From the NCBI RefSeq assembly GCF_001718695.1, contig NZ_CP013420.1, positions 434,001 through 498,000 on the forward strand: a stretch of DNA of 64,000 nucleotides, given 5' to 3'. The stretch comes from Burkholderia ubonensis. GTDB taxonomy: Bacteria; Pseudomonadota; Gammaproteobacteria; Burkholderiales; Burkholderiaceae. Of this stretch, positions 1 through 64,000 are shown one piece after another; within the stretch, counting starts at the first letter, position 1; every line of letters starts with the position of its first letter. Both the position numbers and the translations under genes were made by a program. The notes beneath the pieces were generated by a model. The model was not told where the DNA came from and made no database searches. It saw only the letters and a program-made list of their open reading frames with translations.

Positions 1-263
1 TGGTGTTCGCGATGTTCCAGCTGAATCCGGCCCCGTTCTGTCTGCTGGACGAGGTCGACGCACCGCTCGACGACGCGAACACCGAGCGTTTCGCGAATCT
101 CGTGCGCGCGATGTCGGACAAGACGCAGTTCCTCTTCATCTCGCACAACAAGATCGCGATGGAGATGGCGCAGCAGCTGATCGGCGTGACGATGCAGGAG
201 CAGGGCGTGTCGCGGATCGTCGCGGTGGACATGGAAACCGCCGCGGGTTTTGCCCAGAATTGA
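1..263 (+). CDS. smc: Chromosome partition protein SMC, C-terminal end (partial)
   Basis: Only the last ~87 codons are in the window; the gene enters from the left edge. What is visible is the C-terminal ATPase half-domain: a Walker B/D-loop stretch [11 protein letters not shown] followed by a stretch ending in FISHNK, the standard end of the SMC head. SMC is a cohesin-like ATPase that binds DNA and organises and segregates the chromosome. The stop lies 99 nt before the zipA start, and smc-zipA-ligA is a familiar order in Burkholderia, which supports the call. The apparent start inside the window is not the real start. Confidence 0.93.
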
Positions 264-362
264 CGTTTACGAACCGGGTTCGCGGGCGTGCGGCACGGAG
301 CCGCCCGGCGCAATGGCGCCCCGCTTGCGAGCCCAACGAAAAAGAATCGTGATGGAGCGTGC

Positions 363-1658
363 ATGGACGAGTTGACACTCGGTTTGATCGGCGCAGGCGC
401 GGTCGTGGTGGGCGGCGTCGTGGTCTACAACGCGTGGCAGGGCGCGAAGGTGCGGCGCAGGATGCCGCGTCCGATGCCTCAGGAGACGGCGGACGCGATG
501 CACCGCCCGGAACGCGACGACGAGCTGCCGTTCATCGAGCCCGTGCGCCAGCCGGCGCGCCGCGAATCGGCGGCGCCGGACGCCGAGGCTGCAGCGGGCG
601 CAGCCGGCGCGTCGGCCGAGGCGGCGCGCGTCGAGCCGACGTTCGGTGGGGCCACCTTAGGCGGGGCCGCCTTGGGCGGCGCGGCGCCTGCCGACATGCC
701 GGCGGACCTGCAGGCCGAGGCGACGTCGGCCGACCTGCCGGTCGCCGAGACGGCCGACGATAGCGGCGCGAGCGAGCCGGTCGAGCCGGTCAAGCCTGCC
801 GAGCCGGTGCTGCCGGCCGCGACGACGATCTCCGCGGCGCCGCCCGCGGTCGTCGACCGCCGGATCGATTGCATCGTGCCGATCCGCCTCGCGTCGCCGC
901 TGCCGGGCGACAAGATCCTGCCGGTCGCGCAGCGCCTGCGCCGCGCGGGGAGCAAGCCGGTGCACATCGAAGGCAAGCCGGAAGGCGGCAACTGGGAGCT
1001 GCTGCAGAACGGCGTGCGCTACGACGAGCTGCGCGCGGCCGCGCAGCTCGCGAACCGCGGCGGCCCGCTGAACGAGCTGGAGTTCTCGGAATTCGTGACG
1101 GGCGTCCAGCAGTTCGCCGACGCGATCGACGGCGCGCCCGAATTCCCGGACATGATGGAGACGGTGTCGATGGCGCGCGAGCTCGACGGCTTCGCCGCGC
1201 AATGCGACGCGCAGCTGTTGATCAACGTGATGTCGGACGGCGCGCCGTGGTCGGCCAACTACGTGCAGGCGGTGGCGTCGCAGGACGGGCTGCTGCTGTC
1301 GCGCGACGGCACGCGCTTCGTCAAGCTCGACGCGAAGCAGAATCCGGTGTTCATGCTGCAGTTCGGCGACACCAACTTCCTGCGCGACGATCTGACCTAC
1401 AAGGGCGGCAACATGATCACGCTGGTGCTCGACGTGCCGGTCGCGGAAGAGGACATCCTGCCGTTCCGGCTGATGTGCGACTACGCGAAGTCGCTGTCCG
1501 AGCGGATCGGCGCGCGGGTGGTCGACGACCAGCGCCGGCCGCTGCCGGAATCGACGCTGCTCGCGATCGAGCAGCAACTGATGAAGCTGTACGCGAAGCT
1601 CGAGGAGGCCGGCATCCCGGCCGGCTCGCCGGTCACGCGGCGGCTGTTCAGCCAGTAA
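363..1658 (+). CDS. zipA: Cell division protein ZipA
   Basis: 431 residues. The order of parts is that of ZipA: an N-terminal membrane anchor (about residues 4-24), a long Pro/Ala/Glu-rich unstructured linker (about 30-160) and a C-terminal globular FtsZ-binding domain (about 165-420). ZipA tethers FtsZ polymers to the inner membrane during septum formation. I chose the ATG at 363 because a GGAG lies just upstream (354-357) and the anchor follows directly; an upstream start at 288 would add 25 unlikely residues. The linker contains a short repeated Gly-Ala stretch (FGGATLGG, then ALGGAA). It lies between smc and ligA on the same strand. Confidence 0.88.
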   Translation: MDELTLGLIGAGAVVVGGVVVYNAWQGAKVRRRMPRPMPQETADAMHRPERDDELPFIEPVRQPARRESAAPDAEAAAGAAGASAEAARVEPTFGGATLGGAALGGAAPADMPADLQAEATSADLPVAETADDSGASEPVEPVKPAEPVLPAATTISAAPPAVVDRRIDCIVPIRLASPLPGDKILPVAQRLRRAGSKPVHIEGKPEGGNWELLQNGVRYDELRAAAQLANRGGPLNELEFSEFVTGVQQFADAIDGAPEFPDMMETVSMARELDGFAAQCDAQLLINVMSDGAPWSANYVQAVASQDGLLLSRDGTRFVKLDAKQNPVFMLQFGDTNFLRDDLTYKGGNMITLVLDVPVAEEDILPFRLMCDYAKSLSERIGARVVDDQRRPLPESTLLAIEQQLMKLYAKLEEAGIPAGSPVTRRLFSQ

Positions 1659-1773
1659 CGCGAACCACTGGTCGCGGCGCGCGATCCGCCGCCGCGACCC
1701 GCTGCCGGCGGCTGTCGGCAGCATCGCGCGCCACGCCGTTTCCGGCCCCCGGCGCGGCGCCAAACTGAGATAA

Positions 1774-4415
<2,642 letters not shown>

Positions 4416-4456
4416 TGGGGGACGGGCGCGATCGTTCGCATTGCCCGCCGGAATGA

Positions 4457-4492
4457 GAAAAGCCCGCCGGAAGAACATCGGCGGGCTTTTTC
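4457..4492. terminator. Bidirectional intrinsic terminator between def and the pseudouridine synthase gene
   Basis: A perfect 9-bp stem AGCCCGCCG / CGGCGGGCT (4461-4469 with 4479-4487) is flanked by A's on the left and T's on the right, so it can end transcription in both directions. It sits exactly between two converging genes. Confidence 0.85.
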
Positions 4493-4535
4493 GTAACGTG
4501 CGCAGATGCGCCGCGCAGGGTCGTCGGAACCGCCG

Positions 4536-6374
4536 TCAGAACGTCTCGTCGGCCGACAGGTAGCGCCATTGCCCCTGCGGCAGCGCGCCGAGCATCACGC
4601 GGCCCATGCGCACGCGCTTGAGGCCGATCACCTCGAGGCCGACCAGCTCGCACATGCGGCGGATCTGGCGCTTCTTGCCTTCGCGCAGCACGAAGCGCAG
4701 CTGCTCGCCGTTCTGCCAGCTCACCATCGCGGGCTTCAGCGCGACGCCGTCGAGCTCGAGGCCGTGGCGCAGCTTCGCGAGCGATTCCGCCGGGAAGTGC
4801 TGGTCGATGTCGATCAGGCGCTCGCCGAAGCGCACGCGCACCAGGTATTCCTTGTCGATGTCCGACTGCTCGCCGATCAGCTGCTTCGCGATCCGGCCGT
4901 TCTGCGTCAGCACGAGCAGGCCGGTCGAATCGATGTCGAGCCGGCCGGCCGGCGCGAGCGAGTGCAGATGCTGCGGCGAGAAGCGCAGCGCCGAGCGGTC
5001 GCCGCTCCAGTGGTTCTCGCGCGTGATCAGCACGGTCGCGGGCTCGTAGCCGTCTTCCGCCTGGCCCGACACGTAGCCGACCGGCTTGTGCAGCAGGATC
5101 GTCACCTGCGCCGCTTGTGCCGCGCTGGCGCGTTCGTCGATCTCGATGCGCTGGTCGGCGCGCACCTTGGTGCCGAGCGTGTCGATGCGTTCGCCGTCGA
5201 CCAGCACCCAGCCTTTCTCGATCCATTCGTCGGCTTCGCGGCGCGAGCACAGGCCCAGTTCGGACATCCGCTTCGACAGGCGCATCAGGCCCGTTTCGTC
5301 ACCGTGATCGATGTCGGCGGCGCGGTGCTTGACCGGCTGGGTGGTTTTCAGTGCGGGGCTGCTCGTGCGGCGCTCGGTGCTGCTGCGCTCGGTGGGGCGT
5401 GCCGGGCGCGCGGGGCGGTCGCCGAAACTGCGCTTTGCGCCTGCGCCGGCATCCTTGTCGCGGTAAGGCGCGCGTGCGCCGCCTTCGGCGCCTGCGCGGC
5501 GCGGGCGTGCATCGTCATCGCGTGCGGGACGTGCGGGGCGGTCGCCGAAGCTGCGCTTCGCGCCTTCACCGGCCGCCTTGTCGCGATACGGCGCGCGTGC
5601 GCCGCCTTCGCCACCTGCGCGGCGCGGGCGATCGTCATCGCGTGCGGGACGTGCCGGGCGGTCGCCGAAGCTGCGCTTCGCGCCTTCACCGGCCGCCTTG
5701 TCGCGATATGGCGCGCGTGCGCCGCCTTCGCTACCTGCGCGGCGCGGGCGATCGTCATCGCGTGCGGGACGCGCCGGACGGTCGCCGAAGCTGCGCTTCG
5801 CATCTTCACCGGCTGCCTTGTCGCGATACGGCGCGCGTGCGCCGCCTTCGCCACCTGTGCGCCGCGGGCGATCGTCATCGCGTGCGGGACGTGCGGGGCG
5901 GTCACCGAAGCTGCGCTTGGCGCCTTCGCCGCCTGTCGTGTCGCGATACGGCGCGCGTGCGCCGCCTTCGCCACCTGCGCGGCGCGGGCGATCGTCATCG
6001 CGTGCGGGACGCGCCGGACGGTCGCCGGTCGCACGACGGTCGCCGAAGCTGCGCTTCGCGCCTTCGCCGGCATCCTTGTCGCGATACGGCGCACGCGCAC
6101 CGCCTTCGGCGCCTGCACGGCGCGGCCGCGCGTCGCCGCGCGCTGCGCCGGCGTCACGCGGCGCGCGATCCGCGCCCGGCCGTTGCGCGTCGCGCGACTC
6201 GGCGGCACGCTTGCCGGCGCCGGCCGCGGCGGGCTTCTGCGCACGCGGCGGCTTGTCGCCGGGGGCCGGCGCGGCGGGGCGCACGGCCTTGCGGGCGACG
6301 AGGCTGCCGGAACGGACGGGGGCGCGGGTCGGTGACGCCGGCCGCGGATTCTTGACGGTCAATTTGGTGCGCAT
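4536..6374 (-). CDS. RsuA/RluF-type 23S rRNA pseudouridine synthase with a repetitive N-terminal extension
   Basis: 612 residues, far longer than the ~250-300 of the family. The C-terminal ~250 residues are the enzyme: an S4 RNA-binding domain (about 363-410, MRLSKRMSELGLCSRREADE) and a catalytic domain whose nucleophile is the Asp in GRLDIDSTGLL (about residue 478), followed by GKKRQIRRMCE. It isomerises a uridine in large-subunit rRNA to pseudouridine. The S4 part and the QIRRMCE end look most like RluF, but I cannot fix the target base. Residues ~80-325 are six near-identical 40-residue units rich in Arg, Asp and Gly (unit core GGARAPYRDKAAGEGAKRSF), probably a disordered, RNA-contacting tail. 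It starts 26 nt after glnD on the same strand. Confidence 0.88.
   Translation of the reverse strand: MRTKLTVKNPRPASPTRAPVRSGSLVARKAVRPAAPAPGDKPPRAQKPAAAGAGKRAAESRDAQRPGADRAPRDAGAARGDARPRRAGAEGGARAPYRDKDAGEGAKRSFGDRRATGDRPARPARDDDRPRRAGGEGGARAPYRDTTGGEGAKRSFGDRPARPARDDDRPRRTGGEGGARAPYRDKAAGEDAKRSFGDRPARPARDDDRPRRAGSEGGARAPYRDKAAGEGAKRSFGDRPARPARDDDRPRRAGGEGGARAPYRDKAAGEGAKRSFGDRPARPARDDDARPRRAGAEGGARAPYRDKDAGAGAKRSFGDRPARPARPTERSSTERRTSSPALKTTQPVKHRAADIDHGDETGLMRLSKRMSELGLCSRREADEWIEKGWVLVDGERIDTLGTKVRADQRIEIDERASAAQAAQVTILLHKPVGYVSGQAEDGYEPATVLITRENHWSGDRSALRFSPQHLHSLAPAGRLDIDSTGLLVLTQNGRIAKQLIGEQSDIDKEYLVRVRFGERLIDIDQHFPAESLAKLRHGLELDGVALKPAMVSWQNGEQLRFVLREGKKRQIRRMCELVGLEVIGLKRVRMGRVMLGALPQGQWRYLSADETF
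5401..6135. repeat. Tandem ~120-bp repeat array inside the pseudouridine synthase gene
   Basis: Six units are visible by the recurring TCGCGATACGGCGC-like marker at 5458, 5581, 5701, 5821, 5941 and 6079, giving spacings of 123, 120, 120, 120 and 138 bp. All differ by multiples of three, so the reading frame is kept. Neighbouring units are almost identical at the DNA level. Confidence 0.95.
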
Positions 6375-6400
6375 AAACGCTGGGATACTTTCAGACTGTT

Positions 6401-8977
6401 TCAGACTGCGATCGCGCGCAGCAGCTCGGTTTCCACCTGAATCTGCAGACGGTTGCCGGAGAGGCCGGCGCCGTCGAGCAGGAAGATGTCCTCGACGCGT
6501 TCGCCGAGCGTATTGATCCGCGCCGCGTGGACGCCGACCCGGTGCTCGGCCAGCACGCGCGCGATCGAATAGAGAAGGCCCGGCCGGTCGTTGGCGGACA
6601 CGGACAGGATGTAGTACTGGCCGCGCTCGTCGGCCCGCAGGTCGACGCGCGGCGTGATCGGAAACGTCCGCGACAGTCGCGACAGCCGGCCCTTGGACGG
6701 TTCCGGCAGCGGCGCGGCCTCGGCGAGGCGCGTCGCCAGCTGCTGCTCGACGAGGTTCGCGATGTCGCGGTACTGCACGTCGTGCTCGGTTTGCGTGACG
6801 ATGAAGTTGTCGAGCGCATAGCCGTGCCGCGTCGTGCTGACGCGCGCGTCGAGCACCGACAGCCCGTTGCGGTCGAAGTACGCGCAGATGCCCGCGAACA
6901 GGTCCGCGCGGTCCTTCACGTAGACGAGCACCTGCAGCGCGTCGCCGACGGGCGACGGCCGCGCGCGCACGATCGCGGTCTCGGCGTTCACGTGCCGATA
7001 CAGCACGCGGGTCTGCCACGCGATGTCGGCGGCGTCGTGGCGCAGGAAGAAGCCGACGTCGAGCTGGTCCCACAGCGCGCGGTGCGCATCGGTGGGCACG
7101 GTCTCGAGGCGCAGCAGCGCGAGCGCCTCTTCCTGGCGCGACTTCAGTTCGGAATGCGTGTCGGGTTGCGCGCCGCCGAGCACCGCGAGCGTCGCGCGGT
7201 ACAGGTCTTCGAGCAGCTTGCCCTTCCACGTGTTCCAGACCTTCGGGCTGGTGCCGCGGATGTCCGCGACGGTCAGCAGGTAGAGCGCCGTCAGCCGGCG
7301 CTCGCTGCCGACGAGATCGGCGAAGCGCTTGACGACTTCCGGGTCGCTCGTGTCCTGCTTCTGCGCGACCTGGCTCATCGTCAGGTGATGCTGGACCAAC
7401 CAGACGATCAGCGCGGCATCGTCGCCGGCGACGCCGTGCTCGCGGCAGAAGCGCCGCGCGTCGGCCATCCCGAGCGTCGAGTGATCGCCGCCGCGGCCCT
7501 TCGCGATGTCGTGGAACAGCGCCGCGATGTACAACACCCACGGCCGCTCGAAGTTGCCGATCAGCTGGCTGCAGAACGGATATTCGTGCGCATGCTCGGC
7601 GACCGCGAAGCGGCGGATGTTGCGCAGCACCATCAGGATGTGCTGGTCGACCGTGTACACGTGATACAGGTCGTGCTGCATCTGGCCGACGATGCGGCGG
7701 AAATTCAGCAGATAGCGGCCGAGCACGCTCGTCTGGTTCATCAGCCGGAACGCATGCGTGATGCCTTCGGGCTGCTGCAGGATCTGCATGAACGTGCGGC
7801 GGTTCTGCGGATCGCGCCGCCACGCGTTGTTCATGATCTCGCGCGAGTTGTACAGCGCCCGCAGCGTGCGCGCGGACAGGCCCTTCACGCCGCGCGTCGT
7901 CTCGTAGAGCAGGAATGCCTCGAGGATCGCGTCCGGATGGCGCTCGAACACGTCGTCGTCGACGATCTCGAGCATCCCCTGCTTCTCGACGAAGCGCTCG
8001 GGCGACAGCACGCGCGTGATGCCGCTCGTGGCCGGGAACAGCTGGGCCTCGATGTTCTGGATCAGGATCGTCGCGAGCTGCGTGACGGCCTTCGCGGCCC
8101 AGTAGTAGCGGCGCATCAGCTGCTCGCTCGCGCGCTTCGCGGGCGTCGGCCGGTAGCCGAAGCTTTCGGCCGCCTGGGTCTGCAGGTCGAACACGAGCAT
8201 GTCCTGGCGGCGCCCGGCGATCACGTGCAGCCGCGCGCGCAGCGTCTTCAGGAAGCCTTCGTTGCGGCGCAGCTCGCGCGCTTCGCGCTCGGTGATGAGG
8301 CCGCGCGTGTCGAGCTCGCGCCAGCTGCTGCCGAAGCCGGCCGCGCGCGCGATCCACAGGATCGTCTGCAGGTCGCGCAGCCCGCCCGGGCTTTCCTTCA
8401 CGTTCGGCTCGAGGCTGTACGGCGTGTCCTGGCTCTTCGCGTGGCGCTGGCGCATCTCGAGCACCTTCGCGGTGAAGAACGCGCGCGCGTCGAGCGCCTC
8501 GTGGTAGCGCACCGTGAAGCGCTCGAACAGCGCGGTGCTGCCGACGATGCGGCGCGCTTCCAGCAGCGAGGTCTGCACCGTGACGTCCTGCGACGCCTCC
8601 TCGATGCATTGCGCGACCGTGCGCACGCTGCTGCCGATCTCGAGGCCGAGATCCCAGGCCATGCCGATGAAGCGCTCGATCCGGGCGTCGAGTTCGGCGG
8701 CATGCCCGTCGGGCAGCAGCACGAGGATGTCGACGTCGGAATAGGGGGCCAGCTCGCCGCGCCCGTAGCCGCCGACCGCGACGAGCGCGAGCGTCGCGGG
8801 CAGCCCGCAGTCGTCCCAGACACGCTTGAGCGCATCGTCGGTGGCCTTCGACAGCGCGTGCATCAGCGACGCGACGTTGGTCGCGCTGCGAAAGCGCGCG
8901 AGCAGGTCGGCCTTTGCGGCCTTGAATTCGGCGCGCCGCGAGAGCGCTTCGGTCGAGGGGGCGGCGTGAGCGCTCAT
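6401..8977 (-). CDS. glnD: Bifunctional uridylyltransferase / uridylyl-removing enzyme GlnD
   Basis: 858 residues, normal for GlnD. It senses glutamine and adds or removes UMP on the PII proteins (GlnB/GlnK), setting nitrogen assimilation. The nucleotidyltransferase domain shows [15 protein letters not shown] (about residues 68-82), with the metal-binding aspartates in SDVD. An HD phosphohydrolase domain follows (about 430-560, [12 protein letters not shown]), and two ACT domains end the protein (about 700-858). It lies between map (36-nt gap upstream) and the pseudouridine synthase (26-nt gap downstream) on the same strand, so the three probably share a transcript. Confidence 0.97.
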
Positions 8978-9013
8978 GGGCGGCGGATCAGAAGCGGGCG
9001 GGCGCGGACGCGC

Positions 9014-9829
9014 TCACGCCGCCGGGGTCGAATGGGCGAAGACGGGGCGCTCGGGCGAGCCGGCGGACACGGTCAGCACGTCGTAGCCGGTGTCGGTGAC
9101 GAGCACGGTGTGCTCCCACTGCGCGGACAGGCTGCGGTCGCGCGTCTTGACCGTCCACTGGTCGGGCATCGTGCGGATGTCGCGCTTGCCGGCGTTGATC
9201 ATCGGCTCGATCGTGAAGATCATGCCCGGCTTCAGTTCGACGCCGGTGCCCGGACGGCCGTAGTGGACGACCTGCGGATCCTCGTGAAACACCGTGCCGA
9301 TGCCGTGGCCGCAGTACTCGCGCACGACGCTGTAGCCCTGCGCTTCCGCGTGCTTCTGGATCGCGTGGCCGATGTCGCCGAGGTGCGCGCCCGGCTTGAC
9401 CTGGTCGATGCCGAGCCACATGCACTCGTAGGTGGTCTGCACGAGGCGCTTCGCGAGGATCGAGCCCTCGCCGACGATGAACATCCGGCTCGTGTCGCCG
9501 AAGTAGCCATCCTTGATCACGGTGACGTCGATGTTCAGCGCGTCGCCGTTCTTGAGCACCTTGTCGCCCGGGATGCCGTGGCAGATCACGTCGTTGACGG
9601 AAATGCAGCACGACGCCGGGTAGGGCGGGTAGCCGGGCGGCTGGTAGTTCAGCGTCGCGGGAACCGTGCCCTGCACGTCGACCATGTAGTTGTGGCAGAG
9701 GCGGTCGAGTTCGGCGGTCGTGATGCCCGCGACGACGTGCGGGGTGAGGTAGTCGAGCACTTCGCTCGCCAGACGGCAGGCGACGCGCATCTGCGCGATA
9801 TCGTGTTCGTTTTTGAGCGTAATAGCCAT
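9014..9829 (-). CDS. map: Methionine aminopeptidase, type I
   Basis: 271 residues. The enzyme removes the initiator methionine after deformylation. The pita-bread metallopeptidase fold is shown by the ligand stretch NIDVTVIKDGYFGDTS (about 96-111, two Asp), GHGIGTVFHEDP (about 173-184, His) and the C-terminal Glu ligands near FTIEPMI and WEHTV. It is transcribed away from rpsB, the standard map/rpsB divergent arrangement of proteobacteria. The start has the conserved MAITLKNEHDI opening. Confidence 0.97.
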   Translation of the reverse strand: MAITLKNEHDIAQMRVACRLASEVLDYLTPHVVAGITTAELDRLCHNYMVDVQGTVPATLNYQPPGYPPYPASCCISVNDVICHGIPGDKVLKNGDALNIDVTVIKDGYFGDTSRMFIVGEGSILAKRLVQTTYECMWLGIDQVKPGAHLGDIGHAIQKHAEAQGYSVVREYCGHGIGTVFHEDPQVVHYGRPGTGVELKPGMIFTIEPMINAGKRDIRTMPDQWTVKTRDRSLSAQWEHTVLVTDTGYDVLTVSAGSPERPVFAHSTPAA

Positions 9830-9967
9830 CGGGGTGTGCCTGGAAAGCGGTGAATTGACGGATTATCGCACCTTATGCCGGGCGTCGCAGCCCCGGCGGC
9901 CGCGCGGATGCGGGTTTTTGCGGATTGTCGCGGGCACCGCCGCCGGCCCGGCAAAGTGTCGGGCGAC

Positions 9968-9997
9968 TTGAGAGCGTACCACTCGGCATGCTATACT
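9968..9997 (+). promoter_or_regulatory. Sigma-70 promoter for rpsB
   Basis: TTGAGA (9968-9973) and TATACT (9992-9997) are separated by 18 bp. This gives a transcript start near 10004 and a leader of about 208 nt before rpsB. Inferred from sequence only. Confidence 0.7.
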
Positions 9998-10211
9998 CTT
10001 TGGCTAAGTCGACACTCAAATGCGTCGCATGTCCCAAGCTGGGCGGCGTTTTGCAGTGAAAGGCTTGCGGCACGCGCATCTTCGTTTCGCGCGTGCCGAA
10101 TCGCAAGCCGGCGCAACCAGGGTGCCGGCCGCGCGAAACGGAAAGCCTGCGGGCCCGTTCGTGCGGCGGTACGGCAGCCGGCTTAAGACCCAACCCTCGT
10201 GGAGAATTTAC
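9998..10211 (+). promoter_or_regulatory. Structured 5' leader of rpsB
   Basis: About 210 nt without a gene. It contains a strong hairpin: GGCTTGCG (10062-10069) pairs with CGCAAGCC (10102-10109), and GCACGCGC (10070-10077) pairs with GCGCGTGC (10089-10096), with a 5-nt bulge on the 3' side and an 11-nt loop. In E. coli and relatives the rpsB leader is a target for autogenous repression by S2; the position and structure fit such a role, but the specific fold here is my inference. Confidence 0.5.
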
Positions 10212-10955
10212 ATGGCAGTTACGATGCGCCAAATGCTGGAAGCGGGTGTCCACTTCGGTCACCAGACCCGTTTCTGGAACCCGAAGATGGCACCGTTCAT
10301 TTTCGGTCACCGCAACAAGATTCACATCATCAACCTCGAAAAGACGCTGCCGATGTTCAACGACGCACAGAAGTACGTGCGTCAGCTGGCGGCGAACCGC
10401 GGCACGATCCTGTTCGTCGGCACGAAGCGCCAGTCGCGCGACACGATCGCGCAGGAAGCGCAGCGCGCAGGCATGCCGTACGTCAACGCACGCTGGCTCG
10501 GCGGCATGATGACCAACTTCAAGACGCTGAAGGTTTCGATCAAGCGCCTGAAGGACATGGAAGCGGCGGTCGAGGCAGGCGAGCTCGAGAAGATGAGCAA
10601 GAAGGAAGCGCTGCTGTTCGAGCGTGAAATCGCCAAGCTGCAGAAGTCGATCGGCGGCGTGAAGGACATGGGCGGCATTCCGGACGCGATCTTCGTCGTC
10701 GACGTCGGCTACCACAAGATTGCCGTCACCGAAGCGAACAAGCTGGGCGTGCCGGTCATCGCCGTGGTCGATACGAACCACTCGCCGGAAGGCGTGGACT
10801 ACGTGATCCCGGGTAACGACGACTCGAGCAAGGCAGTCGCGCTGTACGCGGAAGGCGTGGCCGACGCGATCCTCGAAGGCCGTGCGAACGCGGTCAACGA
10901 AGTGGTCCAGGCAGTGCGCGGCGGCGACGACGAGTACGTCGAGGAAAACGCGTAA
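10212..10955 (+). CDS. rpsB: 30S ribosomal protein S2
   Basis: 247 residues, normal length for S2. S2 joins the small subunit late in assembly, on the back of the head-body junction, and needs S1. The N-terminus [18 protein letters not shown] and the [15 protein letters not shown] and NHSPEGVDY stretches are typical. The ATG at 10212 follows a GGAGA at 10201-10205. A terminator-like hairpin stands between it and tsf, so rpsB can be made in excess of EF-Ts. Confidence 0.98.
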
Positions 10956-10973
10956 CTGGCCCCGAGCCGGCGC

Positions 10974-11006
10974 AAAAAGGGGGCTCTCAACAGGCCCCCT
11001 TTTTTT
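10974..11006 (+). terminator. Intrinsic terminator / attenuator between rpsB and tsf
   Basis: Stem AAAAAGGGGGC (10974-10984) with GCCCCCTTTTT (10994-11004), a 9-nt loop, and seven T's (11000-11006). It ends or reduces transcription after rpsB. Confidence 0.85.
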
Positions 11007-11117
11007 AAGCTTGTGCGCCGGACCTGAACGCGCCGAATCGGCGCGGGTCCGGAAACGAATCTCGGCCGTTCGCGTCCAAGCGGGCGGCGTTGTGAATACA
11101 GACTCAAGGAGCGAATG

Positions 11118-12870
<1,753 letters not shown>

Positions 12871-12986
12871 ACTCCCGCGGATGCGGGCGACCGGTTGGGA
12901 CGCCCGCGCGGCGCCGCTGCGCACGCGACGAGTTGCGCACGCGACGAGTCCGCGTTCATTGAAGATTTGAAGGTTCGGAGGTTGAA

Positions 12987-13547
12987 ATGAGTGTCGCTGA
13001 TGTCAAGAAGGGCGTAGAGCAGAAGATGCAGCGCTCGATCGAAGCGTTCAAGAACGATCTGGCGAAGATCCGCACGGGCCGTGCGCACACGGGCCTGCTT
13101 GATCACGTGCAGGTCGACTACTACGGCTCGATGGTGCCGATCTCGCAGGTGGCCAACCTGACGCTCGTCGACGCGCGCACGATCGGCGTGCAGCCGTGGG
13201 AAAAGAACATGGTCGCGAAGGTCGAGAAGGCGATCCGCGAAGCCGACCTGGGCCTGAACCCGGCGACGTCGGGCGACCTGATCCGCGTGCCGATGCCGCC
13301 GCTGACGGAAGAGCGCCGCCGCGAGCTGACGAAGGTCGTCAAGAGCGAAGGCGAGACCGCGAAGGTGGCGATCCGCAACCTGCGCCGCGACGCGAACGAG
13401 CAGCTGAAGAAGCTGGTCAAGGACAAGGAAATCTCGGAAGACGACGAGCGCCGCGCGGGCGACGACGTGCAGAAGCTGACCGACAAGCACGTGACCGAAA
13501 TCGACAAGCTCGTGCAGAGCAAGGAAGCGGAGATCATGACGGTCTGA
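12987..13547 (+). CDS. frr: Ribosome recycling factor
   Basis: 186 residues, exactly the family length. With EF-G it splits post-termination ribosomes. The sequence is mostly the long coiled three-helix bundle, with the conserved [13 protein letters not shown] near residue 25-37 and the C-terminal helix ending [15 protein letters not shown] good ribosome-binding site (CGGAGG, about 12977-12982) precedes the ATG. It follows pyrH and precedes uppS. Confidence 0.97.
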
Positions 13548-13596
13548 CCGTCGTTCTCGCGTACCGCCTTCTTCCCGCATTACTGTCTCAACGGCC

Positions 13597-14379
13597 ATGA
13601 CTTATACCAGCTCTACCGTTCGCGTGCCTGACGTCGGCGCCGTGCCGCGTCACATCGCGATCATCATGGACGGCAATGGCCGTTGGGCGACCGAACGCCG
13701 CCTGCCTCGCGTCGCGGGGCATACGCGCGGCGTCGACGCCGTGCGGGCGGTGGTCGAGGGCTGCGCGCGCGTCGGCGTCGAATACCTGACGCTGTTCGCG
13801 TTCAGCTCGGAGAACTGGCGGCGGCCGACCGACGAAGTGTCGTTCCTGATGCGGCTGTTCATCACCGCGCTGGAGCGCGAGGTCGGCAAGCTGCATGCGA
13901 ACGGGATCCGCCTGCGCGTCGTCGGCGATCTCGACCGCTTCGAGCCGCGGATCCAGGCGCTGATCCGCCGCGCCGAAACCAAGACGGCGCGCAACACGCG
14001 CCTCACGCTCACCATCGCCGCGAACTACGGCGGCCGGTGGGACATCCTGCAAGCGACCCGCAAGCTCGTCGAGCAGGCCGCGCGCGAGGGCCGCGAGGTG
14101 GAAGTCAGCGAAGACAGCTTCGCGCCCCACCTGGCGATGGCCTATGCGCCGGAGCCCGACCTGTTCATCCGCACCGGCGGCGAACAGCGCATCAGCAACT
14201 TCCTGCTGTGGCAGCTCGCGTACACCGAATTCTATTTCACCGACAAATTCTGGCCGGACTTCGACGGCGCGGCGCTGACCGATGCGCTGGCGTCGTACAC
14301 CGATCGCGAACGCCGCTTCGGCCGCACGAGCGCCCAGCTCGAGCCGCAATCCCAGAACGCCGATTCCCTTTCATGCTGA
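13597..14379 (+). CDS. uppS: Undecaprenyl diphosphate synthase (cis-prenyltransferase)
   Basis: 260 residues. It condenses isopentenyl diphosphate units onto farnesyl diphosphate to give the C55 carrier lipid used in peptidoglycan and O-antigen synthesis. The catalytic Asp is in [10 protein letters not shown] (about residues 22-31). [11 protein letters not shown] and the Mg/phosphate-binding [19 protein letters not shown] region are also present. Its last seven bases overlap the cdsA start, pointing to translational coupling. Confidence 0.97.
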
Positions 14380-15197
14380 AAACCCGTGTGATCACGGCGA
14401 TCGTGCTGCTGGCGGTGCTGCTGCCGGTGACCTTGTTCGCGCCGTTGAGCGCGTTCGGCGCGCTGATCGGCGTCGTGCTCGTGTTCGCCGCCTGGGAATG
14501 GGCGCGCCTGCTGAAGCTCGGCGGCGCCGGCCCGGTCGTCTACGCGATCGTCGCGGCGCTGGCGCTGCTGGCGACCACGCGCGTCGGCATCGGCACCTCT
14601 TCATCCCGCCCCCTTTTTGCGGCGGCCGGCGTGTTCTGGCTGCTGGTCGGCCCGTTCGCGCTGCGGCGCAAGCCCGTGCTTGCCGAGGGCGTGTGGCGGC
14701 CGTTCCTGCTCGCGGCCGGCCTCGTGATCTTCGCCGCCTGCTGGCACGCGCTCGTCGCGGCGCGCGCGCAGGGCGTGCCGTTCGTGCTGTCGCTGCTGCT
14801 GGTCGTCTGGCTGGCCGATATCGGCGCATATTTCGCGGGCAAGGCCTTCGGGAAGCGTAAACTGGCGGTCACGATCAGCCCCGGGAAGAGCTGGGAAGGG
14901 GCGGTGGGCGGCTGGCTCGCCGTGATGGTCGTCGCGAGCGTCGCGATGGCCGCGCACCTGTTCGAGCCGACCCTTTTTTCTGCCTTTGCCGCGCAGTTCG
15001 GCGGGCCGGGCGCCTGGGCGGCGCTGACGCTGCTCGTCGCGTACAGCGTGATCGGCGACCTGTTCGAGTCGCTGCTGAAGCGCCAGGCCGGCGTGAAGGA
15101 TTCGAGCGGTCTGCTGCCGGGGCACGGCGGCGTGCTCGACCGGGTCGACGCACTGCTGCCCGTGCTGCCGCTCGCGATGCTGCTGTTTCACGGTTAA
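14373..15197 (+). CDS. cdsA: Phosphatidate cytidylyltransferase (CDP-diglyceride synthase)
   Basis: 274 residues. An inner-membrane enzyme that makes CDP-diacylglycerol from phosphatidate and CTP, the branch point for phospholipids. About eight hydrophobic helices fill the chain, and the C-terminal signature of the family, [20 protein letters not shown] then DRVD (about 231-255), is intact. It overlaps uppS by 7 nt and is followed after 16 nt by dxr. Confidence 0.96.
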
Positions 15198-15213
15198 CCC
15201 CTACACTTCAGTT

Positions 15214-16410
15214 ATGCAAAAACGCCTGACATTGCTCGGTTCGACGGGCTCGATCGGAGACAGTACGCTCGACGTGGTCGCGCGCCATCCGGAGCGCTTC
15301 TCGGTTTATGCGCTGACCGCGCATCGCAACGGCGACAAGCTGGTCGCCCAGTGCCTGCGCTTTGCGCCCGAGGTCGCGGTGGTCGGCGACGCGCAGACGG
15401 CCGCGCACGTCGAAGCGCAGTTGCGCGCGGCCGGCAGCAAGACGCAGGTCGCCTACGGGCCGCAGGCGCTCGTCGACGTGTCGAAGAGCGGCCAGTGCGA
15501 CACGGTCGTCGCGGCGATCGTCGGCGCGGCGGGCCTCGCGCCGAGCCTCGCGGCCGCGCGTGCCGGCAAGCGCATCCTGCTCGCGAACAAGGAATCGCTC
15601 GTGATGTCGGGCGCGATCTTCATGGACGCGGTGCGCGACCATGGCGCGATCCTGCTGCCGGTCGACAGCGAGCACAACGCGATCTTCCAGTGCATGCCGC
15701 GCGACGCGGCCGAGCACGGCGGGATCGCGAAGATCATCCTGACCGCATCGGGCGGCCCGTTCCGCACGCGCGAACCGGCAACGCTCGCCGACGTGACGCC
15801 CGACGAGGCGTGCAAGCACCCGAACTGGGTGATGGGCCGGAAGATCTCGGTCGATTCCGCGACGATGATGAACAAGGGCCTCGAAGTGATCGAGGCGCAC
15901 TGGATCTTCGGGCTGCCGGGCGACCGGATCGACGTGCTGATCCATCCGCAGAGCGTGATCCATTCGCTCGTGTCGTACCGCGACGGCTCGGTGCTCGCGC
16001 AGCTCGGCAACCCCGACATGCGCACGCCGATCGCGCATGCGCTCGCCTATCCGGACCGCGTCGACGCGGGCGTCGAGCAGCTCGACCTCGCGCAGATCGC
16101 GCAGCTGTCGTTCGAGAAGCCCGACTACGCGCGCTTCCCGTGCCTCGCGCTCGCGCTGAAGGCGCTGGCTGAAGGCGGCATCGCGAGCGCCGCGTTGAAC
16201 GCGGCGAACGAAATCGCGGTCGAAGCGTTTCTCGAGCGCCGGATCGGTTTCATGGCGATCGCGGCGACGGTCGACGCGGTGCTCAATGCGCTGCCGAACC
16301 GCGTGCCGAACGGGCTCGACGACGTCCTGGCGGCGGATGCCGAGGCACGCCGCCTCGCCGCCGAGATCATTGCGAAAGCGCCTGCGCCACGCGTGGAGCG
16401 CACTGCCTGA
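15214..16410 (+). CDS. dxr: 1-deoxy-D-xylulose 5-phosphate reductoisomerase
   Basis: 398 residues. It catalyses the NADPH-dependent second step of the MEP isoprenoid pathway, which feeds the uppS product line. It has the Rossmann loop [13 protein letters not shown] (about 8-20), the substrate region [11 protein letters not shown] (about 126-136), the metal-site ASGGPFR region and [12 protein letters not shown] (about 220). Sixteen bases separate it from cdsA and eleven from rseP. Confidence 0.97.
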
Positions 16411-16421
16411 ATGAGGTGCTC

Positions 16422-17795
16422 ATGAACGTGCTGGTCGAACTGGTCGCGTTTGCGGTGGCGATCGGGGTGCTGGTCGTCGTGCATGAGTACGGTCATTATC
16501 GCGTCGCGCGCTGGTGCGGCGTGAAGGTGCTCCGCTTCTCGATCGGCTTCGGCCAGCCGGTTGCGCGCTGGGTCAGCAAGAAGACCGGCACCGAGTGGAC
16601 GCTGTCCGCGCTGCCGCTCGGCGGCTACGTGAAGATGCTCGACGAACGCGAACCGGGCCCCGGCGTGAAGCCGGAGGAACTCGGCCAGGCGTTCAACCGC
16701 CAGTCGGTCGGCAAGCGCATCGCGATCGTCGCGGCGGGGCCGATTGCCAACTTCCTGTTGGCAATCCTGCTGTTCTCGGTCGTTTTCGCGTCCGGCGTGA
16801 CCGAGCCCGCGGCGATCATCGCGCCGCCGGCGGCCGGCACGGTGGCGGCCCGTGCGGGCTTCGACGGCAACGAGACGATCGTGTCGATCCGTGATGTGCC
16901 CGCAGGCGACGCGCAGCCGGTGCGCTCGTGGCCGGACTTGCGCTGGAAGCTCCTCGGGGCGGCGTTCGATCATCGTGAGGTCGTGCTCGGCGCGCGCGAC
17001 GGCGGTGCGTCGACGTTCGATTTCCGCGTCGATTTGCGCAATATCGCGGAAGGCGACATCGACGACGATTTCATGGCGCGGCTGGGCTTCGAGCCGGGCG
17101 GCGGCACGCTGTCGGTCGCGTCGGTGCAGCCGGGCAGTGCGGCGCAGCAGGCGGGACTGAAGAGCGGCGACAAGCTGCTTGCGCTCGACGGCGAGCGGAT
17201 CGGCGGCGCGTCGCGCTTCATCGACGCAATCAAGCATCATGCGGGCAAGACGCTGGCGATGAAGATCGAGCGCGGCGGCGTCGCACAGACGGTCACGATC
17301 GTGCCGCAGGCGCAGCCGGACGACGAAACCGGGCGCCAGGTCGGCCGCATCGGCGCGGCGCTGTCGATGCAGACGCCGGGCGTCGACGTGCGCTACGGTC
17401 CGATCGACAGCCTGAAGCTGGGCGCGCGCCGCACGTGGGACATCGCGGTGTACTCGCTGCGGATGTTCGGGCGGATGATTACCGGGGACGCTTCGCTGAA
17501 AAACCTGTCGGGCCCGGTGACGATCGCCGACTACGCGGGCAAGAGCGCGCGGCTGGGTCCGTCGGCGTTCCTGTCGTTCCTCGCCCTTGTCAGCATTAGC
17601 CTTGGCGTACTGAACTTGTTGCCGATTCCCGTTTTGGACGGGGGGCATCTGTTATATTATCTGGTTGAAGCCGCGACCGGGAAAGCCGTTTCGGAGCGCT
17701 GGCAACTGATTCTGCAAAGAGCCGGGTTGATCTGCATCGTCGCATTGTCGGCGATCGCGCTGTTCAACGATCTGGCTCGGCTAATCCATTTCTGA
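16422..17795 (+). CDS. rseP: Site-2 protease RseP (RIP zinc metalloprotease)
   Basis: 457 residues. An intramembrane zinc protease of the inner membrane that cuts anti-sigma factors such as RseA and cleans up signal peptides. The zinc-binding HEYGH is at residues 21-25 inside the first helix, PDZ domains occupy the periplasmic middle (clear one about 220-290), and the second active-site motif NLLPIPVLDGGHL is near residue 400. I prefer the ATG at 16422 to an in-frame GTG at 16416. Its position just before bamA matches the envelope-stress link. Confidence 0.95.
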   Translation: MNVLVELVAFAVAIGVLVVVHEYGHYRVARWCGVKVLRFSIGFGQPVARWVSKKTGTEWTLSALPLGGYVKMLDEREPGPGVKPEELGQAFNRQSVGKRIAIVAAGPIANFLLAILLFSVVFASGVTEPAAIIAPPAAGTVAARAGFDGNETIVSIRDVPAGDAQPVRSWPDLRWKLLGAAFDHREVVLGARDGGASTFDFRVDLRNIAEGDIDDDFMARLGFEPGGGTLSVASVQPGSAAQQAGLKSGDKLLALDGERIGGASRFIDAIKHHAGKTLAMKIERGGVAQTVTIVPQAQPDDETGRQVGRIGAALSMQTPGVDVRYGPIDSLKLGARRTWDIAVYSLRMFGRMITGDASLKNLSGPVTIADYAGKSARLGPSAFLSFLALVSISLGVLNLLPIPVLDGGHLLYYLVEAATGKAVSERWQLILQRAGLICIVALSAIALFNDLARLIHF

Positions 17796-17855
17796 AGCGT
17801 CAGGCGGCGGCCGTGGGCAGCCGCCTGATTTGATGCAGCTAAATATTGGGGATGC

Positions 17856-20165
17856 ATGTTGTTCAAACCTCATCGCTTTGTACCTAAGACAATGGCAGCG
17901 GCGGCGCTCGCCGCGCACGGACTCGCGGCGCATGCAGCCGCACCGTTCGTGGTGCAAGACATCAAGATCGAGGGCTTGCAGCGCGTCGAACCGGGTTCCG
18001 TGTTCGCGTACCTGCCGATCAAGCAAGGCGATACCTTCACGGACGACAAGGCATCCGAAGCAATTCGCGCGCTGTACGCGACGGGCTTTTTCAACGACGT
18101 GCGCATCGCCACCCAGGGCAACGTCGTGATCGTGCAGGTTCAGGAGCGTCCGGCGATTGCGTCGATCGACTTCACCGGCACGAAGGAATTCGACAAGGAC
18201 AACCTGTCGAAGGCGCTGCGCGCCGTCGGTCTCGCGGACGGCCGCTACTACGACAAGGCGCTCGTCGACAAGGCGGAGCAGGAGCTCAAGCGCCAGTACC
18301 TGACGCGCGGCTTCTACGCGGCCGAGGTCAAGACCACGGTCACGCCGGTCGACGCGAACCGCGTGTCGATCCTGTTCGCGGTTGCCGAAGGTCCGAGCGC
18401 GAAGATCCGCCAGATCAACTTCATCGGCAACAAGGCGTTCAAGACGAGCACGCTGCGCGACGAGATGCAGCTGTCGACGCCGAACTGGTTCTCCTGGTAC
18501 ACGAAGAACGACCTGTACTCGAAGGAGAAGCTGACGGGCGACCTCGAGGCGGTGCGCTCGTACTACCTGAACCGCGGCTACCTCGAGTTCAACATCGAGT
18601 CGACCCAGGTGTCGATCTCGCCGGACAAGAAGGACATGTACCTGACGGTCACGCTGCACGAAGGCGAGCCGTATACGGTGTCCGGCATCAAGCTCGCGGG
18701 CAACCTGCTCGACCGCGAGGCCGAGCTGAACAAGCTGATCAAGATCAAGCCGGGCGACCGCTTCTCGGCCGAGAAGCTGCAGCAGACGACGAAGGCGATC
18801 GTCGACAAGCTCGGCGAATACGGCTACGCGTTCGCGGCCGTCAACGCACAGCCGGACATCGACCAGGCGAACCACAAGGTGAACCTGACGCTCGTCGTCG
18901 ATCCGAGCCGCCGCGTGTACGTGCGCCGCATCAACATCGTCGGCAACACGCGCACCCGCGACGAGGTCGTGCGCCGCGAAATGCGCCAGCTCGAAAGCTC
19001 GTGGTTCGACTCGAGCCGCCTCGCGCTGTCGAAGGACCGCGTGAACCGTCTCGGCTACTTCACCGACGTCGACGTGGCGACGGTGCCGGTCGAAGGCACG
19101 AACGACCAGGTCGACGTGAACGTGAAGGTTGCCGAGAAGCCGACCGGCGCGATCACGCTGGGCGCGGGCTTCTCGTCGACGGACAAGGTCGTGCTGTCGG
19201 CGGGCGTGTCGCAGGACAACGTGTTCGGCTCGGGCACGAGCCTCGCGGTGAACGTCAACACCGCGAAGAGCTACCGGACGCTGACCGTCACGCAGGTCGA
19301 CCCGTACTTCACGGTCGACGGCATCAAGCGGATCACCGACGTCTACTACCGCACGTACCAGCCGCTCTACTATTCGACGAACTCGAGCTTCAAGATCGTC
19401 AGCGCGGGCGGCAACCTGAAGTTCGGCATCCCGTTCTCGGAAGTCGATACCGTTTACTTTGGCGCGGGCTTCGAGCAGAACCGCCTCGACGTCGATTCGA
19501 ACACGCCGCAGAGCTACCAGGACTACGTGAAGGAGTTCGGCCGCGTGTCGAACACGGTGCCGCTGACGGTCGCGTGGTCGCGCGACGCGCGCGACAGCGC
19601 GCTGATCCCGAGCCGCGGCTACTTCACGCAGGCGAACCTCGAATACGGCGTGCCGGTCGGCAAGATCCAGTACTACAAGGCGGACCTGCAGGCGCAGTAC
19701 TACTATTCGTTCTCGCGCGGCTTCATCCTGGGCCTGAACCTGCAGGGCGGCTACGGCAACGGCATCGGCAACCCGTACCCGATCTTCAAGAACTACTACG
19801 CGGGCGGTATCGGCTCCGTGCGCGGCTACGAGCCGAGCTCGCTGGGCCCGCGCGACTCGAAGACGAACGATCCGATCGGCGGCTCGAAGATGGTCGTCGG
19901 CAACATCGAGCTGACGTTCCCGCTGCCGGGCACCGGCTACGACCGCACGCTGCGCGTGTTCACGTTCGTCGACGGCGGCAACGTGTGGGGCAACGCGCCG
20001 GGCGGCAACAGCACGGGCGCGAACGGCCTGCGTTACGGCTACGGCGTCGGCCTCGCGTGGATCTCGCCGATCGGGCCGCTCAAGCTGAGCCTCGGCTTCC
20101 CGATTCAGAAGCACGAAGGCGACAAGTACCAGAAATTCCAGTTCCAGATCGGGACGGCGTTTTGA
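17856..20165 (+). CDS. bamA: Outer membrane protein assembly factor BamA
   Basis: 769 residues. BamA is the core of the BAM machine that folds beta-barrel proteins into the outer membrane. A signal peptide (about 1-28, ending AAHAA) is followed by five POTRA domains (about 29-430) and a 16-strand barrel. The lid-loop motif SVRGYEP is at about residue 653, and the chain ends in a C-terminal Phe (QIGTAF), the BAM recognition signal. It follows rseP by 60 nt and precedes the chaperone gene skp. Confidence 0.98.
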   Translation: MLFKPHRFVPKTMAAAALAAHGLAAHAAAPFVVQDIKIEGLQRVEPGSVFAYLPIKQGDTFTDDKASEAIRALYATGFFNDVRIATQGNVVIVQVQERPAIASIDFTGTKEFDKDNLSKALRAVGLADGRYYDKALVDKAEQELKRQYLTRGFYAAEVKTTVTPVDANRVSILFAVAEGPSAKIRQINFIGNKAFKTSTLRDEMQLSTPNWFSWYTKNDLYSKEKLTGDLEAVRSYYLNRGYLEFNIESTQVSISPDKKDMYLTVTLHEGEPYTVSGIKLAGNLLDREAELNKLIKIKPGDRFSAEKLQQTTKAIVDKLGEYGYAFAAVNAQPDIDQANHKVNLTLVVDPSRRVYVRRINIVGNTRTRDEVVRREMRQLESSWFDSSRLALSKDRVNRLGYFTDVDVATVPVEGTNDQVDVNVKVAEKPTGAITLGAGFSSTDKVVLSAGVSQDNVFGSGTSLAVNVNTAKSYRTLTVTQVDPYFTVDGIKRITDVYYRTYQPLYYSTNSSFKIVSAGGNLKFGIPFSEVDTVYFGAGFEQNRLDVDSNTPQSYQDYVKEFGRVSNTVPLTVAWSRDARDSALIPSRGYFTQANLEYGVPVGKIQYYKADLQAQYYYSFSRGFILGLNLQGGYGNGIGNPYPIFKNYYAGGIGSVRGYEPSSLGPRDSKTNDPIGGSKMVVGNIELTFPLPGTGYDRTLRVFTFVDGGNVWGNAPGGNSTGANGLRYGYGVGLAWISPIGPLKLSLGFPIQKHEGDKYQKFQFQIGTAF

Positions 20166-20201
20166 TCGAACGCTCATGACAACAGCAACGAGAGGGTAAT
20201 T

Positions 20202-20729
20202 TTGCTAACCGGTAAGTTTTCGAAACGAGTGATGTGCGCGCTGACCGTTGCGCTGGCCCTGGGCGCCGCGACGGTGCATGCACAGGACGTCGCCCGCATC
20301 GCGGCGGTCAATTCGGATCGGATCCTGCGCGAGTCCGTGCCCGCGAAGGCGGCGCAGACGAAGCTCGAAGCCGAGTTCGCGAAGCGCGACAAGGACCTGC
20401 AGGACATGGCGCAGCGCCTGAAGTCGATGTCGGACTCGCTGGACAAGAACGGCGCGTCGCTGTCGCCGGGTGATCGCGCGCAGAAGCAGCGCGACCTTGC
20501 GCAGCTCGATACCGACTTCCAGCGCAAGCAGCGCGAATTCCGCGAGGATCTCAACCAGCGCCGCAATGAAGAGCTGGCGGCGGTGCTCGAGCGCGCGAAC
20601 AAGGTCATCAAGCAGATCGCCGAGCAGCAGAACTACGACCTGATCGTGCAGGAAGCCGTGTACGTCAGCCCGCGCATCGACATCACCGACAAGGTGCTCA
20701 AGGCGCTCGCGTCCGGCTCGGTAAACTGA
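20202..20729 (+). CDS. skp: Periplasmic chaperone Skp/OmpH
   Basis: 175 residues. Skp is a trimeric periplasmic chaperone that carries unfolded outer membrane proteins to BAM. A signal peptide (about 1-27, cleavage after VHA) is followed by [12 protein letters not shown] and long charged coiled-coil arms. The start is a TTG at 20202 with a GAGAGG about 8 nt upstream; an ATG at 20232 would leave a weak signal-peptide N-region. The gene lies between bamA and lpxD, its usual place. Confidence 0.93.
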
Positions 20730-20745
20730 ACGGAGCGGACGACGA

Positions 20746-21828
20746 ATGGCATTGACGCTTGAGGCACTCGTAAAGCGGTTCGGCGGCGAGATCGTCGGTG
20801 ACCACCAGTGCCAGGTCGGCGGCCTCGCGCCGCTCGACCAGGCCGGCCCCCAGCAGCTCGCGTTTCTCGCGAACCCGAAATACCTGTCGCAGGTCGAGAC
20901 GACCCGGGCGGGCGCGGTGCTGATCGCGCCGAAGGATCTGGAGAAGCTGGGCGCGGCCGCTGGCGGTCGCAATTTCATCGTGACGCCGAATCCGTACGCG
21001 TACTTCGCGCGCGTCGCGCAGATGTTCATCGACCTCGCCGCGCCGCCGCGCGCCGCGGGCGTGCATCCGAGCGCGACGATCGATCCGGCCGCGCAGGTCG
21101 CCGCGACCGCGGTGATCGGCCCGCACGTGACGATCGACGCGGGCGCGGTGATCGAGGACGGCGTGCAGCTCGACGCTAACGTGTTCGTCGGCCGCGGCAC
21201 GAAGATCGGCGCCGGTTCCCACCTGTATCCGAACGTGTCGGTCTACCACGGCTGCCGGATCGGCCCGCGCGCGATCGTGCATTCGGGCGCGGTGATCGGC
21301 TCGGACGGCTTCGGCTTCGCGCCGGACTTCGTCGGCGACGGCGACGCGCGCACCGGCAGCTGGGTCAAGATCCCGCAGGTCGGCGGCGTCGCGATCGGCC
21401 CGGACGTCGAAATCGGCGCGAACACGACGATCGACCGCGGCGCGATGGCGGACACCGTCATCGAGGAATGCGTGAAGATCGACAACCTGGTCCAGATCGG
21501 CCACAACTGCCGGATCGGCGCCTACACGGTGATCGCCGGGAGCGCGGGGATCGCGGGCAGCACCACGATCGGCCGCCACTGCATGATCGGCGGCGCGGCC
21601 GGCATCGCGGGCCACGTGACGCTCGGCGATTACGTGATCATCACCGCGAAGTCGGGCGTATCGAAGTCGCTGCCGAAGGCCGGCATCTACACGAGCGCAT
21701 TCCCGGCCGTCGACCACGGCGACTGGAACAAGAGCGCAGCGCTCGTGCGCAATCTCGACAAGCTGCGCGACCGCATCAAGGCGCTCGAGACCGCACTGGC
21801 CGCCCAGGGCGGCGGCGCGGACGCGTAA
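20746..21828 (+). CDS. lpxD: UDP-3-O-(3-hydroxyacyl)glucosamine N-acyltransferase LpxD
   Basis: 360 residues. It adds the N-linked hydroxyacyl chain in the third step of lipid A synthesis. An N-terminal uridine-binding domain is followed by a left-handed beta-helix of hexapeptide repeats, and a short helical C-terminus closes the chain. The likely catalytic histidine is in QIGHNCRIG (about residue 250). It starts 16 nt after skp. Confidence 0.97.
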
Positions 21829-21848
21829 CCCATACCATGCGACATCAT

Positions 21849-21907
21849 GAACCGGGCAGGGACTGCACGTGCCGCCCGGTTCGACCGACAGGGCCGGGCA
21901 CCGGCCC
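21849..21907 (+). repeat. Two adjacent hairpins in the lpxD-fabZ gap
   Basis: GAACCGGGC (21849-21857) pairs with GCCCGGTTC (21874-21882), and GGGCCGG (21891-21897) pairs with CCGGCCC (21901-21907). There is no T-run, so these are not classic terminators; they may be mRNA-stabilising or processing structures. Confidence 0.5.
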
Positions 21908-21958
21908 GCATCAGCACTTGCTTCACCACCGCGCAGCCTCTGCGTGAGACGAACCATC

Positions 21959-22426
21959 ATGAGCACTGAAAAAATCAATCTCGACATCCACAAGATCCTC
22001 ACGCTGCTGCCGCATCGCTACCCGATTCTGCTCGTCGACCGCGTGCTCGAGCTCGAGCCGCACAAGGGCATCAAGGCGCTGAAGAACGTGTCGATCAACG
22101 AGCCGTTCTTCCAGGGGCATTTCCCGAAGCGGCCGGTGATGCCGGGCGTGCTGATTCTCGAGGCGCTCGCGCAGGCAGCCGCGCTGCTGACGTTCGCGGA
22201 AGAGCAGCCGAAGGACCCGGAAAACACGCTGTACTACTTCGTCGGCATCGATGGCGCGCGCTTCAAGCGCGTGGTCGAGCCGGGCGACCAGCTGATCCTG
22301 AACGTGACGTTCGAACGCTATATCCGCGGCATCTGGAAGTTCAAGGCGGTGGCGGAAGTGGACGGCAAGGTCGCGGCGGAAGCCGAGCTGATGTGCACGG
22401 TCAAGACGGCCGACGCGGCGCCCTGA
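21959..22426 (+). CDS. fabZ: 3-hydroxyacyl-[acyl-carrier-protein] dehydratase FabZ
   Basis: 155 residues. A hot-dog-fold dehydratase of fatty acid elongation, acting on 3-hydroxyacyl-ACP, the same substrate pool used by LpxA and LpxD. The active site is visible as [20 protein letters not shown] (His about residue 54, Glu about 68). The N-terminal [13 protein letters not shown] is typical. I chose the ATG at 21959 because [14 protein letters not shown] matches the family start; the upstream open frame is not conserved in character. Confidence 0.97.
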
Positions 22427-22483
22427 GCGACGCGGCACGCATGGCAACGCAACGCGACACATCATATTGAGAGGCAACGGCGC

Positions 22484-23272
22484 ATGACCAGGATTCATCC
22501 CACGGCGATCGTCGAGCCGGGCGCGCAGATCGACGAATCGGTCGAGATCGGCCCGTACGCGATCGTCGGCCCGCACGTCACGATCGGCGCGCGCACCACG
22601 ATCGGTTCGCACAGCGTGATCGAAGGTCACACGACGATCGGCGAGGACAACCGCATCGGCCATTACGCGTCGGTCGGCGGCCGGCCGCAGGACATGAAGT
22701 ACAAGGACGAGCCGACCCGGCTCGTGATCGGCAATCGCAACACGATCCGCGAATTCACGACGATCCACACCGGCACCGTGCAGGACGCCGGCGTCACGAC
22801 GCTCGGCGACGACAACTGGATCATGGCCTATGTGCACATCGGCCACGACTGCCGCGTCGGCAGCCACGTGATCCTGTCGAGCAACGCGCAGATGGCGGGC
22901 CACGTCGAGATCGGCGACTGGGCGATCGTCGGCGGCATGTCCGGCGTGCACCAGTTCGTGCGCATCGGCGCGCATGCGATGCTCGGCGGCGCGTCGGCGC
23001 TCGTGCAGGACGTGCCGCCGTTCGTGATCGCGGCCGGCAACAAGGCCGAGCCGCACGGGATCAATGTCGAAGGCTTGCGCCGCCGCGGCTTCTCGCCCGA
23101 TGCGATCTCGGCGCTGCGCAGCGCATACCGGCTGCTGTACAAGAACGGCCTGTCGCTCGAGGAGGCGAAGGTGCAGCTGCGCGAGCTGGCGGAAGCCGGC
23201 GGCGACGGCGACGCGCCGGTCAAGGCGCTCGTCGCGTTCATCGACGCGTCCCAGCGCGGCATCATCCGCTAA
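22484..23272 (+). CDS. lpxA: UDP-N-acetylglucosamine O-acyltransferase LpxA
   Basis: 262 residues. It performs the first step of lipid A synthesis. The chain is a left-handed beta-helix of hexapeptide repeats from the N-terminus ([15 protein letters not shown]) with the catalytic His in [10 protein letters not shown] (about residue 122) and the [14 protein letters not shown] insertion loop. The helical C-terminus ([11 protein letters not shown] onward) completes the family pattern. Its stop and the lpxB start are 3 nt apart. Confidence 0.97.
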
Positions 23273-23275
23273 GCG

Positions 23276-24451
23276 ATGCCGCTCCCGACCAACCAGCTCC
23301 GGCTTGCAATGGCGGCGGGCGAGCCGTCGGGCGACCTGCTCGCGGCATCGCTGCTCGGCGGGCTGCACGAGCGGCTGCCGGCGTCGGCCCGCTATTACGG
23401 GATCGGCGGCCAGCGGATGATCGCGCACGGCTTCGACTCGCACTGGCAGATGGACAAGCTGACGGTGCGCGGCTACGTCGAGGCGCTCGGCCAGATTCCG
23501 GAGATTCTGCGGATCCGCGGCGAACTGAAGCGCCAGCTGCTCGCCGACCGGCCGGACGCGTTCATCGGCGTCGACGCGCCGGACTTCAACTTCAACGTCG
23601 AGCAGGCCGTTCGCGACGCGGGCATTGCGTCGATCCACTTCGTGTGCCCGTCGATCTGGGCGTGGCGCGGCGGCCGGATCAAGAAGATCGTCAAGTCGGT
23701 CGATCACATGCTGTGCCTGTTTCCGTTCGAGCCGGCGCTGCTCGACAAGGCGGGTGTCGCGTCGACCTACGTGGGCCATCCGCTCGCCGACGAGATCCCG
23801 CTCGAGCCCGACACGCACGGCGCGCGGATCGCGCTGGGCCTGCCGGCCGACGGCCCGGTGATCGCCGTGCTGCCCGGCAGCCGGCGCTCGGAAATCGCGC
23901 TGATCGGCCCGACGTTCTTCGCGGCGATGGCGCTGATGCAGCAGCGCGAGCCGGGCGTGCGCTTCATGATGCCGGCGGCGACGCCGGCACTGCGCGAACT
24001 GCTGCAGCCGCTCGTCGACGCGCATCCGCAACTCGCGCTGACGATCACCGAAGGCCGTTCGCAGGTCGCGATGACGGCGGCGGACGCGATCCTCGTCAAG
24101 AGCGGCACCGTGACGCTGGAAGCCGCGCTGCTGAAGAAGCCGATGGTGATCTCGTACAAGGTGCCCTGGCTGACCGGGCAGATCATGCGCCGGCAGGGCT
24201 ACCTGCCGTACGTCGGCCTGCCGAACATTCTCGCCGGGCGCTTCGTCGTGCCGGAACTGCTGCAGCATTTTGCGACGCCGGAGGCGCTGGCCGACGCCAC
24301 GCTGACGCAGTTGCGCGACGACGCGAACCGCCGCACGCTCACCGAAATCTTTACCGAAATGCATCTTTCCCTGCGGCAGAACACGGCCGCGAAGGCCGCC
24401 GAGGCGGTCGTGCGCGTGATCGAGCAGCGCAAGGGACGACGGCGCGCATGA
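23276..24451 (+). CDS. lpxB: Lipid-A-disaccharide synthase LpxB
   Basis: 391 residues, a GT19 glycosyltransferase that joins UDP-diacylglucosamine and lipid X into the lipid A disaccharide. The N-terminal [16 protein letters not shown] loop, [30 protein letters not shown] and the C-terminal [15 protein letters not shown] stretches are all typical. It overlaps rnhB by ATGA at 24448-24451. Confidence 0.97.
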
Positions 24452-25095
24452 CGGCAGCACGCACATCGCGTCGCCGCGCGCCGGCCGACGCGGCGCAGGG
24501 CGGCTTCGACTTCAGCCGCCCCGACGAGATCGTCTGCGGCGTCGACGAAGCCGGGCGCGGCCCGCTGGCGGGCCCGGTCGTGGCCGCCGCGGTGATTCTC
24601 GATCCTGCGCAGCCGATCGACGGGCTCGACGATTCGAAGGCGCTGTCCGCGAAGAAGCGCGACGCGCTGTACGAGCTGATCGTCGCGCGTTCGCGCGCGT
24701 ACTGCGTCGCGTCGGCGAGCGTCGACGAAATCGACACGCTGAACATCCTGCACGCGACGATGCTCGCGATGAAGCGAGCCGTCGAAGGGCTCGCGGTCGT
24801 GCCGACGCTCGCGCAGATCGACGGCAACCGCTGCCCGACGCTGTCGGTGCGCGCCGAGGCGATCGTCAGCGGCGATGCGCTGGTGCCGAGCATCTCGGCG
24901 GCGTCGATCCTCGCGAAGGTCACGCGCGACCGCATGCTGGTCGACCTGCACGAACGCTTCCCGGTCTACGGATTCAACGTGCATGCAGGCTACGGCACCG
25001 CGAAACACCTTGCCGCGCTGCGCGAGCACGGGCCGTGCGAAGCGCATCGCCGCTCGTTCGCGCCGGTGCGCGCGGCGCTCGATCTGATTCGATGA
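24448..25095 (+). CDS. rnhB: Ribonuclease HII
   Basis: 215 residues. It removes ribonucleotides from DNA-RNA hybrids. The first catalytic Asp-Glu pair is in [14 protein letters not shown] (about 31-44); [12 protein letters not shown] and [15 protein letters not shown] carry the other family residues. The first ~25 residues are a basic extension. It overlaps lpxB and the following methyltransferase gene by 4 nt each, so it is within a tightly coupled operon. Confidence 0.96.
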
Positions 25096-25874
25096 AAGTC
25101 ATTACTTCCCGCGACAACCCGCTGTACAAGCGCCTGAAGGCGCTCGCGGGTTCGACGTCGCATCAGCGCCGCAGCGGCCAGGCGCTGCTCGAAGGATTCC
25201 ATCTCGCGAGCGCGTATCTCGACACCGGCGCGATTCCCGAACTGTGCGTCGCGACCGAAGGCGCGCTGCGCCACGACGAGGCGCAGGCGATCGTCGCGCG
25301 CATCGACGCGCACCGGCTCGTCACGCTGCCCGACGCGCTGTTCGGCCAGTTGTCGAACGTCGTCAACGGCGTCGGCTTCCTGCTGCTCGTCGACCGGCCG
25401 TCCCATCCGCTGCCCGCGCGCGTGACCGGCACGTCGGTCGTGCTCGACGGCGTGCAGGACGCCGGCAACGTCGGCTCGATCCTGCGCAGCGCGGCAGCGG
25501 CGGGCGTGAAGCACGTGTTCTGCGCGCCGGGCACCGCGTACGCGTGGTCGTCGAAGGTGCTGCGCTCGGGCATGGGCGCGCATTTCCTGCTGTCGATCCA
25601 CGAGGACATCGAGGCGGGCGCGCTCGCCGAGCGGATCGGCGTGCCGGTCGCGCTGACGGATTCGCACGGCGCGCAGGCGATCTACGATTGCGATCTGGCC
25701 GGACCGGTCGTCTGGGTGTTCGGCAACGAGGGCGCCGGCGTGTCGGCGTTCTGGCGCGACGCGGCGACGCATCGCGTGACGATTCCGCAGCCGGGCGGGA
25801 TGGAGTCGCTGAACGTCGCGGCCGCAGCCGCGGTCTGCCTGTTCGAGCAAGTGCGGCAGCAGCGCCGCGCGTGA
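25092..25874 (+). CDS. SPOUT (TrmH/SpoU) family RNA 2'-O-methyltransferase
   Basis: 260 residues. An N-terminal L30e-like substrate-binding part ([32 protein letters not shown]) is followed by the SPOUT methyltransferase fold with its three motifs: [17 protein letters not shown] (about 119-135), [11 protein letters not shown] (about 207-217) and [18 protein letters not shown] (about 231-248). It should methylate a ribose 2'-OH in rRNA or tRNA; the exact base cannot be told from sequence. It overlaps rnhB by ATGA and is followed by a terminator, so it closes the long operon. Confidence 0.9.
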
Positions 25875-25920
25875 CGGTGCGGGGCGGCAGGGCGGTCACG
25901 CCCCCGCGCCGCGAAACGAA

Positions 25921-25947
25921 AAAGGCCGCGTGTCGCACGCGGCCTTT
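25921..25947. terminator. Bidirectional terminator between the methyltransferase gene and ppsR
   Basis: A perfect 12-bp stem AAAGGCCGCGTG / CACGCGGCCTTT (25921-25932 with 25936-25947) with a 3-nt loop, A-rich on the left and T-rich on the right, between converging genes. Confidence 0.85.
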
Positions 25948-25987
25948 TGTCCTTGCGGGGCGGGAAGGGCGGCGCGCCCGCGCCGCG

Positions 25988-26804
25988 TCAGTACGATTGC
26001 CGGTCGAGGCGGACTTCCTGCAGGATCGTCGTCGCGATTTCCTCGATCGACTTGTGCGTCGACGACAGCCACTTGATGCCTTCGCGGCGCATCATCGCCT
26101 CGGCTTCGTTGATCTCGTAGCGGCAATTCTCGGGCGCCGCGTACTTGCTGCCCGGCCGGCGCTCGTTGCGGATCTCGGACAGGCGCTGCGGATCGATCGA
26201 CAGCCCGAACAGCTTGTCGCGGTGCGCGCCTGAGCGCGGACGGCAGCTTGCCGCGCTCGAAGTCTTCCGGAATCAGCGGATAGTTCGCGGCCTTCACGCC
26301 GTACTGCATCGCGAGGTACAGGCTCGTCGGCGTCTTGCCGCTGCGCGACACGCCGACGAGGATCACGTCGGCCTCCGACAGGTTGCGGTTCGACTGGCCG
26401 TCGTCGTGCGCGAGCGAGAAGTTGATCGCCTCGATCCGCGTCTTGTATTCCTCGGTGTCCGCGTTCTGGTGCCCGCGGCCCATCGCGTGGCTCGACTTGA
26501 GCTGCAACTCCTGCTCGAGCGGCTCGACGAAGCGCTGGAACATGTCGAGCACGAGCGCGTTCGAGCGCTTGACGATCTCGTTCGACTCGCTGTCGACGAG
26601 CGTCGTGAACACGATCGAGCGGCGGCCGTCATGCACGGCGGCTTCGTTGATCTTCTCGACGGTTGCGTACGCCTTGTCGAGCGAATCGACGAACGGCACG
26701 CGCACGAGGCGGAATTTCTGGTCGAACTGGGAGAGGATCGAATGCGCGAAGGTCTCGGCAGTGATCCCGGTGCCGTCGGAGACGATGAAAACGGTAGGCA
26801 GCAT
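25988..26804 (-). pseudogene. ppsR: PEP synthase regulatory protein PpsR, frameshifted
   Basis: PpsR is the bifunctional serine/threonine kinase-phosphorylase that inactivates and reactivates PEP synthase by ADP/Pi-dependent phosphorylation. The frame from the ATG at 26804 encodes MLPTVFIVSDGTGITAE and a P-loop VGVSRSGKTPTSLYLA, then runs off after GKLPSAL into an unrelated frame. The missing C-terminus is intact in the next frame ([15 protein letters not shown] near 26,220 through [18 protein letters not shown] to RLDRQSY and a stop at 25988-25990). One extra base lies in 26222-26234, where a G more than needed follows the codon for Leu. The total of 817 nt is one more than a normal 271-codon gene. 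Either a sequencing error or a true mutation. It is divergent from ppsA, its regulatory target. Confidence 0.93.
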
Positions 26805-26905
26805 GAATCTGGAAGTCGAACGTGAAGGGCGGGGCGGCGCAGGCGGCTGGAGGTCGCTCTCCAGGCGCAGTGACAAGGTCGCGCCACATCCGGCAGCCGG
26901 CACGG

Positions 26906-26911
26906 TAGAAT
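26906..26911 (+). promoter_or_regulatory. Possible -10 element for the ppsA leader transcript
   Basis: TAGAAT at 26906-26911 would place a transcript start at about 26917-26919, exactly at the left edge of the long stem described next. No convincing -35 is seen 17 bp upstream (GCCACA). Confidence 0.4.
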
Positions 26912-26915
26912 AGCG

Positions 26916-27098
26916 GCAACCTGTTGGATAAGCAATTGCGGGGGGCCGCGCGCGACGCGCGCAGCGCGCTTGCCGCAAACGATTGAAAAATCCCGGCAAG
27001 TTCGGCGATATGGCTGCAAATGTCGCCCTTCTGCCGGGATTTTTGTAAATCGGGTCGGAGGGTTTTCGGGCCTCGCGATTGTTTATCTAACAGGTTGC
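26916..27098 (+). ncRNA. Nested stem structure in the ppsA leader (candidate cis-regulatory RNA)
   Basis: Bases 26916-26943 can pair with 27071-27098 over 28 uninterrupted base pairs, four of them G-U (26926/27088, 26932/27082, 26937/27077, 26941/27073). Inside it lies a second perfect 13-bp stem (26986-26998 with 27032-27044) whose 33-nt loop has an inner GGCGA/TCGCC pairing (27004-27008 with 27023-27027). The element sits between ppsR and ppsA, 85 nt before the ppsA start. I do not recognise it as a known riboswitch or as 6S RNA. The fold is seen in the sequence; a regulatory role is inference. Confidence 0.6.
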
Positions 27099-27183
27099 AC
27101 AAGACGCGCCGCGCCTTTTTGCAAGCGCCCGCGTTCAAGCCCACTTGCGCGATCGAGCATTTTTTTCACACTTAGGGGCTTGT

Positions 27184-29583
27184 ATGACTAACGCAGCAAA
27201 CGTCGCAAAGGACCAGGCGTATGTAATTCCGTTCGAGCAGTTGCGGATGACCGATGTGGAGATCGTCGGCGGCAAGAATGCGTCGCTCGGCGAGATGATC
27301 AGCCAGCTTGCGTCGGCAGGCGTGCGCGTACCCACCGGTTTTGCCACGACCGCGCTCGCATTCCGCGATTTCCTCAAGCACAACGACCTCACCGACCGCA
27401 TCGCGAAACGTCTCGAGTCGCTCGACATCGACGACGTGAAGGCGCTCGCCGAAGCCGGTGCGGAGATCCGCAAGTGGATCGTCGACGCGCCGCTGCAGCC
27501 GCGCCTCGAGCAGGACATCCGCGCGCAGTTCGAAGTCCTGCAGAACGGCTCGCCGGGCGAGCTGTCGTTCGCCGTGCGCTCGTCCGCGACCGCGGAAGAC
27601 CTGCCCGACGCATCGTTCGCGGGCCAGCAGGAGTCGTACCTGAACGTCGTCGGCATCGACGACGTGCTCGATCGCATGAAGCACGTGTTCGCGTCGCTGT
27701 ATAACGACCGCGCGATCTCGTACCGCGTGCACAAGGGCTTCACGCACGCCGAAGTGGCGCTGTCGGCCGGCGTGCAGCGCATGGTCCGCTCGGACGTCGG
27801 CGCGGCCGGCGTGATGTTCACGATCGACACCGAGTCGGGCTTCAAGGACGCCGTGTTCATCACGTCGAGCTACGGCCTGGGCGAAACCGTCGTGCAGGGC
27901 GCGGTGAACCCGGACGAGTTCTACGTGTTCAAGACCACGCTCGCGCAGGACAAGTACCCGATCATCCGCCGCTCGATCGGCTCGAAGCTGATCAAGATGG
28001 AGTTCACGCAGCCGGGCGAGCCGGGCCGCGTGAAGACGGTCGACGTGCCGCACGAGCAGCGCAACCGCTACTCGATCACCGACGACGACGTGATCGAGCT
28101 GGCGAAGTACGCGGTGATCATCGAGAAGCACTACCAGCGTCCGATGGACATCGAGTGGGGCAAGGACGGCCGCGACGGCAAGATCTTCATCCTGCAGGCG
28201 CGCCCTGAAACGGTGAAGAGCCAGGCGAGCGGCAAGGCCGAGCAGCGCTTCAAGCTGAAGGGCCAGTCGCAGGTGCTGGCGACGGGCCGCGCGATCGGCC
28301 AGAAGATCGGCGCGGGCCCCGTGCGCGTGATCCAGGACCCGTCGGAAATGGAGCGCGTGCAGCCGGGCGACGTGCTGGTCGCGGACATGACCGACCCGAA
28401 CTGGGAGCCGGTGATGAAGCGCGCGGCCGCGATCGTCACGAACCGCGGCGGCCGTACCTGCCACGCGGCGATCATCGCGCGTGAGCTCGGCGTGCCGGCG
28501 GTCGTCGGCTGCGGCGACGCGACCGACGTGCTGAAGGACGGCGCGCTCGTCACGGTGTCGTGCGCGGAAGGCGACGAAGGTAAGATCTACGACGGGCTGC
28601 TCGAGACGGAAGTCACCGAAGTGCAGCGCGGCGAACTGCCGGAAATCCCGGTGAAGATCATGATGAACGTCGGCAACCCGCAGCTCGCGTTCGACTTCTC
28701 GCAGCTGCCGAACGCCGGCGTCGGCCTCGCGCGTCTCGAGTTCATCATCAACAACAACATCGGCGTGCACCCGAAGGCGATCCTCGAGTACCCGAACATC
28801 GACCAGGATCTGAAGAAGGCGGTCGAGAGCGTTGCGCGCGGCCATGCGTCGCCGCGTGCGTTCTACGTCGACAAGCTGACGGAAGGCATCGCGACGATCG
28901 CCGCGGCGTTCTACCCGAAGCCCGTGATCGTGCGGATGTCCGACTTCAAGTCGAACGAGTACAAGAAGCTGATCGGCGGTTCGCGCTACGAGCCGGACGA
29001 GGAAAACCCGATGCTGGGCTTCCGCGGCGCGTCGCGCTACATCGCCGACGATTTCGCGCAGGCGTTCGAGATGGAGTGCCTCGCGCTCAAGCGCGTGCGT
29101 GACGAGATGGGCCTGTCCAACGTCGAGATCATGGTGCCGTTCGTGCGGACCGTGAAGCAGGCGGAGCGCGTCGTGAACCTGCTCGCGAAGTTCGGCCTGA
29201 AGCGCGGCGAGAACGACCTGCGCCTGATCATGATGTGCGAAGTGCCGACCAACGCGATCCTCGCCGAAGAGTTCCTGCAGCACTTCGACGGCTTCTCGAT
29301 CGGCTCGAACGACCTCACGCAGCTCACGCTCGGCCTCGATCGCGACTCGGGCATGGAACTGCTCGCAGTCGATTTCGACGAGCGCGACCCGGCGGTCAAG
29401 TTCCTGCTGAAGCGCGCGATCGACACCTGCCGCAAGATGGGCAAGTACGTCGGCATCTGCGGCCAGGGCCCGTCCGATCACCCGGACTTCGCGCAATGGC
29501 TGACCGATGAAGGCATCGTGTCGATCTCGCTGAACCCGGACACGATCATCGATACGTGGCAGGCGCTCGCCAAGCGGAAGTAA
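27184..29583 (+). CDS. ppsA: Phosphoenolpyruvate synthase
   Basis: 799 residues. It converts pyruvate, ATP and water to PEP, AMP and phosphate for gluconeogenesis. The N-terminal ATP-grasp domain ([10 protein letters not shown] near residue 26, and [18 protein letters not shown], about 136-153), the swivelling phosphohistidine domain with the catalytic His in [14 protein letters not shown] (about 425) and the C-terminal TIM barrel with the active-site Cys in [14 protein letters not shown] (about 758) are all present. The ATG at 27184 follows an AGGGG. It is the target of the divergent ppsR. Confidence 0.97.
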
Positions 29584-29659
29584 CGGCAGCCCGCCGCTGC
29601 ATCGAAAGGGCGGTCCGCCGCTCTTTTGATGAAGGCAAAATGCAAGCTTCGTGCTATAA

Positions 29660-29689
29660 ACACCCCGGTATCTACCGGGGTGTTTTTTT
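29660..29689 (+). terminator. Intrinsic terminator after ppsA
   Basis: Perfect 11-bp stem ACACCCCGGTA / TACCGGGGTGT (29660-29670 with 29673-29683), a 2-nt spacer (so the innermost pairs open), and a run of seven T's. Confidence 0.85.
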
Positions 29690-29788
29690 ATCTGCGCCCG
29701 CCGGATCGCTCGACGGTGCCGACCGCCACGCGCGGTCCGACAGCGAATATAGTGCGTAGTGGGGCGCAAGCGTTTTTCTGGAGACCAC

Positions 29789-30223
29789 ATGATGTCGGGG
29801 CACTTGTTCTGGTGGATCGGGGTGGGCGTGCTGGTCGTCGGCGAACTGCTGACGGGCACGTTCAATCTGTTGATGATCGCGCTCGGGTTTCTCGTGGGCG
29901 GCCTGCTGCAGCTGGCCGGCTTCGCGCCACACGTGCAGTTCGGGGCGGCTGCGCTGGTCGCGATCGGCGCGATGATCGCGCTGCGCCGTTCGGGGGTCGG
30001 GCGCAGGCAGAAGCGCGACGCGTCGGCCAATCCGGACATCAATCTCGACATCGGCGCGACCCTCACGGTCGACGCGTGGCGCGACCGCCGCGCGCGCGTC
30101 CTGTACCGGGGCGCCGAATGGGACGTCGAGCTGGCCGAAGGCGAGCGCGACGACGCGCGCCTTTATCAGGTGCACGCCGTGCGCGGCAACTGTCTCGTGG
30201 TCGTAGCGAAACCCGCGGGCTGA
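29789..30223 (+). CDS. NfeD-like membrane protein
   Basis: 144 residues. Two or three hydrophobic segments (about 5-25, 28-47, 52-70) are followed by a small soluble OB-fold domain (about 90-144, GATLTVDAWRDRRARVLYRG). This is the short NfeD form, which pairs with SPFH proteins; the next gene is an SPFH protein, as in E. coli ybbK-qmcA. Roles in membrane microdomain organisation or quality control are known for such pairs; the specific role here is unknown. The start has a GGAG 5 nt upstream of the first of two adjacent ATGs. Confidence 0.85.
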   Translation: MMSGHLFWWIGVGVLVVGELLTGTFNLLMIALGFLVGGLLQLAGFAPHVQFGAAALVAIGAMIALRRSGVGRRQKRDASANPDINLDIGATLTVDAWRDRRARVLYRGAEWDVELAEGERDDARLYQVHAVRGNCLVVVAKPAG

Positions 30224-30254
30224 TCGTCCGCTGACAACAAGGAGGGAACGCTTC

Positions 30255-31202
30255 ATGGACTCGCTGATCATCTGGGTCGTCCTGCTCGTCATTGCCGTCG
30301 TGATCGTGTCGAAGACGGTGAAGATCGTGCCGCAGCAGCACGCGTGGGTGCTCGAACGCTTCGGGCGCTATCACGCGACGCTGTCGCCGGGCCTGAACAT
30401 CGTGCTGCCGTTCGTCGACCGCATCGCGTACCGGCACGTGCTGAAGGAAATTCCGCTCGACGTGCCGAGCCAGGTCTGCATCACGCGCGACAACACGCAG
30501 CTGCAGGTCGACGGCGTGCTGTACTTCCAGGTGACCGATCCGATGAAGGCGTCGTACGGGTCGAGCAACTTCGTGCTCGCGATCACGCAGCTCGCGCAGA
30601 CGACGCTGCGTTCGGTGGTCGGCAAGCTTGAGCTCGACAAGACCTTCGAGGAGCGCGACTTCATCAACCACAACATCGTTTCGGCGCTCGACCAGGCTGC
30701 GGCGAACTGGGGCGTGAAGGTGCTGCGCTACGAGATCAAGGACCTCACGCCGCCGAAGGAGATCCTGCACGCGATGCAGGCGCAGATCACCGCGGAGCGC
30801 GAGAAGCGCGCGCTGATCGCCGCGTCGGAAGGCCGCAAGCAGGAGCAGATCAACCTCGCGTCGGGCGCGCGCGAAGCCGCGATCCAGAAGTCCGAGGGCG
30901 AGCGGCAGGCGGCGATCAACCAGGCGCAGGGCGAGGCGGCGGCGATTCTCGCGGTCGCCGAGGCGAACGCGCAGGCGATCCAGAAGATCGCGAACGCGAT
31001 CCAGTCGCAGGGCGGGATGGATGCGGTGAACCTGAAGGTTGCCGAGCAGTACGTCGGTGCGTTCTCGAATCTCGCGAAGCAGGGCAATACGCTGATCGTG
31101 CCGTCGAACCTGTCGGATCTCGGCACCGCGATCGCGTCGGCGCTGTCGATCGTCAGGCATGCGGGGCCGGCGGGAGCCGGCACGCCGGCCGGCAAGGTCT
31201 GA
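30255..31202 (+). CDS. SPFH/stomatin-family protein (paraslipin, QmcA-like)
   Basis: 315 residues. An N-terminal membrane anchor (about 2-20) is followed by the SPFH domain (VPQQHAWVLERFGRYHATL through LRYEIKDLTPP) and a coiled coil rich in Ala, Glu and Gln (about 175-250), which drives oligomerisation. The closest well-known relative is QmcA of E. coli. It lies 31 nt after the NfeD gene, the standard two-gene unit. A GGAGGG precedes the start. Confidence 0.9.
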   Translation: MDSLIIWVVLLVIAVVIVSKTVKIVPQQHAWVLERFGRYHATLSPGLNIVLPFVDRIAYRHVLKEIPLDVPSQVCITRDNTQLQVDGVLYFQVTDPMKASYGSSNFVLAITQLAQTTLRSVVGKLELDKTFEERDFINHNIVSALDQAAANWGVKVLRYEIKDLTPPKEILHAMQAQITAEREKRALIAASEGRKQEQINLASGAREAAIQKSEGERQAAINQAQGEAAAILAVAEANAQAIQKIANAIQSQGGMDAVNLKVAEQYVGAFSNLAKQGNTLIVPSNLSDLGTAIASALSIVRHAGPAGAGTPAGKV

Positions 31203-31328
31203 GCGGTGTCGCCGCGGCAGTCTTGCCGCGGCTGCGTCGTGTGCCGGGCATGCGGCGGATTGCCGCGACGAAGTGCGATGAAGTGCGCGTCCGGCCGCCC
31301 GCCGGCTCGTCACGCTTCCCCACAGGAC

Positions 31329-31353
31329 AAAGGCCCGCTTCGAGCGGGCCTTT
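31329..31353. terminator. Bidirectional terminator between the SPFH gene and smpB
   Basis: Perfect 11-bp stem AAAGGCCCGCT / AGCGGGCCTTT (31329-31339 with 31343-31353) with a TCG loop, between converging genes. Confidence 0.85.
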
Positions 31354-31373
31354 TCATGCGAAGTAGCGGCGCG

Positions 31374-31820
31374 TCAGGTGCCGGCGCGCATGATGCGTGC
31401 CTTCTCGCGCTCCCAGTCGCGCTTCTTCTCGGTTTCGCGCTTGTCGTGCAGCTTCTTGCCTTTCGCGAGGCCGATGTCGCACTTCACGCGGCCGCCCTTG
31501 TAGTGGAAGTTCAGCGGCACGAGCGTGTAGCCGCGCTGCTCGACCTTGCCGATCAGTTTCTTGATTTCCTCGGCATGCAGCAGCAGCTTGCGGGTGCGCA
31601 GCGGATCGGGCTTGATGTGCGTCGAGGCCTCGGGCAGCGGGCTGATGTGCGTGCCGATCAGGAAGATCTCGGCGTTCTTCACGATCACGTAGCCTTCCTT
31701 GATCTGGCCGCGCCCGGCGCGCAGCGCCTTGACTTCCCAGCCCTCGAGCACGAGCCCCGCCTCGTAGCGTTCCTCGATGTGGTAATCGAAGTGCGCTTTC
31801 CTGTTGTCGATGATGCTCAT
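31374..31820 (-). CDS. smpB: tmRNA-binding protein SmpB
   Basis: 148 residues. SmpB binds tmRNA and brings it to stalled ribosomes for trans-translation. The OB-fold core ([31 protein letters not shown]) and the basic C-terminal tail ([19 protein letters not shown]) are complete. It is divergent from ratA with 97 nt between the starts, a widely conserved smpB/ratA pairing. Confidence 0.97.
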
Positions 31821-31917
31821 GAAAGGATCGGGCCAACTCGTTTAAAATCACGATTTTAGCAAAGCGGGGCGAGAATCGCCCGGCTTGCGTTCCCACCTTT
31901 GCGATGCCGCGCGATTT

Positions 31918-32355
31918 ATGGCAGATGTCCAGAAAACCGTATTGATCCGTCATTCGGCGGAACAGATGTTCGACCTCGTCACCGACGTTGCCGATTACCC
32001 CAATTTCCTGCCCTGGTGCGGCGGCATCGAGATCCGCCGCCAGGACGAGAACGGGATGGAGGCGCGCATCGACATCAACTTCAAGGGCATCAAGCAGCAT
32101 TTCGCGACCCGCAACACGCAGCAGCGCCCGACGCGCATCGACATGGAGTTCGCGGACGGCCCGTTCAAGAAATTCACCGGCTCGTGGCGCTTCACGGCGC
32201 TGCGCGCCGATGCGTGCAAGATCGAATTCTCGCTGCATTACGAGTTCTCCAACATCCTGCTCGAGAAGATCATCGGGCCGGTGTTCAGCCATATCGCGAA
32301 CACGTTCGTCGATTCGTTCGTCAAGCGCGCCGACCAGCGCTACGGGAAGGGGTGA
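31918..32355 (+). CDS. ratA: RatA/PasT family START-domain protein
   Basis: 145 residues, a single SRPBCC/START-like fold. E. coli RatA (PasT) was reported to block 30S-50S association, and homologues are linked to ubiquinone biosynthesis (COQ10-type). Typical stretches are VLIRHSAEQMFDLVTDVADY, FLPWCGG and the GPFKKFTGSWRF region. The ATG at 31918 matches the usual start. The rnfH gene begins 4 nt after its stop, so the two are coupled as in E. coli (ratA-ratB). Confidence 0.9.
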   Translation: MADVQKTVLIRHSAEQMFDLVTDVADYPNFLPWCGGIEIRRQDENGMEARIDINFKGIKQHFATRNTQQRPTRIDMEFADGPFKKFTGSWRFTALRADACKIEFSLHYEFSNILLEKIIGPVFSHIANTFVDSFVKRADQRYGKG

Positions 32356-32359
32356 CGCG

Positions 32360-32683
32360 ATGCTGTCGATCGAAGTCTGCTACGCGCTGCCGGAGCGCCA
32401 GACGCTGATTCAGGTCACGGTGCCGGACGGCGCGACCATGCGCGCGGCGATCGACGCGAGCGGCGTGCTCGCGCTGCATCCGGAGATCGATCTCGAACAC
32501 GCGAAAACCGGCGTGTTCGGCAAGCTCGCGCCGCTCGACGCGCCGCTCGCCGACCACGACCGCGTCGAGATCTACCGGCCGCTGATCGTCGATCCGAAGG
32601 TCGCGCGCCAGCGCCGCGTCGAGAAATCGCGTCGCGAAGGCTCCATCGAGGGCCGCAAGTGGCAGCACAAGGATTCGCGCTGA
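32360..32683 (+). CDS. rnfH: RnfH/RatB family ubiquitin-fold protein
   Basis: 107 residues. A small beta-grasp protein of the RnfH (UPF0125) family: IEVCYALPERQTLIQVTVPDG, then GVFGKLAPLDAPLADHDRVE and YRPLIVDPK, with a basic tail (ARQRRVEKSRREG). The function is not established; it forms a conserved unit with ratA. The start at 32360 lies 4 nt after the ratA stop. Confidence 0.88.
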   Translation: MLSIEVCYALPERQTLIQVTVPDGATMRAAIDASGVLALHPEIDLEHAKTGVFGKLAPLDAPLADHDRVEIYRPLIVDPKVARQRRVEKSRREGSIEGRKWQHKDSR

Positions 32684-32737
32684 CTCGCGCGATCCGACGC
32701 TGATTTATCCGATTCGTCCGATCAAGCCCCGTCGCGC

Positions 32738-33706
32738 TCAGTGCGCGGTGAGGTTCGCATTCATCGGATCGTGCTTCGTGTGCGTGTCGCCGTGCCGGCG
32801 CACCGAGCCGTAGACGCCCGCGAGCAGCAGTACGAGCGCCGCGATTTCGAGCACGCGCGGCAGCCGGTGATCGTAGACGAACGCGTACAGCAGCGCGAAC
32901 ACGGTCTCGAACACGATCAGCTGGCCCGACAGCGTCAGCGGCAGGCGCTTCGACGCGGCGTTCCACAGCCCGTTGCCGAGCCACGACGCGCCGATCGCGA
33001 GACCGAGGTTCAGCAGCCAGAACAACTGCCAGCGCGACGCGGGCAGCGCCGCCTGCAGCGTGCCGGCGGGCGCCGCGAGGACGCCGAGCCAGCACACGGC
33101 GCCGATCAGGCCCGTTACGACGCCCCACAGCACCGACCACTCGTTGCCGCTGAAATGATGATGCCGCTGCAGGTAGCGGGCATTCGCGACCGCATACCAG
33201 GTCCAGCTCGCGAGCGCGCCCGCCGCGCACGCGATGCCGGCGAGTTTCTGCGCGAGCGTCGTCGCGTGCGCGGCTTCGGACGTGAACAGGTCGACGTTGA
33301 TGCACGCGATGCCGGCGACGACGAGCGCGAGCGGGCCGGCCAGCCGCCTGAGCGGCGCCGCGCCGTGATCGCCGAGGCCGGCGAGCGTGACGGTCACGGG
33401 CAGCACGCCGACGATCAGCGAGCTGGGCGCGATGCCGATCAGGTGCACCGCGCCGGACAGCAGCATGTAGTAGGCGACGTTGCCGACGAGCGCGAGCTTC
33501 GCGAGCGCGATGAAATCCTCGCGGGTCAGGCGCGCGAGCAGCGAGCGCGCGACCGGCAGCGCGGCCGCGAGCGATACGAGGCCGTACATCGCGTAGCGGC
33601 CGGCGCTCAGCAGCAGCGGCGAGAAGTCGGTCAACAGCCGCGGAACCATGAACACCATGCCCCACAGGGCGCCCGCCAACACTCCGTACACCACACCGCG
33701 CTGCAT
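32738..33706 (-). CDS. DMT-superfamily transporter (EamA family)
   Basis: 322 residues with about ten hydrophobic helices in two EamA-like halves (GVLAGALWGMVFMVPRLL at the start; LTLSGQLIVFETVFALLYAF near the end). Such proteins export amino acids or other metabolites across the inner membrane; the substrate cannot be told. I chose the ATG at 33706 because a GGAG lies 6 nt upstream; an in-frame GTG at 33727 would add seven residues. It is convergent with rnfH and is not clearly in an operon. Confidence 0.85.
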   Translation of the reverse strand: MQRGVVYGVLAGALWGMVFMVPRLLTDFSPLLLSAGRYAMYGLVSLAAALPVARSLLARLTREDFIALAKLALVGNVAYYMLLSGAVHLIGIAPSSLIVGVLPVTVTLAGLGDHGAAPLRRLAGPLALVVAGIACINVDLFTSEAAHATTLAQKLAGIACAAGALASWTWYAVANARYLQRHHHFSGNEWSVLWGVVTGLIGAVCWLGVLAAPAGTLQAALPASRWQLFWLLNLGLAIGASWLGNGLWNAASKRLPLTLSGQLIVFETVFALLYAFVYDHRLPRVLEIAALVLLLAGVYGSVRRHGDTHTKHDPMNANLTAH

Positions 33707-33832
33707 CGACTTCTCCGGCTGAATCACTGACGAGCGCGCATCTTAGCGGTGTCGGCGCAAAGGCGTCTTGTTCATTCCTGCACAGGGGGGTGGACGTGGT
33801 GCGCGTGCGGCCGCGGTGCGATCGCAGGCGTA

Positions 33833-34519
33833 TCAGCGTTCGGCTGCTGCGTCGGCGTCGGCGTCGCTGTCGTGCACGGCGTTCCCCGACGCGGGGCGGC
33901 GCACCGCGCGCAGCGTGCCGCTGCTGCCGCCGCCGCAGAAGAAGCGGTCGCCGCCGTCGGATTCGAGCCCCGACACGCCGGCGCCCGGCGGCATGTCGAG
34001 CCGTTCGAGCACTTGCCCCGATTGCGGATCGACCCGCCGCAGCTCGCTTGCGTCGCCTTCCCAGGTGCCGTGCCACAGCTCGCCGTCGACCCAGGTCACG
34101 CCGGTGACGAAGCGGTTCGACTCGATCGTGCGCAGCACCGCGCCGGTCTGCGGATCGATCTGATGAATCTTCCGCTCGCGATACTGGCCGACCCACAACG
34201 TCCCTTCGGCCCACGCGAGCCCCGAATCGCCGCCGCCGCCGGGCGCGGGGATCGTCGCGAGCACGCGGCCGGTCTGCGGATCGATTTTCTCGATGCGGTC
34301 CTCGACGATCTGGAACAGGTGCCGGCCGTCGAACGCCGTGCCCGCATGCGCGGCGACGTCGAGCGCGCGCAGCGTCTCGCCGCTGTCCGGATCGAGCGCG
34401 TTCAGCCGGTCGCCGGACGCGAACCAGACCTGCCGGCCGTCGAACGTGACGCCGTGCACGCCGTCGACGCCTGGAAAGGGGCCGTATTCCCGGATGATGT
34501 CTGCTGCGGATCGTTTCAT
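33833..34519 (-). CDS. Beta-propeller (YncE/glutamine-cyclotransferase-like) protein of unknown function
   Basis: 228 residues. At least four repeats of the type KIDPQTGRVLATI, QIDPQTGAVLRTI, RVDPQSGQVLERL and LDPDSGETLRAL, spaced about 45 residues, indicate a beta-propeller. The later blades and FVTGVTWVDGELWHG recall glutaminyl-cyclotransferase or streptogramin-lyase-like proteins, but no signal peptide is visible, so it is probably cytoplasmic. The ATG at 34519 has a GAGG 8 nt upstream; an ATG at 34558, one base after the stop of the upstream gene, is an alternative suggesting coupling. The Asp/Ala-rich tail is unremarkable. I cannot assign a function. Confidence 0.7.
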   Translation of the reverse strand: MKRSAADIIREYGPFPGVDGVHGVTFDGRQVWFASGDRLNALDPDSGETLRALDVAAHAGTAFDGRHLFQIVEDRIEKIDPQTGRVLATIPAPGGGGDSGLAWAEGTLWVGQYRERKIHQIDPQTGAVLRTIESNRFVTGVTWVDGELWHGTWEGDASELRRVDPQSGQVLERLDMPPGAGVSGLESDGGDRFFCGGGSSGTLRAVRRPASGNAVHDSDADADAAAER

Positions 34520-34559
34520 TTCGCCGTCCTCGTCGTTCAGTGCGTTCGGTAACGCCATC

Positions 34560-35780
34560 CTAGTCGCCCGGCAGCGGCGCGGGGAGTAACAAGGTCGTCG
34601 CGAATCCCGGCATGGGCGGCGTCGTCCAGCGACGCGCCCGCCCGCGGCCGAACGTCTGCACCTTGCCTGCCTGCGCGAGCGCGTCGAGCGCGCGCTGCAC
34701 GGTGCGCTGGCTCGCGCCGAGCGCGAGGGCCAGCGCGGAGCTCGACCACGCTTCGCCGTCGGCGAGGAGGGCGAGCACTGCCGCATGCTTCTCGTCGACC
34801 GGGCGCGCGAGCACGACGACCTCGCGCGCGCCGTGCGGCTCGAGCGCGAAGCCGCGCGCGGTCGCGGTCACGTCCGCGAGCGGCTGGAGCATCGCGCGCA
34901 GCCGGCCGATCTCGACGCGCAGGCGCGCGCGATGCGATTCGTCCGCGTGCCGTGCGCGAAACGCGTGGGCGATGAGCGCGTCCCTCGGCACGTCCGCCGG
35001 CCACGCCTCGCCGAGCGCACGCGCCAGCGCGAACAGCACCGGCCGCCGCGCGAGCGGGATCGTCGTGCGCGCGGCGCGCACGACATGGCGGCACGCATCC
35101 ACGACGACGGCGTCCGACGCCAGCAGCGCTTCTACATCGTCGAGCAGCAGGAGCCGCGCACCGCCGGGCGCGATCCGGCGGGCGGCCGGCGCGTCGAGGA
35201 TGCCGCGCGCGCAGTCGATCTCGGCCGTCAGCGCGGCAATCCCGGCGTCTTGCGCGGCCTGGCGTGCGCGGGCGAGGGCCGCGCGCGCGGCGCCGGGCCG
35301 CACGCGCCGCATCGCGATGCCCGCGGCGACGAGCTCGTGCACGGCGCGCGACGCCGCCGGCAGCGGCGCCGGATCGAGGCCGGCAAGCGTGCGCTCGGCG
35401 TCGTCGAGGCGCCCGATCAGCAGCAGCCGGCGCACTTCGAGGTGGCGTGCGTGGGCCGCATTGACGTGATCGCCGTGCGCTTCGAGCGTGGTGCGCGCGG
35501 CGTCGAGCGCACGGGCCGGCCAGCCGAGGTCGCGCGACGCGAGCGCGATCTCGGCTTGCGCGACGACGCAGCGCGCGCGGGCCACGGTCTCCTTCGGGCC
35601 GAACGCGCGCGCCGCGCTGCGCACGAGCGCCTTCGCGCGCTCGAAGTCGCCGAGTTGCGCCATCGCGATGCCGCGCAGCGCGAGCGCGGGCGCGTCGTCG
35701 CGCAGCGCGACCCGGTTCAGCGCGCCGAGCGGGTCACCCGCGGCGAGCGCGCGGGCTGCAGCCGTAATCAGCGAATCCAT
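34560..35780 (-). CDS. Helix-turn-helix protein with a TPR-like N-terminal region, probable regulator
   Basis: 406 residues. The first ~250 are helical Ala/Arg-rich repeats resembling TPR (LGDFERAKALVRSAARAFG, GRLDDAERTLAGLDP). The C-terminal ~80 residues carry a winged helix-turn-helix (SSSALALALGASQRTVQRALDALAQAGKVQTFG, cut here into its two helices SALALALGAS and RTVQRALDAL). A regulator is likely; its target is unknown. Its stop is one base from a possible start of the beta-propeller gene, so the two are probably one unit. It is not a standard family member I can name. Confidence 0.72.
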   Translation of the reverse strand: MDSLITAAARALAAGDPLGALNRVALRDDAPALALRGIAMAQLGDFERAKALVRSAARAFGPKETVARARCVVAQAEIALASRDLGWPARALDAARTTLEAHGDHVNAAHARHLEVRRLLLIGRLDDAERTLAGLDPAPLPAASRAVHELVAAGIAMRRVRPGAARAALARARQAAQDAGIAALTAEIDCARGILDAPAARRIAPGGARLLLLDDVEALLASDAVVVDACRHVVRAARTTIPLARRPVLFALARALGEAWPADVPRDALIAHAFRARHADESHRARLRVEIGRLRAMLQPLADVTATARGFALEPHGAREVVVLARPVDEKHAAVLALLADGEAWSSSALALALGASQRTVQRALDALAQAGKVQTFGRGRARRWTTPPMPGFATTLLLPAPLPGD

Positions 35781-36040
35781 CCGAATCCCGACACACTTGT
35801 CACTCCCGCCGTTCGTGGCCCGGCACTAATCTAGCACCACACCCCCGCGCGCGGCGCGGGTCGTCGGGGTGCGGTCGTCGGGCCGGCGCGTCGGGGATCG
35901 CACGCGCGGCCGGGCTGGCGTGAGGGCGCGCGAACGGACACGCCGGCGCCCAAAACGAAACCGGATCGAAAACGACTCGAACGGGGATGCGAACGATTCG
36001 GGGCCCCAACCGCCGGAAAACGGCTAAGCCTTTGTTCGTG

Positions 36041-37558
<1,518 letters not shown>

Positions 37559-37564
37559 GCGCCG

Positions 37565-38170
37565 ATGAAACCGTTGCTGCGAGCCGTGCTGGTCGTCGAT
37601 GCCGTGCTGCTGGCGGCGTTCGGCCTGCTGTTCGTGCTGACGCCCTGGCATGCGCTGTTCAACGCGCTGCAGCTTGCGAACGTCGAGCCGGCGATGCTTG
37701 GCCAGGCGTTCGGCATCGCGCTGCTCGGCCTCGCGTGGCTCGCGGCGCACGCGGCGGTCAACGGCGACCTGACGGCGCCGGTCGCGCGCGCGGTCGGCCA
37801 CGTGAACTGGCTGACCGGCATGCTGACGATCGTGTGGGCGATCGGCTCGCACGGTCCGGCGCTGGCGGCGGCCGGCCAGCTGCTGTCCGCGGCGGCCGGC
37901 GTCGTGCTGTTCGTGCTCGGCCTCGGCGGCGTGCGGCTGGCTTCGGCGGTGCGGCGGCGCGAGCGGGCGCAGGCGCTCGAAGGCCGTGCCGCGCAGCGGC
38001 CGGCCGAGCCGGCGGCGGTGTCGCCGCAGCGGGCCGAGCCGGTCGTCGCCCGTCCGGCGGCCACGTCCGCCGCAGCTTCGTCCACCGCAGCGCCGTCCGG
38101 TGCGCCTGCCGCGTCCGGCAAGGCGTCAAGCGACGTCGCGCTGGACGAGCGCCCGCCGATGCAGGAATGA
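37565..38170 (+). CDS. Hypothetical four-helix membrane protein between guaB and guaA
   Basis: 201 residues. Four hydrophobic segments (about 5-25, 43-62, 78-95, 100-120) are followed by a 75-residue cytoplasmic-looking tail rich in Ala, Pro, Ser and Arg (from about 125) with no predicted fold. It starts 6 nt after the guaB stop, so it is translated from the guaB message. I do not recognise the family, and nothing visible links it chemically to GMP synthesis. Confidence 0.75.
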   Translation: MKPLLRAVLVVDAVLLAAFGLLFVLTPWHALFNALQLANVEPAMLGQAFGIALLGLAWLAAHAAVNGDLTAPVARAVGHVNWLTGMLTIVWAIGSHGPALAAAGQLLSAAAGVVLFVLGLGGVRLASAVRRRERAQALEGRAAQRPAEPAAVSPQRAEPVVARPAATSAAASSTAAPSGAPAASGKASSDVALDERPPMQE

Positions 38171-38280
38171 CCGGCCGTGCGTCGCGCGCCCGTTTCGCCC
38201 GACGCCGCCGCCCATGCTTTTGACGCAGCGCGCGATGCGCTGCTTTTCTTATCCGTTTGTTCTTCATCCCGTCCGCAGCC

Positions 38281-39900
38281 ATGCACGACAAAATCCTGAT
38301 TCTCGACTTCGGTTCGCAAGTCACCCAACTGATCGCGCGGCGCGTGCGCGAATCGCACGTCTATTGCGAGATTCACCCGAACGACGTGTCCGACGACTTC
38401 GTCCGCGAGTTCGCGCCGAAGGCCGTGATCCTGTCGGGCAGCCATGCGAGCACGTACGAAGACCATCAGCTGCGCGCGCCGCAGGCCGTGTGGGATCTCG
38501 GCGTGCCGGTGCTCGGCATCTGCTACGGCATGCAGACGATGGCCGTGCAGCTCGGCGGCAAGGTCGAGTGGAGCGACCAACGCGAATTCGGCTATGCGGA
38601 AATGCGCGCGCACGGCCATACGCGCCTGCTCGACGGCATCGAGGATTTCACGACGGCCGAAGGCCACGGCATGCTGAAGGTCTGGATGAGCCACGGCGAC
38701 AAGGTTACCGAGCTGCCGCCGGGCTTCAAGCTGATGGCGTCGACGCCGAGCTGCCCGATCGCCGGCATGGCCGACGAGGCGCGCGGCTACTACGCGGTGC
38801 AGTTCCACCCGGAAGTCACGCACACCGTGAAGGGCCGCCAGATGCTCGAGCGCTTCGTGCTCGACATCGCCGGCGCGAAGCCGGACTGGATCATGCGCGA
38901 TCACATCGAGGAAGCCGTGGCGCGCATCCGTGAGCAGGTCGGCGACGAGGAAGTGATCCTCGGCCTGTCGGGCGGCGTCGATTCGAGTGTCGCGGCCGCG
39001 CTGATCCATCGCGCGATCGGCGACCAGCTCACCTGCGTGTTCGTCGACCACGGCCTGCTGCGCCTGAACGAAGGCCGGATGGTGCTCGACATGTTCGAGG
39101 GCCGCCTGCATGCGAAGGTCGTGCACGTCGACGCATCGGAGCAGTTCCTCGGCCATCTGGCCGGCGTGACCGATCCGGAAGCCAAGCGCAAGATCATCGG
39201 CCGCGAGTTCGTCGAGGTGTTCCAGGCCGAGGCGAAGAAGCTGTCGAAGGCGAAGTGGCTCGCGCAGGGCACGATCTATCCGGACGTGGTCGAATCGGGC
39301 GGCACGAAGACGAAGAAGGCGACGACGATCAAGAGTCACCACAACGTCGGCGGCCTGCCGGAGACGCTCGGCCTGAAGCTGCTCGAGCCGCTGCGCGACC
39401 TGTTCAAGGACGAGGTGCGCGAGCTGGGCGTCGCGCTCGGCCTGCCGCCGGAAATGGTGTATCGCCATCCGTTCCCGGGCCCGGGCCTCGGCGTGCGGAT
39501 TCTCGGCGAGGTGAAGCGCGAGTACGCGGACCTGCTGCGCCGCGCGGACGCGATCTTCATCGAGGAGCTGCGCAACACGGCCGCGACCGCGCAGGATGCG
39601 GCGGCGGGCCTGTGCGGCGAAGCCGACGTCGGCAAGAGCTGGTACGACCTCACGAGCCAGGCGTTCGCGGTGTTCCTGCCGGTGAAGTCGGTCGGCGTGA
39701 TGGGCGACGGCCGCACGTACGACTACGTGACGTCGCTGCGCGCGGTGCAGACGACGGACTTCATGACCGCGCACTGGGCGCACCTGCCGTACGCGCTGCT
39801 CGGCCGCGCGTCGAACCGGATCATCAACGAGGTGCGCGGGATCAACCGGGTCGTGTATGACATCTCGGGGAAGCCGCCGGCGACGATCGAGTGGGAGTGA
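38281..39900 (+). CDS. guaA: GMP synthase (glutamine-hydrolysing)
   Basis: 539 residues. It aminates XMP to GMP using glutamine and ATP. A class I glutamine amidotransferase domain (Cys in [10 protein letters not shown], about residue 82; His/Glu in QFHPEVTHT) is followed by the PP-loop ATPase ([14 protein letters not shown], about 229-242) and the dimerisation domain ending KPPATIEWE. The ATG at 38281 gives [13 protein letters not shown]. It works directly after guaB. Confidence 0.98.
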
Positions 39901-39953
39901 TGCGGCGCCGGGGTGCGCCCCGGTAGCGGATCGCGGCATCGGAGGATGCGAGC

Positions 39954-39984
39954 GCCCGGCAGGGAAGCCTGCCGGGCTTTTTTT
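39954..39984 (+). terminator. Intrinsic terminator after guaA
   Basis: Perfect 10-bp stem GCCCGGCAGG / CCTGCCGGGC (39954-39963 with 39968-39977), GAAG tetraloop, and seven T's. Confidence 0.9.
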
Positions 39985-40199
39985 CGTGCCGGGCGCCGCG
40001 TACCACGACATACCCACTCCGAACCAGCCAAACCCCCGCCCAGCCCGCCGCGGCGCAGCACAGCCCCAAGTCGCCCCGATCTTCACACATGCGCGCCGAT
40101 TCGGCCCCTAAAAAGACAATATCGAGCAGGTCTTCGAAGGGCCTGTCATACGCGCGTCACCCTGCTAGAATTCGGCTGCCGCATTGTTTCGATTGACCA

Positions 40200-41191
<992 letters not shown>

Positions 41192-41245
41192 ACCCGGCGC
41201 GGTTCGGGCCCTCTAAGCTGGTTTGATCACCGACACGTCCTGCCC

Positions 41246-42184
41246 ATGTCCGCTTCGTCCACTGCATCCTATTCGATTCGCCTGCTGGCGCCGTCCGGCT
41301 ATCCGCACGATCCCGACGCGATCAATCGCGCGCTGGAGCGCCTGAGTAATGCGAAGCACCGCATCGAGAACATCGAGGCGACGCAGCGGCGCTACCAGCG
41401 TTTCGGCGGCACCGACGGCGAACGGGCGGGGGACCTGAACCGGCTCGCCGATCCCGCGCGGCCGCTGCCCGACATCGGGCTCGCGGTGCGCGGTGGCTAC
41501 GGCGCCGCGCGGATCCTGCACGGGCTCGACTATCGCGGGCTCGAACGCCGGCTGCACGACCAGCCGATCGCGCTGGTCGGCCACAGCGACTTCACCGCGA
41601 TCCAGCTCGCGCTGTACGCAAAGGCACGGATCAAGACGTTCGGCGGCCCGATGCTGTCGGCCGACTTCGGCGCGCAGACGTCCAGTGACTTCACGATGGG
41701 CCATTTCTGGCGGACGATCACGCAGCCGTCCGCGACGATCGTGGCCGATGCGCCGCAGGCGCAGAGCGTCAACGTGTCCGGCACGCTGTGGGGCGGCAAC
41801 CTCGCGATCCTCACGTCGCTCGTCGGCACGCCGTACATGCCCGACATCGAGGGCGGCATTCTGTTCATCGAGGACGTCAACGAGCAGCCGTTCCGCATCG
41901 AGCGGATGATCTACCAGCTGCACCTGTCGGGGCTGCTCGCGCGCCAGCAGGCGCTCGTGCTCGGCCAGTTCACCGGCGCGCGGCCGTTCGAATACGACAA
42001 CGGCTATGACATGCAGGCGATGATCGAGCAGGTGCGCGCGGTGATCGGCATTCCGGTCATCACGGGGCTGCAGTTCGGTCATGTGCCGGACCTGGTGACG
42101 CTGCCGTTCGGCGCACACGCGCAGCTCGTCGCGAACGCGCACGGCTTCCGGCTCACGCTGTCGGACTATCCGCATCTCGGCTGA
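41246..42184 (+). CDS. ldcA: Muramoyltetrapeptide (LD-)carboxypeptidase
   Basis: 312 residues, peptidase family S66. It removes the terminal D-Ala from tetrapeptides in murein recycling. The nucleophile Ser is in ALVGHSDFTAI (about residue 113). The Glu and His of the triad lie in LFIEDVNEQPFRIERM and GLQFGHVPDLVTLPFG. RGGYGAARIL is also typical. It lies 55 nt after tadA. Confidence 0.94.
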   Translation: MSASSTASYSIRLLAPSGYPHDPDAINRALERLSNAKHRIENIEATQRRYQRFGGTDGERAGDLNRLADPARPLPDIGLAVRGGYGAARILHGLDYRGLERRLHDQPIALVGHSDFTAIQLALYAKARIKTFGGPMLSADFGAQTSSDFTMGHFWRTITQPSATIVADAPQAQSVNVSGTLWGGNLAILTSLVGTPYMPDIEGGILFIEDVNEQPFRIERMIYQLHLSGLLARQQALVLGQFTGARPFEYDNGYDMQAMIEQVRAVIGIPVITGLQFGHVPDLVTLPFGAHAQLVANAHGFRLTLSDYPHLG

Positions 42185-42202
42185 TGCCGGGACGCACGAT
42201 CG

Positions 42203-42226
42203 AAAGGGCGGGTCTTCCGCCTTTTT
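42203..42226 (+). terminator. Probable terminator after ldcA
   Basis: AAAGGGCGG / CCGCCTTT with one bulged base (42203-42211 with 42217-42224), followed by T's. Weaker than the other terminators here. Confidence 0.55.
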
Positions 42227-42301
42227 CTTTATGTCGTCGCGCAACTAACGGTCAAGTATTCGAGCCTCGCGCAACATGGTGCCGCTTCTGTCGTGCACCA
42301 C

Positions 42302-42315
42302 TTTTGTCAACAAAA
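42302..42315 (+). promoter_or_regulatory. Operator-like palindrome, distal copy, upstream of the GntR gene
   Basis: TTTTGT-CA-ACAAAA is a perfect palindrome around a 2-nt spacer. Its 10-bp core TTGTCAACAA is the exact reverse complement of the core of the proximal site at 42447-42456. GntR/FCD regulators commonly bind short palindromes of this kind. Confidence 0.45.
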
Positions 42316-42445
42316 AATCTGGCGCCAATACGGGCAAGGATCGCTGCCGGTGGGCGATTCAGGCTTATCCTGCATGGATTTGATGCGTGTTGCACCATGC
42401 CGGTTCGCCGCGATGCGCACCGATTGTGCAAAATCGATGAAAAGA

Positions 42446-42457
42446 ATTGTTGACAAT
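42446..42457 (+). promoter_or_regulatory. Operator-like palindrome overlapping the -35 of the GntR gene
   Basis: ATTGT-TG-ACAAT is a perfect palindrome and contains the TTGACA -35 element (42450-42455). A protein bound here would block the promoter, suggesting autoregulation. Confidence 0.5.
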
Positions 42458-42477
42458 CTTTATGTCCGTTCTACGAT
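42450..42477 (+). promoter_or_regulatory. Sigma-70 promoter of the GntR gene
   Basis: A perfect TTGACA (42450-42455) and TACGAT (42472-42477) are 16 bp apart. The expected transcript start is only about 10 nt before the ATG at 42493. Confidence 0.6.
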
Positions 42478-42492
42478 GAGGACCATCAGACG

Positions 42493-43197
42493 ATGCAGAT
42501 CATGAACGAGCCCGAATCCGTCCCGTCCGGCGCGCCCGGGCCCGAAGCGATCGCCGAGCGTATCCGGACGGCGATCCTCGAGCATCGGCTCGCGCCCGGC
42601 GCGAAGCTGACCGAGGCGCAGCTGTGCGACGTGTTCGGCGTCAAGCGCGGGACGATCCGCCAGGCGCTCGCGCTGCTCGCGACCGACCGGCTGGTCGACC
42701 TGGAGCCGAATCGCGGCGCGTTCGTTGCGAGCCCGACGCTGCAGGACGTGCACGAGGTGTTCGAGATGCGCCGGATCATCGAGCTGGCGGTGGTCGAACG
42801 GCTCGCGAACGGGCCGGGCGCGAAACGCCTGAAGGGCGTCGCGGCGCTGATCGACAAGGAGCGCAAGGCGTTCGAGCGGCGCGACTTCCCGGCGTGGATC
42901 CGCCTGTCGGGGGAGTTCCATACGGCGCTCGCCGCGCTGATGGGCAATGCGACGCTCAGCGCGTGCCTCGACGGCCTCGTCGCGCGCTCGACGCTGATGT
43001 CGGCGCTGTACGAATCGCACGGGCGCAGCCCGTGTTCGTTTGACGACCACGGCGAGATTCTGGTCGCGCTGGAGGCAGGGGACGCGAAGCGCGCGGCGGA
43101 GCTGATGGCGCACCACCTGCAGCACGTCGAGTTGAGAATGCTGGACCGGCCCGCAACCGGGGCGGTCGATTTGCGCGAAGTGTTCGGCGGCGCCTGA
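42493..43197 (+). CDS. GntR-family regulator, FCD (FadR) subfamily
   Basis: 234 residues. An N-terminal winged helix-turn-helix (about 17-80; AIAERIRTAILEHRLAPGAK, then FGVKRGTIRQALALL) is followed by an all-helical FCD ligand-binding domain (about 85-220). By position it is the likely regulator of the purine/allantoin genes that follow; Klebsiella has a comparable GntR regulator (HpxS) beside its allantoin racemase and allantoinase. An ATG at 42502 is an alternative start. The promoter carries an operator-like palindrome. Confidence 0.88.
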   Translation: MQIMNEPESVPSGAPGPEAIAERIRTAILEHRLAPGAKLTEAQLCDVFGVKRGTIRQALALLATDRLVDLEPNRGAFVASPTLQDVHEVFEMRRIIELAVVERLANGPGAKRLKGVAALIDKERKAFERRDFPAWIRLSGEFHTALAALMGNATLSACLDGLVARSTLMSALYESHGRSPCSFDDHGEILVALEAGDAKRAAELMAHHLQHVELRMLDRPATGAVDLREVFGGA

Positions 43198-43348
43198 GCG
43201 GCGACGCGAACCGGCCCGCGCGCCACACGACGAGAGCAATGCAGGCCGGCGGTCAGCGCCGCCGGCCGCCAGTCCGACCCCGGGACGACGGCCCGGGGCG
43301 ATTTCGACGACGATGAAGCGGCCGTGCGGCCGCGGTCAAGGAGAGGTC

Positions 43349-44833
43349 ATGGCTCAGTTCAGTGTGGCGCACGACAGCGCATATCCGGCGGAGGGCGGCG
43401 GCGAGGAGAGCGGTCCGCCATTGCCGGGCGGTTTCAGTGAACGTCTGTATAACGAAGATTTGGCACCCCTTAAGAATCAGACGTGGGGCTCGTACAACAT
43501 CTTCGCGTTCTGGATGTCGGACGTGCACAGCGTCGGCGGCTACGTGTTCGCGGGCAGCCTGTTCGCGCTCGGGCTGACGAGCTGGCAGGTGCTGATCGCG
43601 CTGATCGTCGGCATCGGCCTCGTCAACGTGCTGTGCAACCTGATCGCGCGGCCGAGCCAGCAGATCGGCGTGCCGTATCCGGTCGCGTGCCGCGCGACCT
43701 TCGGCGTGCTCGGCGCGAACGTGCCGGCCGTGATCCGCGGGCTGATCGCGATCGCGTGGTACGGGATCCAGACCTATCTCGCGTCGAGCGCGCTCGTGAT
43801 CGTCGTGCTGAAGTTCTTCCCGCAGTGGCTGCCGTATGCGGACGTGCACCGCTACGGCTTTCTCGGGCTGTCGGCGCTCGGCTGGGCGGGCTTCATGCTG
43901 CTGTGGGTGCTGCAGGCATTCGTGTTCTGGAACGGCATGGAGACGATCAAGAAGTTCATCGACTTCGCGGGCCCGGCCGTCTACGTCGTGATGTTCGTCC
44001 TCGCCGGCTACATGGTGTGGCGCGCGGGCTGGCGCAACATCGGCATCAATCTCGGCGGCGTCAGGTATCACGGCGCCGACGTGATTCCGGTGATGATCAC
44101 CGCGATCTCGCTCGTCGTGTCGTACTTCTCCGGGCCGATGCTGAATTTCGGCGACTTCTCGCGCTATTGCCGCAGCTTCGGCGACGTGAAGCGCGGCAAT
44201 TTCTGGGGGCTGCCAGTCAACTTCCTCGCGTTCTCGCTCGTCACGGTGATCACGACCGCCGCGACGCTGCCGGTGTTCGGCGAGCTGATCACCGATCCGG
44301 TCGAGACGGTCGGGCGCATCGATCATCCGACCGCGGTGATCCTCGGCGCGCTGACGTTCACGATCGCGACGATCGGCATCAACATCGTCGCGAACTTCGT
44401 GTCGCCCGCGTTCGACTTCTCGAACGTCGCGCCGCGGCTCATCAGCTGGCGCGCGGGCGGGATGCTCGCGGCGGTCGCGTCGATCTTCATCACGCCGTGG
44501 AACCTGTTCAACAACCCGGCCGTGATCCATTACACGCTCGACGTGCTCGGCGCGTTCATCGGCCCGCTGTACGGCGTGCTGATCGCCGACTTCTACCTCG
44601 TCAAGCGCGGCCGGCTCGTGCGCGACGACCTGTACACGATGTCCGAGCGCGGCGCGTACTGGTACACGGGCGGCGTCAACCGCCGCGCGCTCGCCGCGCT
44701 GCTGCCGGCCGCGCTGATCGCGATCGCCTGCGTGATGATGCCGGGCTGGCAGGGCGTCGCGAACTTCTCGTGGTTCATCGGCGCGGCGCTCGGGTTCGCG
44801 TTCTACCGACTGCTGGCGAACGGCAAGGCCTGA
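43349..44833 (+). CDS. NCS1-family nucleobase/allantoin permease
   Basis: 494 residues with about twelve hydrophobic helices. NQTWGSYNIFAFWMSDVHSV near residue 44 is the signature of NCS1 transporters (Mhp1, PucI, FurA types). Members take up uracil, cytosine, allantoin or hydantoins with Na+ or H+. The neighbouring allantoin-degradation genes favour allantoin or a purine as the substrate, which is inference. The ATG at 43349 follows AAGGAGAGG. The racemase gene begins 10 nt after its stop. Confidence 0.9.
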   Translation: MAQFSVAHDSAYPAEGGGEESGPPLPGGFSERLYNEDLAPLKNQTWGSYNIFAFWMSDVHSVGGYVFAGSLFALGLTSWQVLIALIVGIGLVNVLCNLIARPSQQIGVPYPVACRATFGVLGANVPAVIRGLIAIAWYGIQTYLASSALVIVVLKFFPQWLPYADVHRYGFLGLSALGWAGFMLLWVLQAFVFWNGMETIKKFIDFAGPAVYVVMFVLAGYMVWRAGWRNIGINLGGVRYHGADVIPVMITAISLVVSYFSGPMLNFGDFSRYCRSFGDVKRGNFWGLPVNFLAFSLVTVITTAATLPVFGELITDPVETVGRIDHPTAVILGALTFTIATIGINIVANFVSPAFDFSNVAPRLISWRAGGMLAAVASIFITPWNLFNNPAVIHYTLDVLGAFIGPLYGVLIADFYLVKRGRLVRDDLYTMSERGAYWYTGGVNRRALAALLPAALIAIACVMMPGWQGVANFSWFIGAALGFAFYRLLANGKA

Positions 44834-44843
44834 GGAGCGCGCG

Positions 44844-45650
44844 ATGAAGATCAAGCTGATCAATCCGAACACGACGCGGCGGATGACCGACGCGATGGGC
44901 CGCTGCGCGCGCGAGGTCGCGGGCGCCGGCACCGCGGTGGTGGCGGTCAGCCCGCCGCTGGGCCCGCCGTCGATCGAAGGCTATTACGACGAGGCGCTCG
45001 CGACCCCCGGGCTGCTGGCCGAGATCGCGCAGGGCGAGCGCGACGGCTTCGATGCGTACGTGATCGCGTGCTTCGGCGATCCGGGGCTGTACGCGGCGCG
45101 CGAGCTCGCGCGCGGGCCCGTGATCGGCATCGCCGAGGCGGCGATGCACGCGGCGAGCGTGCTCGCGCCCGGCTTCTCGGTCGTCACGACGCTCGCGCGC
45201 ACCTGCGGGATGGCGTGGCATCTCGCCGAGCGCTACGGGATGAAGCGGTTCTGCCGCAACGTGCGCGCGACCGACGTCGCGGTGCTCGAACTCGACCGCC
45301 CCGGCTCGGCCGCGCGCCGGATCATCGTCGACGAATGCCGGCGCGCGCTCGACGAGGATGGCGCCGACGCGATCGTGCTCGGCTGCGCGGGGATGGCCGA
45401 ATTCGCGCACGAGATCGAGCAGCAGATCGGCGCGCCAGTGGTCGAAGGCGTCACGGCGGCGGTGAAGTGGGCCGAGGCGCTCGTCGCGCTGCGGCTCGCG
45501 ACCGCGAAGCGCGGCGACTACGCCCGCCCGCTGCCGAAGCGCTATGACGGCGAATTCGCGCGCTTCAGCCCGTCCGGGGACGCGGCGGACCCGGCGCCGG
45601 GCCGGCCGGACGCCGCCGCTTTTCCGCACCCGCACATACACACCGTCTGA
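44844..45650 (+). CDS. Asp/Glu/hydantoin racemase family protein, probable allantoin racemase
   Basis: 268 residues. The opening MKIKLINPNTTRRMTDAM and the two catalytic cysteines, in VIACFGDPGL (about residue 76) and LGCAGMAEF (about 181), define the family of cofactor-independent racemases. Between an allantoin-type permease and allantoinase, the likely substrate is allantoin, as for HpxA of Klebsiella; hydantoin racemase is the alternative. The last ~35 residues are Pro/Ala/His-rich and outside the fold. Confidence 0.82.
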   Translation: MKIKLINPNTTRRMTDAMGRCAREVAGAGTAVVAVSPPLGPPSIEGYYDEALATPGLLAEIAQGERDGFDAYVIACFGDPGLYAARELARGPVIGIAEAAMHAASVLAPGFSVVTTLARTCGMAWHLAERYGMKRFCRNVRATDVAVLELDRPGSAARRIIVDECRRALDEDGADAIVLGCAGMAEFAHEIEQQIGAPVVEGVTAAVKWAEALVALRLATAKRGDYARPLPKRYDGEFARFSPSGDAADPAPGRPDAAAFPHPHIHTV

Positions 45651-45671
45651 CACGCACTATCTGCGCCGCCG

Positions 45672-45702
45672 TATGGGCGCATATGGGCGTTTTCGCTACA
45701 CT
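45672..45702 (+). promoter_or_regulatory. Possible activated promoter of puuE with tandem TATGGGCG repeats
   Basis: TATGGGCG occurs twice, at 45672-45679 and 45682-45689, exactly 10 bp apart, directly upstream of a -10-like TACACT (45697-45702). No consensus -35 is present, as expected for a promoter that needs an activator. Confidence 0.4.
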
Positions 45703-45818
45703 GGGCCATCGTTCGCATCGGCTCGCGGGGGCGCCGCGCAGCCGGTGCGAGCGCGGCGGCCCGCCGGCCGGGCCGATCGATACCCATCATTCAGCAAGCT
45801 TTCGTCGCACATCGAACC

Positions 45819-46772
45819 ATGTCACTCGATCCCAACTATCCACGCGATCTGATCGGCTACGGCCGCCATCCGGTGCAGGCGAACTGGCCCGGGCGGGCGC
45901 GCATCGCGGTGCAGTTCGTGCTGAACTACGAAGAGGGCGGCGAGAACTGCGTGCTGCACGGCGACCCCGGCTCCGAGCAGTTCCTGTCGGAAATCGTCGG
46001 CGCGGCCGCGTATCCGGACCGCCACATGAGCATGGAGTCGATCTACGAATACGGGTCGCGGGCCGGCGTGTGGCGCATCCTGCGCGAGTTCGAGAAGCGC
46101 GGGCTGCCGCTGACCGTGTTCGGCGTCGGCATGGCGATCGAGCGGCATCCGGAGCTCGCGCGCGCGTTCGTCGAGCTCGGCCATGAAATCGCGTGCCACG
46201 GCTGGCGCTGGATTCACTACCAGAGCATGACGCCCGAGCTCGAGGCCGAGCACATGCGGCTCGGCATGGAAGCGATCGAGCGCGTGACCGGCGAGCGGCC
46301 GCTCGGCTGGTACACCGGCCGCGACAGCCCGAACACGCACCGGCTCGTCGCCGAATACGGCGGCTTCCTGTACGACTCGGACTACTACGGCGACGACCTG
46401 CCGTTCTGGATGGACGTCGGCGTGTCGGGCGGCGGCACGACGCCGCAGCTGATCGTCCCGTACACGCTCGACACCAACGACATGCGCTTTGCGACGCCGC
46501 AGGGCTTCAACACCGCGGATCACTTCTTCCACTACCTGCGCGACGCGTTCGACGTGCTGTACGAGGAGGGCGACGAAGCGCCGAAGATGCTGTCGATCGG
46601 CATGCATTGCCGGCTGCTCGGCCGCCCGGGCCGGTTCCGCGCGCTGCAGCGGTTCCTCGACCACATCGAGCAGCACGATCGCGTATGGGTGACGCGGCGT
46701 GTCGACATCGCGCGGCACTGGCGTGAACATCATCCGTATCAGCCCAATCAACGGAACGAAGGAAAGGCATGA
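45819..46772 (+). CDS. puuE: Allantoinase PuuE (polysaccharide-deacetylase fold)
   Basis: 317 residues. It hydrolyses allantoin to allantoate using a metal-independent variant of the polysaccharide deacetylase fold, unrelated to amidohydrolase-type allantoinases. Typical stretches are PRDLIGYGRHPVQANWPG, EGGENCVLHGD, YEYGSRAGVWR, GHEIACHGWRW and GWYTGRDSPNTH. The product feeds allantoicase two genes later. It overlaps uraD by ATGA (46769-46772). Confidence 0.94.
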   Translation: MSLDPNYPRDLIGYGRHPVQANWPGRARIAVQFVLNYEEGGENCVLHGDPGSEQFLSEIVGAAAYPDRHMSMESIYEYGSRAGVWRILREFEKRGLPLTVFGVGMAIERHPELARAFVELGHEIACHGWRWIHYQSMTPELEAEHMRLGMEAIERVTGERPLGWYTGRDSPNTHRLVAEYGGFLYDSDYYGDDLPFWMDVGVSGGGTTPQLIVPYTLDTNDMRFATPQGFNTADHFFHYLRDAFDVLYEEGDEAPKMLSIGMHCRLLGRPGRFRALQRFLDHIEQHDRVWVTRRVDIARHWREHHPYQPNQRNEGKA

Positions 46773-47290
46773 AGGCGATGCGATACACGTTGGAGCAACT
46801 GAACACGATGGCGCCGGGCGCATTCGTCGCGGCGCTGTCCGGGATCTTCGAGCATTCGCCGTGGGTCGCCGAGGCGGCCGTGGGCACGCGGCCGTATGCG
46901 AGCATCGACGCGCTGCACGAGACGATGTCGGGCGCGGTGGAGGCGGCGGGCGAAGTGCGCCAGCTCGCGCTGATCAACGCGCACCCGGAACTCGCGGGCA
47001 AGGCCGCGGTGCGCGGCGAGCTGACCGCCGAATCGACGCGCGAGCAGAGCGGCGCGGGTCTCGACCAGTGCACGCAGGAAGAATTCGACACGCTGCAGAC
47101 GCTGAACCGCACCTATCGCGAGAAGTTCGGCTTCCCGTTCATCCTCGCGGTGCGCGGCTACGATCGGCACGGGATCATCGCGAACTTCGAGTCGCGCGTG
47201 AATCATTCGCGCACCGAAGAGCTGCGCGCGAGCCTCGACCAGATCTACCGGATCGCGCGCTTCCGGCTCGACGACCTGATCGGCGCGTGA
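46769..47290 (+). CDS. uraD: 2-oxo-4-hydroxy-4-carboxy-5-ureidoimidazoline (OHCU) decarboxylase
   Basis: 173 residues. It decarboxylates OHCU, the product of hydroxyisourate hydrolase, to S-allantoin. Family marks are LNTMAPGAFVAALSGIFEHS, the catalytic His in INAHPELAGKAA (about residue 70), and FGFPFILAVRG. It is coupled to puuE by a 4-nt overlap, putting two consecutive pathway steps on one message. Confidence 0.94.
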   Translation: MKAMRYTLEQLNTMAPGAFVAALSGIFEHSPWVAEAAVGTRPYASIDALHETMSGAVEAAGEVRQLALINAHPELAGKAAVRGELTAESTREQSGAGLDQCTQEEFDTLQTLNRTYREKFGFPFILAVRGYDRHGIIANFESRVNHSRTEELRASLDQIYRIARFRLDDLIGA

Positions 47291-47350
47291 CACCTCAATA
47301 CGGCCTGCTGCGCCGCAGCGGCCGCTTCGCAATACTGACAAGGACACACC

Positions 47351-48364
47351 ATGGCAATCCCGCTTCTCGATCCCGACGCACCTGATTTCATGCGGCGCTA
47401 CGTGAACCTCGCCGACCCGCGTCTCGGTGCGCAGGCGCTCGAGGCCAGCGACGATTTCTTCGCGCCGAAGGAGCGCATGCTGAACCCCGAGCCGGCGGTG
47501 TTCATCCCCGGCAAGTACGACGACCACGGCAAGTGGATGGACGGCTGGGAAACGCGCCGCAAGCGCACCACCGGCTACGACTGGTGCATCGTCAAGCTCG
47601 CGCGCCCGGGCGTGATCAAGGGCTTCGACATCGACACGAGCCACTTCACCGGCAACTTCCCGCCGGCCGCGTCGATCGAGGCCGCGCACGTGGCCGACGG
47701 CGCGCCGACGCAGGCGACCGAGTGGGTCGAGGTCGTGCCCGCGACGACGCTGCAGGGCAACAGCCACCACTACGTCGAGGCGAGCGATGCGCGCGCGTTC
47801 ACGCACCTGCGCGTGAACATCTACCCGGACGGCGGCATCGCGCGCCTGCGCGTGTACGGCCAGCCGCAGCTCGACTGGGCCGGCGCGAGCGCGACCGAGC
47901 TGTTCGATCTCGCCGCGACGGAAAACGGCGGCTACGTGGTCGCCGCGAACAACCAGCACTTCGGCCTCGCGTCGAACCTGCTGCTGCCGGGCCGCGGCGT
48001 GAACATGGGCGACGGCTGGGAAACCCGCCGCCGCCGCGAGCCGGGCAACGACTGGGCGATCATCGCGCTCGCGCAGCCGGGCGTGATCCGCAAGATCGAA
48101 GTCGACACCGCGTTCTTCAAGGGCAACTATCCGGACCGCTGCTCGATCCAGGCCGCGTACGTAACGGGCGGCACCGACAGCTCGCTGGTCACGCAGTCGA
48201 TGTTCTGGCCGGTGCTGCTCGGCGAGCAGAAGCTGCAGATGGACAAGCAGCACTCTTTCGAGCATGAGATCGCGTCGCTTGGGCCCGTCACGCACGTGCG
48301 CCTGAACATCATTCCGGACGGCGGCGTGTCGCGCCTGCGCCTCTTCGGGACGCTCGACAAATGA
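47351..48364 (+). CDS. alc: Allantoicase
   Basis: 337 residues. It converts allantoate to ureidoglycolate and urea. Two homologous jelly-roll halves are visible as repeated GWETRRKR / GWETRRRR and the [19 protein letters not shown] / [19 protein letters not shown] pair. The start follows uraD by 60 nt. Its stop overlaps the next start by ATGA (48361-48364). Confidence 0.96.
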
Positions 48365-48873
48365 AGACGCTCATCATCGAACCGCTGACCCGGGAAGCGT
48401 TCGCGCCGTTCGGCGACGTGATCGAGACGGAGGGCGCGAAGCAGATTCCGATCAACCTCGGCACGACGATCCGCTTTCACGATCTTGCGAAGGTCGATGT
48501 CGACGACGAAGGCGGCCGCACGCTCGTCAACCTGTTTCGCGGCCAGCCGCGCACGCTGCCGTTCGAGGTGAAGATGCTCGAGCGGCACCCGCTCGGCAGC
48601 CAGGCGTTCGTGCCGCTGAACGACAAGCCGTATCTCGTCGTCGTCGCGCCCGCGGGCGAGCTCGACCCGGCGCGGATCCGCGCGTTCGTGACGAGCGGCT
48701 GGCAGGGCGTCAACTATGCGAAGGGCGTGTGGCATCATCCGCTGATCGCGCTCGGCGACGTCAGCGATTTCATCGTCGTCGATCGCGGCGGGGATGGGCT
48801 GAACCTCAACGAGCAGGACCTCCAGGAATCGCTGTGGCTGACCGAAGATGCGCTCGAGGCGGTGATGGTCTGA
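48361..48873 (+). CDS. allA: Ureidoglycolate lyase (AllA)
   Basis: 170 residues. It splits ureidoglycolate to glyoxylate and urea, the last step of this route. The cupin-like fold is marked by [33 protein letters not shown] and [12 protein letters not shown]. It is coupled to allantoicase by a 4-nt overlap and followed by a strong terminator, closing the operon. Confidence 0.95.
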
Positions 48874-48906
48874 GCGCCGTTGCCGTAGCAGCGATCGTCG
48901 AACCAG

Positions 48907-48932
48907 CCCGCGCGACACGCGCGGGTTTTTTT
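48907..48932 (+). terminator. Intrinsic terminator after allA
   Basis: Perfect 8-bp stem CCCGCGCG / CGCGCGGG (48907-48914 with 48918-48925), ACA loop, and seven T's. Confidence 0.88.
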
Positions 48933-49635
48933 ATGTCGGTGCGCTTGGGGATCGCGGTGTGGGTGGTGGTCGGCATTCGTGCGCAACACTGCGAGGCAGT
49001 GCGGCGCACGGCCACGAACCGACACGCAGGGCAGTACGTGTGGCTCGATCGCGCCGATGCGCATGCGATCGTCGCGACGCGTTGGCGCGTGAAGTACGGT
49101 TGCCGGCCCGGTGCCGGTGCGTCGATCTGAAAGCGAACGTGCAGCCTTGCTGAGCATGAAGTGGACGGGGCGTCGTCGTTCGAAGCGATCGTCGCGTTTC
49201 GTCGAAGCCGACGCGATGACCGTCGCGGCTGGCTGGTGTTCGTGTCGCCGTCCGGCGATTCGCACAGCGCCGTTTCGCCGTCCCGTCGCAAATCTTCGGG
49301 CTGCAATCGTGATGGGCGTGCAGCTGGAACGAGCGTTCCGGGTCCATTCATGATGCCGACCAGGAAGCCCGCCGCGAGACGGCGGCCGTGCGACGCAACC
49401 GGCCCGTGTTTTTCCGCGCCGCATGAATCGCGCTGAGCGCGCATTCCGATCGCGCCGCGTCGCATTCTCTACGCATCGTTCACAGCAGGGCGCAGCTGTA
49501 CCGTGACGACGGTCACGCATCACGATCACATCTTCCTGCCGTTCGACGACCTCCCATGAATCTACTGCTCGTGCTGCAGCGTGAAGCGATGCGCGGCTGG
49601 CGCGACGGCCGTACCTTCGCGCCTTCGCACGTGCC
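48933..49635. other. Long stretch without a recognisable gene
   Basis: About 700 bp between the two terminators. Open frames on both strands lack any family feature and look like chance frames. It seems less GC-rich than its surroundings. One feature stands out: CGTGAC-GACG-GTCACG (49502-49517), a perfect inverted repeat around 4 nt. I see no transposase, tRNA or attachment site. Confidence 0.5.
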
Positions 49636-49664
49636 AAAAAAAGCGGGCCCGTTTCCGGGCCCGC
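49636..49664 (-). terminator. Intrinsic terminator after puuD (minus strand)
   Basis: Perfect 9-bp stem GCGGGCCCG / CGGGCCCGC (49643-49651 with 49656-49664). On the minus strand it is followed by seven T's (49636-49642 read as A's on the plus strand). Confidence 0.9.
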
Positions 49665-49711
49665 ATCCACCAACGTATCGCACCGGCGATCACACGCCGG
49701 CTCACAGCGCC

Positions 49712-50905
49712 TCACTTCACCGCGCCACCCTCGAACCACGCGGCGAGCTTCGTGCGCTCGTCGTCGGTCATGTGCGTGACGTTGCCGATCGGCATCGCCT
49801 TCAGGCGCACGGCCTGTTCGTAGATGCGCTGCGCGTTCTTCGACACTTCGTCCGGCGTGTCGAACATCACGCCGGCGGGCGCGCTGCCCATCAGCGTCGG
49901 CTTCGACGAGTGGCACTCGACGCAGCGCTGCTGCAGGATCGGCATGATGTCGTTGATCACGACCTTCGGTGCGTTCGCGGCCTGGGCTTCCGGCGCGACG
50001 GGCTTCGGCATCGTCCACACCAGCGCGCCCGACAGCAGTGCGACGCCGCCGATCGGCAAGTACCACAGCTGCTTGCCGCGGTGACGCATCACGAAGAACT
50101 GGCGGATCAGCGCGCCGGCCAGCATGATCAGCACGAGCACGACCCAGTTGAACTTGTTCGTATACGTCATCGCATAGTGGTTCGACAGCATCGCGAACAC
50201 GACGGGCAGCGTGAAGTACGTGTTGTGCACCGAGCGCTGCTTGCCGCGCTTGCCGTAGATCGGGTTCGGCTCCTCGCCCTTGAGCATCTTGTCGACCATC
50301 TTGCGCTGGCCGGGGATGATCACGAAGAACACGTTCGCCGACATGATCGTCGCGAGCATCGCGCCGACGATCAGGTACGCGGCACGGCCCGCGAAGATGT
50401 GGCACGCGAGGTACGCGGCGGCGACGACGTAGATGCCGACGCAGATGCCGAGCACGCGGTCGTTGGTGCCGAGGATGCGGCACAGCGAGTCGTAGACGAT
50501 CCAGCCGGCCGCGAGGAAGCCGAGCGCGGACGCGACGGCGACCACCGGGCCCATGTCGAGCACGCTCTTGTCGATCAGGTACGTGTTCGGCGCGAGCAGG
50601 TACAGCACGAAGAACAGCGAGAAGCCCGACAGCCAGGTCGTGTACGACGGCCACTTCGACCAGTGCAGGTCATCCGGCATTTCCGGCGGGGCGACCGTGT
50701 ATTTCTGCATGTTGTAGAAACCGCCGCCGTGGACGTGCCACAGCTCGCCGAACACACCGCGCTTGCGCTGGTTCGGGTCGGTCGGCGGCTTCAGGCTGTT
50801 GTCGAGCGCGACGAAATAGAACGACTCGCCGATCCACGCAATGGCGACGATGACGTGCAGCCATCGCAGCGCGAGGTTCAGCCAGTCGGTGATGAAGCCT
50901 TCCAT
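49712..50905 (-). CDS. puuD: Membrane-bound urate oxidase PuuD with C-terminal cytochrome c domain
   Basis: 397 residues. About seven or eight hydrophobic helices (from LNLALRWLHVIVAIAWIGES at the N-terminus) form the DUF989 urate-oxidising domain. The C-terminal ~85 residues are a cytochrome c domain with the haem site CVECH (about residues 325-329) and a Met ligand probably in LKAMPIGNVTHM. PuuD converts urate to 5-hydroxyisourate and passes electrons to the respiratory chain instead of making H2O2. It lies 52 nt after uraH on the same strand, so consecutive steps share a transcript. Confidence 0.93.
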   Translation of the reverse strand: MEGFITDWLNLALRWLHVIVAIAWIGESFYFVALDNSLKPPTDPNQRKRGVFGELWHVHGGGFYNMQKYTVAPPEMPDDLHWSKWPSYTTWLSGFSLFFVLYLLAPNTYLIDKSVLDMGPVVAVASALGFLAAGWIVYDSLCRILGTNDRVLGICVGIYVVAAAYLACHIFAGRAAYLIVGAMLATIMSANVFFVIIPGQRKMVDKMLKGEEPNPIYGKRGKQRSVHNTYFTLPVVFAMLSNHYAMTYTNKFNWVVLVLIMLAGALIRQFFVMRHRGKQLWYLPIGGVALLSGALVWTMPKPVAPEAQAANAPKVVINDIMPILQQRCVECHSSKPTLMGSAPAGVMFDTPDEVSKNAQRIYEQAVRLKAMPIGNVTHMTDDERTKLAAWFEGGAVK

Positions 50906-50957
50906 GAAACTCCTCCAGACTCGGATCGTTGTCTTGTTGCGGGCGGCCGATACGGTG

Positions 50958-51311
50958 TCAGCTGCCGCGATAGGTGCTGTACGACCACGGCGACACGAGC
51001 AGCGGCACGTGGTAGTGCGCGCCCGGGTCGGCGATGCCGAAACGCAGCACGACGCGATCGACGAAACGGGGTTCGGGCACCTTCACGCCGAGCGACGCGA
51101 AGTAGTCGCCGGCATGGAACACCAGCTCGTATTCGCCGGCGGCGAGCGCGGCGCCTTCGAGCAGCGGCGCGTCACAGCGGCCGTCGCTATTGGTCAGCAC
51201 GGTCTTGATCGCGCGGCGCGATTCGCCGTCCAGCGCGTAGAGGTCCACCTTGAGCGCGGCGCCGGGACGACCGTGCGCCGTATCGAGTACGTGGGTAGTG
51301 AGCTTTCCCAT
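50958..51311 (-). CDS. uraH: 5-hydroxyisourate hydrolase (transthyretin-like)
   Basis: 117 residues. It hydrolyses 5-hydroxyisourate to OHCU. The family's active-site elements are intact: His in THVLDTAHGRP (about residues 6-16) and the C-terminal tetrapeptide YRGS. The ATG at 51311 gives MGKLTTHVLD; the longer upstream frame has no family features. There is no periplasmic signal, so it acts in the cytoplasm. It is first in the uraH-puuD unit. Confidence 0.95.
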   Translation of the reverse strand: MGKLTTHVLDTAHGRPGAALKVDLYALDGESRRAIKTVLTNSDGRCDAPLLEGAALAAGEYELVFHAGDYFASLGVKVPEPRFVDRVVLRFGIADPGAHYHVPLLVSPWSYSTYRGS

Positions 51312-51838
51312 TCGTTGTGTCCTTGTGTGAATGCGTGGTTCGGCGGCGACCCGATCCATTGACCGTGCGGCGGATCGAGGCTCCACGTCACGTGGCTACA
51401 TACCCGTCGACGAGATTGAAGCGAGCGCCGTGCAGGCATTGTAAGAACGTTCCCCATGCAAATACGGGCGCGATATCAAAGATAATGCGCCGCGCATGAA
51501 CGGCTGTCGACGGCGCGAAATCCACTCGACCAACGCCGTCCCGACGCCGTTCCCGCCCGTGGCCGGACGCCTCCGCGCACCGGCTGCGCGCGTACCATAT
51601 CGGAACTGTGAACTCGGGTATTCGGGATCGCGCATTGTGTGCCGCACGCGCATGCGCGATCCTCCCGCCGTGCGCGTCGGCTCCGGCCGGCGCGCACCCC
51701 GAAGACGGCGAGCACGCCGGGTAACCGGGCCATGGCGTTCGAACGGACGCAGGCACCGGGCGTGCCGCGAATCAGCGTTCGAACGGCTTTGTGACCGCCC
51801 ACAGGAACCGCCCTGGGGCAGACCGACGCGGAGAACGC
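51312..51838. other. Divergent control region between uraH and the deaminase gene
   Basis: 527 bp with promoters expected for both sides. The 51,415-51,490 part is AT-richer than its surroundings and precedes uraH, but I could not place a convincing -35/-10 pair. No gene, repeat or RNA structure is evident in the rest. Confidence 0.4.
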
Positions 51839-53263
51839 ATGAACCTCGAGCAGCACTCCGGCGCGCCCGCGCCCGCCCGCGCGCCGCACGATTCCCCATT
51901 CCGCCCGAAGACCCTGCTGGTCAAGCACGCCGACGTGCTGGTGACCATGGACGACGCGCGCCGTGAGCTGCGCGACGCGGGGCTCTACATCGCAGGCAAC
52001 CGGATCGTCGCGGTTGGCCCGAGCGCCGAACTGCCCGACACGGCCGACGAGGTGCTCGACCTGCGCGGGCACGTCGTGATCCCGGGGCTCGTGAACACGC
52101 ACCACCACATGTACCAGAGCCTGACGCGCGCGATTCCGGCCGCGCAGAACGCCGAGCTGTTCGGCTGGCTCACGAACCTGTACCGGATCTGGGCGCACCT
52201 GACGCCTGAGATGATCGAAGTGTCGACGCTGACCGCGATGGCCGAGCTGCTGCAGTCCGGCTGCACGACGTCGAGCGATCATCTGTACATCTATCCGAAC
52301 GGCAGCCGGCTCGACGACAGCATCGCGGCCGCGCAGCGGATCGGCATGCGCTTTCACGCAAGCCGCGGCGCGATGAGCGTCGGCCAGCGCGACGGCGGCC
52401 TGCCGCCCGATTCGGTCGTCGAGCGCGAGCCGGACATCCTGCGCGACGCGCAACGGCTGATCGAGACCTACCACGACGCAGGGCGCTACGCGATGCTGCG
52501 CGTGGTCGTCGCGCCGTGCTCGCCGTTCTCGGTGAGCCGCGAGCTGATGCGCGACGCCGCCGTGCTCGCGCGCGAGCATGGGGTGTCGCTGCACACGCAC
52601 CTTGCGGAAAACGTCAACGACATCGCGTACAGCCGCGAGAAGTTCGGGATGACGCCGGCCGAATACGCGGAGGATCTCGGCTGGGTCGGGCACGACGTGT
52701 GGCATGCGCACTGCGTGCAGCTCGACGATGCCGGCATCGGCCTGTTCGCACGCACGGGCACGGGCGTCGCGCACTGTCCTTGCTCGAACATGCGGCTCGC
52801 GTCGGGCATCGCGCCGGTGAAGAAGATGCGGCTTGCGGGCGTGCCGGTCGGGCTCGGGGTCGACGGCTCGGCGTCCAACGACGGCGCGCAGATGGTCGCG
52901 GAAGTGCGCCAGGCGCTGCTGCTGCAGCGCGTCGGCTTCGGGCCGGATGCGATGACCGCGCGCGAGGCGCTCGAAATCGCGACGCTGGGCGGCGCGAAGG
53001 TGCTGAACCGCGACGACATCGGCGCATTGAAGCCCGGCATGGCGGCCGACTTCGCCGCGTTCGACCTGCGCCAGCCGCTGTTCGCGGGCGCGCTGCACGA
53101 TCCGGTCGCGGCGCTGGTGTTCTGCGCGCCGTCGCAGGCGGCGTATACGGTCGTGAACGGCAAGGTCGTCGTGCGCGAAGGACGCCTTGCGACGCTCGAC
53201 CTGCCGCCCGTCATCGCGCGCCACAACGCGCTCGCGCAGGCGCTCGTCGACGCGTCGCGCTGA
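51839..53263 (+). CDS. Amidohydrolase, probable 8-oxoguanine deaminase
   Basis: 474 residues. A metal-dependent amidohydrolase of the AtzA/TrzN/guanine-deaminase group: the first metal site is NTHHHMYQSLTRA (about 86-98), then HTHLAEN (about 251-257) and the Asp in GVDGSASNDGA (about 342). The HHHMYQSLTR form and the CTTSSDHLYIYPNG stretch are those of the Pseudomonas PA0142-type 8-oxoguanine deaminases, which give urate from 8-oxoguanine. That product would enter the PuuD route next door. Guanine deaminase activity is the alternative. The ATG at 51839 has a GGAG 5 nt upstream. Confidence 0.85.
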   Translation: MNLEQHSGAPAPARAPHDSPFRPKTLLVKHADVLVTMDDARRELRDAGLYIAGNRIVAVGPSAELPDTADEVLDLRGHVVIPGLVNTHHHMYQSLTRAIPAAQNAELFGWLTNLYRIWAHLTPEMIEVSTLTAMAELLQSGCTTSSDHLYIYPNGSRLDDSIAAAQRIGMRFHASRGAMSVGQRDGGLPPDSVVEREPDILRDAQRLIETYHDAGRYAMLRVVVAPCSPFSVSRELMRDAAVLAREHGVSLHTHLAENVNDIAYSREKFGMTPAEYAEDLGWVGHDVWHAHCVQLDDAGIGLFARTGTGVAHCPCSNMRLASGIAPVKKMRLAGVPVGLGVDGSASNDGAQMVAEVRQALLLQRVGFGPDAMTAREALEIATLGGAKVLNRDDIGALKPGMAADFAAFDLRQPLFAGALHDPVAALVFCAPSQAAYTVVNGKVVVREGRLATLDLPPVIARHNALAQALVDASR

Positions 53264-53333
53264 CGCCGCGGCTAGCCGCCGCCACGCGCCGTCATGGTGC
53301 GCGGCGGTGGCCGGCGGCAGCACGCGCGTGCCG

Positions 53334-54263
53334 TTATGCCTCGATCAGCGTGCGGGTGGCCTCGGCGACGAGGCCGCGCAGCCAGCGCACTTCGTCGGAG
53401 TAATGGCAGCGTTCGTGCCAGAGCTGGTAATACTGCATCGGCGGGAAGTCGAGCGGCGCCGGCACGACCGACAGCGGCAGGAACTTCGCGTAGTGATCGG
53501 CGAACAGCCGCGTCGTCGTGAAGATCAGGTCGGACTTCACGAGCACGTACGGCGCGAGGTTGAAGTAAGGCAGCGTGACGACCACGTGGCGCTTCAGCCG
53601 CTCGCGCGCGAGGTGCACGTCGATCGCGCCGCGCTGGCCGACCGAGTAGGGCGTCGGCGCGAGGTGCGGCGCGTTCAGGTACTGGTCGAGCGTGAGGCCG
53701 CCGCGCTTCGCGAACGGATGCGTGTTGCTCATCAGGCAGACGATCTCGTCGACGAACAGGTTCGACAGGTGCAGCTGCTCCGGCGGCTCCGGCCAGTTGC
53801 CGACCACGATGTCGAGCTTGCCGTCCTCGAGCGCGAGCTCGTAGTCGAACGCGGGGCCGAGCGAGTGGAACTCGAGCGTCGCGTTCGGCGCGGCCTGGCG
53901 GAAGCGCTCGACGACGGTCGGCACGAACAGCACGTTCAGGTAGTCGGGGCAGCCGATCCGGTAGCAGCGGATCGACGTCGCCGGATCGAAGCTGTGCTGC
54001 TGGAACTTGATCCGCTCGATCTCGCGCAGCGCGTTCTGCACGGGCTCCAGCAGGCGCAGCCCGTATTCGGTCGGCACCATGCCGGACTTGCCGCGCACGA
54101 GCAGCGGGTCGCCGGTGATGTCGCGCAGGCGCCGCAGCGCCGCGCTGATCGCCGGTTGCGACTGGTTCAGTTTGACGGCCGCGCGCGTGACGCTGCGCTC
54201 CATCAACAGGGTGTGCAAGACGCGCAAGAGGTACGTGTCGATCGCCTCGCGTTGCTGACTCAT
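53334..54263 (-). CDS. LysR-family transcriptional regulator
   Basis: 309 residues. An N-terminal winged helix-turn-helix (about 8-66; ERSVTRAAVKLNQSQPAISA and LRRLRDITGDPLLVR) is followed by the two-lobed substrate-binding domain. It converges on the deaminase gene and may control the urate genes around it; this is inference from position only. The ATG at 54263 has a GGAGA a few bases upstream. The DNA before it carries an ATAT-N8-ATAT palindrome. Confidence 0.9.
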   Translation of the reverse strand: MSQQREAIDTYLLRVLHTLLMERSVTRAAVKLNQSQPAISAALRRLRDITGDPLLVRGKSGMVPTEYGLRLLEPVQNALREIERIKFQQHSFDPATSIRCYRIGCPDYLNVLFVPTVVERFRQAAPNATLEFHSLGPAFDYELALEDGKLDIVVGNWPEPPEQLHLSNLFVDEIVCLMSNTHPFAKRGGLTLDQYLNAPHLAPTPYSVGQRGAIDVHLARERLKRHVVVTLPYFNLAPYVLVKSDLIFTTTRLFADHYAKFLPLSVVPAPLDFPPMQYYQLWHERCHYSDEVRWLRGLVAEATRTLIEA

Positions 54264-54309
54264 GATTTCTCCGTTTATATGCCCGGGCTGATCGAGAGGT
54301 GGATGGGGT

Positions 54310-54325
54310 ATATGGTTTTTAATAT
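54310..54325 (-). promoter_or_regulatory. Possible LysR-type binding site
   Basis: ATAT (54310-54313) and ATAT (54322-54325) frame an 8-bp spacer, about 50 bp upstream of the LysR gene, inside a short AT-rich patch. The T-N11-A pattern fits the LysR class. Confidence 0.35.
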
Positions 54326-54470
54326 GAACGAAAAAGAGCGTCAAGCGATGGATACCCGCACGGGGCCGCCGGCACGGCAGCGACCGCGGCGGGCGCGGGG
54401 CGCATGAAGGGTGCGCGGATGCGCGGGGCGCGCATCCGGGGGGCATGAGGCGTGACGCGGCGCTCGCGCG

Positions 54471-54680
54471 TCAGTCGTCGATGCGCAGGCCGACTTTCAG
54501 CGTCACCTGCCAGTGAATCACCTGGTTGCCTTCGATGTGGCCGCGCGTCTCGGTCACCTGGAACCAGTGCAGGTTATGCAGCGTCGACGCGGCTTTCGCG
54601 ATGGCGTTGCGGATCGCATCGTCGCTCGACTCCCGCGACGAGCCGGTCAGTTCGATCAGCTTATAAATGTGGTCGCTCAT
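54471..54680 (-). CDS. Dodecin
   Basis: 69 residues. Dodecins form hollow 12-mers that bind flavins. The whole chain matches: DHIYKLIELTGSSRESSDDA, the flavin-stacking Trp in LHNLHWFQVTETRGHI (about residue 39) and the C-terminal strand HWQVTLKVGLRID. It stands alone; its nearest same-strand neighbour, the LysR gene, begins 207 bp further on. Confidence 0.94.
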   Translation of the reverse strand: MSDHIYKLIELTGSSRESSDDAIRNAIAKAASTLHNLHWFQVTETRGHIEGNQVIHWQVTLKVGLRIDD

Positions 54681-54813
54681 GATGCGCTCCCTGTCGTGTC
54701 GGGTTCCGCCGCGGGCGCAGCGCACAAGCGCAGCCACGTGCGGAATGCGTCCGGCTTCTTGAGTGATAGGTATGATGGGCGGCAAGTTCAACCCATATCG
54801 GAGACGAGGCATC

Positions 54814-55704
54814 GTGGAAGTCGGATTTTGCGGACCGGGATTGATGGGCGCGCCGATGATTCGGCATCTGCTGGCGGCGGGTCACCGCGTCGGCGTGTGG
54901 AATCGCACGCGCGCGAAATCGGAGGCGCTCGCGGCCGACGGCGCGCAGGTCGTCGACACGCCGCGCGCGCTGGCGGAGCAGGTCGAAACGGTGCTGCTGT
55001 GCGTGCTGGACGCGCGCGCGGTCGGCGACGTCGTGTTCGGCCCGGACGGCCTGCTGTCCGGCGACTCGGCGGCGCGCCGCGTGCGGCGCATCGTCGACCA
55101 CTCGAGCATTCCGCCCGGCGTGACGCGCGATTATGCGAAGCGCGCGGCGGACCTCGGCGTCGGCTGGGTCGACGCGCCGGTGTCGGGCGGCGTGCCCGGC
55201 GCGCAGGCCGGCACGCTCGCAGTGATGGCGGGCGGCCGCGCGGAGGATCTCGATGCGGTGCGGCCGCTGATCGATGCGTACGCCGCGCGCATCACGCACA
55301 TGGGCGACGCGGGCGCGGGCCAGACCGCGAAGCTGTGCAACCAGGCGATCGTCACCGCGACCGTCACCGCGATCGCAGAGGCGGTGGGTCTCGCGCAGGC
55401 GAGCGGCATCGACGCCGCGCGCCTCGCGCAAGCGCTTGCCGGCGGCTGGGCGGATTCGGTGCTGCTGCAGACGTTCGTGCCGCGCATGACCTCGGGCGGA
55501 CACACTCCGATCGGCGCGCTCGGCACGTTTCAGAAGGACGTCGACACGATTGCCGATGCGGCGCGCGACACGGGCGCGGTGATGCCGGTGTCGGCCACCG
55601 TCCAGCAGGTGCTGAGGCTCGGCGCGGCGATGGGGCTCGCCGATGCGGACTTCGCCGCGTTCATCGATATCGTCAGGCCGGGGAACCGGCGCCGGCAGGC
55701 GTGA
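54814..55704 (+). CDS. NAD(P)-dependent beta-hydroxyacid dehydrogenase
   Basis: 296 residues. N-terminal Rossmann loop EVGFCGPGLMGAPM (about 2-15), substrate signature DAPVSGGVPGAQAGTLAVMA (about 120-139) and the catalytic Lys in GAGQTAKLCNQ (about 172) define the 3-hydroxyisobutyrate/tartronate-semialdehyde reductase family. The substrate is not certain; tartronate semialdehyde or succinate/glyoxylate semialdehydes are candidates, and the nearby glyoxylate-producing cluster makes the first attractive. The start is GTG at 54814, preceded by GAGG; an upstream ATG frame adds 17 unlikely residues. Confidence 0.85.
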   Translation: MEVGFCGPGLMGAPMIRHLLAAGHRVGVWNRTRAKSEALAADGAQVVDTPRALAEQVETVLLCVLDARAVGDVVFGPDGLLSGDSAARRVRRIVDHSSIPPGVTRDYAKRAADLGVGWVDAPVSGGVPGAQAGTLAVMAGGRAEDLDAVRPLIDAYAARITHMGDAGAGQTAKLCNQAIVTATVTAIAEAVGLAQASGIDAARLAQALAGGWADSVLLQTFVPRMTSGGHTPIGALGTFQKDVDTIADAARDTGAVMPVSATVQQVLRLGAAMGLADADFAAFIDIVRPGNRRRQA

Positions 55705-55723
55705 CGGCAACGCATGAATGGCG

Positions 55724-55749
55724 GATGGGCCGCCCGGAGGCGGCCCATC
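55724..55749. repeat. 11-bp inverted repeat between converging genes
   Basis: GATGGGCCGCC (55724-55734) pairs with GGCGGCCCATC (55739-55749) around a CGGA loop. It has no T-run on either strand, so it may be a weak or Rho-assisted terminator for the two converging genes. Confidence 0.5.
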
Positions 55750-55765
55750 GAAAACCGGCGTTGAA

Positions 55766-56212
55766 TCAGCCGAGCGAGCGGGGCGTCGTGTCCCCGGCGT
55801 TCTGTCGACCGAGTCCGCTGCGCAGGCTCGCTTTCGCGCCTGCACCAAATTCGGGCAGGATGCGCGCACGGGCGCGGCTCGCGAACACGAGGAAGCCGAA
55901 GCCGTTGGACTCGTACCAGTAGCCGCCGTTTTCGAGGCCGTCGAGCGGCTGTTCGAGCGCGTTGGCGATCGATTCGATGCAGCGCTTGCGCAGTTCGGCG
56001 ATCGCCGGGTATGGCGGCTGCGCGCCGCGCACGCTGCACAGGAGCACGTCCAGGCCGGGAAGCACATGCGCGTACAGCACCGGTTCGTCCTGCGCGCGGG
56101 CGCGCGCGATCTTGGTGTCGAGCTGGGCGAACGGTTTCGAGTGGCGCAATACCGCGAGGAACGATTCCTGGCCATCCTGCTGCGCGCGTCGACGTTTCTT
56201 CGGGAAGGACAT
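55766..56212 (-). CDS. Hypothetical protein, 148 residues
   Basis: I do not recognise the family. The N-terminus is very basic (MSFPKKRRRAQQDGQES), the middle has a compact alpha/beta character (VLYAHVLPGLDVLLCSVRG, then a helix IAELRKRCIESIANALEQ) and a strand-rich part (GGYWYESNGFGFLVFASR). The last ~25 residues look disordered. Start 56212 has a GAGG about 9 nt upstream; an in-frame ATG at 56257 would add 15 residues. No signal peptide is evident. It stands alone between converging and same-strand genes. Confidence 0.6.
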   Translation of the reverse strand: MSFPKKRRRAQQDGQESFLAVLRHSKPFAQLDTKIARARAQDEPVLYAHVLPGLDVLLCSVRGAQPPYPAIAELRKRCIESIANALEQPLDGLENGGYWYESNGFGFLVFASRARARILPEFGAGAKASLRSGLGRQNAGDTTPRSLG

Positions 56213-56497
56213 AAACACTCGCCTCAAAAACAATTGCAAGAAATGCGGCATTTTCATGCGACCCACTCCCGGCTATGTACGCCGCATGTCGATCCTTTAT
56301 AGCACACGAAAATGCTGCGCTCGTGCAGTGCGACGATCGATGTCTCCCGTCGACCTGCTCGCCACCGACACAGTCAGCGCTTGGCGCCTGTACTGTCGTT
56401 TAGTCTCCATCATAGACCCGGTTTCCCGGCGCGTGCATCCGCTCGTCACAAAAAAATGCGAGGCGCCGGCGTGGCGTCCCGCATGGCGCGCGGCAAC
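56213..56497. other. Gap upstream of the hypothetical gene
   Basis: About 285 bp. TATAAA on the minus strand (56296-56301) may be the -10 for the hypothetical gene. Nothing else is seen. Confidence 0.35.
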
Positions 56498-56521
56498 AAA
56501 AAGGCCCGCACACGGCGGGCC
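56498..56521 (-). terminator. Intrinsic terminator after mscL (minus strand)
   Basis: 7-bp stem GGCCCGC / GCGGGCC (56503-56509 with 56515-56521) followed on the minus strand by five T's (56498-56502). Confidence 0.78.
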
Positions 56522-56545
56522 TGGCTGACGACGGCGGCCAGTTGC

Positions 56546-56977
56546 TCAGCGCTGCTTGAGCGAATCGCGGATCTCGCGCAGCAGCACGATGTCTTCCGGC
56601 GTCGCGGCCGGCGCGGCTTCCGCGGGCTTGCGCAGCTTGTTGATGAATTTCACCATCAGGAAAATGATGAACGCGAGGATGATGAAGTTGATCAGCACGG
56701 TGATGAACGAACCGTAGCCGAACGCCGCGACGCCCGCGGCCTGCAGGTCCTTGAACGAATCGGGATTACCCTTGAACGACGGCGGGATCGTGCCGAGCAG
56801 TACGAATTTGTTCGAGAAATCCAGGCCGCCCGTCAGGACGCCGATGACCGGCATGATCAGGTCCTTCACGATCGAGTCGACGATCTTCGAGAACGCGCCG
56901 CCGATGATCACGCCGACGGCGAGATCCATCACGTTGCCCTTGACGGCGAACTCCTTGAATTCCTTGATGATGCTCAT
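56546..56977 (-). CDS. mscL: Large-conductance mechanosensitive channel MscL
   Basis: 143 residues. It opens under membrane tension to release solutes during hypo-osmotic shock. It has the amphipathic N-terminus [20 protein letters not shown], the pore helix [20 protein letters not shown], a periplasmic loop, the second helix and the C-terminal bundle ending LLREIRDSL. The ATG at 56977 has an AGGAG upstream. It follows the PspA-TPR pair on the same strand after 226 bp. Confidence 0.97.
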
Positions 56978-57203
56978 GAGCGGCTTTCTCCTGGTTGGGG
57001 CAAGGGAAGGCGTGCCGTGACGCGTTGCGTCGAATTCAGGGTCGGTGGCACGCCGATGGCCGCATGATAGCGAACGTGCCCCATTGCCGATAGCCCATCT
57101 TGAAATGATTGACAAATCGGTGCCGCGAGCGGGTTCCGGCGTTGCGGAGCCCGCTCGCGCGGGACGCCGGCGCGCGATGCGGCAGCGCCCCGGGTCGTGA
57201 CGA

Positions 57204-58412
57204 TCAGGTGTCCGTCCAGCCGTCGTCGTTGCTGCCGAGATCGACGTTGCTGCTGTTGCCGCTGCTGCCGTCGTCCCAGTTCGTATCGTCGCCGCGGCCG
57301 AGGTCGAAGCCCGGATCGGCTTCGCGCCGGCGGTGCTCGTCGTCGACGATCACCTCGCGTTCGATTACGCGGTCGCGGCCGCCGGACATCGCCTGGCCGA
57401 GCAGCACGCCGGTCAGGAGTCCGCCCATGCCGCCGCCGAAGCCGCCGCCACCTTGCTGGATCACGACGGGCGGTTGCTGCTGCGGTGGATACTGCGGCGG
57501 ATATTGCGGTGGGTAAGGGGGCGGAACCTGCTGCGGCGGGTACGGCTGGCCCTGCGCGCCGCTCAGGCGGTCCGCTTCCTGCGCGAACACCGAGCCGCTG
57601 CCGCCGGCCGGCGCGCTCGCCGGCGCGGCCGGATCGGGCCGGCCTTCGACGCGCGCCTTCACGCTCGCGTGGCGTTTCTCGAGCTCGTCGACGCGGTACG
57701 ACGGCACCGGGTTCTTGCCGTTCGACAGCGCCTCGACGAGTTCGCGCGCGTCGGTCTCGATCCCCTCGAGCTCGCTCGTCAGCGCGGCGGCGCCGGGCGC
57801 CGTCGACAGGCGCGCGTCGAGCTTGAGCGGGCGGATGCCGTTGAGCACGTCGGTTGCGCGCTTCAATTGCGCGCGGCGTTCGTCGTCGGCGCGCGTGTCG
57901 CCGGCCGAGCGCGCGCGCCGCAGCGTCCAGCGCAGCACCAGCGCGATCACCGCGACGATCAGGCCAAGGCCGATCCACATGCCGGCCGACGGCCCGTGCT
58001 TTTCCGCGGGCGCGAGCGACGACTGAAGCGTACCGCTCCGGGCGCTTGCCGACGGCGCGTTGCTCATGGACGGCGCGTTGCTCACGCGGCCGGCGTCCGC
58101 GCGGATGCGCGCTTCCGTCTGCGCGAAGCGCGACGGATCGGTGAACCGCAACTGCGGATCGAGCGTCTTCGCACGTTGCAGCTGCGCGAGCGCGTCGGAC
58201 GCACGGCCTTCGCGATCGAGCACCTGTGCATACAGGTAGTGCGCGTGCGCGTTGTTCGGATGCGCGTCGATGACTTGCGACAGCTGCGTGTCGGCGCGCT
58301 GCCAGTCGCGCTGCGCGATCGACTGTTCGACCTGCTGCAGCGACGGTACCGCGAACGCGGCGGACGACAACGTCAGCAGCGCGAAGCCGAGAGCGGCGAG
58401 GGATTTCTTCAT
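57204..58412 (-). CDS. TPR-containing membrane protein with Pro/Gly-rich tail
   Basis: 402 residues. Signal-peptide-like N-terminus (about 1-21, ending AAFA), two TPR-like units (about 25-95; [19 protein letters not shown]), a membrane helix (about 150-172; [19 protein letters not shown]), a charged helical region (about 180-280), then a Pro/Tyr/Gln repeat segment (four PPQYP-type units near 300) and a Gly-rich hydrophobic patch ([19 protein letters not shown]). It starts 75 nt after the PspA-family gene, so it probably belongs with that membrane-maintenance function. The family name is unknown to me. Confidence 0.75.
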
Positions 58413-58487
58413 GATCGAACCGGGCGCGCGCGCCCGTCTCCTTGGGATCGATGCGCGCCGCGCCGGCACCCCGGGCGGCGCGCGCCG

Positions 58488-59168
58488 TTACTGCGCGGGC
58501 GTATCGAGCTGCTTCTTCAGCGCAGCGAGTCGATCCTCGACCGACGGGCCCTTGTTCAGCGCGGCGAGCTTGTCGTCGAGCGCCTTGCCGCTCGACGTGT
58601 CGGCCGAATTGAGGCGGGCGTCCGAACGCGCGTTCTGCAGCGCGACCTTGTCCTCGAGCTTCTGGAAATCTTCCGACAGGTTCTTGCCGCCGATCCCGCC
58701 GAGCGCGGTGGCCGCGACGTCCTTCGCCTGCGCGATTTCCTGCTTCGCCTGCAGGATGTTCGAGCGGGCGTTCAGGTCGTTGCGGCGCTGGCGCATCTCG
58801 GCGATCTGCCCCTTCAGCCTGTCGACCGACGGCTCGAGCGTCGCGAGTTCGGCGGCGAGCGCATCGCGCTCCGCCTCGGCGTTCGCCTGCGCGCCGAGCG
58901 CTTCGCGCGCGAGCGACTCGTCGCCCGACTGCAGCGCGCGCCTGGCGCCGTCCTCGTACTTCTTCACCTTGTCGTCGGCCGCATCGCGCTTGCTGCGCTG
59001 GGTCGCGACCTGCGCCTCGATCTCGATCAGCGAGTTCTCGGCGCGGCCGATGCTGTCGTCGAGCTCTCGCACGATCTGCCGTGCGTCGCGCGACGGGTCC
59101 TGCACCGAGTCGGCCGCGTCGTTCAGCAAGCCCTTGAGCGTGCGCGAAATAGAGTCGAAAAGCGACAT
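58488..59168 (-). CDS. PspA/IM30 family protein
   Basis: 226 residues. The chain is one long coiled coil (about 20-190) beginning MSLFDSISRTLKGLLNDAAD, the amphipathic helix with which PspA-family proteins bind membranes. E. coli PspA protects membrane integrity and restrains PspF; no pspF or pspBC is visible here, so this is a stand-alone paralogue (YjfJ-like). It is probably co-transcribed with the TPR protein downstream. Confidence 0.87.
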   Translation of the reverse strand: MSLFDSISRTLKGLLNDAADSVQDPSRDARQIVRELDDSIGRAENSLIEIEAQVATQRSKRDAADDKVKKYEDGARRALQSGDESLAREALGAQANAEAERDALAAELATLEPSVDRLKGQIAEMRQRRNDLNARSNILQAKQEIAQAKDVAATALGGIGGKNLSEDFQKLEDKVALQNARSDARLNSADTSSGKALDDKLAALNKGPSVEDRLAALKKQLDTPAQ

Positions 59169-59616
59169 GAAATCCTCCGTGTGTGAAAGGCGCCGCATCG
59201 TAGCGGCGTGGCCCTCGGCGGTGCCGGTTCCGGCCCGCGATTGCCGGCGGATATTACACCACCGGATCACTTAAATACGGCTTAAACGTGCAAGTTCAAG
59301 CGATGCGAATTCCGGGCCGGAAAACCGCGCGCCGAGTCTTTCATGATTGAAAGCCCGGGCGCGCGGGTTTCGTGTTCATGATAGGCCGGGCAGGCGGGCA
59401 AAATGGCGCGCGCAGCGCCGCGGCGCGGGAATTTTTACAAAAAATCGCGAAGCCAATCGATTGATTTCATTAAAATGCGCTGTCACGTCGCGGGAACGGA
59501 TCGCCGCGCGACGCGGTCTGTCGACGTGACGAATGTGTCACGATGCACTCTCTCTCGATTCATCCGCTTGCATTCCGCATGCGTCCGAGGGCGCAATGCG
59601 CGCCCGCCATTCCGAC
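59169..59616. other. Divergent control region between the PspA-family gene and the PBP gene
   Basis: 448 bp. An AT-rich patch at 59,430-59,476 includes a TAAAAT (59471-59476) that could be the -10 for the PBP gene, with no clear -35. No gene is seen in the rest. Confidence 0.4.
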
Positions 59617-62133
59617 ATGCCAATTATCAAACGACCGCCTTCTTCTCCCGCCAGGAACGAACCTCACTACACGCTGCGCCGTTCGCCCGCGGGAGCCTAT
59701 TACACCGATGACGACGACCGCGATGCGCACCGCGGCGGGTCGCATGACGGCGGCGGCGGGGGCCGCCGCTCGTTCCGCTCGCGCGTCGCGCTGTGGTTCG
59801 TCGGCCTGTTCGCCACGCTGGCCGTCGTCGGCGCGCTGATCGTCGGCTATGCGCTCGTCGTGATGGCGCCGCAGCTGCCGTCGCTCGATGCGCTGACGAA
59901 CTACCAGCCGAAGGTGCCGTTGCGCGTCTACTCCGCCGATCACGTGCTGATCGGCGAATTCGGCGAGGAGCGCCGCAGCCTCGTGCGCTTCCAGGAGATT
60001 CCCGACGTGATGAAGAAGGCGGTGCTCGCGATCGAGGACTACCGCTTCTACGAACACGGCGGCGTCGACTTCCTCGGCATCCTGCGTGCCGGCGTCGCCG
60101 ACCTGATGCACGGCGGCGCGCGCCAGGGCGCGAGCACGATCACGATGCAGGTCGCGCGCAACTTCTTCCTGTCGAGCGAGAAGACCTACACGCGCAAGAT
60201 CTACGAAATGCTGCTCGCGTACAAGATCGAGAAGGCCCTGACGAAGGACCAGATCCTCGAGCTGTACATGAACCAGATCTACCTCGGCCAGCGCGCGTAC
60301 GGTTTCGCCGCGGCTGCGCGGGTTTACTTCGGCAAGGACCTGAAGGACATCACGCTGGCGGAAGCCGCGATGCTGGCGGGCCTGCCGAAGGCGCCGTCCG
60401 CGTACAACCCGGTCGTCAATCCGAAGCGCGCGAAGGTGCGTCAGGAATACATCCTGAAGCGGATGCGCGAGGTCGGCTACATCACGCAGCCGCAGTACGA
60501 CCAGGCGATCAAGGAAGAGATCCACGTGCGCACCCCGGGCAACCAGTACGCGGTGCATGCCGAGTACGTCGCCGAGATGGTGCGGCAGATGATGTACGCG
60601 CAGTACAAGGACGAGACGTATACGCGCGGCCTGACGGTCACGACGACGATCAATGCGGCGGACCAGGAAGCGGCGTACCAGGCCGTGCGGCGCGGCATTC
60701 TCGATTACGAGCGCCGCCACGGCTACCGCGGGCCGGAAGGCTTCATCACGCTGCCGGCGGCCGGCGACGACCGCGACGAGGCGATCGACGACGCGCTCGC
60801 CGATCACCCGGACAACGGCGACCTGCAGTCGGCGGTGGTGCTGGCCGCCGCGCCGAACGCGGTCGAGGTGCAGTTCGTCGGCGGCGCGACGGCCACGATC
60901 GGCGCGGGCGGGCTGCGCTTCGTCGCAGCGGCGCTCGGGCCGCGCGCGAACGCCACGCTGAAGATCAAGCCCGGCTCGATCGTGCGTGTGCTGAAGGACG
61001 CGAAGACGGGCTGGCAGGTCGTGCAGCTGCCGCAGGTCGAGGGCGCGCTCGTCGCGATCGCGCCGCAGGACGGCGCGATCCGCTCGCTCGTCGGCGGCTT
61101 CGACTACAACAAGAGCAAGTTCAACCACGTGACGCAGGCATGGCGGCAGCCGGGCTCGTCGTTCAAGCCGTTCGTCTACTCGGCGTCGCTCGACAAGGGG
61201 CTCGGGCCGGCGACGATCATCAACGACGCGCCGCTGTATTTCCCGCCGAGCGTGCCGGGCGGCACCGCGTGGGAGCCGAAGGACGACGACCAGCCGGACG
61301 GCCCGATGTCGATGCGCACCGGCCTGCAGCGTTCGAAGAACCTCGTGTCGATCCGCATTCTCGCGTCGATCGGCACGCAGTACGCACAGGAGTACGTGAC
61401 GCAGCGCTTCGGCTTCGATCCGGCGAAGACGCCGCCGTACCTGCCGATGGCGCTCGGCGCGGGGCTCGTCACGCCGCTGCAGCTCGCGACCGGCTACGCG
61501 GTGTTCGCGAACGGCGGCTACAAGGTCGATCCGTACCTGATCGCCGAAGTCGACGACGCGCGCGGCCAGCCGCTGCAGAAGGCGCAGCCGGTGATCGCCG
61601 GCGGCACCGCGCCGCGCACGATCGAAGGCCGCAACGCGTACGTGATGAACAGCCTGCTGCACACGGTCGCGACGGCCGGCACGGGCGCCGGCTCCAACGT
61701 GCTGGGGCGCGGCGACCTGCAGGGCAAGACGGGTACGACCAACGACGCGAAGGACGGCTGGTTCGCCGGCTATCAGCAGTCGCTCGTCGCGGTCGCGTGG
61801 ATGGGCTTCGACCAGCCGAAGAGCCTCGGCAGCCGCGAATTCGGCGCGCAGCTCGCGCTGCCGATCTGGGTGGGCTACATGCGCACCGCGCTGCAGGGCG
61901 TACCGGAGCAGCCGATGCCGATGCCTGACGGACTGACGACGATCGACGGCGAGCTGTACTACGCGGATCGCACGCCGGGCGCCGGCTTCGTCGCGAGCGT
62001 CGACATCAACCCGGCGGCCAATGCGATGAGCGCGAACGACGCGCTCGGCTCGGCCGGCGTGGCGGGCCTGGCGCCGCCGCCCGTGACCGCGCAGGAGAAG
62101 CAGCAGATCATGGACATGTTCGAGAGCAAGTAA
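59617..62133 (+). CDS. mrcA: Class A penicillin-binding protein 1A (transglycosylase/transpeptidase)
   Basis: 838 residues. It polymerises and crosslinks peptidoglycan at the inner membrane. After a Gly/Asp-rich cytoplasmic N-terminus comes one membrane helix (about 57-80), the GT51 glycosyltransferase domain (IEDYRFYEHGGVD with the catalytic Glu; RQGASTITMQVARNF) and the transpeptidase domain with the nucleophile Ser in PGSSFKPF, then SKN and KTGTT. An OB-like domain is inserted between them. The start is uncertain: 59617 gives MPIIKRPPSS, while 59596 has a better ribosome-binding site (GAGGG) and adds seven residues. Confidence 0.93.
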   Translation: MPIIKRPPSSPARNEPHYTLRRSPAGAYYTDDDDRDAHRGGSHDGGGGGRRSFRSRVALWFVGLFATLAVVGALIVGYALVVMAPQLPSLDALTNYQPKVPLRVYSADHVLIGEFGEERRSLVRFQEIPDVMKKAVLAIEDYRFYEHGGVDFLGILRAGVADLMHGGARQGASTITMQVARNFFLSSEKTYTRKIYEMLLAYKIEKALTKDQILELYMNQIYLGQRAYGFAAAARVYFGKDLKDITLAEAAMLAGLPKAPSAYNPVVNPKRAKVRQEYILKRMREVGYITQPQYDQAIKEEIHVRTPGNQYAVHAEYVAEMVRQMMYAQYKDETYTRGLTVTTTINAADQEAAYQAVRRGILDYERRHGYRGPEGFITLPAAGDDRDEAIDDALADHPDNGDLQSAVVLAAAPNAVEVQFVGGATATIGAGGLRFVAAALGPRANATLKIKPGSIVRVLKDAKTGWQVVQLPQVEGALVAIAPQDGAIRSLVGGFDYNKSKFNHVTQAWRQPGSSFKPFVYSASLDKGLGPATIINDAPLYFPPSVPGGTAWEPKDDDQPDGPMSMRTGLQRSKNLVSIRILASIGTQYAQEYVTQRFGFDPAKTPPYLPMALGAGLVTPLQLATGYAVFANGGYKVDPYLIAEVDDARGQPLQKAQPVIAGGTAPRTIEGRNAYVMNSLLHTVATAGTGAGSNVLGRGDLQGKTGTTNDAKDGWFAGYQQSLVAVAWMGFDQPKSLGSREFGAQLALPIWVGYMRTALQGVPEQPMPMPDGLTTIDGELYYADRTPGAGFVASVDINPAANAMSANDALGSAGVAGLAPPPVTAQEKQQIMDMFESK

Positions 62134-62158
62134 GCGGAACACTGACGTGTCGACTGCA

Positions 62159-62182
62159 ACGGGCGCCTTCGGGCGCCCGTTT
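62159..62182 (+). terminator. Terminator-like hairpin after the PBP gene
   Basis: 9-bp stem ACGGGCGCC / GGCGCCCGT (62159-62167 with 62172-62180) with a TTCG tetraloop and a short T-run. Confidence 0.75.
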
Positions 62183-62476
62183 CGTTTGCGTGCGGCCGCG
62201 CGTCGACGTCGATCGCGAACCCGAGCAGACCGGCGGTCGGGTGCCGGCGCGACGCGCACGCCGATGGTTCGATGGTTCGTGTGAGGAATCGCCCGCGCTA
62301 CGCGTGGCGGATCGCCGCGATGCAACGGACGGCGATGATCGGGATCACGAAGGGTCGGGTGCGCCGCGCAAAGCGCCGAGGGATCGCGTTCGCCGGCCGC
62401 ATCTGCCTATTTTGCGTCCGGCCCCGTGCGCGCACGTAAAACGCTGCGCGCTCAACCACTTGCGGAGAGGTGCGGC

Positions 62477-62517
62477 GGGTTATCAACAGGGCTGTCAACA
62501 AAAACTGGGGATAACCC
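62477..62517. repeat. Inverted repeat with DnaA-box-like arms
   Basis: GGGTTATC (62477-62484) and GATAACCC (62510-62517) are perfect inverted copies 25 bp apart. The left arm is part of TTATCAACA (62480-62488) and the right arm read on the minus strand is TTATCCCCA (62514-62506). Each differs by one base from the DnaA box TTATCCACA. The rest of the ~350-bp gap around it holds no visible gene. Confidence 0.5.
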
Positions 62518-62535
62518 TGAGCGTCGCGAGCGCGT

Positions 62536-63552
62536 TCAGCGCTGCAACTGCGCGTGCGCGAGGTGCATGCCGAGCGTGACCGGATCGGTGTTGGTGCCCG
62601 ACAGCAGCACGCCGACCCGCTTGCCCTGCAGCGTCTCGCGCAGCGGGCCGAGCAGGGCGGCCATCGCCGCCGCGCAGGCCGGCTCGATGGCGACCTTCAG
62701 GTGCGAGAACAGGTACAGCATCGCCGTGCGCAGCGCGTCGTCCGAGACGGTGACGATGCTGTCGATGTGGCGGCGGCACAGCTGGTAGCTGTATTCCTCG
62801 GTGTGCGGCGCCATCAGCGAATCGGCGATCGTGTGCATCGCGGCCATCTTGACCGTGTGGTTGGCCGCGAAGCTGCGGCTCATTGCGTCGGCGCCGTCAG
62901 GCTCGACGCCATACACGTGCACGCGCGGATTCGCGAGCCGCAGCGCGGTCGACACGCCGGCCGCGAGCCCGCCGCCGCCGATCGGCACGATCACCGCGTC
63001 GAGGTCGGGTGTCTGCGTCGCCCATTCGTAGCCGAGCGTCGCGGTGCCGAGGATGGTGTGATAGCCGTTGAACGGATGGATGAAGAAGCGGCCTTCCTCG
63101 GCCTCGATCCGGCGCACCAGATCGAACGCCTGCGACGCGCTCGCCGCCAGCACGACCTCCGCGCGGTACTGCTTGCATTGCGCGATGCGCGTCGGGCTCG
63201 CGGTATGGAACATCACGACCTTTGCGCTGCTGCCGAGCCGCATCGCCGCATACGCGACCGCCGCCGCATGGTTGCCGGCCGACACGCAGGTGACCCCGGC
63301 ATTGCGGCGCGCCTCGTCGAGCGCGAGCAGGTGCGTGAACGCGCCGCGCGCCTTGAAGCTGCCGCTGGCCTGCAGCAGTTCGAACTTGAAGTTGACGTGC
63401 GTGCCTTCGAGCGAAGGCAGGTCGGCGCGCTCGAACACCGGTGTGCGCGAGACCCATGGCGACAGCGCGAAGTGCTGCGCGGCGATTTCGTCGAGCGTCG
63501 GGATCGGCTCGCCGTCGATCGTGTGGGCGGTGCCCTGTTGTGGTGTCGACAT
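62536..63552 (-). CDS. Threonine/serine dehydratase-like PLP enzyme
   Basis: 338 residues, fold type II. The PLP lysine is in ASGSFKARGAF (about residue 68), the phosphate loop is GGGGLAAGVS (about 192-201), and SAGNHAAAVAYAA lies near residue 91. It lacks the C-terminal ACT regulatory domain of biosynthetic IlvA, so it is a catabolic-type dehydratase or a related ammonia-lyase. The substrate is uncertain. It is followed upstream on the same strand by an M20 deacetylase, 61 nt away. Confidence 0.85.
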   Translation of the reverse strand: MSTPQQGTAHTIDGEPIPTLDEIAAQHFALSPWVSRTPVFERADLPSLEGTHVNFKFELLQASGSFKARGAFTHLLALDEARRNAGVTCVSAGNHAAAVAYAAMRLGSSAKVVMFHTASPTRIAQCKQYRAEVVLAASASQAFDLVRRIEAEEGRFFIHPFNGYHTILGTATLGYEWATQTPDLDAVIVPIGGGGLAAGVSTALRLANPRVHVYGVEPDGADAMSRSFAANHTVKMAAMHTIADSLMAPHTEEYSYQLCRRHIDSIVTVSDDALRTAMLYLFSHLKVAIEPACAAAMAALLGPLRETLQGKRVGVLLSGTNTDPVTLGMHLAHAQLQR

Positions 63553-63613
63553 GGCCTGGCGTGTGGGGGGAGTGAACCGGCCCGCCCACGCGAGCCGGCG
63601 TGGCGGGAAACGG

Positions 63614-64000
63614 TCAGTGCGCGTCGACCGACATGCTGCGGATGAACTTGCGCAGGAACTGCTCGCATTCGGCCAGTTGCGCGAGCTCCACGTACTCGTT
63701 CGGCTTGTGCGCCTGCTCGATGTAGCCGGGCCCGCACACGACGCTCGGGATGCCCGCGCGTTCGAACAGGCCGGCCTCGGTGCCGTACGCGACCTTGCGC
63801 TTGTCCTGGTCGGCGGTCAGCGCGCGCACGAGCTGCGTGATCGCCGCCTGCTCGGTCGCGTCGAGACCGGGCGCCGCGGCGATCTTCGAGAATTCGATCG
63901 CCGCGTTCGGATGCTCGCGCCGCATCTGCGGCAGCAGCGTTTCCTGCGCATAGGCTTCGATGCGCGCGAAGATCGGCTCCGGATCGAGCGTCGGCAGGTT
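63614..64000 (-). CDS. argE: ArgE-like M20 deacetylase, C-terminal part (partial)
   Basis: 129 codons of the C-terminal end; the gene continues past the right edge. GTEAGLFERAGIPSVVCGPG followed by IEQAHKPNEYVELAQLAECEQFL is the C-terminal metal-site region of acetylornithine deacetylase, with the metal-binding His in QAHKPNE. The enzyme removes the acetyl group from N-acetylornithine or a similar substrate. The assignment within the M20 family is tentative because the N-terminal half is outside the window. Confidence 0.82.
   Translation of the reverse strand, partial: NLPTLDPEPIFARIEAYAQETLLPQMRREHPNAAIEFSKIAAAPGLDATEQAAITQLVRALTADQDKRKVAYGTEAGLFERAGIPSVVCGPGYIEQAHKPNEYVELAQLAECEQFLRKFIRSMSVDAH

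Follow-up and report, generated by a model that had tools for sequence, protein, structure and literature searches.

In the 64,000-nt stretch of Burkholderia ubonensis DNA analysed here (the window), the gene for phosphoenolpyruvate (PEP) synthase, ppsA, lies on the plus strand at positions 27184–29583 (NCBIfam NF005057, 1265.6 bits; TIGR01418, 1177.7 bits). It is preceded by a leader (26906–27186) composed of a promoter, a long stem (P1) that begins at the predicted transcription start, a stretch of variable length and a second hairpin (P2). Between P2 and the Shine-Dalgarno (SD) region there is a U7 tract (27160–27166, plus strand), and the SD itself (27174–27182, plus strand) reads AGGGG followed by CUUG, its GGGCUUG being able to pair with 27136–27142. 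On the minus strand, and divergent from ppsA, a profile match located ppsR, the gene for the PEP synthase regulator (25896–26804, start at 26804). The ppsR frame looks interrupted: the PpsR match runs to about residue 193 (profile positions 5–195 of 272; 284.3 bits vs. a cut-off of 350), while a PpsR-like C-terminus can be read in another frame. The interruption may reflect natural loss or a sequence error. The position of the stem between ppsA and ppsR, as given in a preliminary description of this DNA, is found also in named relatives. Among the 80 named loci listed, ppsR was divergent upstream in 76 (the other 4 were too short) and the PpsA N-terminus followed within 700 nt downstream in 73; of the 7 misses, 5 came from incomplete sequences and two (L160, L188) were full length with no match to the motif.

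Direct reading of the plus strand showed that P1 is formed by 28 uninterrupted pairs between a 5′ arm at 26916–26943 (GCAACCTGTTGGATAAGCAATTGCGGGG) and a 3′ arm at 27071–27098 (CCTCGCGATTGTTTATCTAACAGGTTGC), both recovered also by folding. The extent of the stem was described correctly before, and so was the nature of its four non-Watson-Crick pairs (26926/27088, 26932/27082, 26937/27077, and 26941/27073), all of which are G-U on the strand transcribed toward ppsA. Folding of 26900–27150 gave a z-score of −4.9 for the plus and −3.9 for the minus strand, and none of 200 shuffles was as good on either strand. The 5′ arm follows the −10 element at the same place in relatives. In the window this element, TAGAAT, is present at 26906–26911 (plus strand), where the preliminary description had put it, within a block (GCACGGTAGAATAGCGGC) that hardly changes across many relatives. 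By its letters it fits the B. cenocepacia −10 consensus TAnAAT, a motif located on average at −16 to −8 according to the available text of PMC4603805. From this spacing the ppsA transcript is predicted to start at about 26918–26919 (plus strand), at the base of P1. As a generic sigma-70 consensus scan of 26800–27250 returned no promoter, we infer the start from the −10 spacing. With such a start, the first 2–3 of the 28 P1 pairs would probably lie outside the RNA.

The leader is widespread in the family: BLAST gave matches in 155 of 200 family genomes at E ≤ 0.01, the weak ones being not all confirmed at ppsA. For comparison we assembled 128 leaders from 21 genera, picked mostly through leader BLAST similarity together with ppsA positions. 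Promoter and coding anchors were present in 117 of them; the 11 leaders without a promoter or coding anchor, including two of the three from genus g15, were dropped and scored as "not found" by anchor and fuzzy arm match alone. P1 was detected in 114 of the 128 leaders, covering 14 genera. No P1 was detected in g2, g9, g12, g18, g19, g21, and g22 (7 of 21 genera), whose sampled genomes are all smaller than 3 Mb. Leaders L081, L086, and L089 were removed before alignment; L086 has both arms by eye, but its scoring had started from an incorrect promoter match. When named genomes were scanned with the 5′ arm, at least 119 stretches were obtained, and the 80 matches listed include Burkholderia, Paraburkholderia, Caballeronia, Trinickia, Pandoraea, Cupriavidus, and Ralstonia as well as one Burkholderiales MAG. 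Paraburkholderia xenovorans LB400 (L161) has the 5′ arm, and a Trinickia leader, with its short loop, measures about 180 nt. When these stretches, chosen by the 5′ arm alone, were inspected for the partner arm, it was present in 116 of the 118 that were long enough (the two misses were 168 and 170 nt), so P1 is not a product of chance. A pattern of the main-group 5′ arm was found in 5 of 399 genomes of the order, with 5 of 13 positive within the window's own family and 0 of 386 outside it; this pattern misses Cupriavidus-type arms, and the result covers that sequence alone. P1 is single-copy in its genome. Two genomes have a second ppsA paralogue, and nothing in its upstream region (L104, L105) matched the leader 5′ arm.

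Other structures were seen before ppsA in more distant leaders. In another family of the order (f4), L276 carries a 25-column stem of other sequence before ppsA; this concerns one of 20 other families, each represented by one genome. In L286, also of f4, AAGTCACC near the promoter faces GGTGACTT at the SD, as judged by eye. A different hairpin (GTTAGGTGAGC/GCTCACCTAAC) immediately precedes the ribosome-binding region of ppsA in L083 (genus g21), with a close variant in L087, again by eye.

Pairing of P1 is kept in relatives. Over 23 P1 pairs in 114 leaders, 91.8% of cells were paired vs. 28–40% in slid registers, the register being set by best match. Comparison of the main group (CAACCTGTTGGATAAGCAATTGC) with Cupriavidus-type leaders (CGATCTTTTGGCTAAGCAATTCC) revealed several pairs changed on both sides and still paired, and these double changes represent few independent events. 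In a custom tree-based test, 1 of 23 pairs covaried significantly, and the commonest second state of this sole pair is a C-A mismatch. The preliminary description had looked to alignment and covariation of P1 for support; the alignment showed retained pairing, and covariation is weak because both arms are almost frozen. Several 5′ positions are fixed although their 3′ partner has drifted, and the 5′ arm at 26917–26938 is conserved beyond the needs of pairing, which suggests that something else may pair with it or bind it. An extra pairing of this arm with the start region was considered and rejected as too weak. In 106 distinct arm pairs the wobble count was 198 G-U vs. 63 A-C cells, a single fixed U-G column accounting for 96 of the 198, and parsimony assigned 23 single changes to G-U and 13 to A-C. 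The earlier claim that the wobble bias marks an RNA and not a DNA repeat is retained in part: RNA made toward ppsA is the best reading, but the family-wide bias of P1 is moderate and its covariation weak.

The best ungapped helix began promoter-proximally in all 33 home-family leaders examined (up to three per genus) and scored above 13.2 in 29 of them. P1 scored 10.4–10.6 in three g24 leaders and one g3 leader, no better than the helices of other families, where 19 of 20 best helices scored at most 13.2 in search stretches not identical to the home-family ones. In each of 12 folded leaders the mean pairing of the first 12 nt was 0.70–0.95. P1 is a conserved complementarity, weakest in g24, that probably, though not with proof, forms an RNA helix.

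The stretch between the P1 arms ranges from 5 to 209 nt across leaders and is 12–14 nt long in g25. In the window, leader comparison located within it a terminator-like hairpin (26986–27044, plus strand; AAAAATCCCGGCA...TGCCGGGATTTTT, with an inner stem GGCGAT/GTCGCC). The hairpin CCCGGCA...TGCCGGG with its T run occurs in 23 of 23 Burkholderia (g1) leaders and in 0 of 91 others. Under a loose rule, some terminator-like hairpin was detected in 23 of 23 Burkholderia leaders, against a mean shuffled expectation of 0.09, and in 12 of the 91 others. The Burkholderia hairpin is terminator-like on the other strand as well in 16 of 23 leaders, and a strict terminator scan (loops of 3–8) listed none. 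The large nested stem of the preliminary description holds for its outer 28 pairs; the length of the inner part varies, and no genus but Burkholderia showed its hairpin. The inner hairpin is not the core of the ppsA leader element, and may add attenuation in Burkholderia.

A second hairpin, P2 (27093–27154, plus strand), which was absent from the preliminary description, is located just 3′ of P1. Its lower helix P2a joins 27093–27103 to 27144–27154 (CTTGCGCGATC), with one A-C mismatch in the window, and P2b joins ACGCG (27104–27108) to CGCGT (27130–27134); both helices were supported by alignment, RNAalifold and the pair test. In a core of 75 leaders, a set that excludes L116 and divergent genera, the lower two helices vary yet pair (e.g., GCAAG/CUUGC and GCGUG/CACGC). 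An in-house R-scape-style test covered 15 P2 column pairs, one of which is not a real pair (4% paired); 4 of them reached a two-set E ≤ 0.05, one at 0.049. When all 12,720 column pairs were tested, none reached E ≤ 0.05 (best E 0.17), and the top two were P2 pairs. RNAalifold predicted P2 unaided, with 11 of 19 pairs changed on both sides.

We further evaluated P2 jointly with the anti-SD helix described below, in 40 sequences hand-picked from the 75. Paired cells amounted to 98.9% vs. 93.4 (sd 0.4) in shuffled alignments, cells changed on both sides to 63 vs. 18.5 (sd 5.2), and covariation to 0.321 vs. 0.213 (sd 0.008); for these three measures 0 of 500 shuffles reached the observed values, the shuffles leaving the relatedness among the 40 sequences in place. 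Slid controls were 23–51% paired. Less striking were the number of pairs with both-side changes (8 vs. 5.2, reached by 2 of 500 shuffles) and the further pair types (23 vs. 22, reached by 151 of 500). Wobble cells numbered 72 G-U vs. 1 A-C in P2a and P2b, and 37 vs. 4 in the short upper stem, a bias from which P2 reads as RNA in the ppsA direction. It is P2 and not the long stem P1 that carries the stronger evidence for RNA, since the P1 arms are almost frozen and their covariation is weak.

A covariance model of P2 matched 22 of the 60 genomes searched, once in each; these genomes represent 9 of 25 genera, and by coordinates all 22 matches lie just upstream of ppsA. They include g11, g15, and g16, three genera outside the model building. 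In this search, run with tightened filters and with no more than 66 candidates scored per genome, no match was obtained in g3, g5, g7, g17, and g24. Covarying P2 is found in Burkholderia, Paraburkholderia, Caballeronia, and Trinickia; the model also matched, less strongly, in Pandoraea and two further genera. Cupriavidus-type leaders have a different short hairpin (by eye and in folds), and folds of g3 and g24 leaders likewise place a different short hairpin after P1.

The first letters of P2a, GGUUG (27093–27097, plus strand), can pair either with CAACC at the foot of P1 or within the base of P2a, though not in both at once, and RNAalifold extends P2a over this strand. As GGUUG is common to the foot of P1 and the start of P2a, the two folds would compete. 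The P2a 3′ letters opposite it are A or G where they face U and U or C where they face G; two of the columns have two exceptions each. Beside P2a there is a conserved bulge, CAAGCCC (27136–27142, plus strand), complementary to GGGCTTG of the SD region. In 40 of 40 sequences AAGCCC forms 6 pairs with GGGCUU; 4 of these are invariant and 2 vary only from A to G opposite U. Being largely invariant, this anti-SD match could be a coincidence with a fixed SD. Related matches occur in some divergent genera, e.g., AAAGCCCC/GGGGCUUU in g16 and UGCUUC facing GGAGCA in g5, and a clear match was not seen in leaders of g3, g7, and g17. Nested folds of 12 leaders showed AAGCCC-type pairing with the SD clearly for L036 and L075, and in the g25 and g16 examples anti-SD pairing masks the SD. 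We did not identify a ligand-binding core in the leader; given its match to the SD, the conserved GCCC next to P2a may represent a platform rather than an aptamer.

Our preferred reading, held tentatively and at a little less than even confidence, is that the region is a structured 5′ leader of the ppsA mRNA which acts in cis and controls ppsA by competing folds. An RNA element is likely here; the switch, its signal and the transcript we infer. In one fold, P1 would be complete and AAGCCC would mask the SD, giving low translation. In the other, P2a would take GGUUG, the 5′ end of the RNA would be freed and AAGCCC would be held in the bulge, with changed translation or mRNA decay as the outcome; exposure of the 5′ end would perhaps be a second output beside the translation switch. 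A candidate signal (a metabolite, protein or small RNA) would shift the balance between the folds, and in Burkholderia the terminator-like hairpin in the P1 loop could add premature termination. That the leader moreover represents a novel riboswitch class, responsive to a metabolite from the PEP-pyruvate node, whose ligand would set GGUUG in P1 or in P2a and so couple 5′-end exposure to masking of the SD by AAGCCC, seems to us distinctly unlikely.

Several other explanations were weighed against competing folds. The leader might be a stabiliser with no switch, in which P1, with P2 stacked on it, closes off the extreme 5′ end to RppH and RNase E and the result is simply a long-lived ppsA mRNA. 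P1 begins at the predicted +1 also in lineages with a different stem sequence, the first 12 nt are highly paired in every folded leader, and the wide range of inter-arm lengths is expected if a paired 5′ end alone matters; such a stabiliser leaves unexplained the near-frozen 5′ arm, the conserved GCCC beside P2a and the shared GGUUG, and we regard it as possible, if on the doubtful side. It is less probable, though not by itself implausible, that only P2 is RNA and that P1 is DNA, two inverted sites for a ppsA-specific regulator with one of them at the start site. The high conservation of the arms, the 5′ positions fixed where the pair is broken and a P1 wobble bias of only 23 vs. 13 changes are in line with this. 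Against it, the arms lie anywhere from 5 to 209 nt apart, their helical phasing fell short of significance (p about 0.06) and was discarded, and the genome has no third site within 3 mismatches, the two matches being the two arms themselves, which led us to reject an operator of the regulon type. Further, 96 of 106 arm pairs retain a T-G column, which interrupts a palindrome in DNA but leaves an RNA stem intact, and both arms change together in Cupriavidus-type genomes.

For Burkholderia, the product could be a short RNA ended by the 26986–27044 hairpin, formed by attenuation or as a 5′-UTR-derived small RNA. The constancy in that genus of this hairpin with its T run, and of loose-rule terminators well above the shuffled expectation, speaks for it, and there is a precedent in B. 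cenocepacia biofilms, where 82 5′-UTRs gave short transcripts by processing or attenuation according to the available text of PMC5688073, membership of ppsA in that set being not established. Yet the hairpin is missing from the 91 leaders of other genera (12 of which have one under the loose rule), the inter-arm stretch of g25 has just 12–14 nt, and the other-strand terminators and the empty strict scan weaken the case further, so that we consider a short RNA improbable. P2 has also the outline of an intrinsic terminator with P1 as its competing antiterminator, given GGUUG common to P2a and P1 and the U7 tract that follows; it was rejected as highly improbable, because there are 5 nt between stem and tract and because genus g10 has about TTCCATCC in place of the tract. 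Mobile elements often contain long inverted repeats, and a chance or mobile inverted repeat was considered for this reason. P1 is single-copy and occupies the same site before ppsA across genera, on which grounds a mobile or repeated element was rejected and the probability of such an origin is negligible.

Translation-controlling riboswitches and leaders with an anti-SD platform are a known kind. The ppsA leader resembles them in having competing helices with a shared strand and a conserved element that complements a metabolic gene's SD; it differs in that no aptamer core or ligand was identified, and in that, across the 60 genomes searched, ppsA was the only gene with a P2 model match before it. 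Two features by which a structured cis-regulatory leader is recognized, a conserved position upstream of one gene and compensatory base changes, here in the P2 helix, were both found. Control of PEP synthase by PpsR acts on the protein, not on the mRNA, unlike the leader. It concerns the same enzyme, with ppsR as the divergent neighbour, and ppsR mutations arose in glyphosate-resistant B. anthina (available text of PMC10667639). The candidate cis-regulatory RNAs sucA, sucA-II, sucC, and Polynucleobacter-1 (PMC2864571, PMC4603805, as far as their available text goes) are likewise structured RNAs of Proteobacteria, sucA and sucC lying before central-carbon genes; here, by contrast, no Rfam 15 family was obtained at gathering score in 26000–28000, the best candidate being KDPG-aldolase RNA (21.9 vs. 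54.6 bits) at 26836–26909, outside the stem. The Vibrio small RNA Vsr217 offers another case of RNA control in gluconeogenesis: in the available text of PMC8265627, PpsA protein is raised in the deletion mutant and fbp is the shown target, but Vsr217 is trans-acting and ppsA is not a predicted target, while the ppsA leader element lies in cis. We found no ppsA leader RNA described in the literature on ppsA and PEP synthase, leaders, UTRs, and structured RNAs, a search whose scope ended before supplements and the motif list of the "224 candidate structured RNAs"; no such leader appears in the available text of PMC10667639, PMC5688073, PMC5719362, PMC2864571, PMC4603805, PMC7563307, PMC12322963, and PMC8265627. 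The suggestion that the RNA is undescribed agrees with these searches, and the best reading of the ppsA leader is a structured cis-regulatory RNA not found described before.

PEP synthase feeds pyruvate into gluconeogenesis, and a conserved folded RNA before ppsA may help to set the amount of this enzyme. The leader offers a concrete candidate switch that can be tested with reporters, P1 vs. P2a and anti-SD vs. SD. If our reading is true, central metabolism would have a new point of control in the leader common to Burkholderia, Paraburkholderia, Caballeronia, Trinickia, and Pandoraea, to which the related stem before ppsA in Cupriavidus-type genomes would belong.
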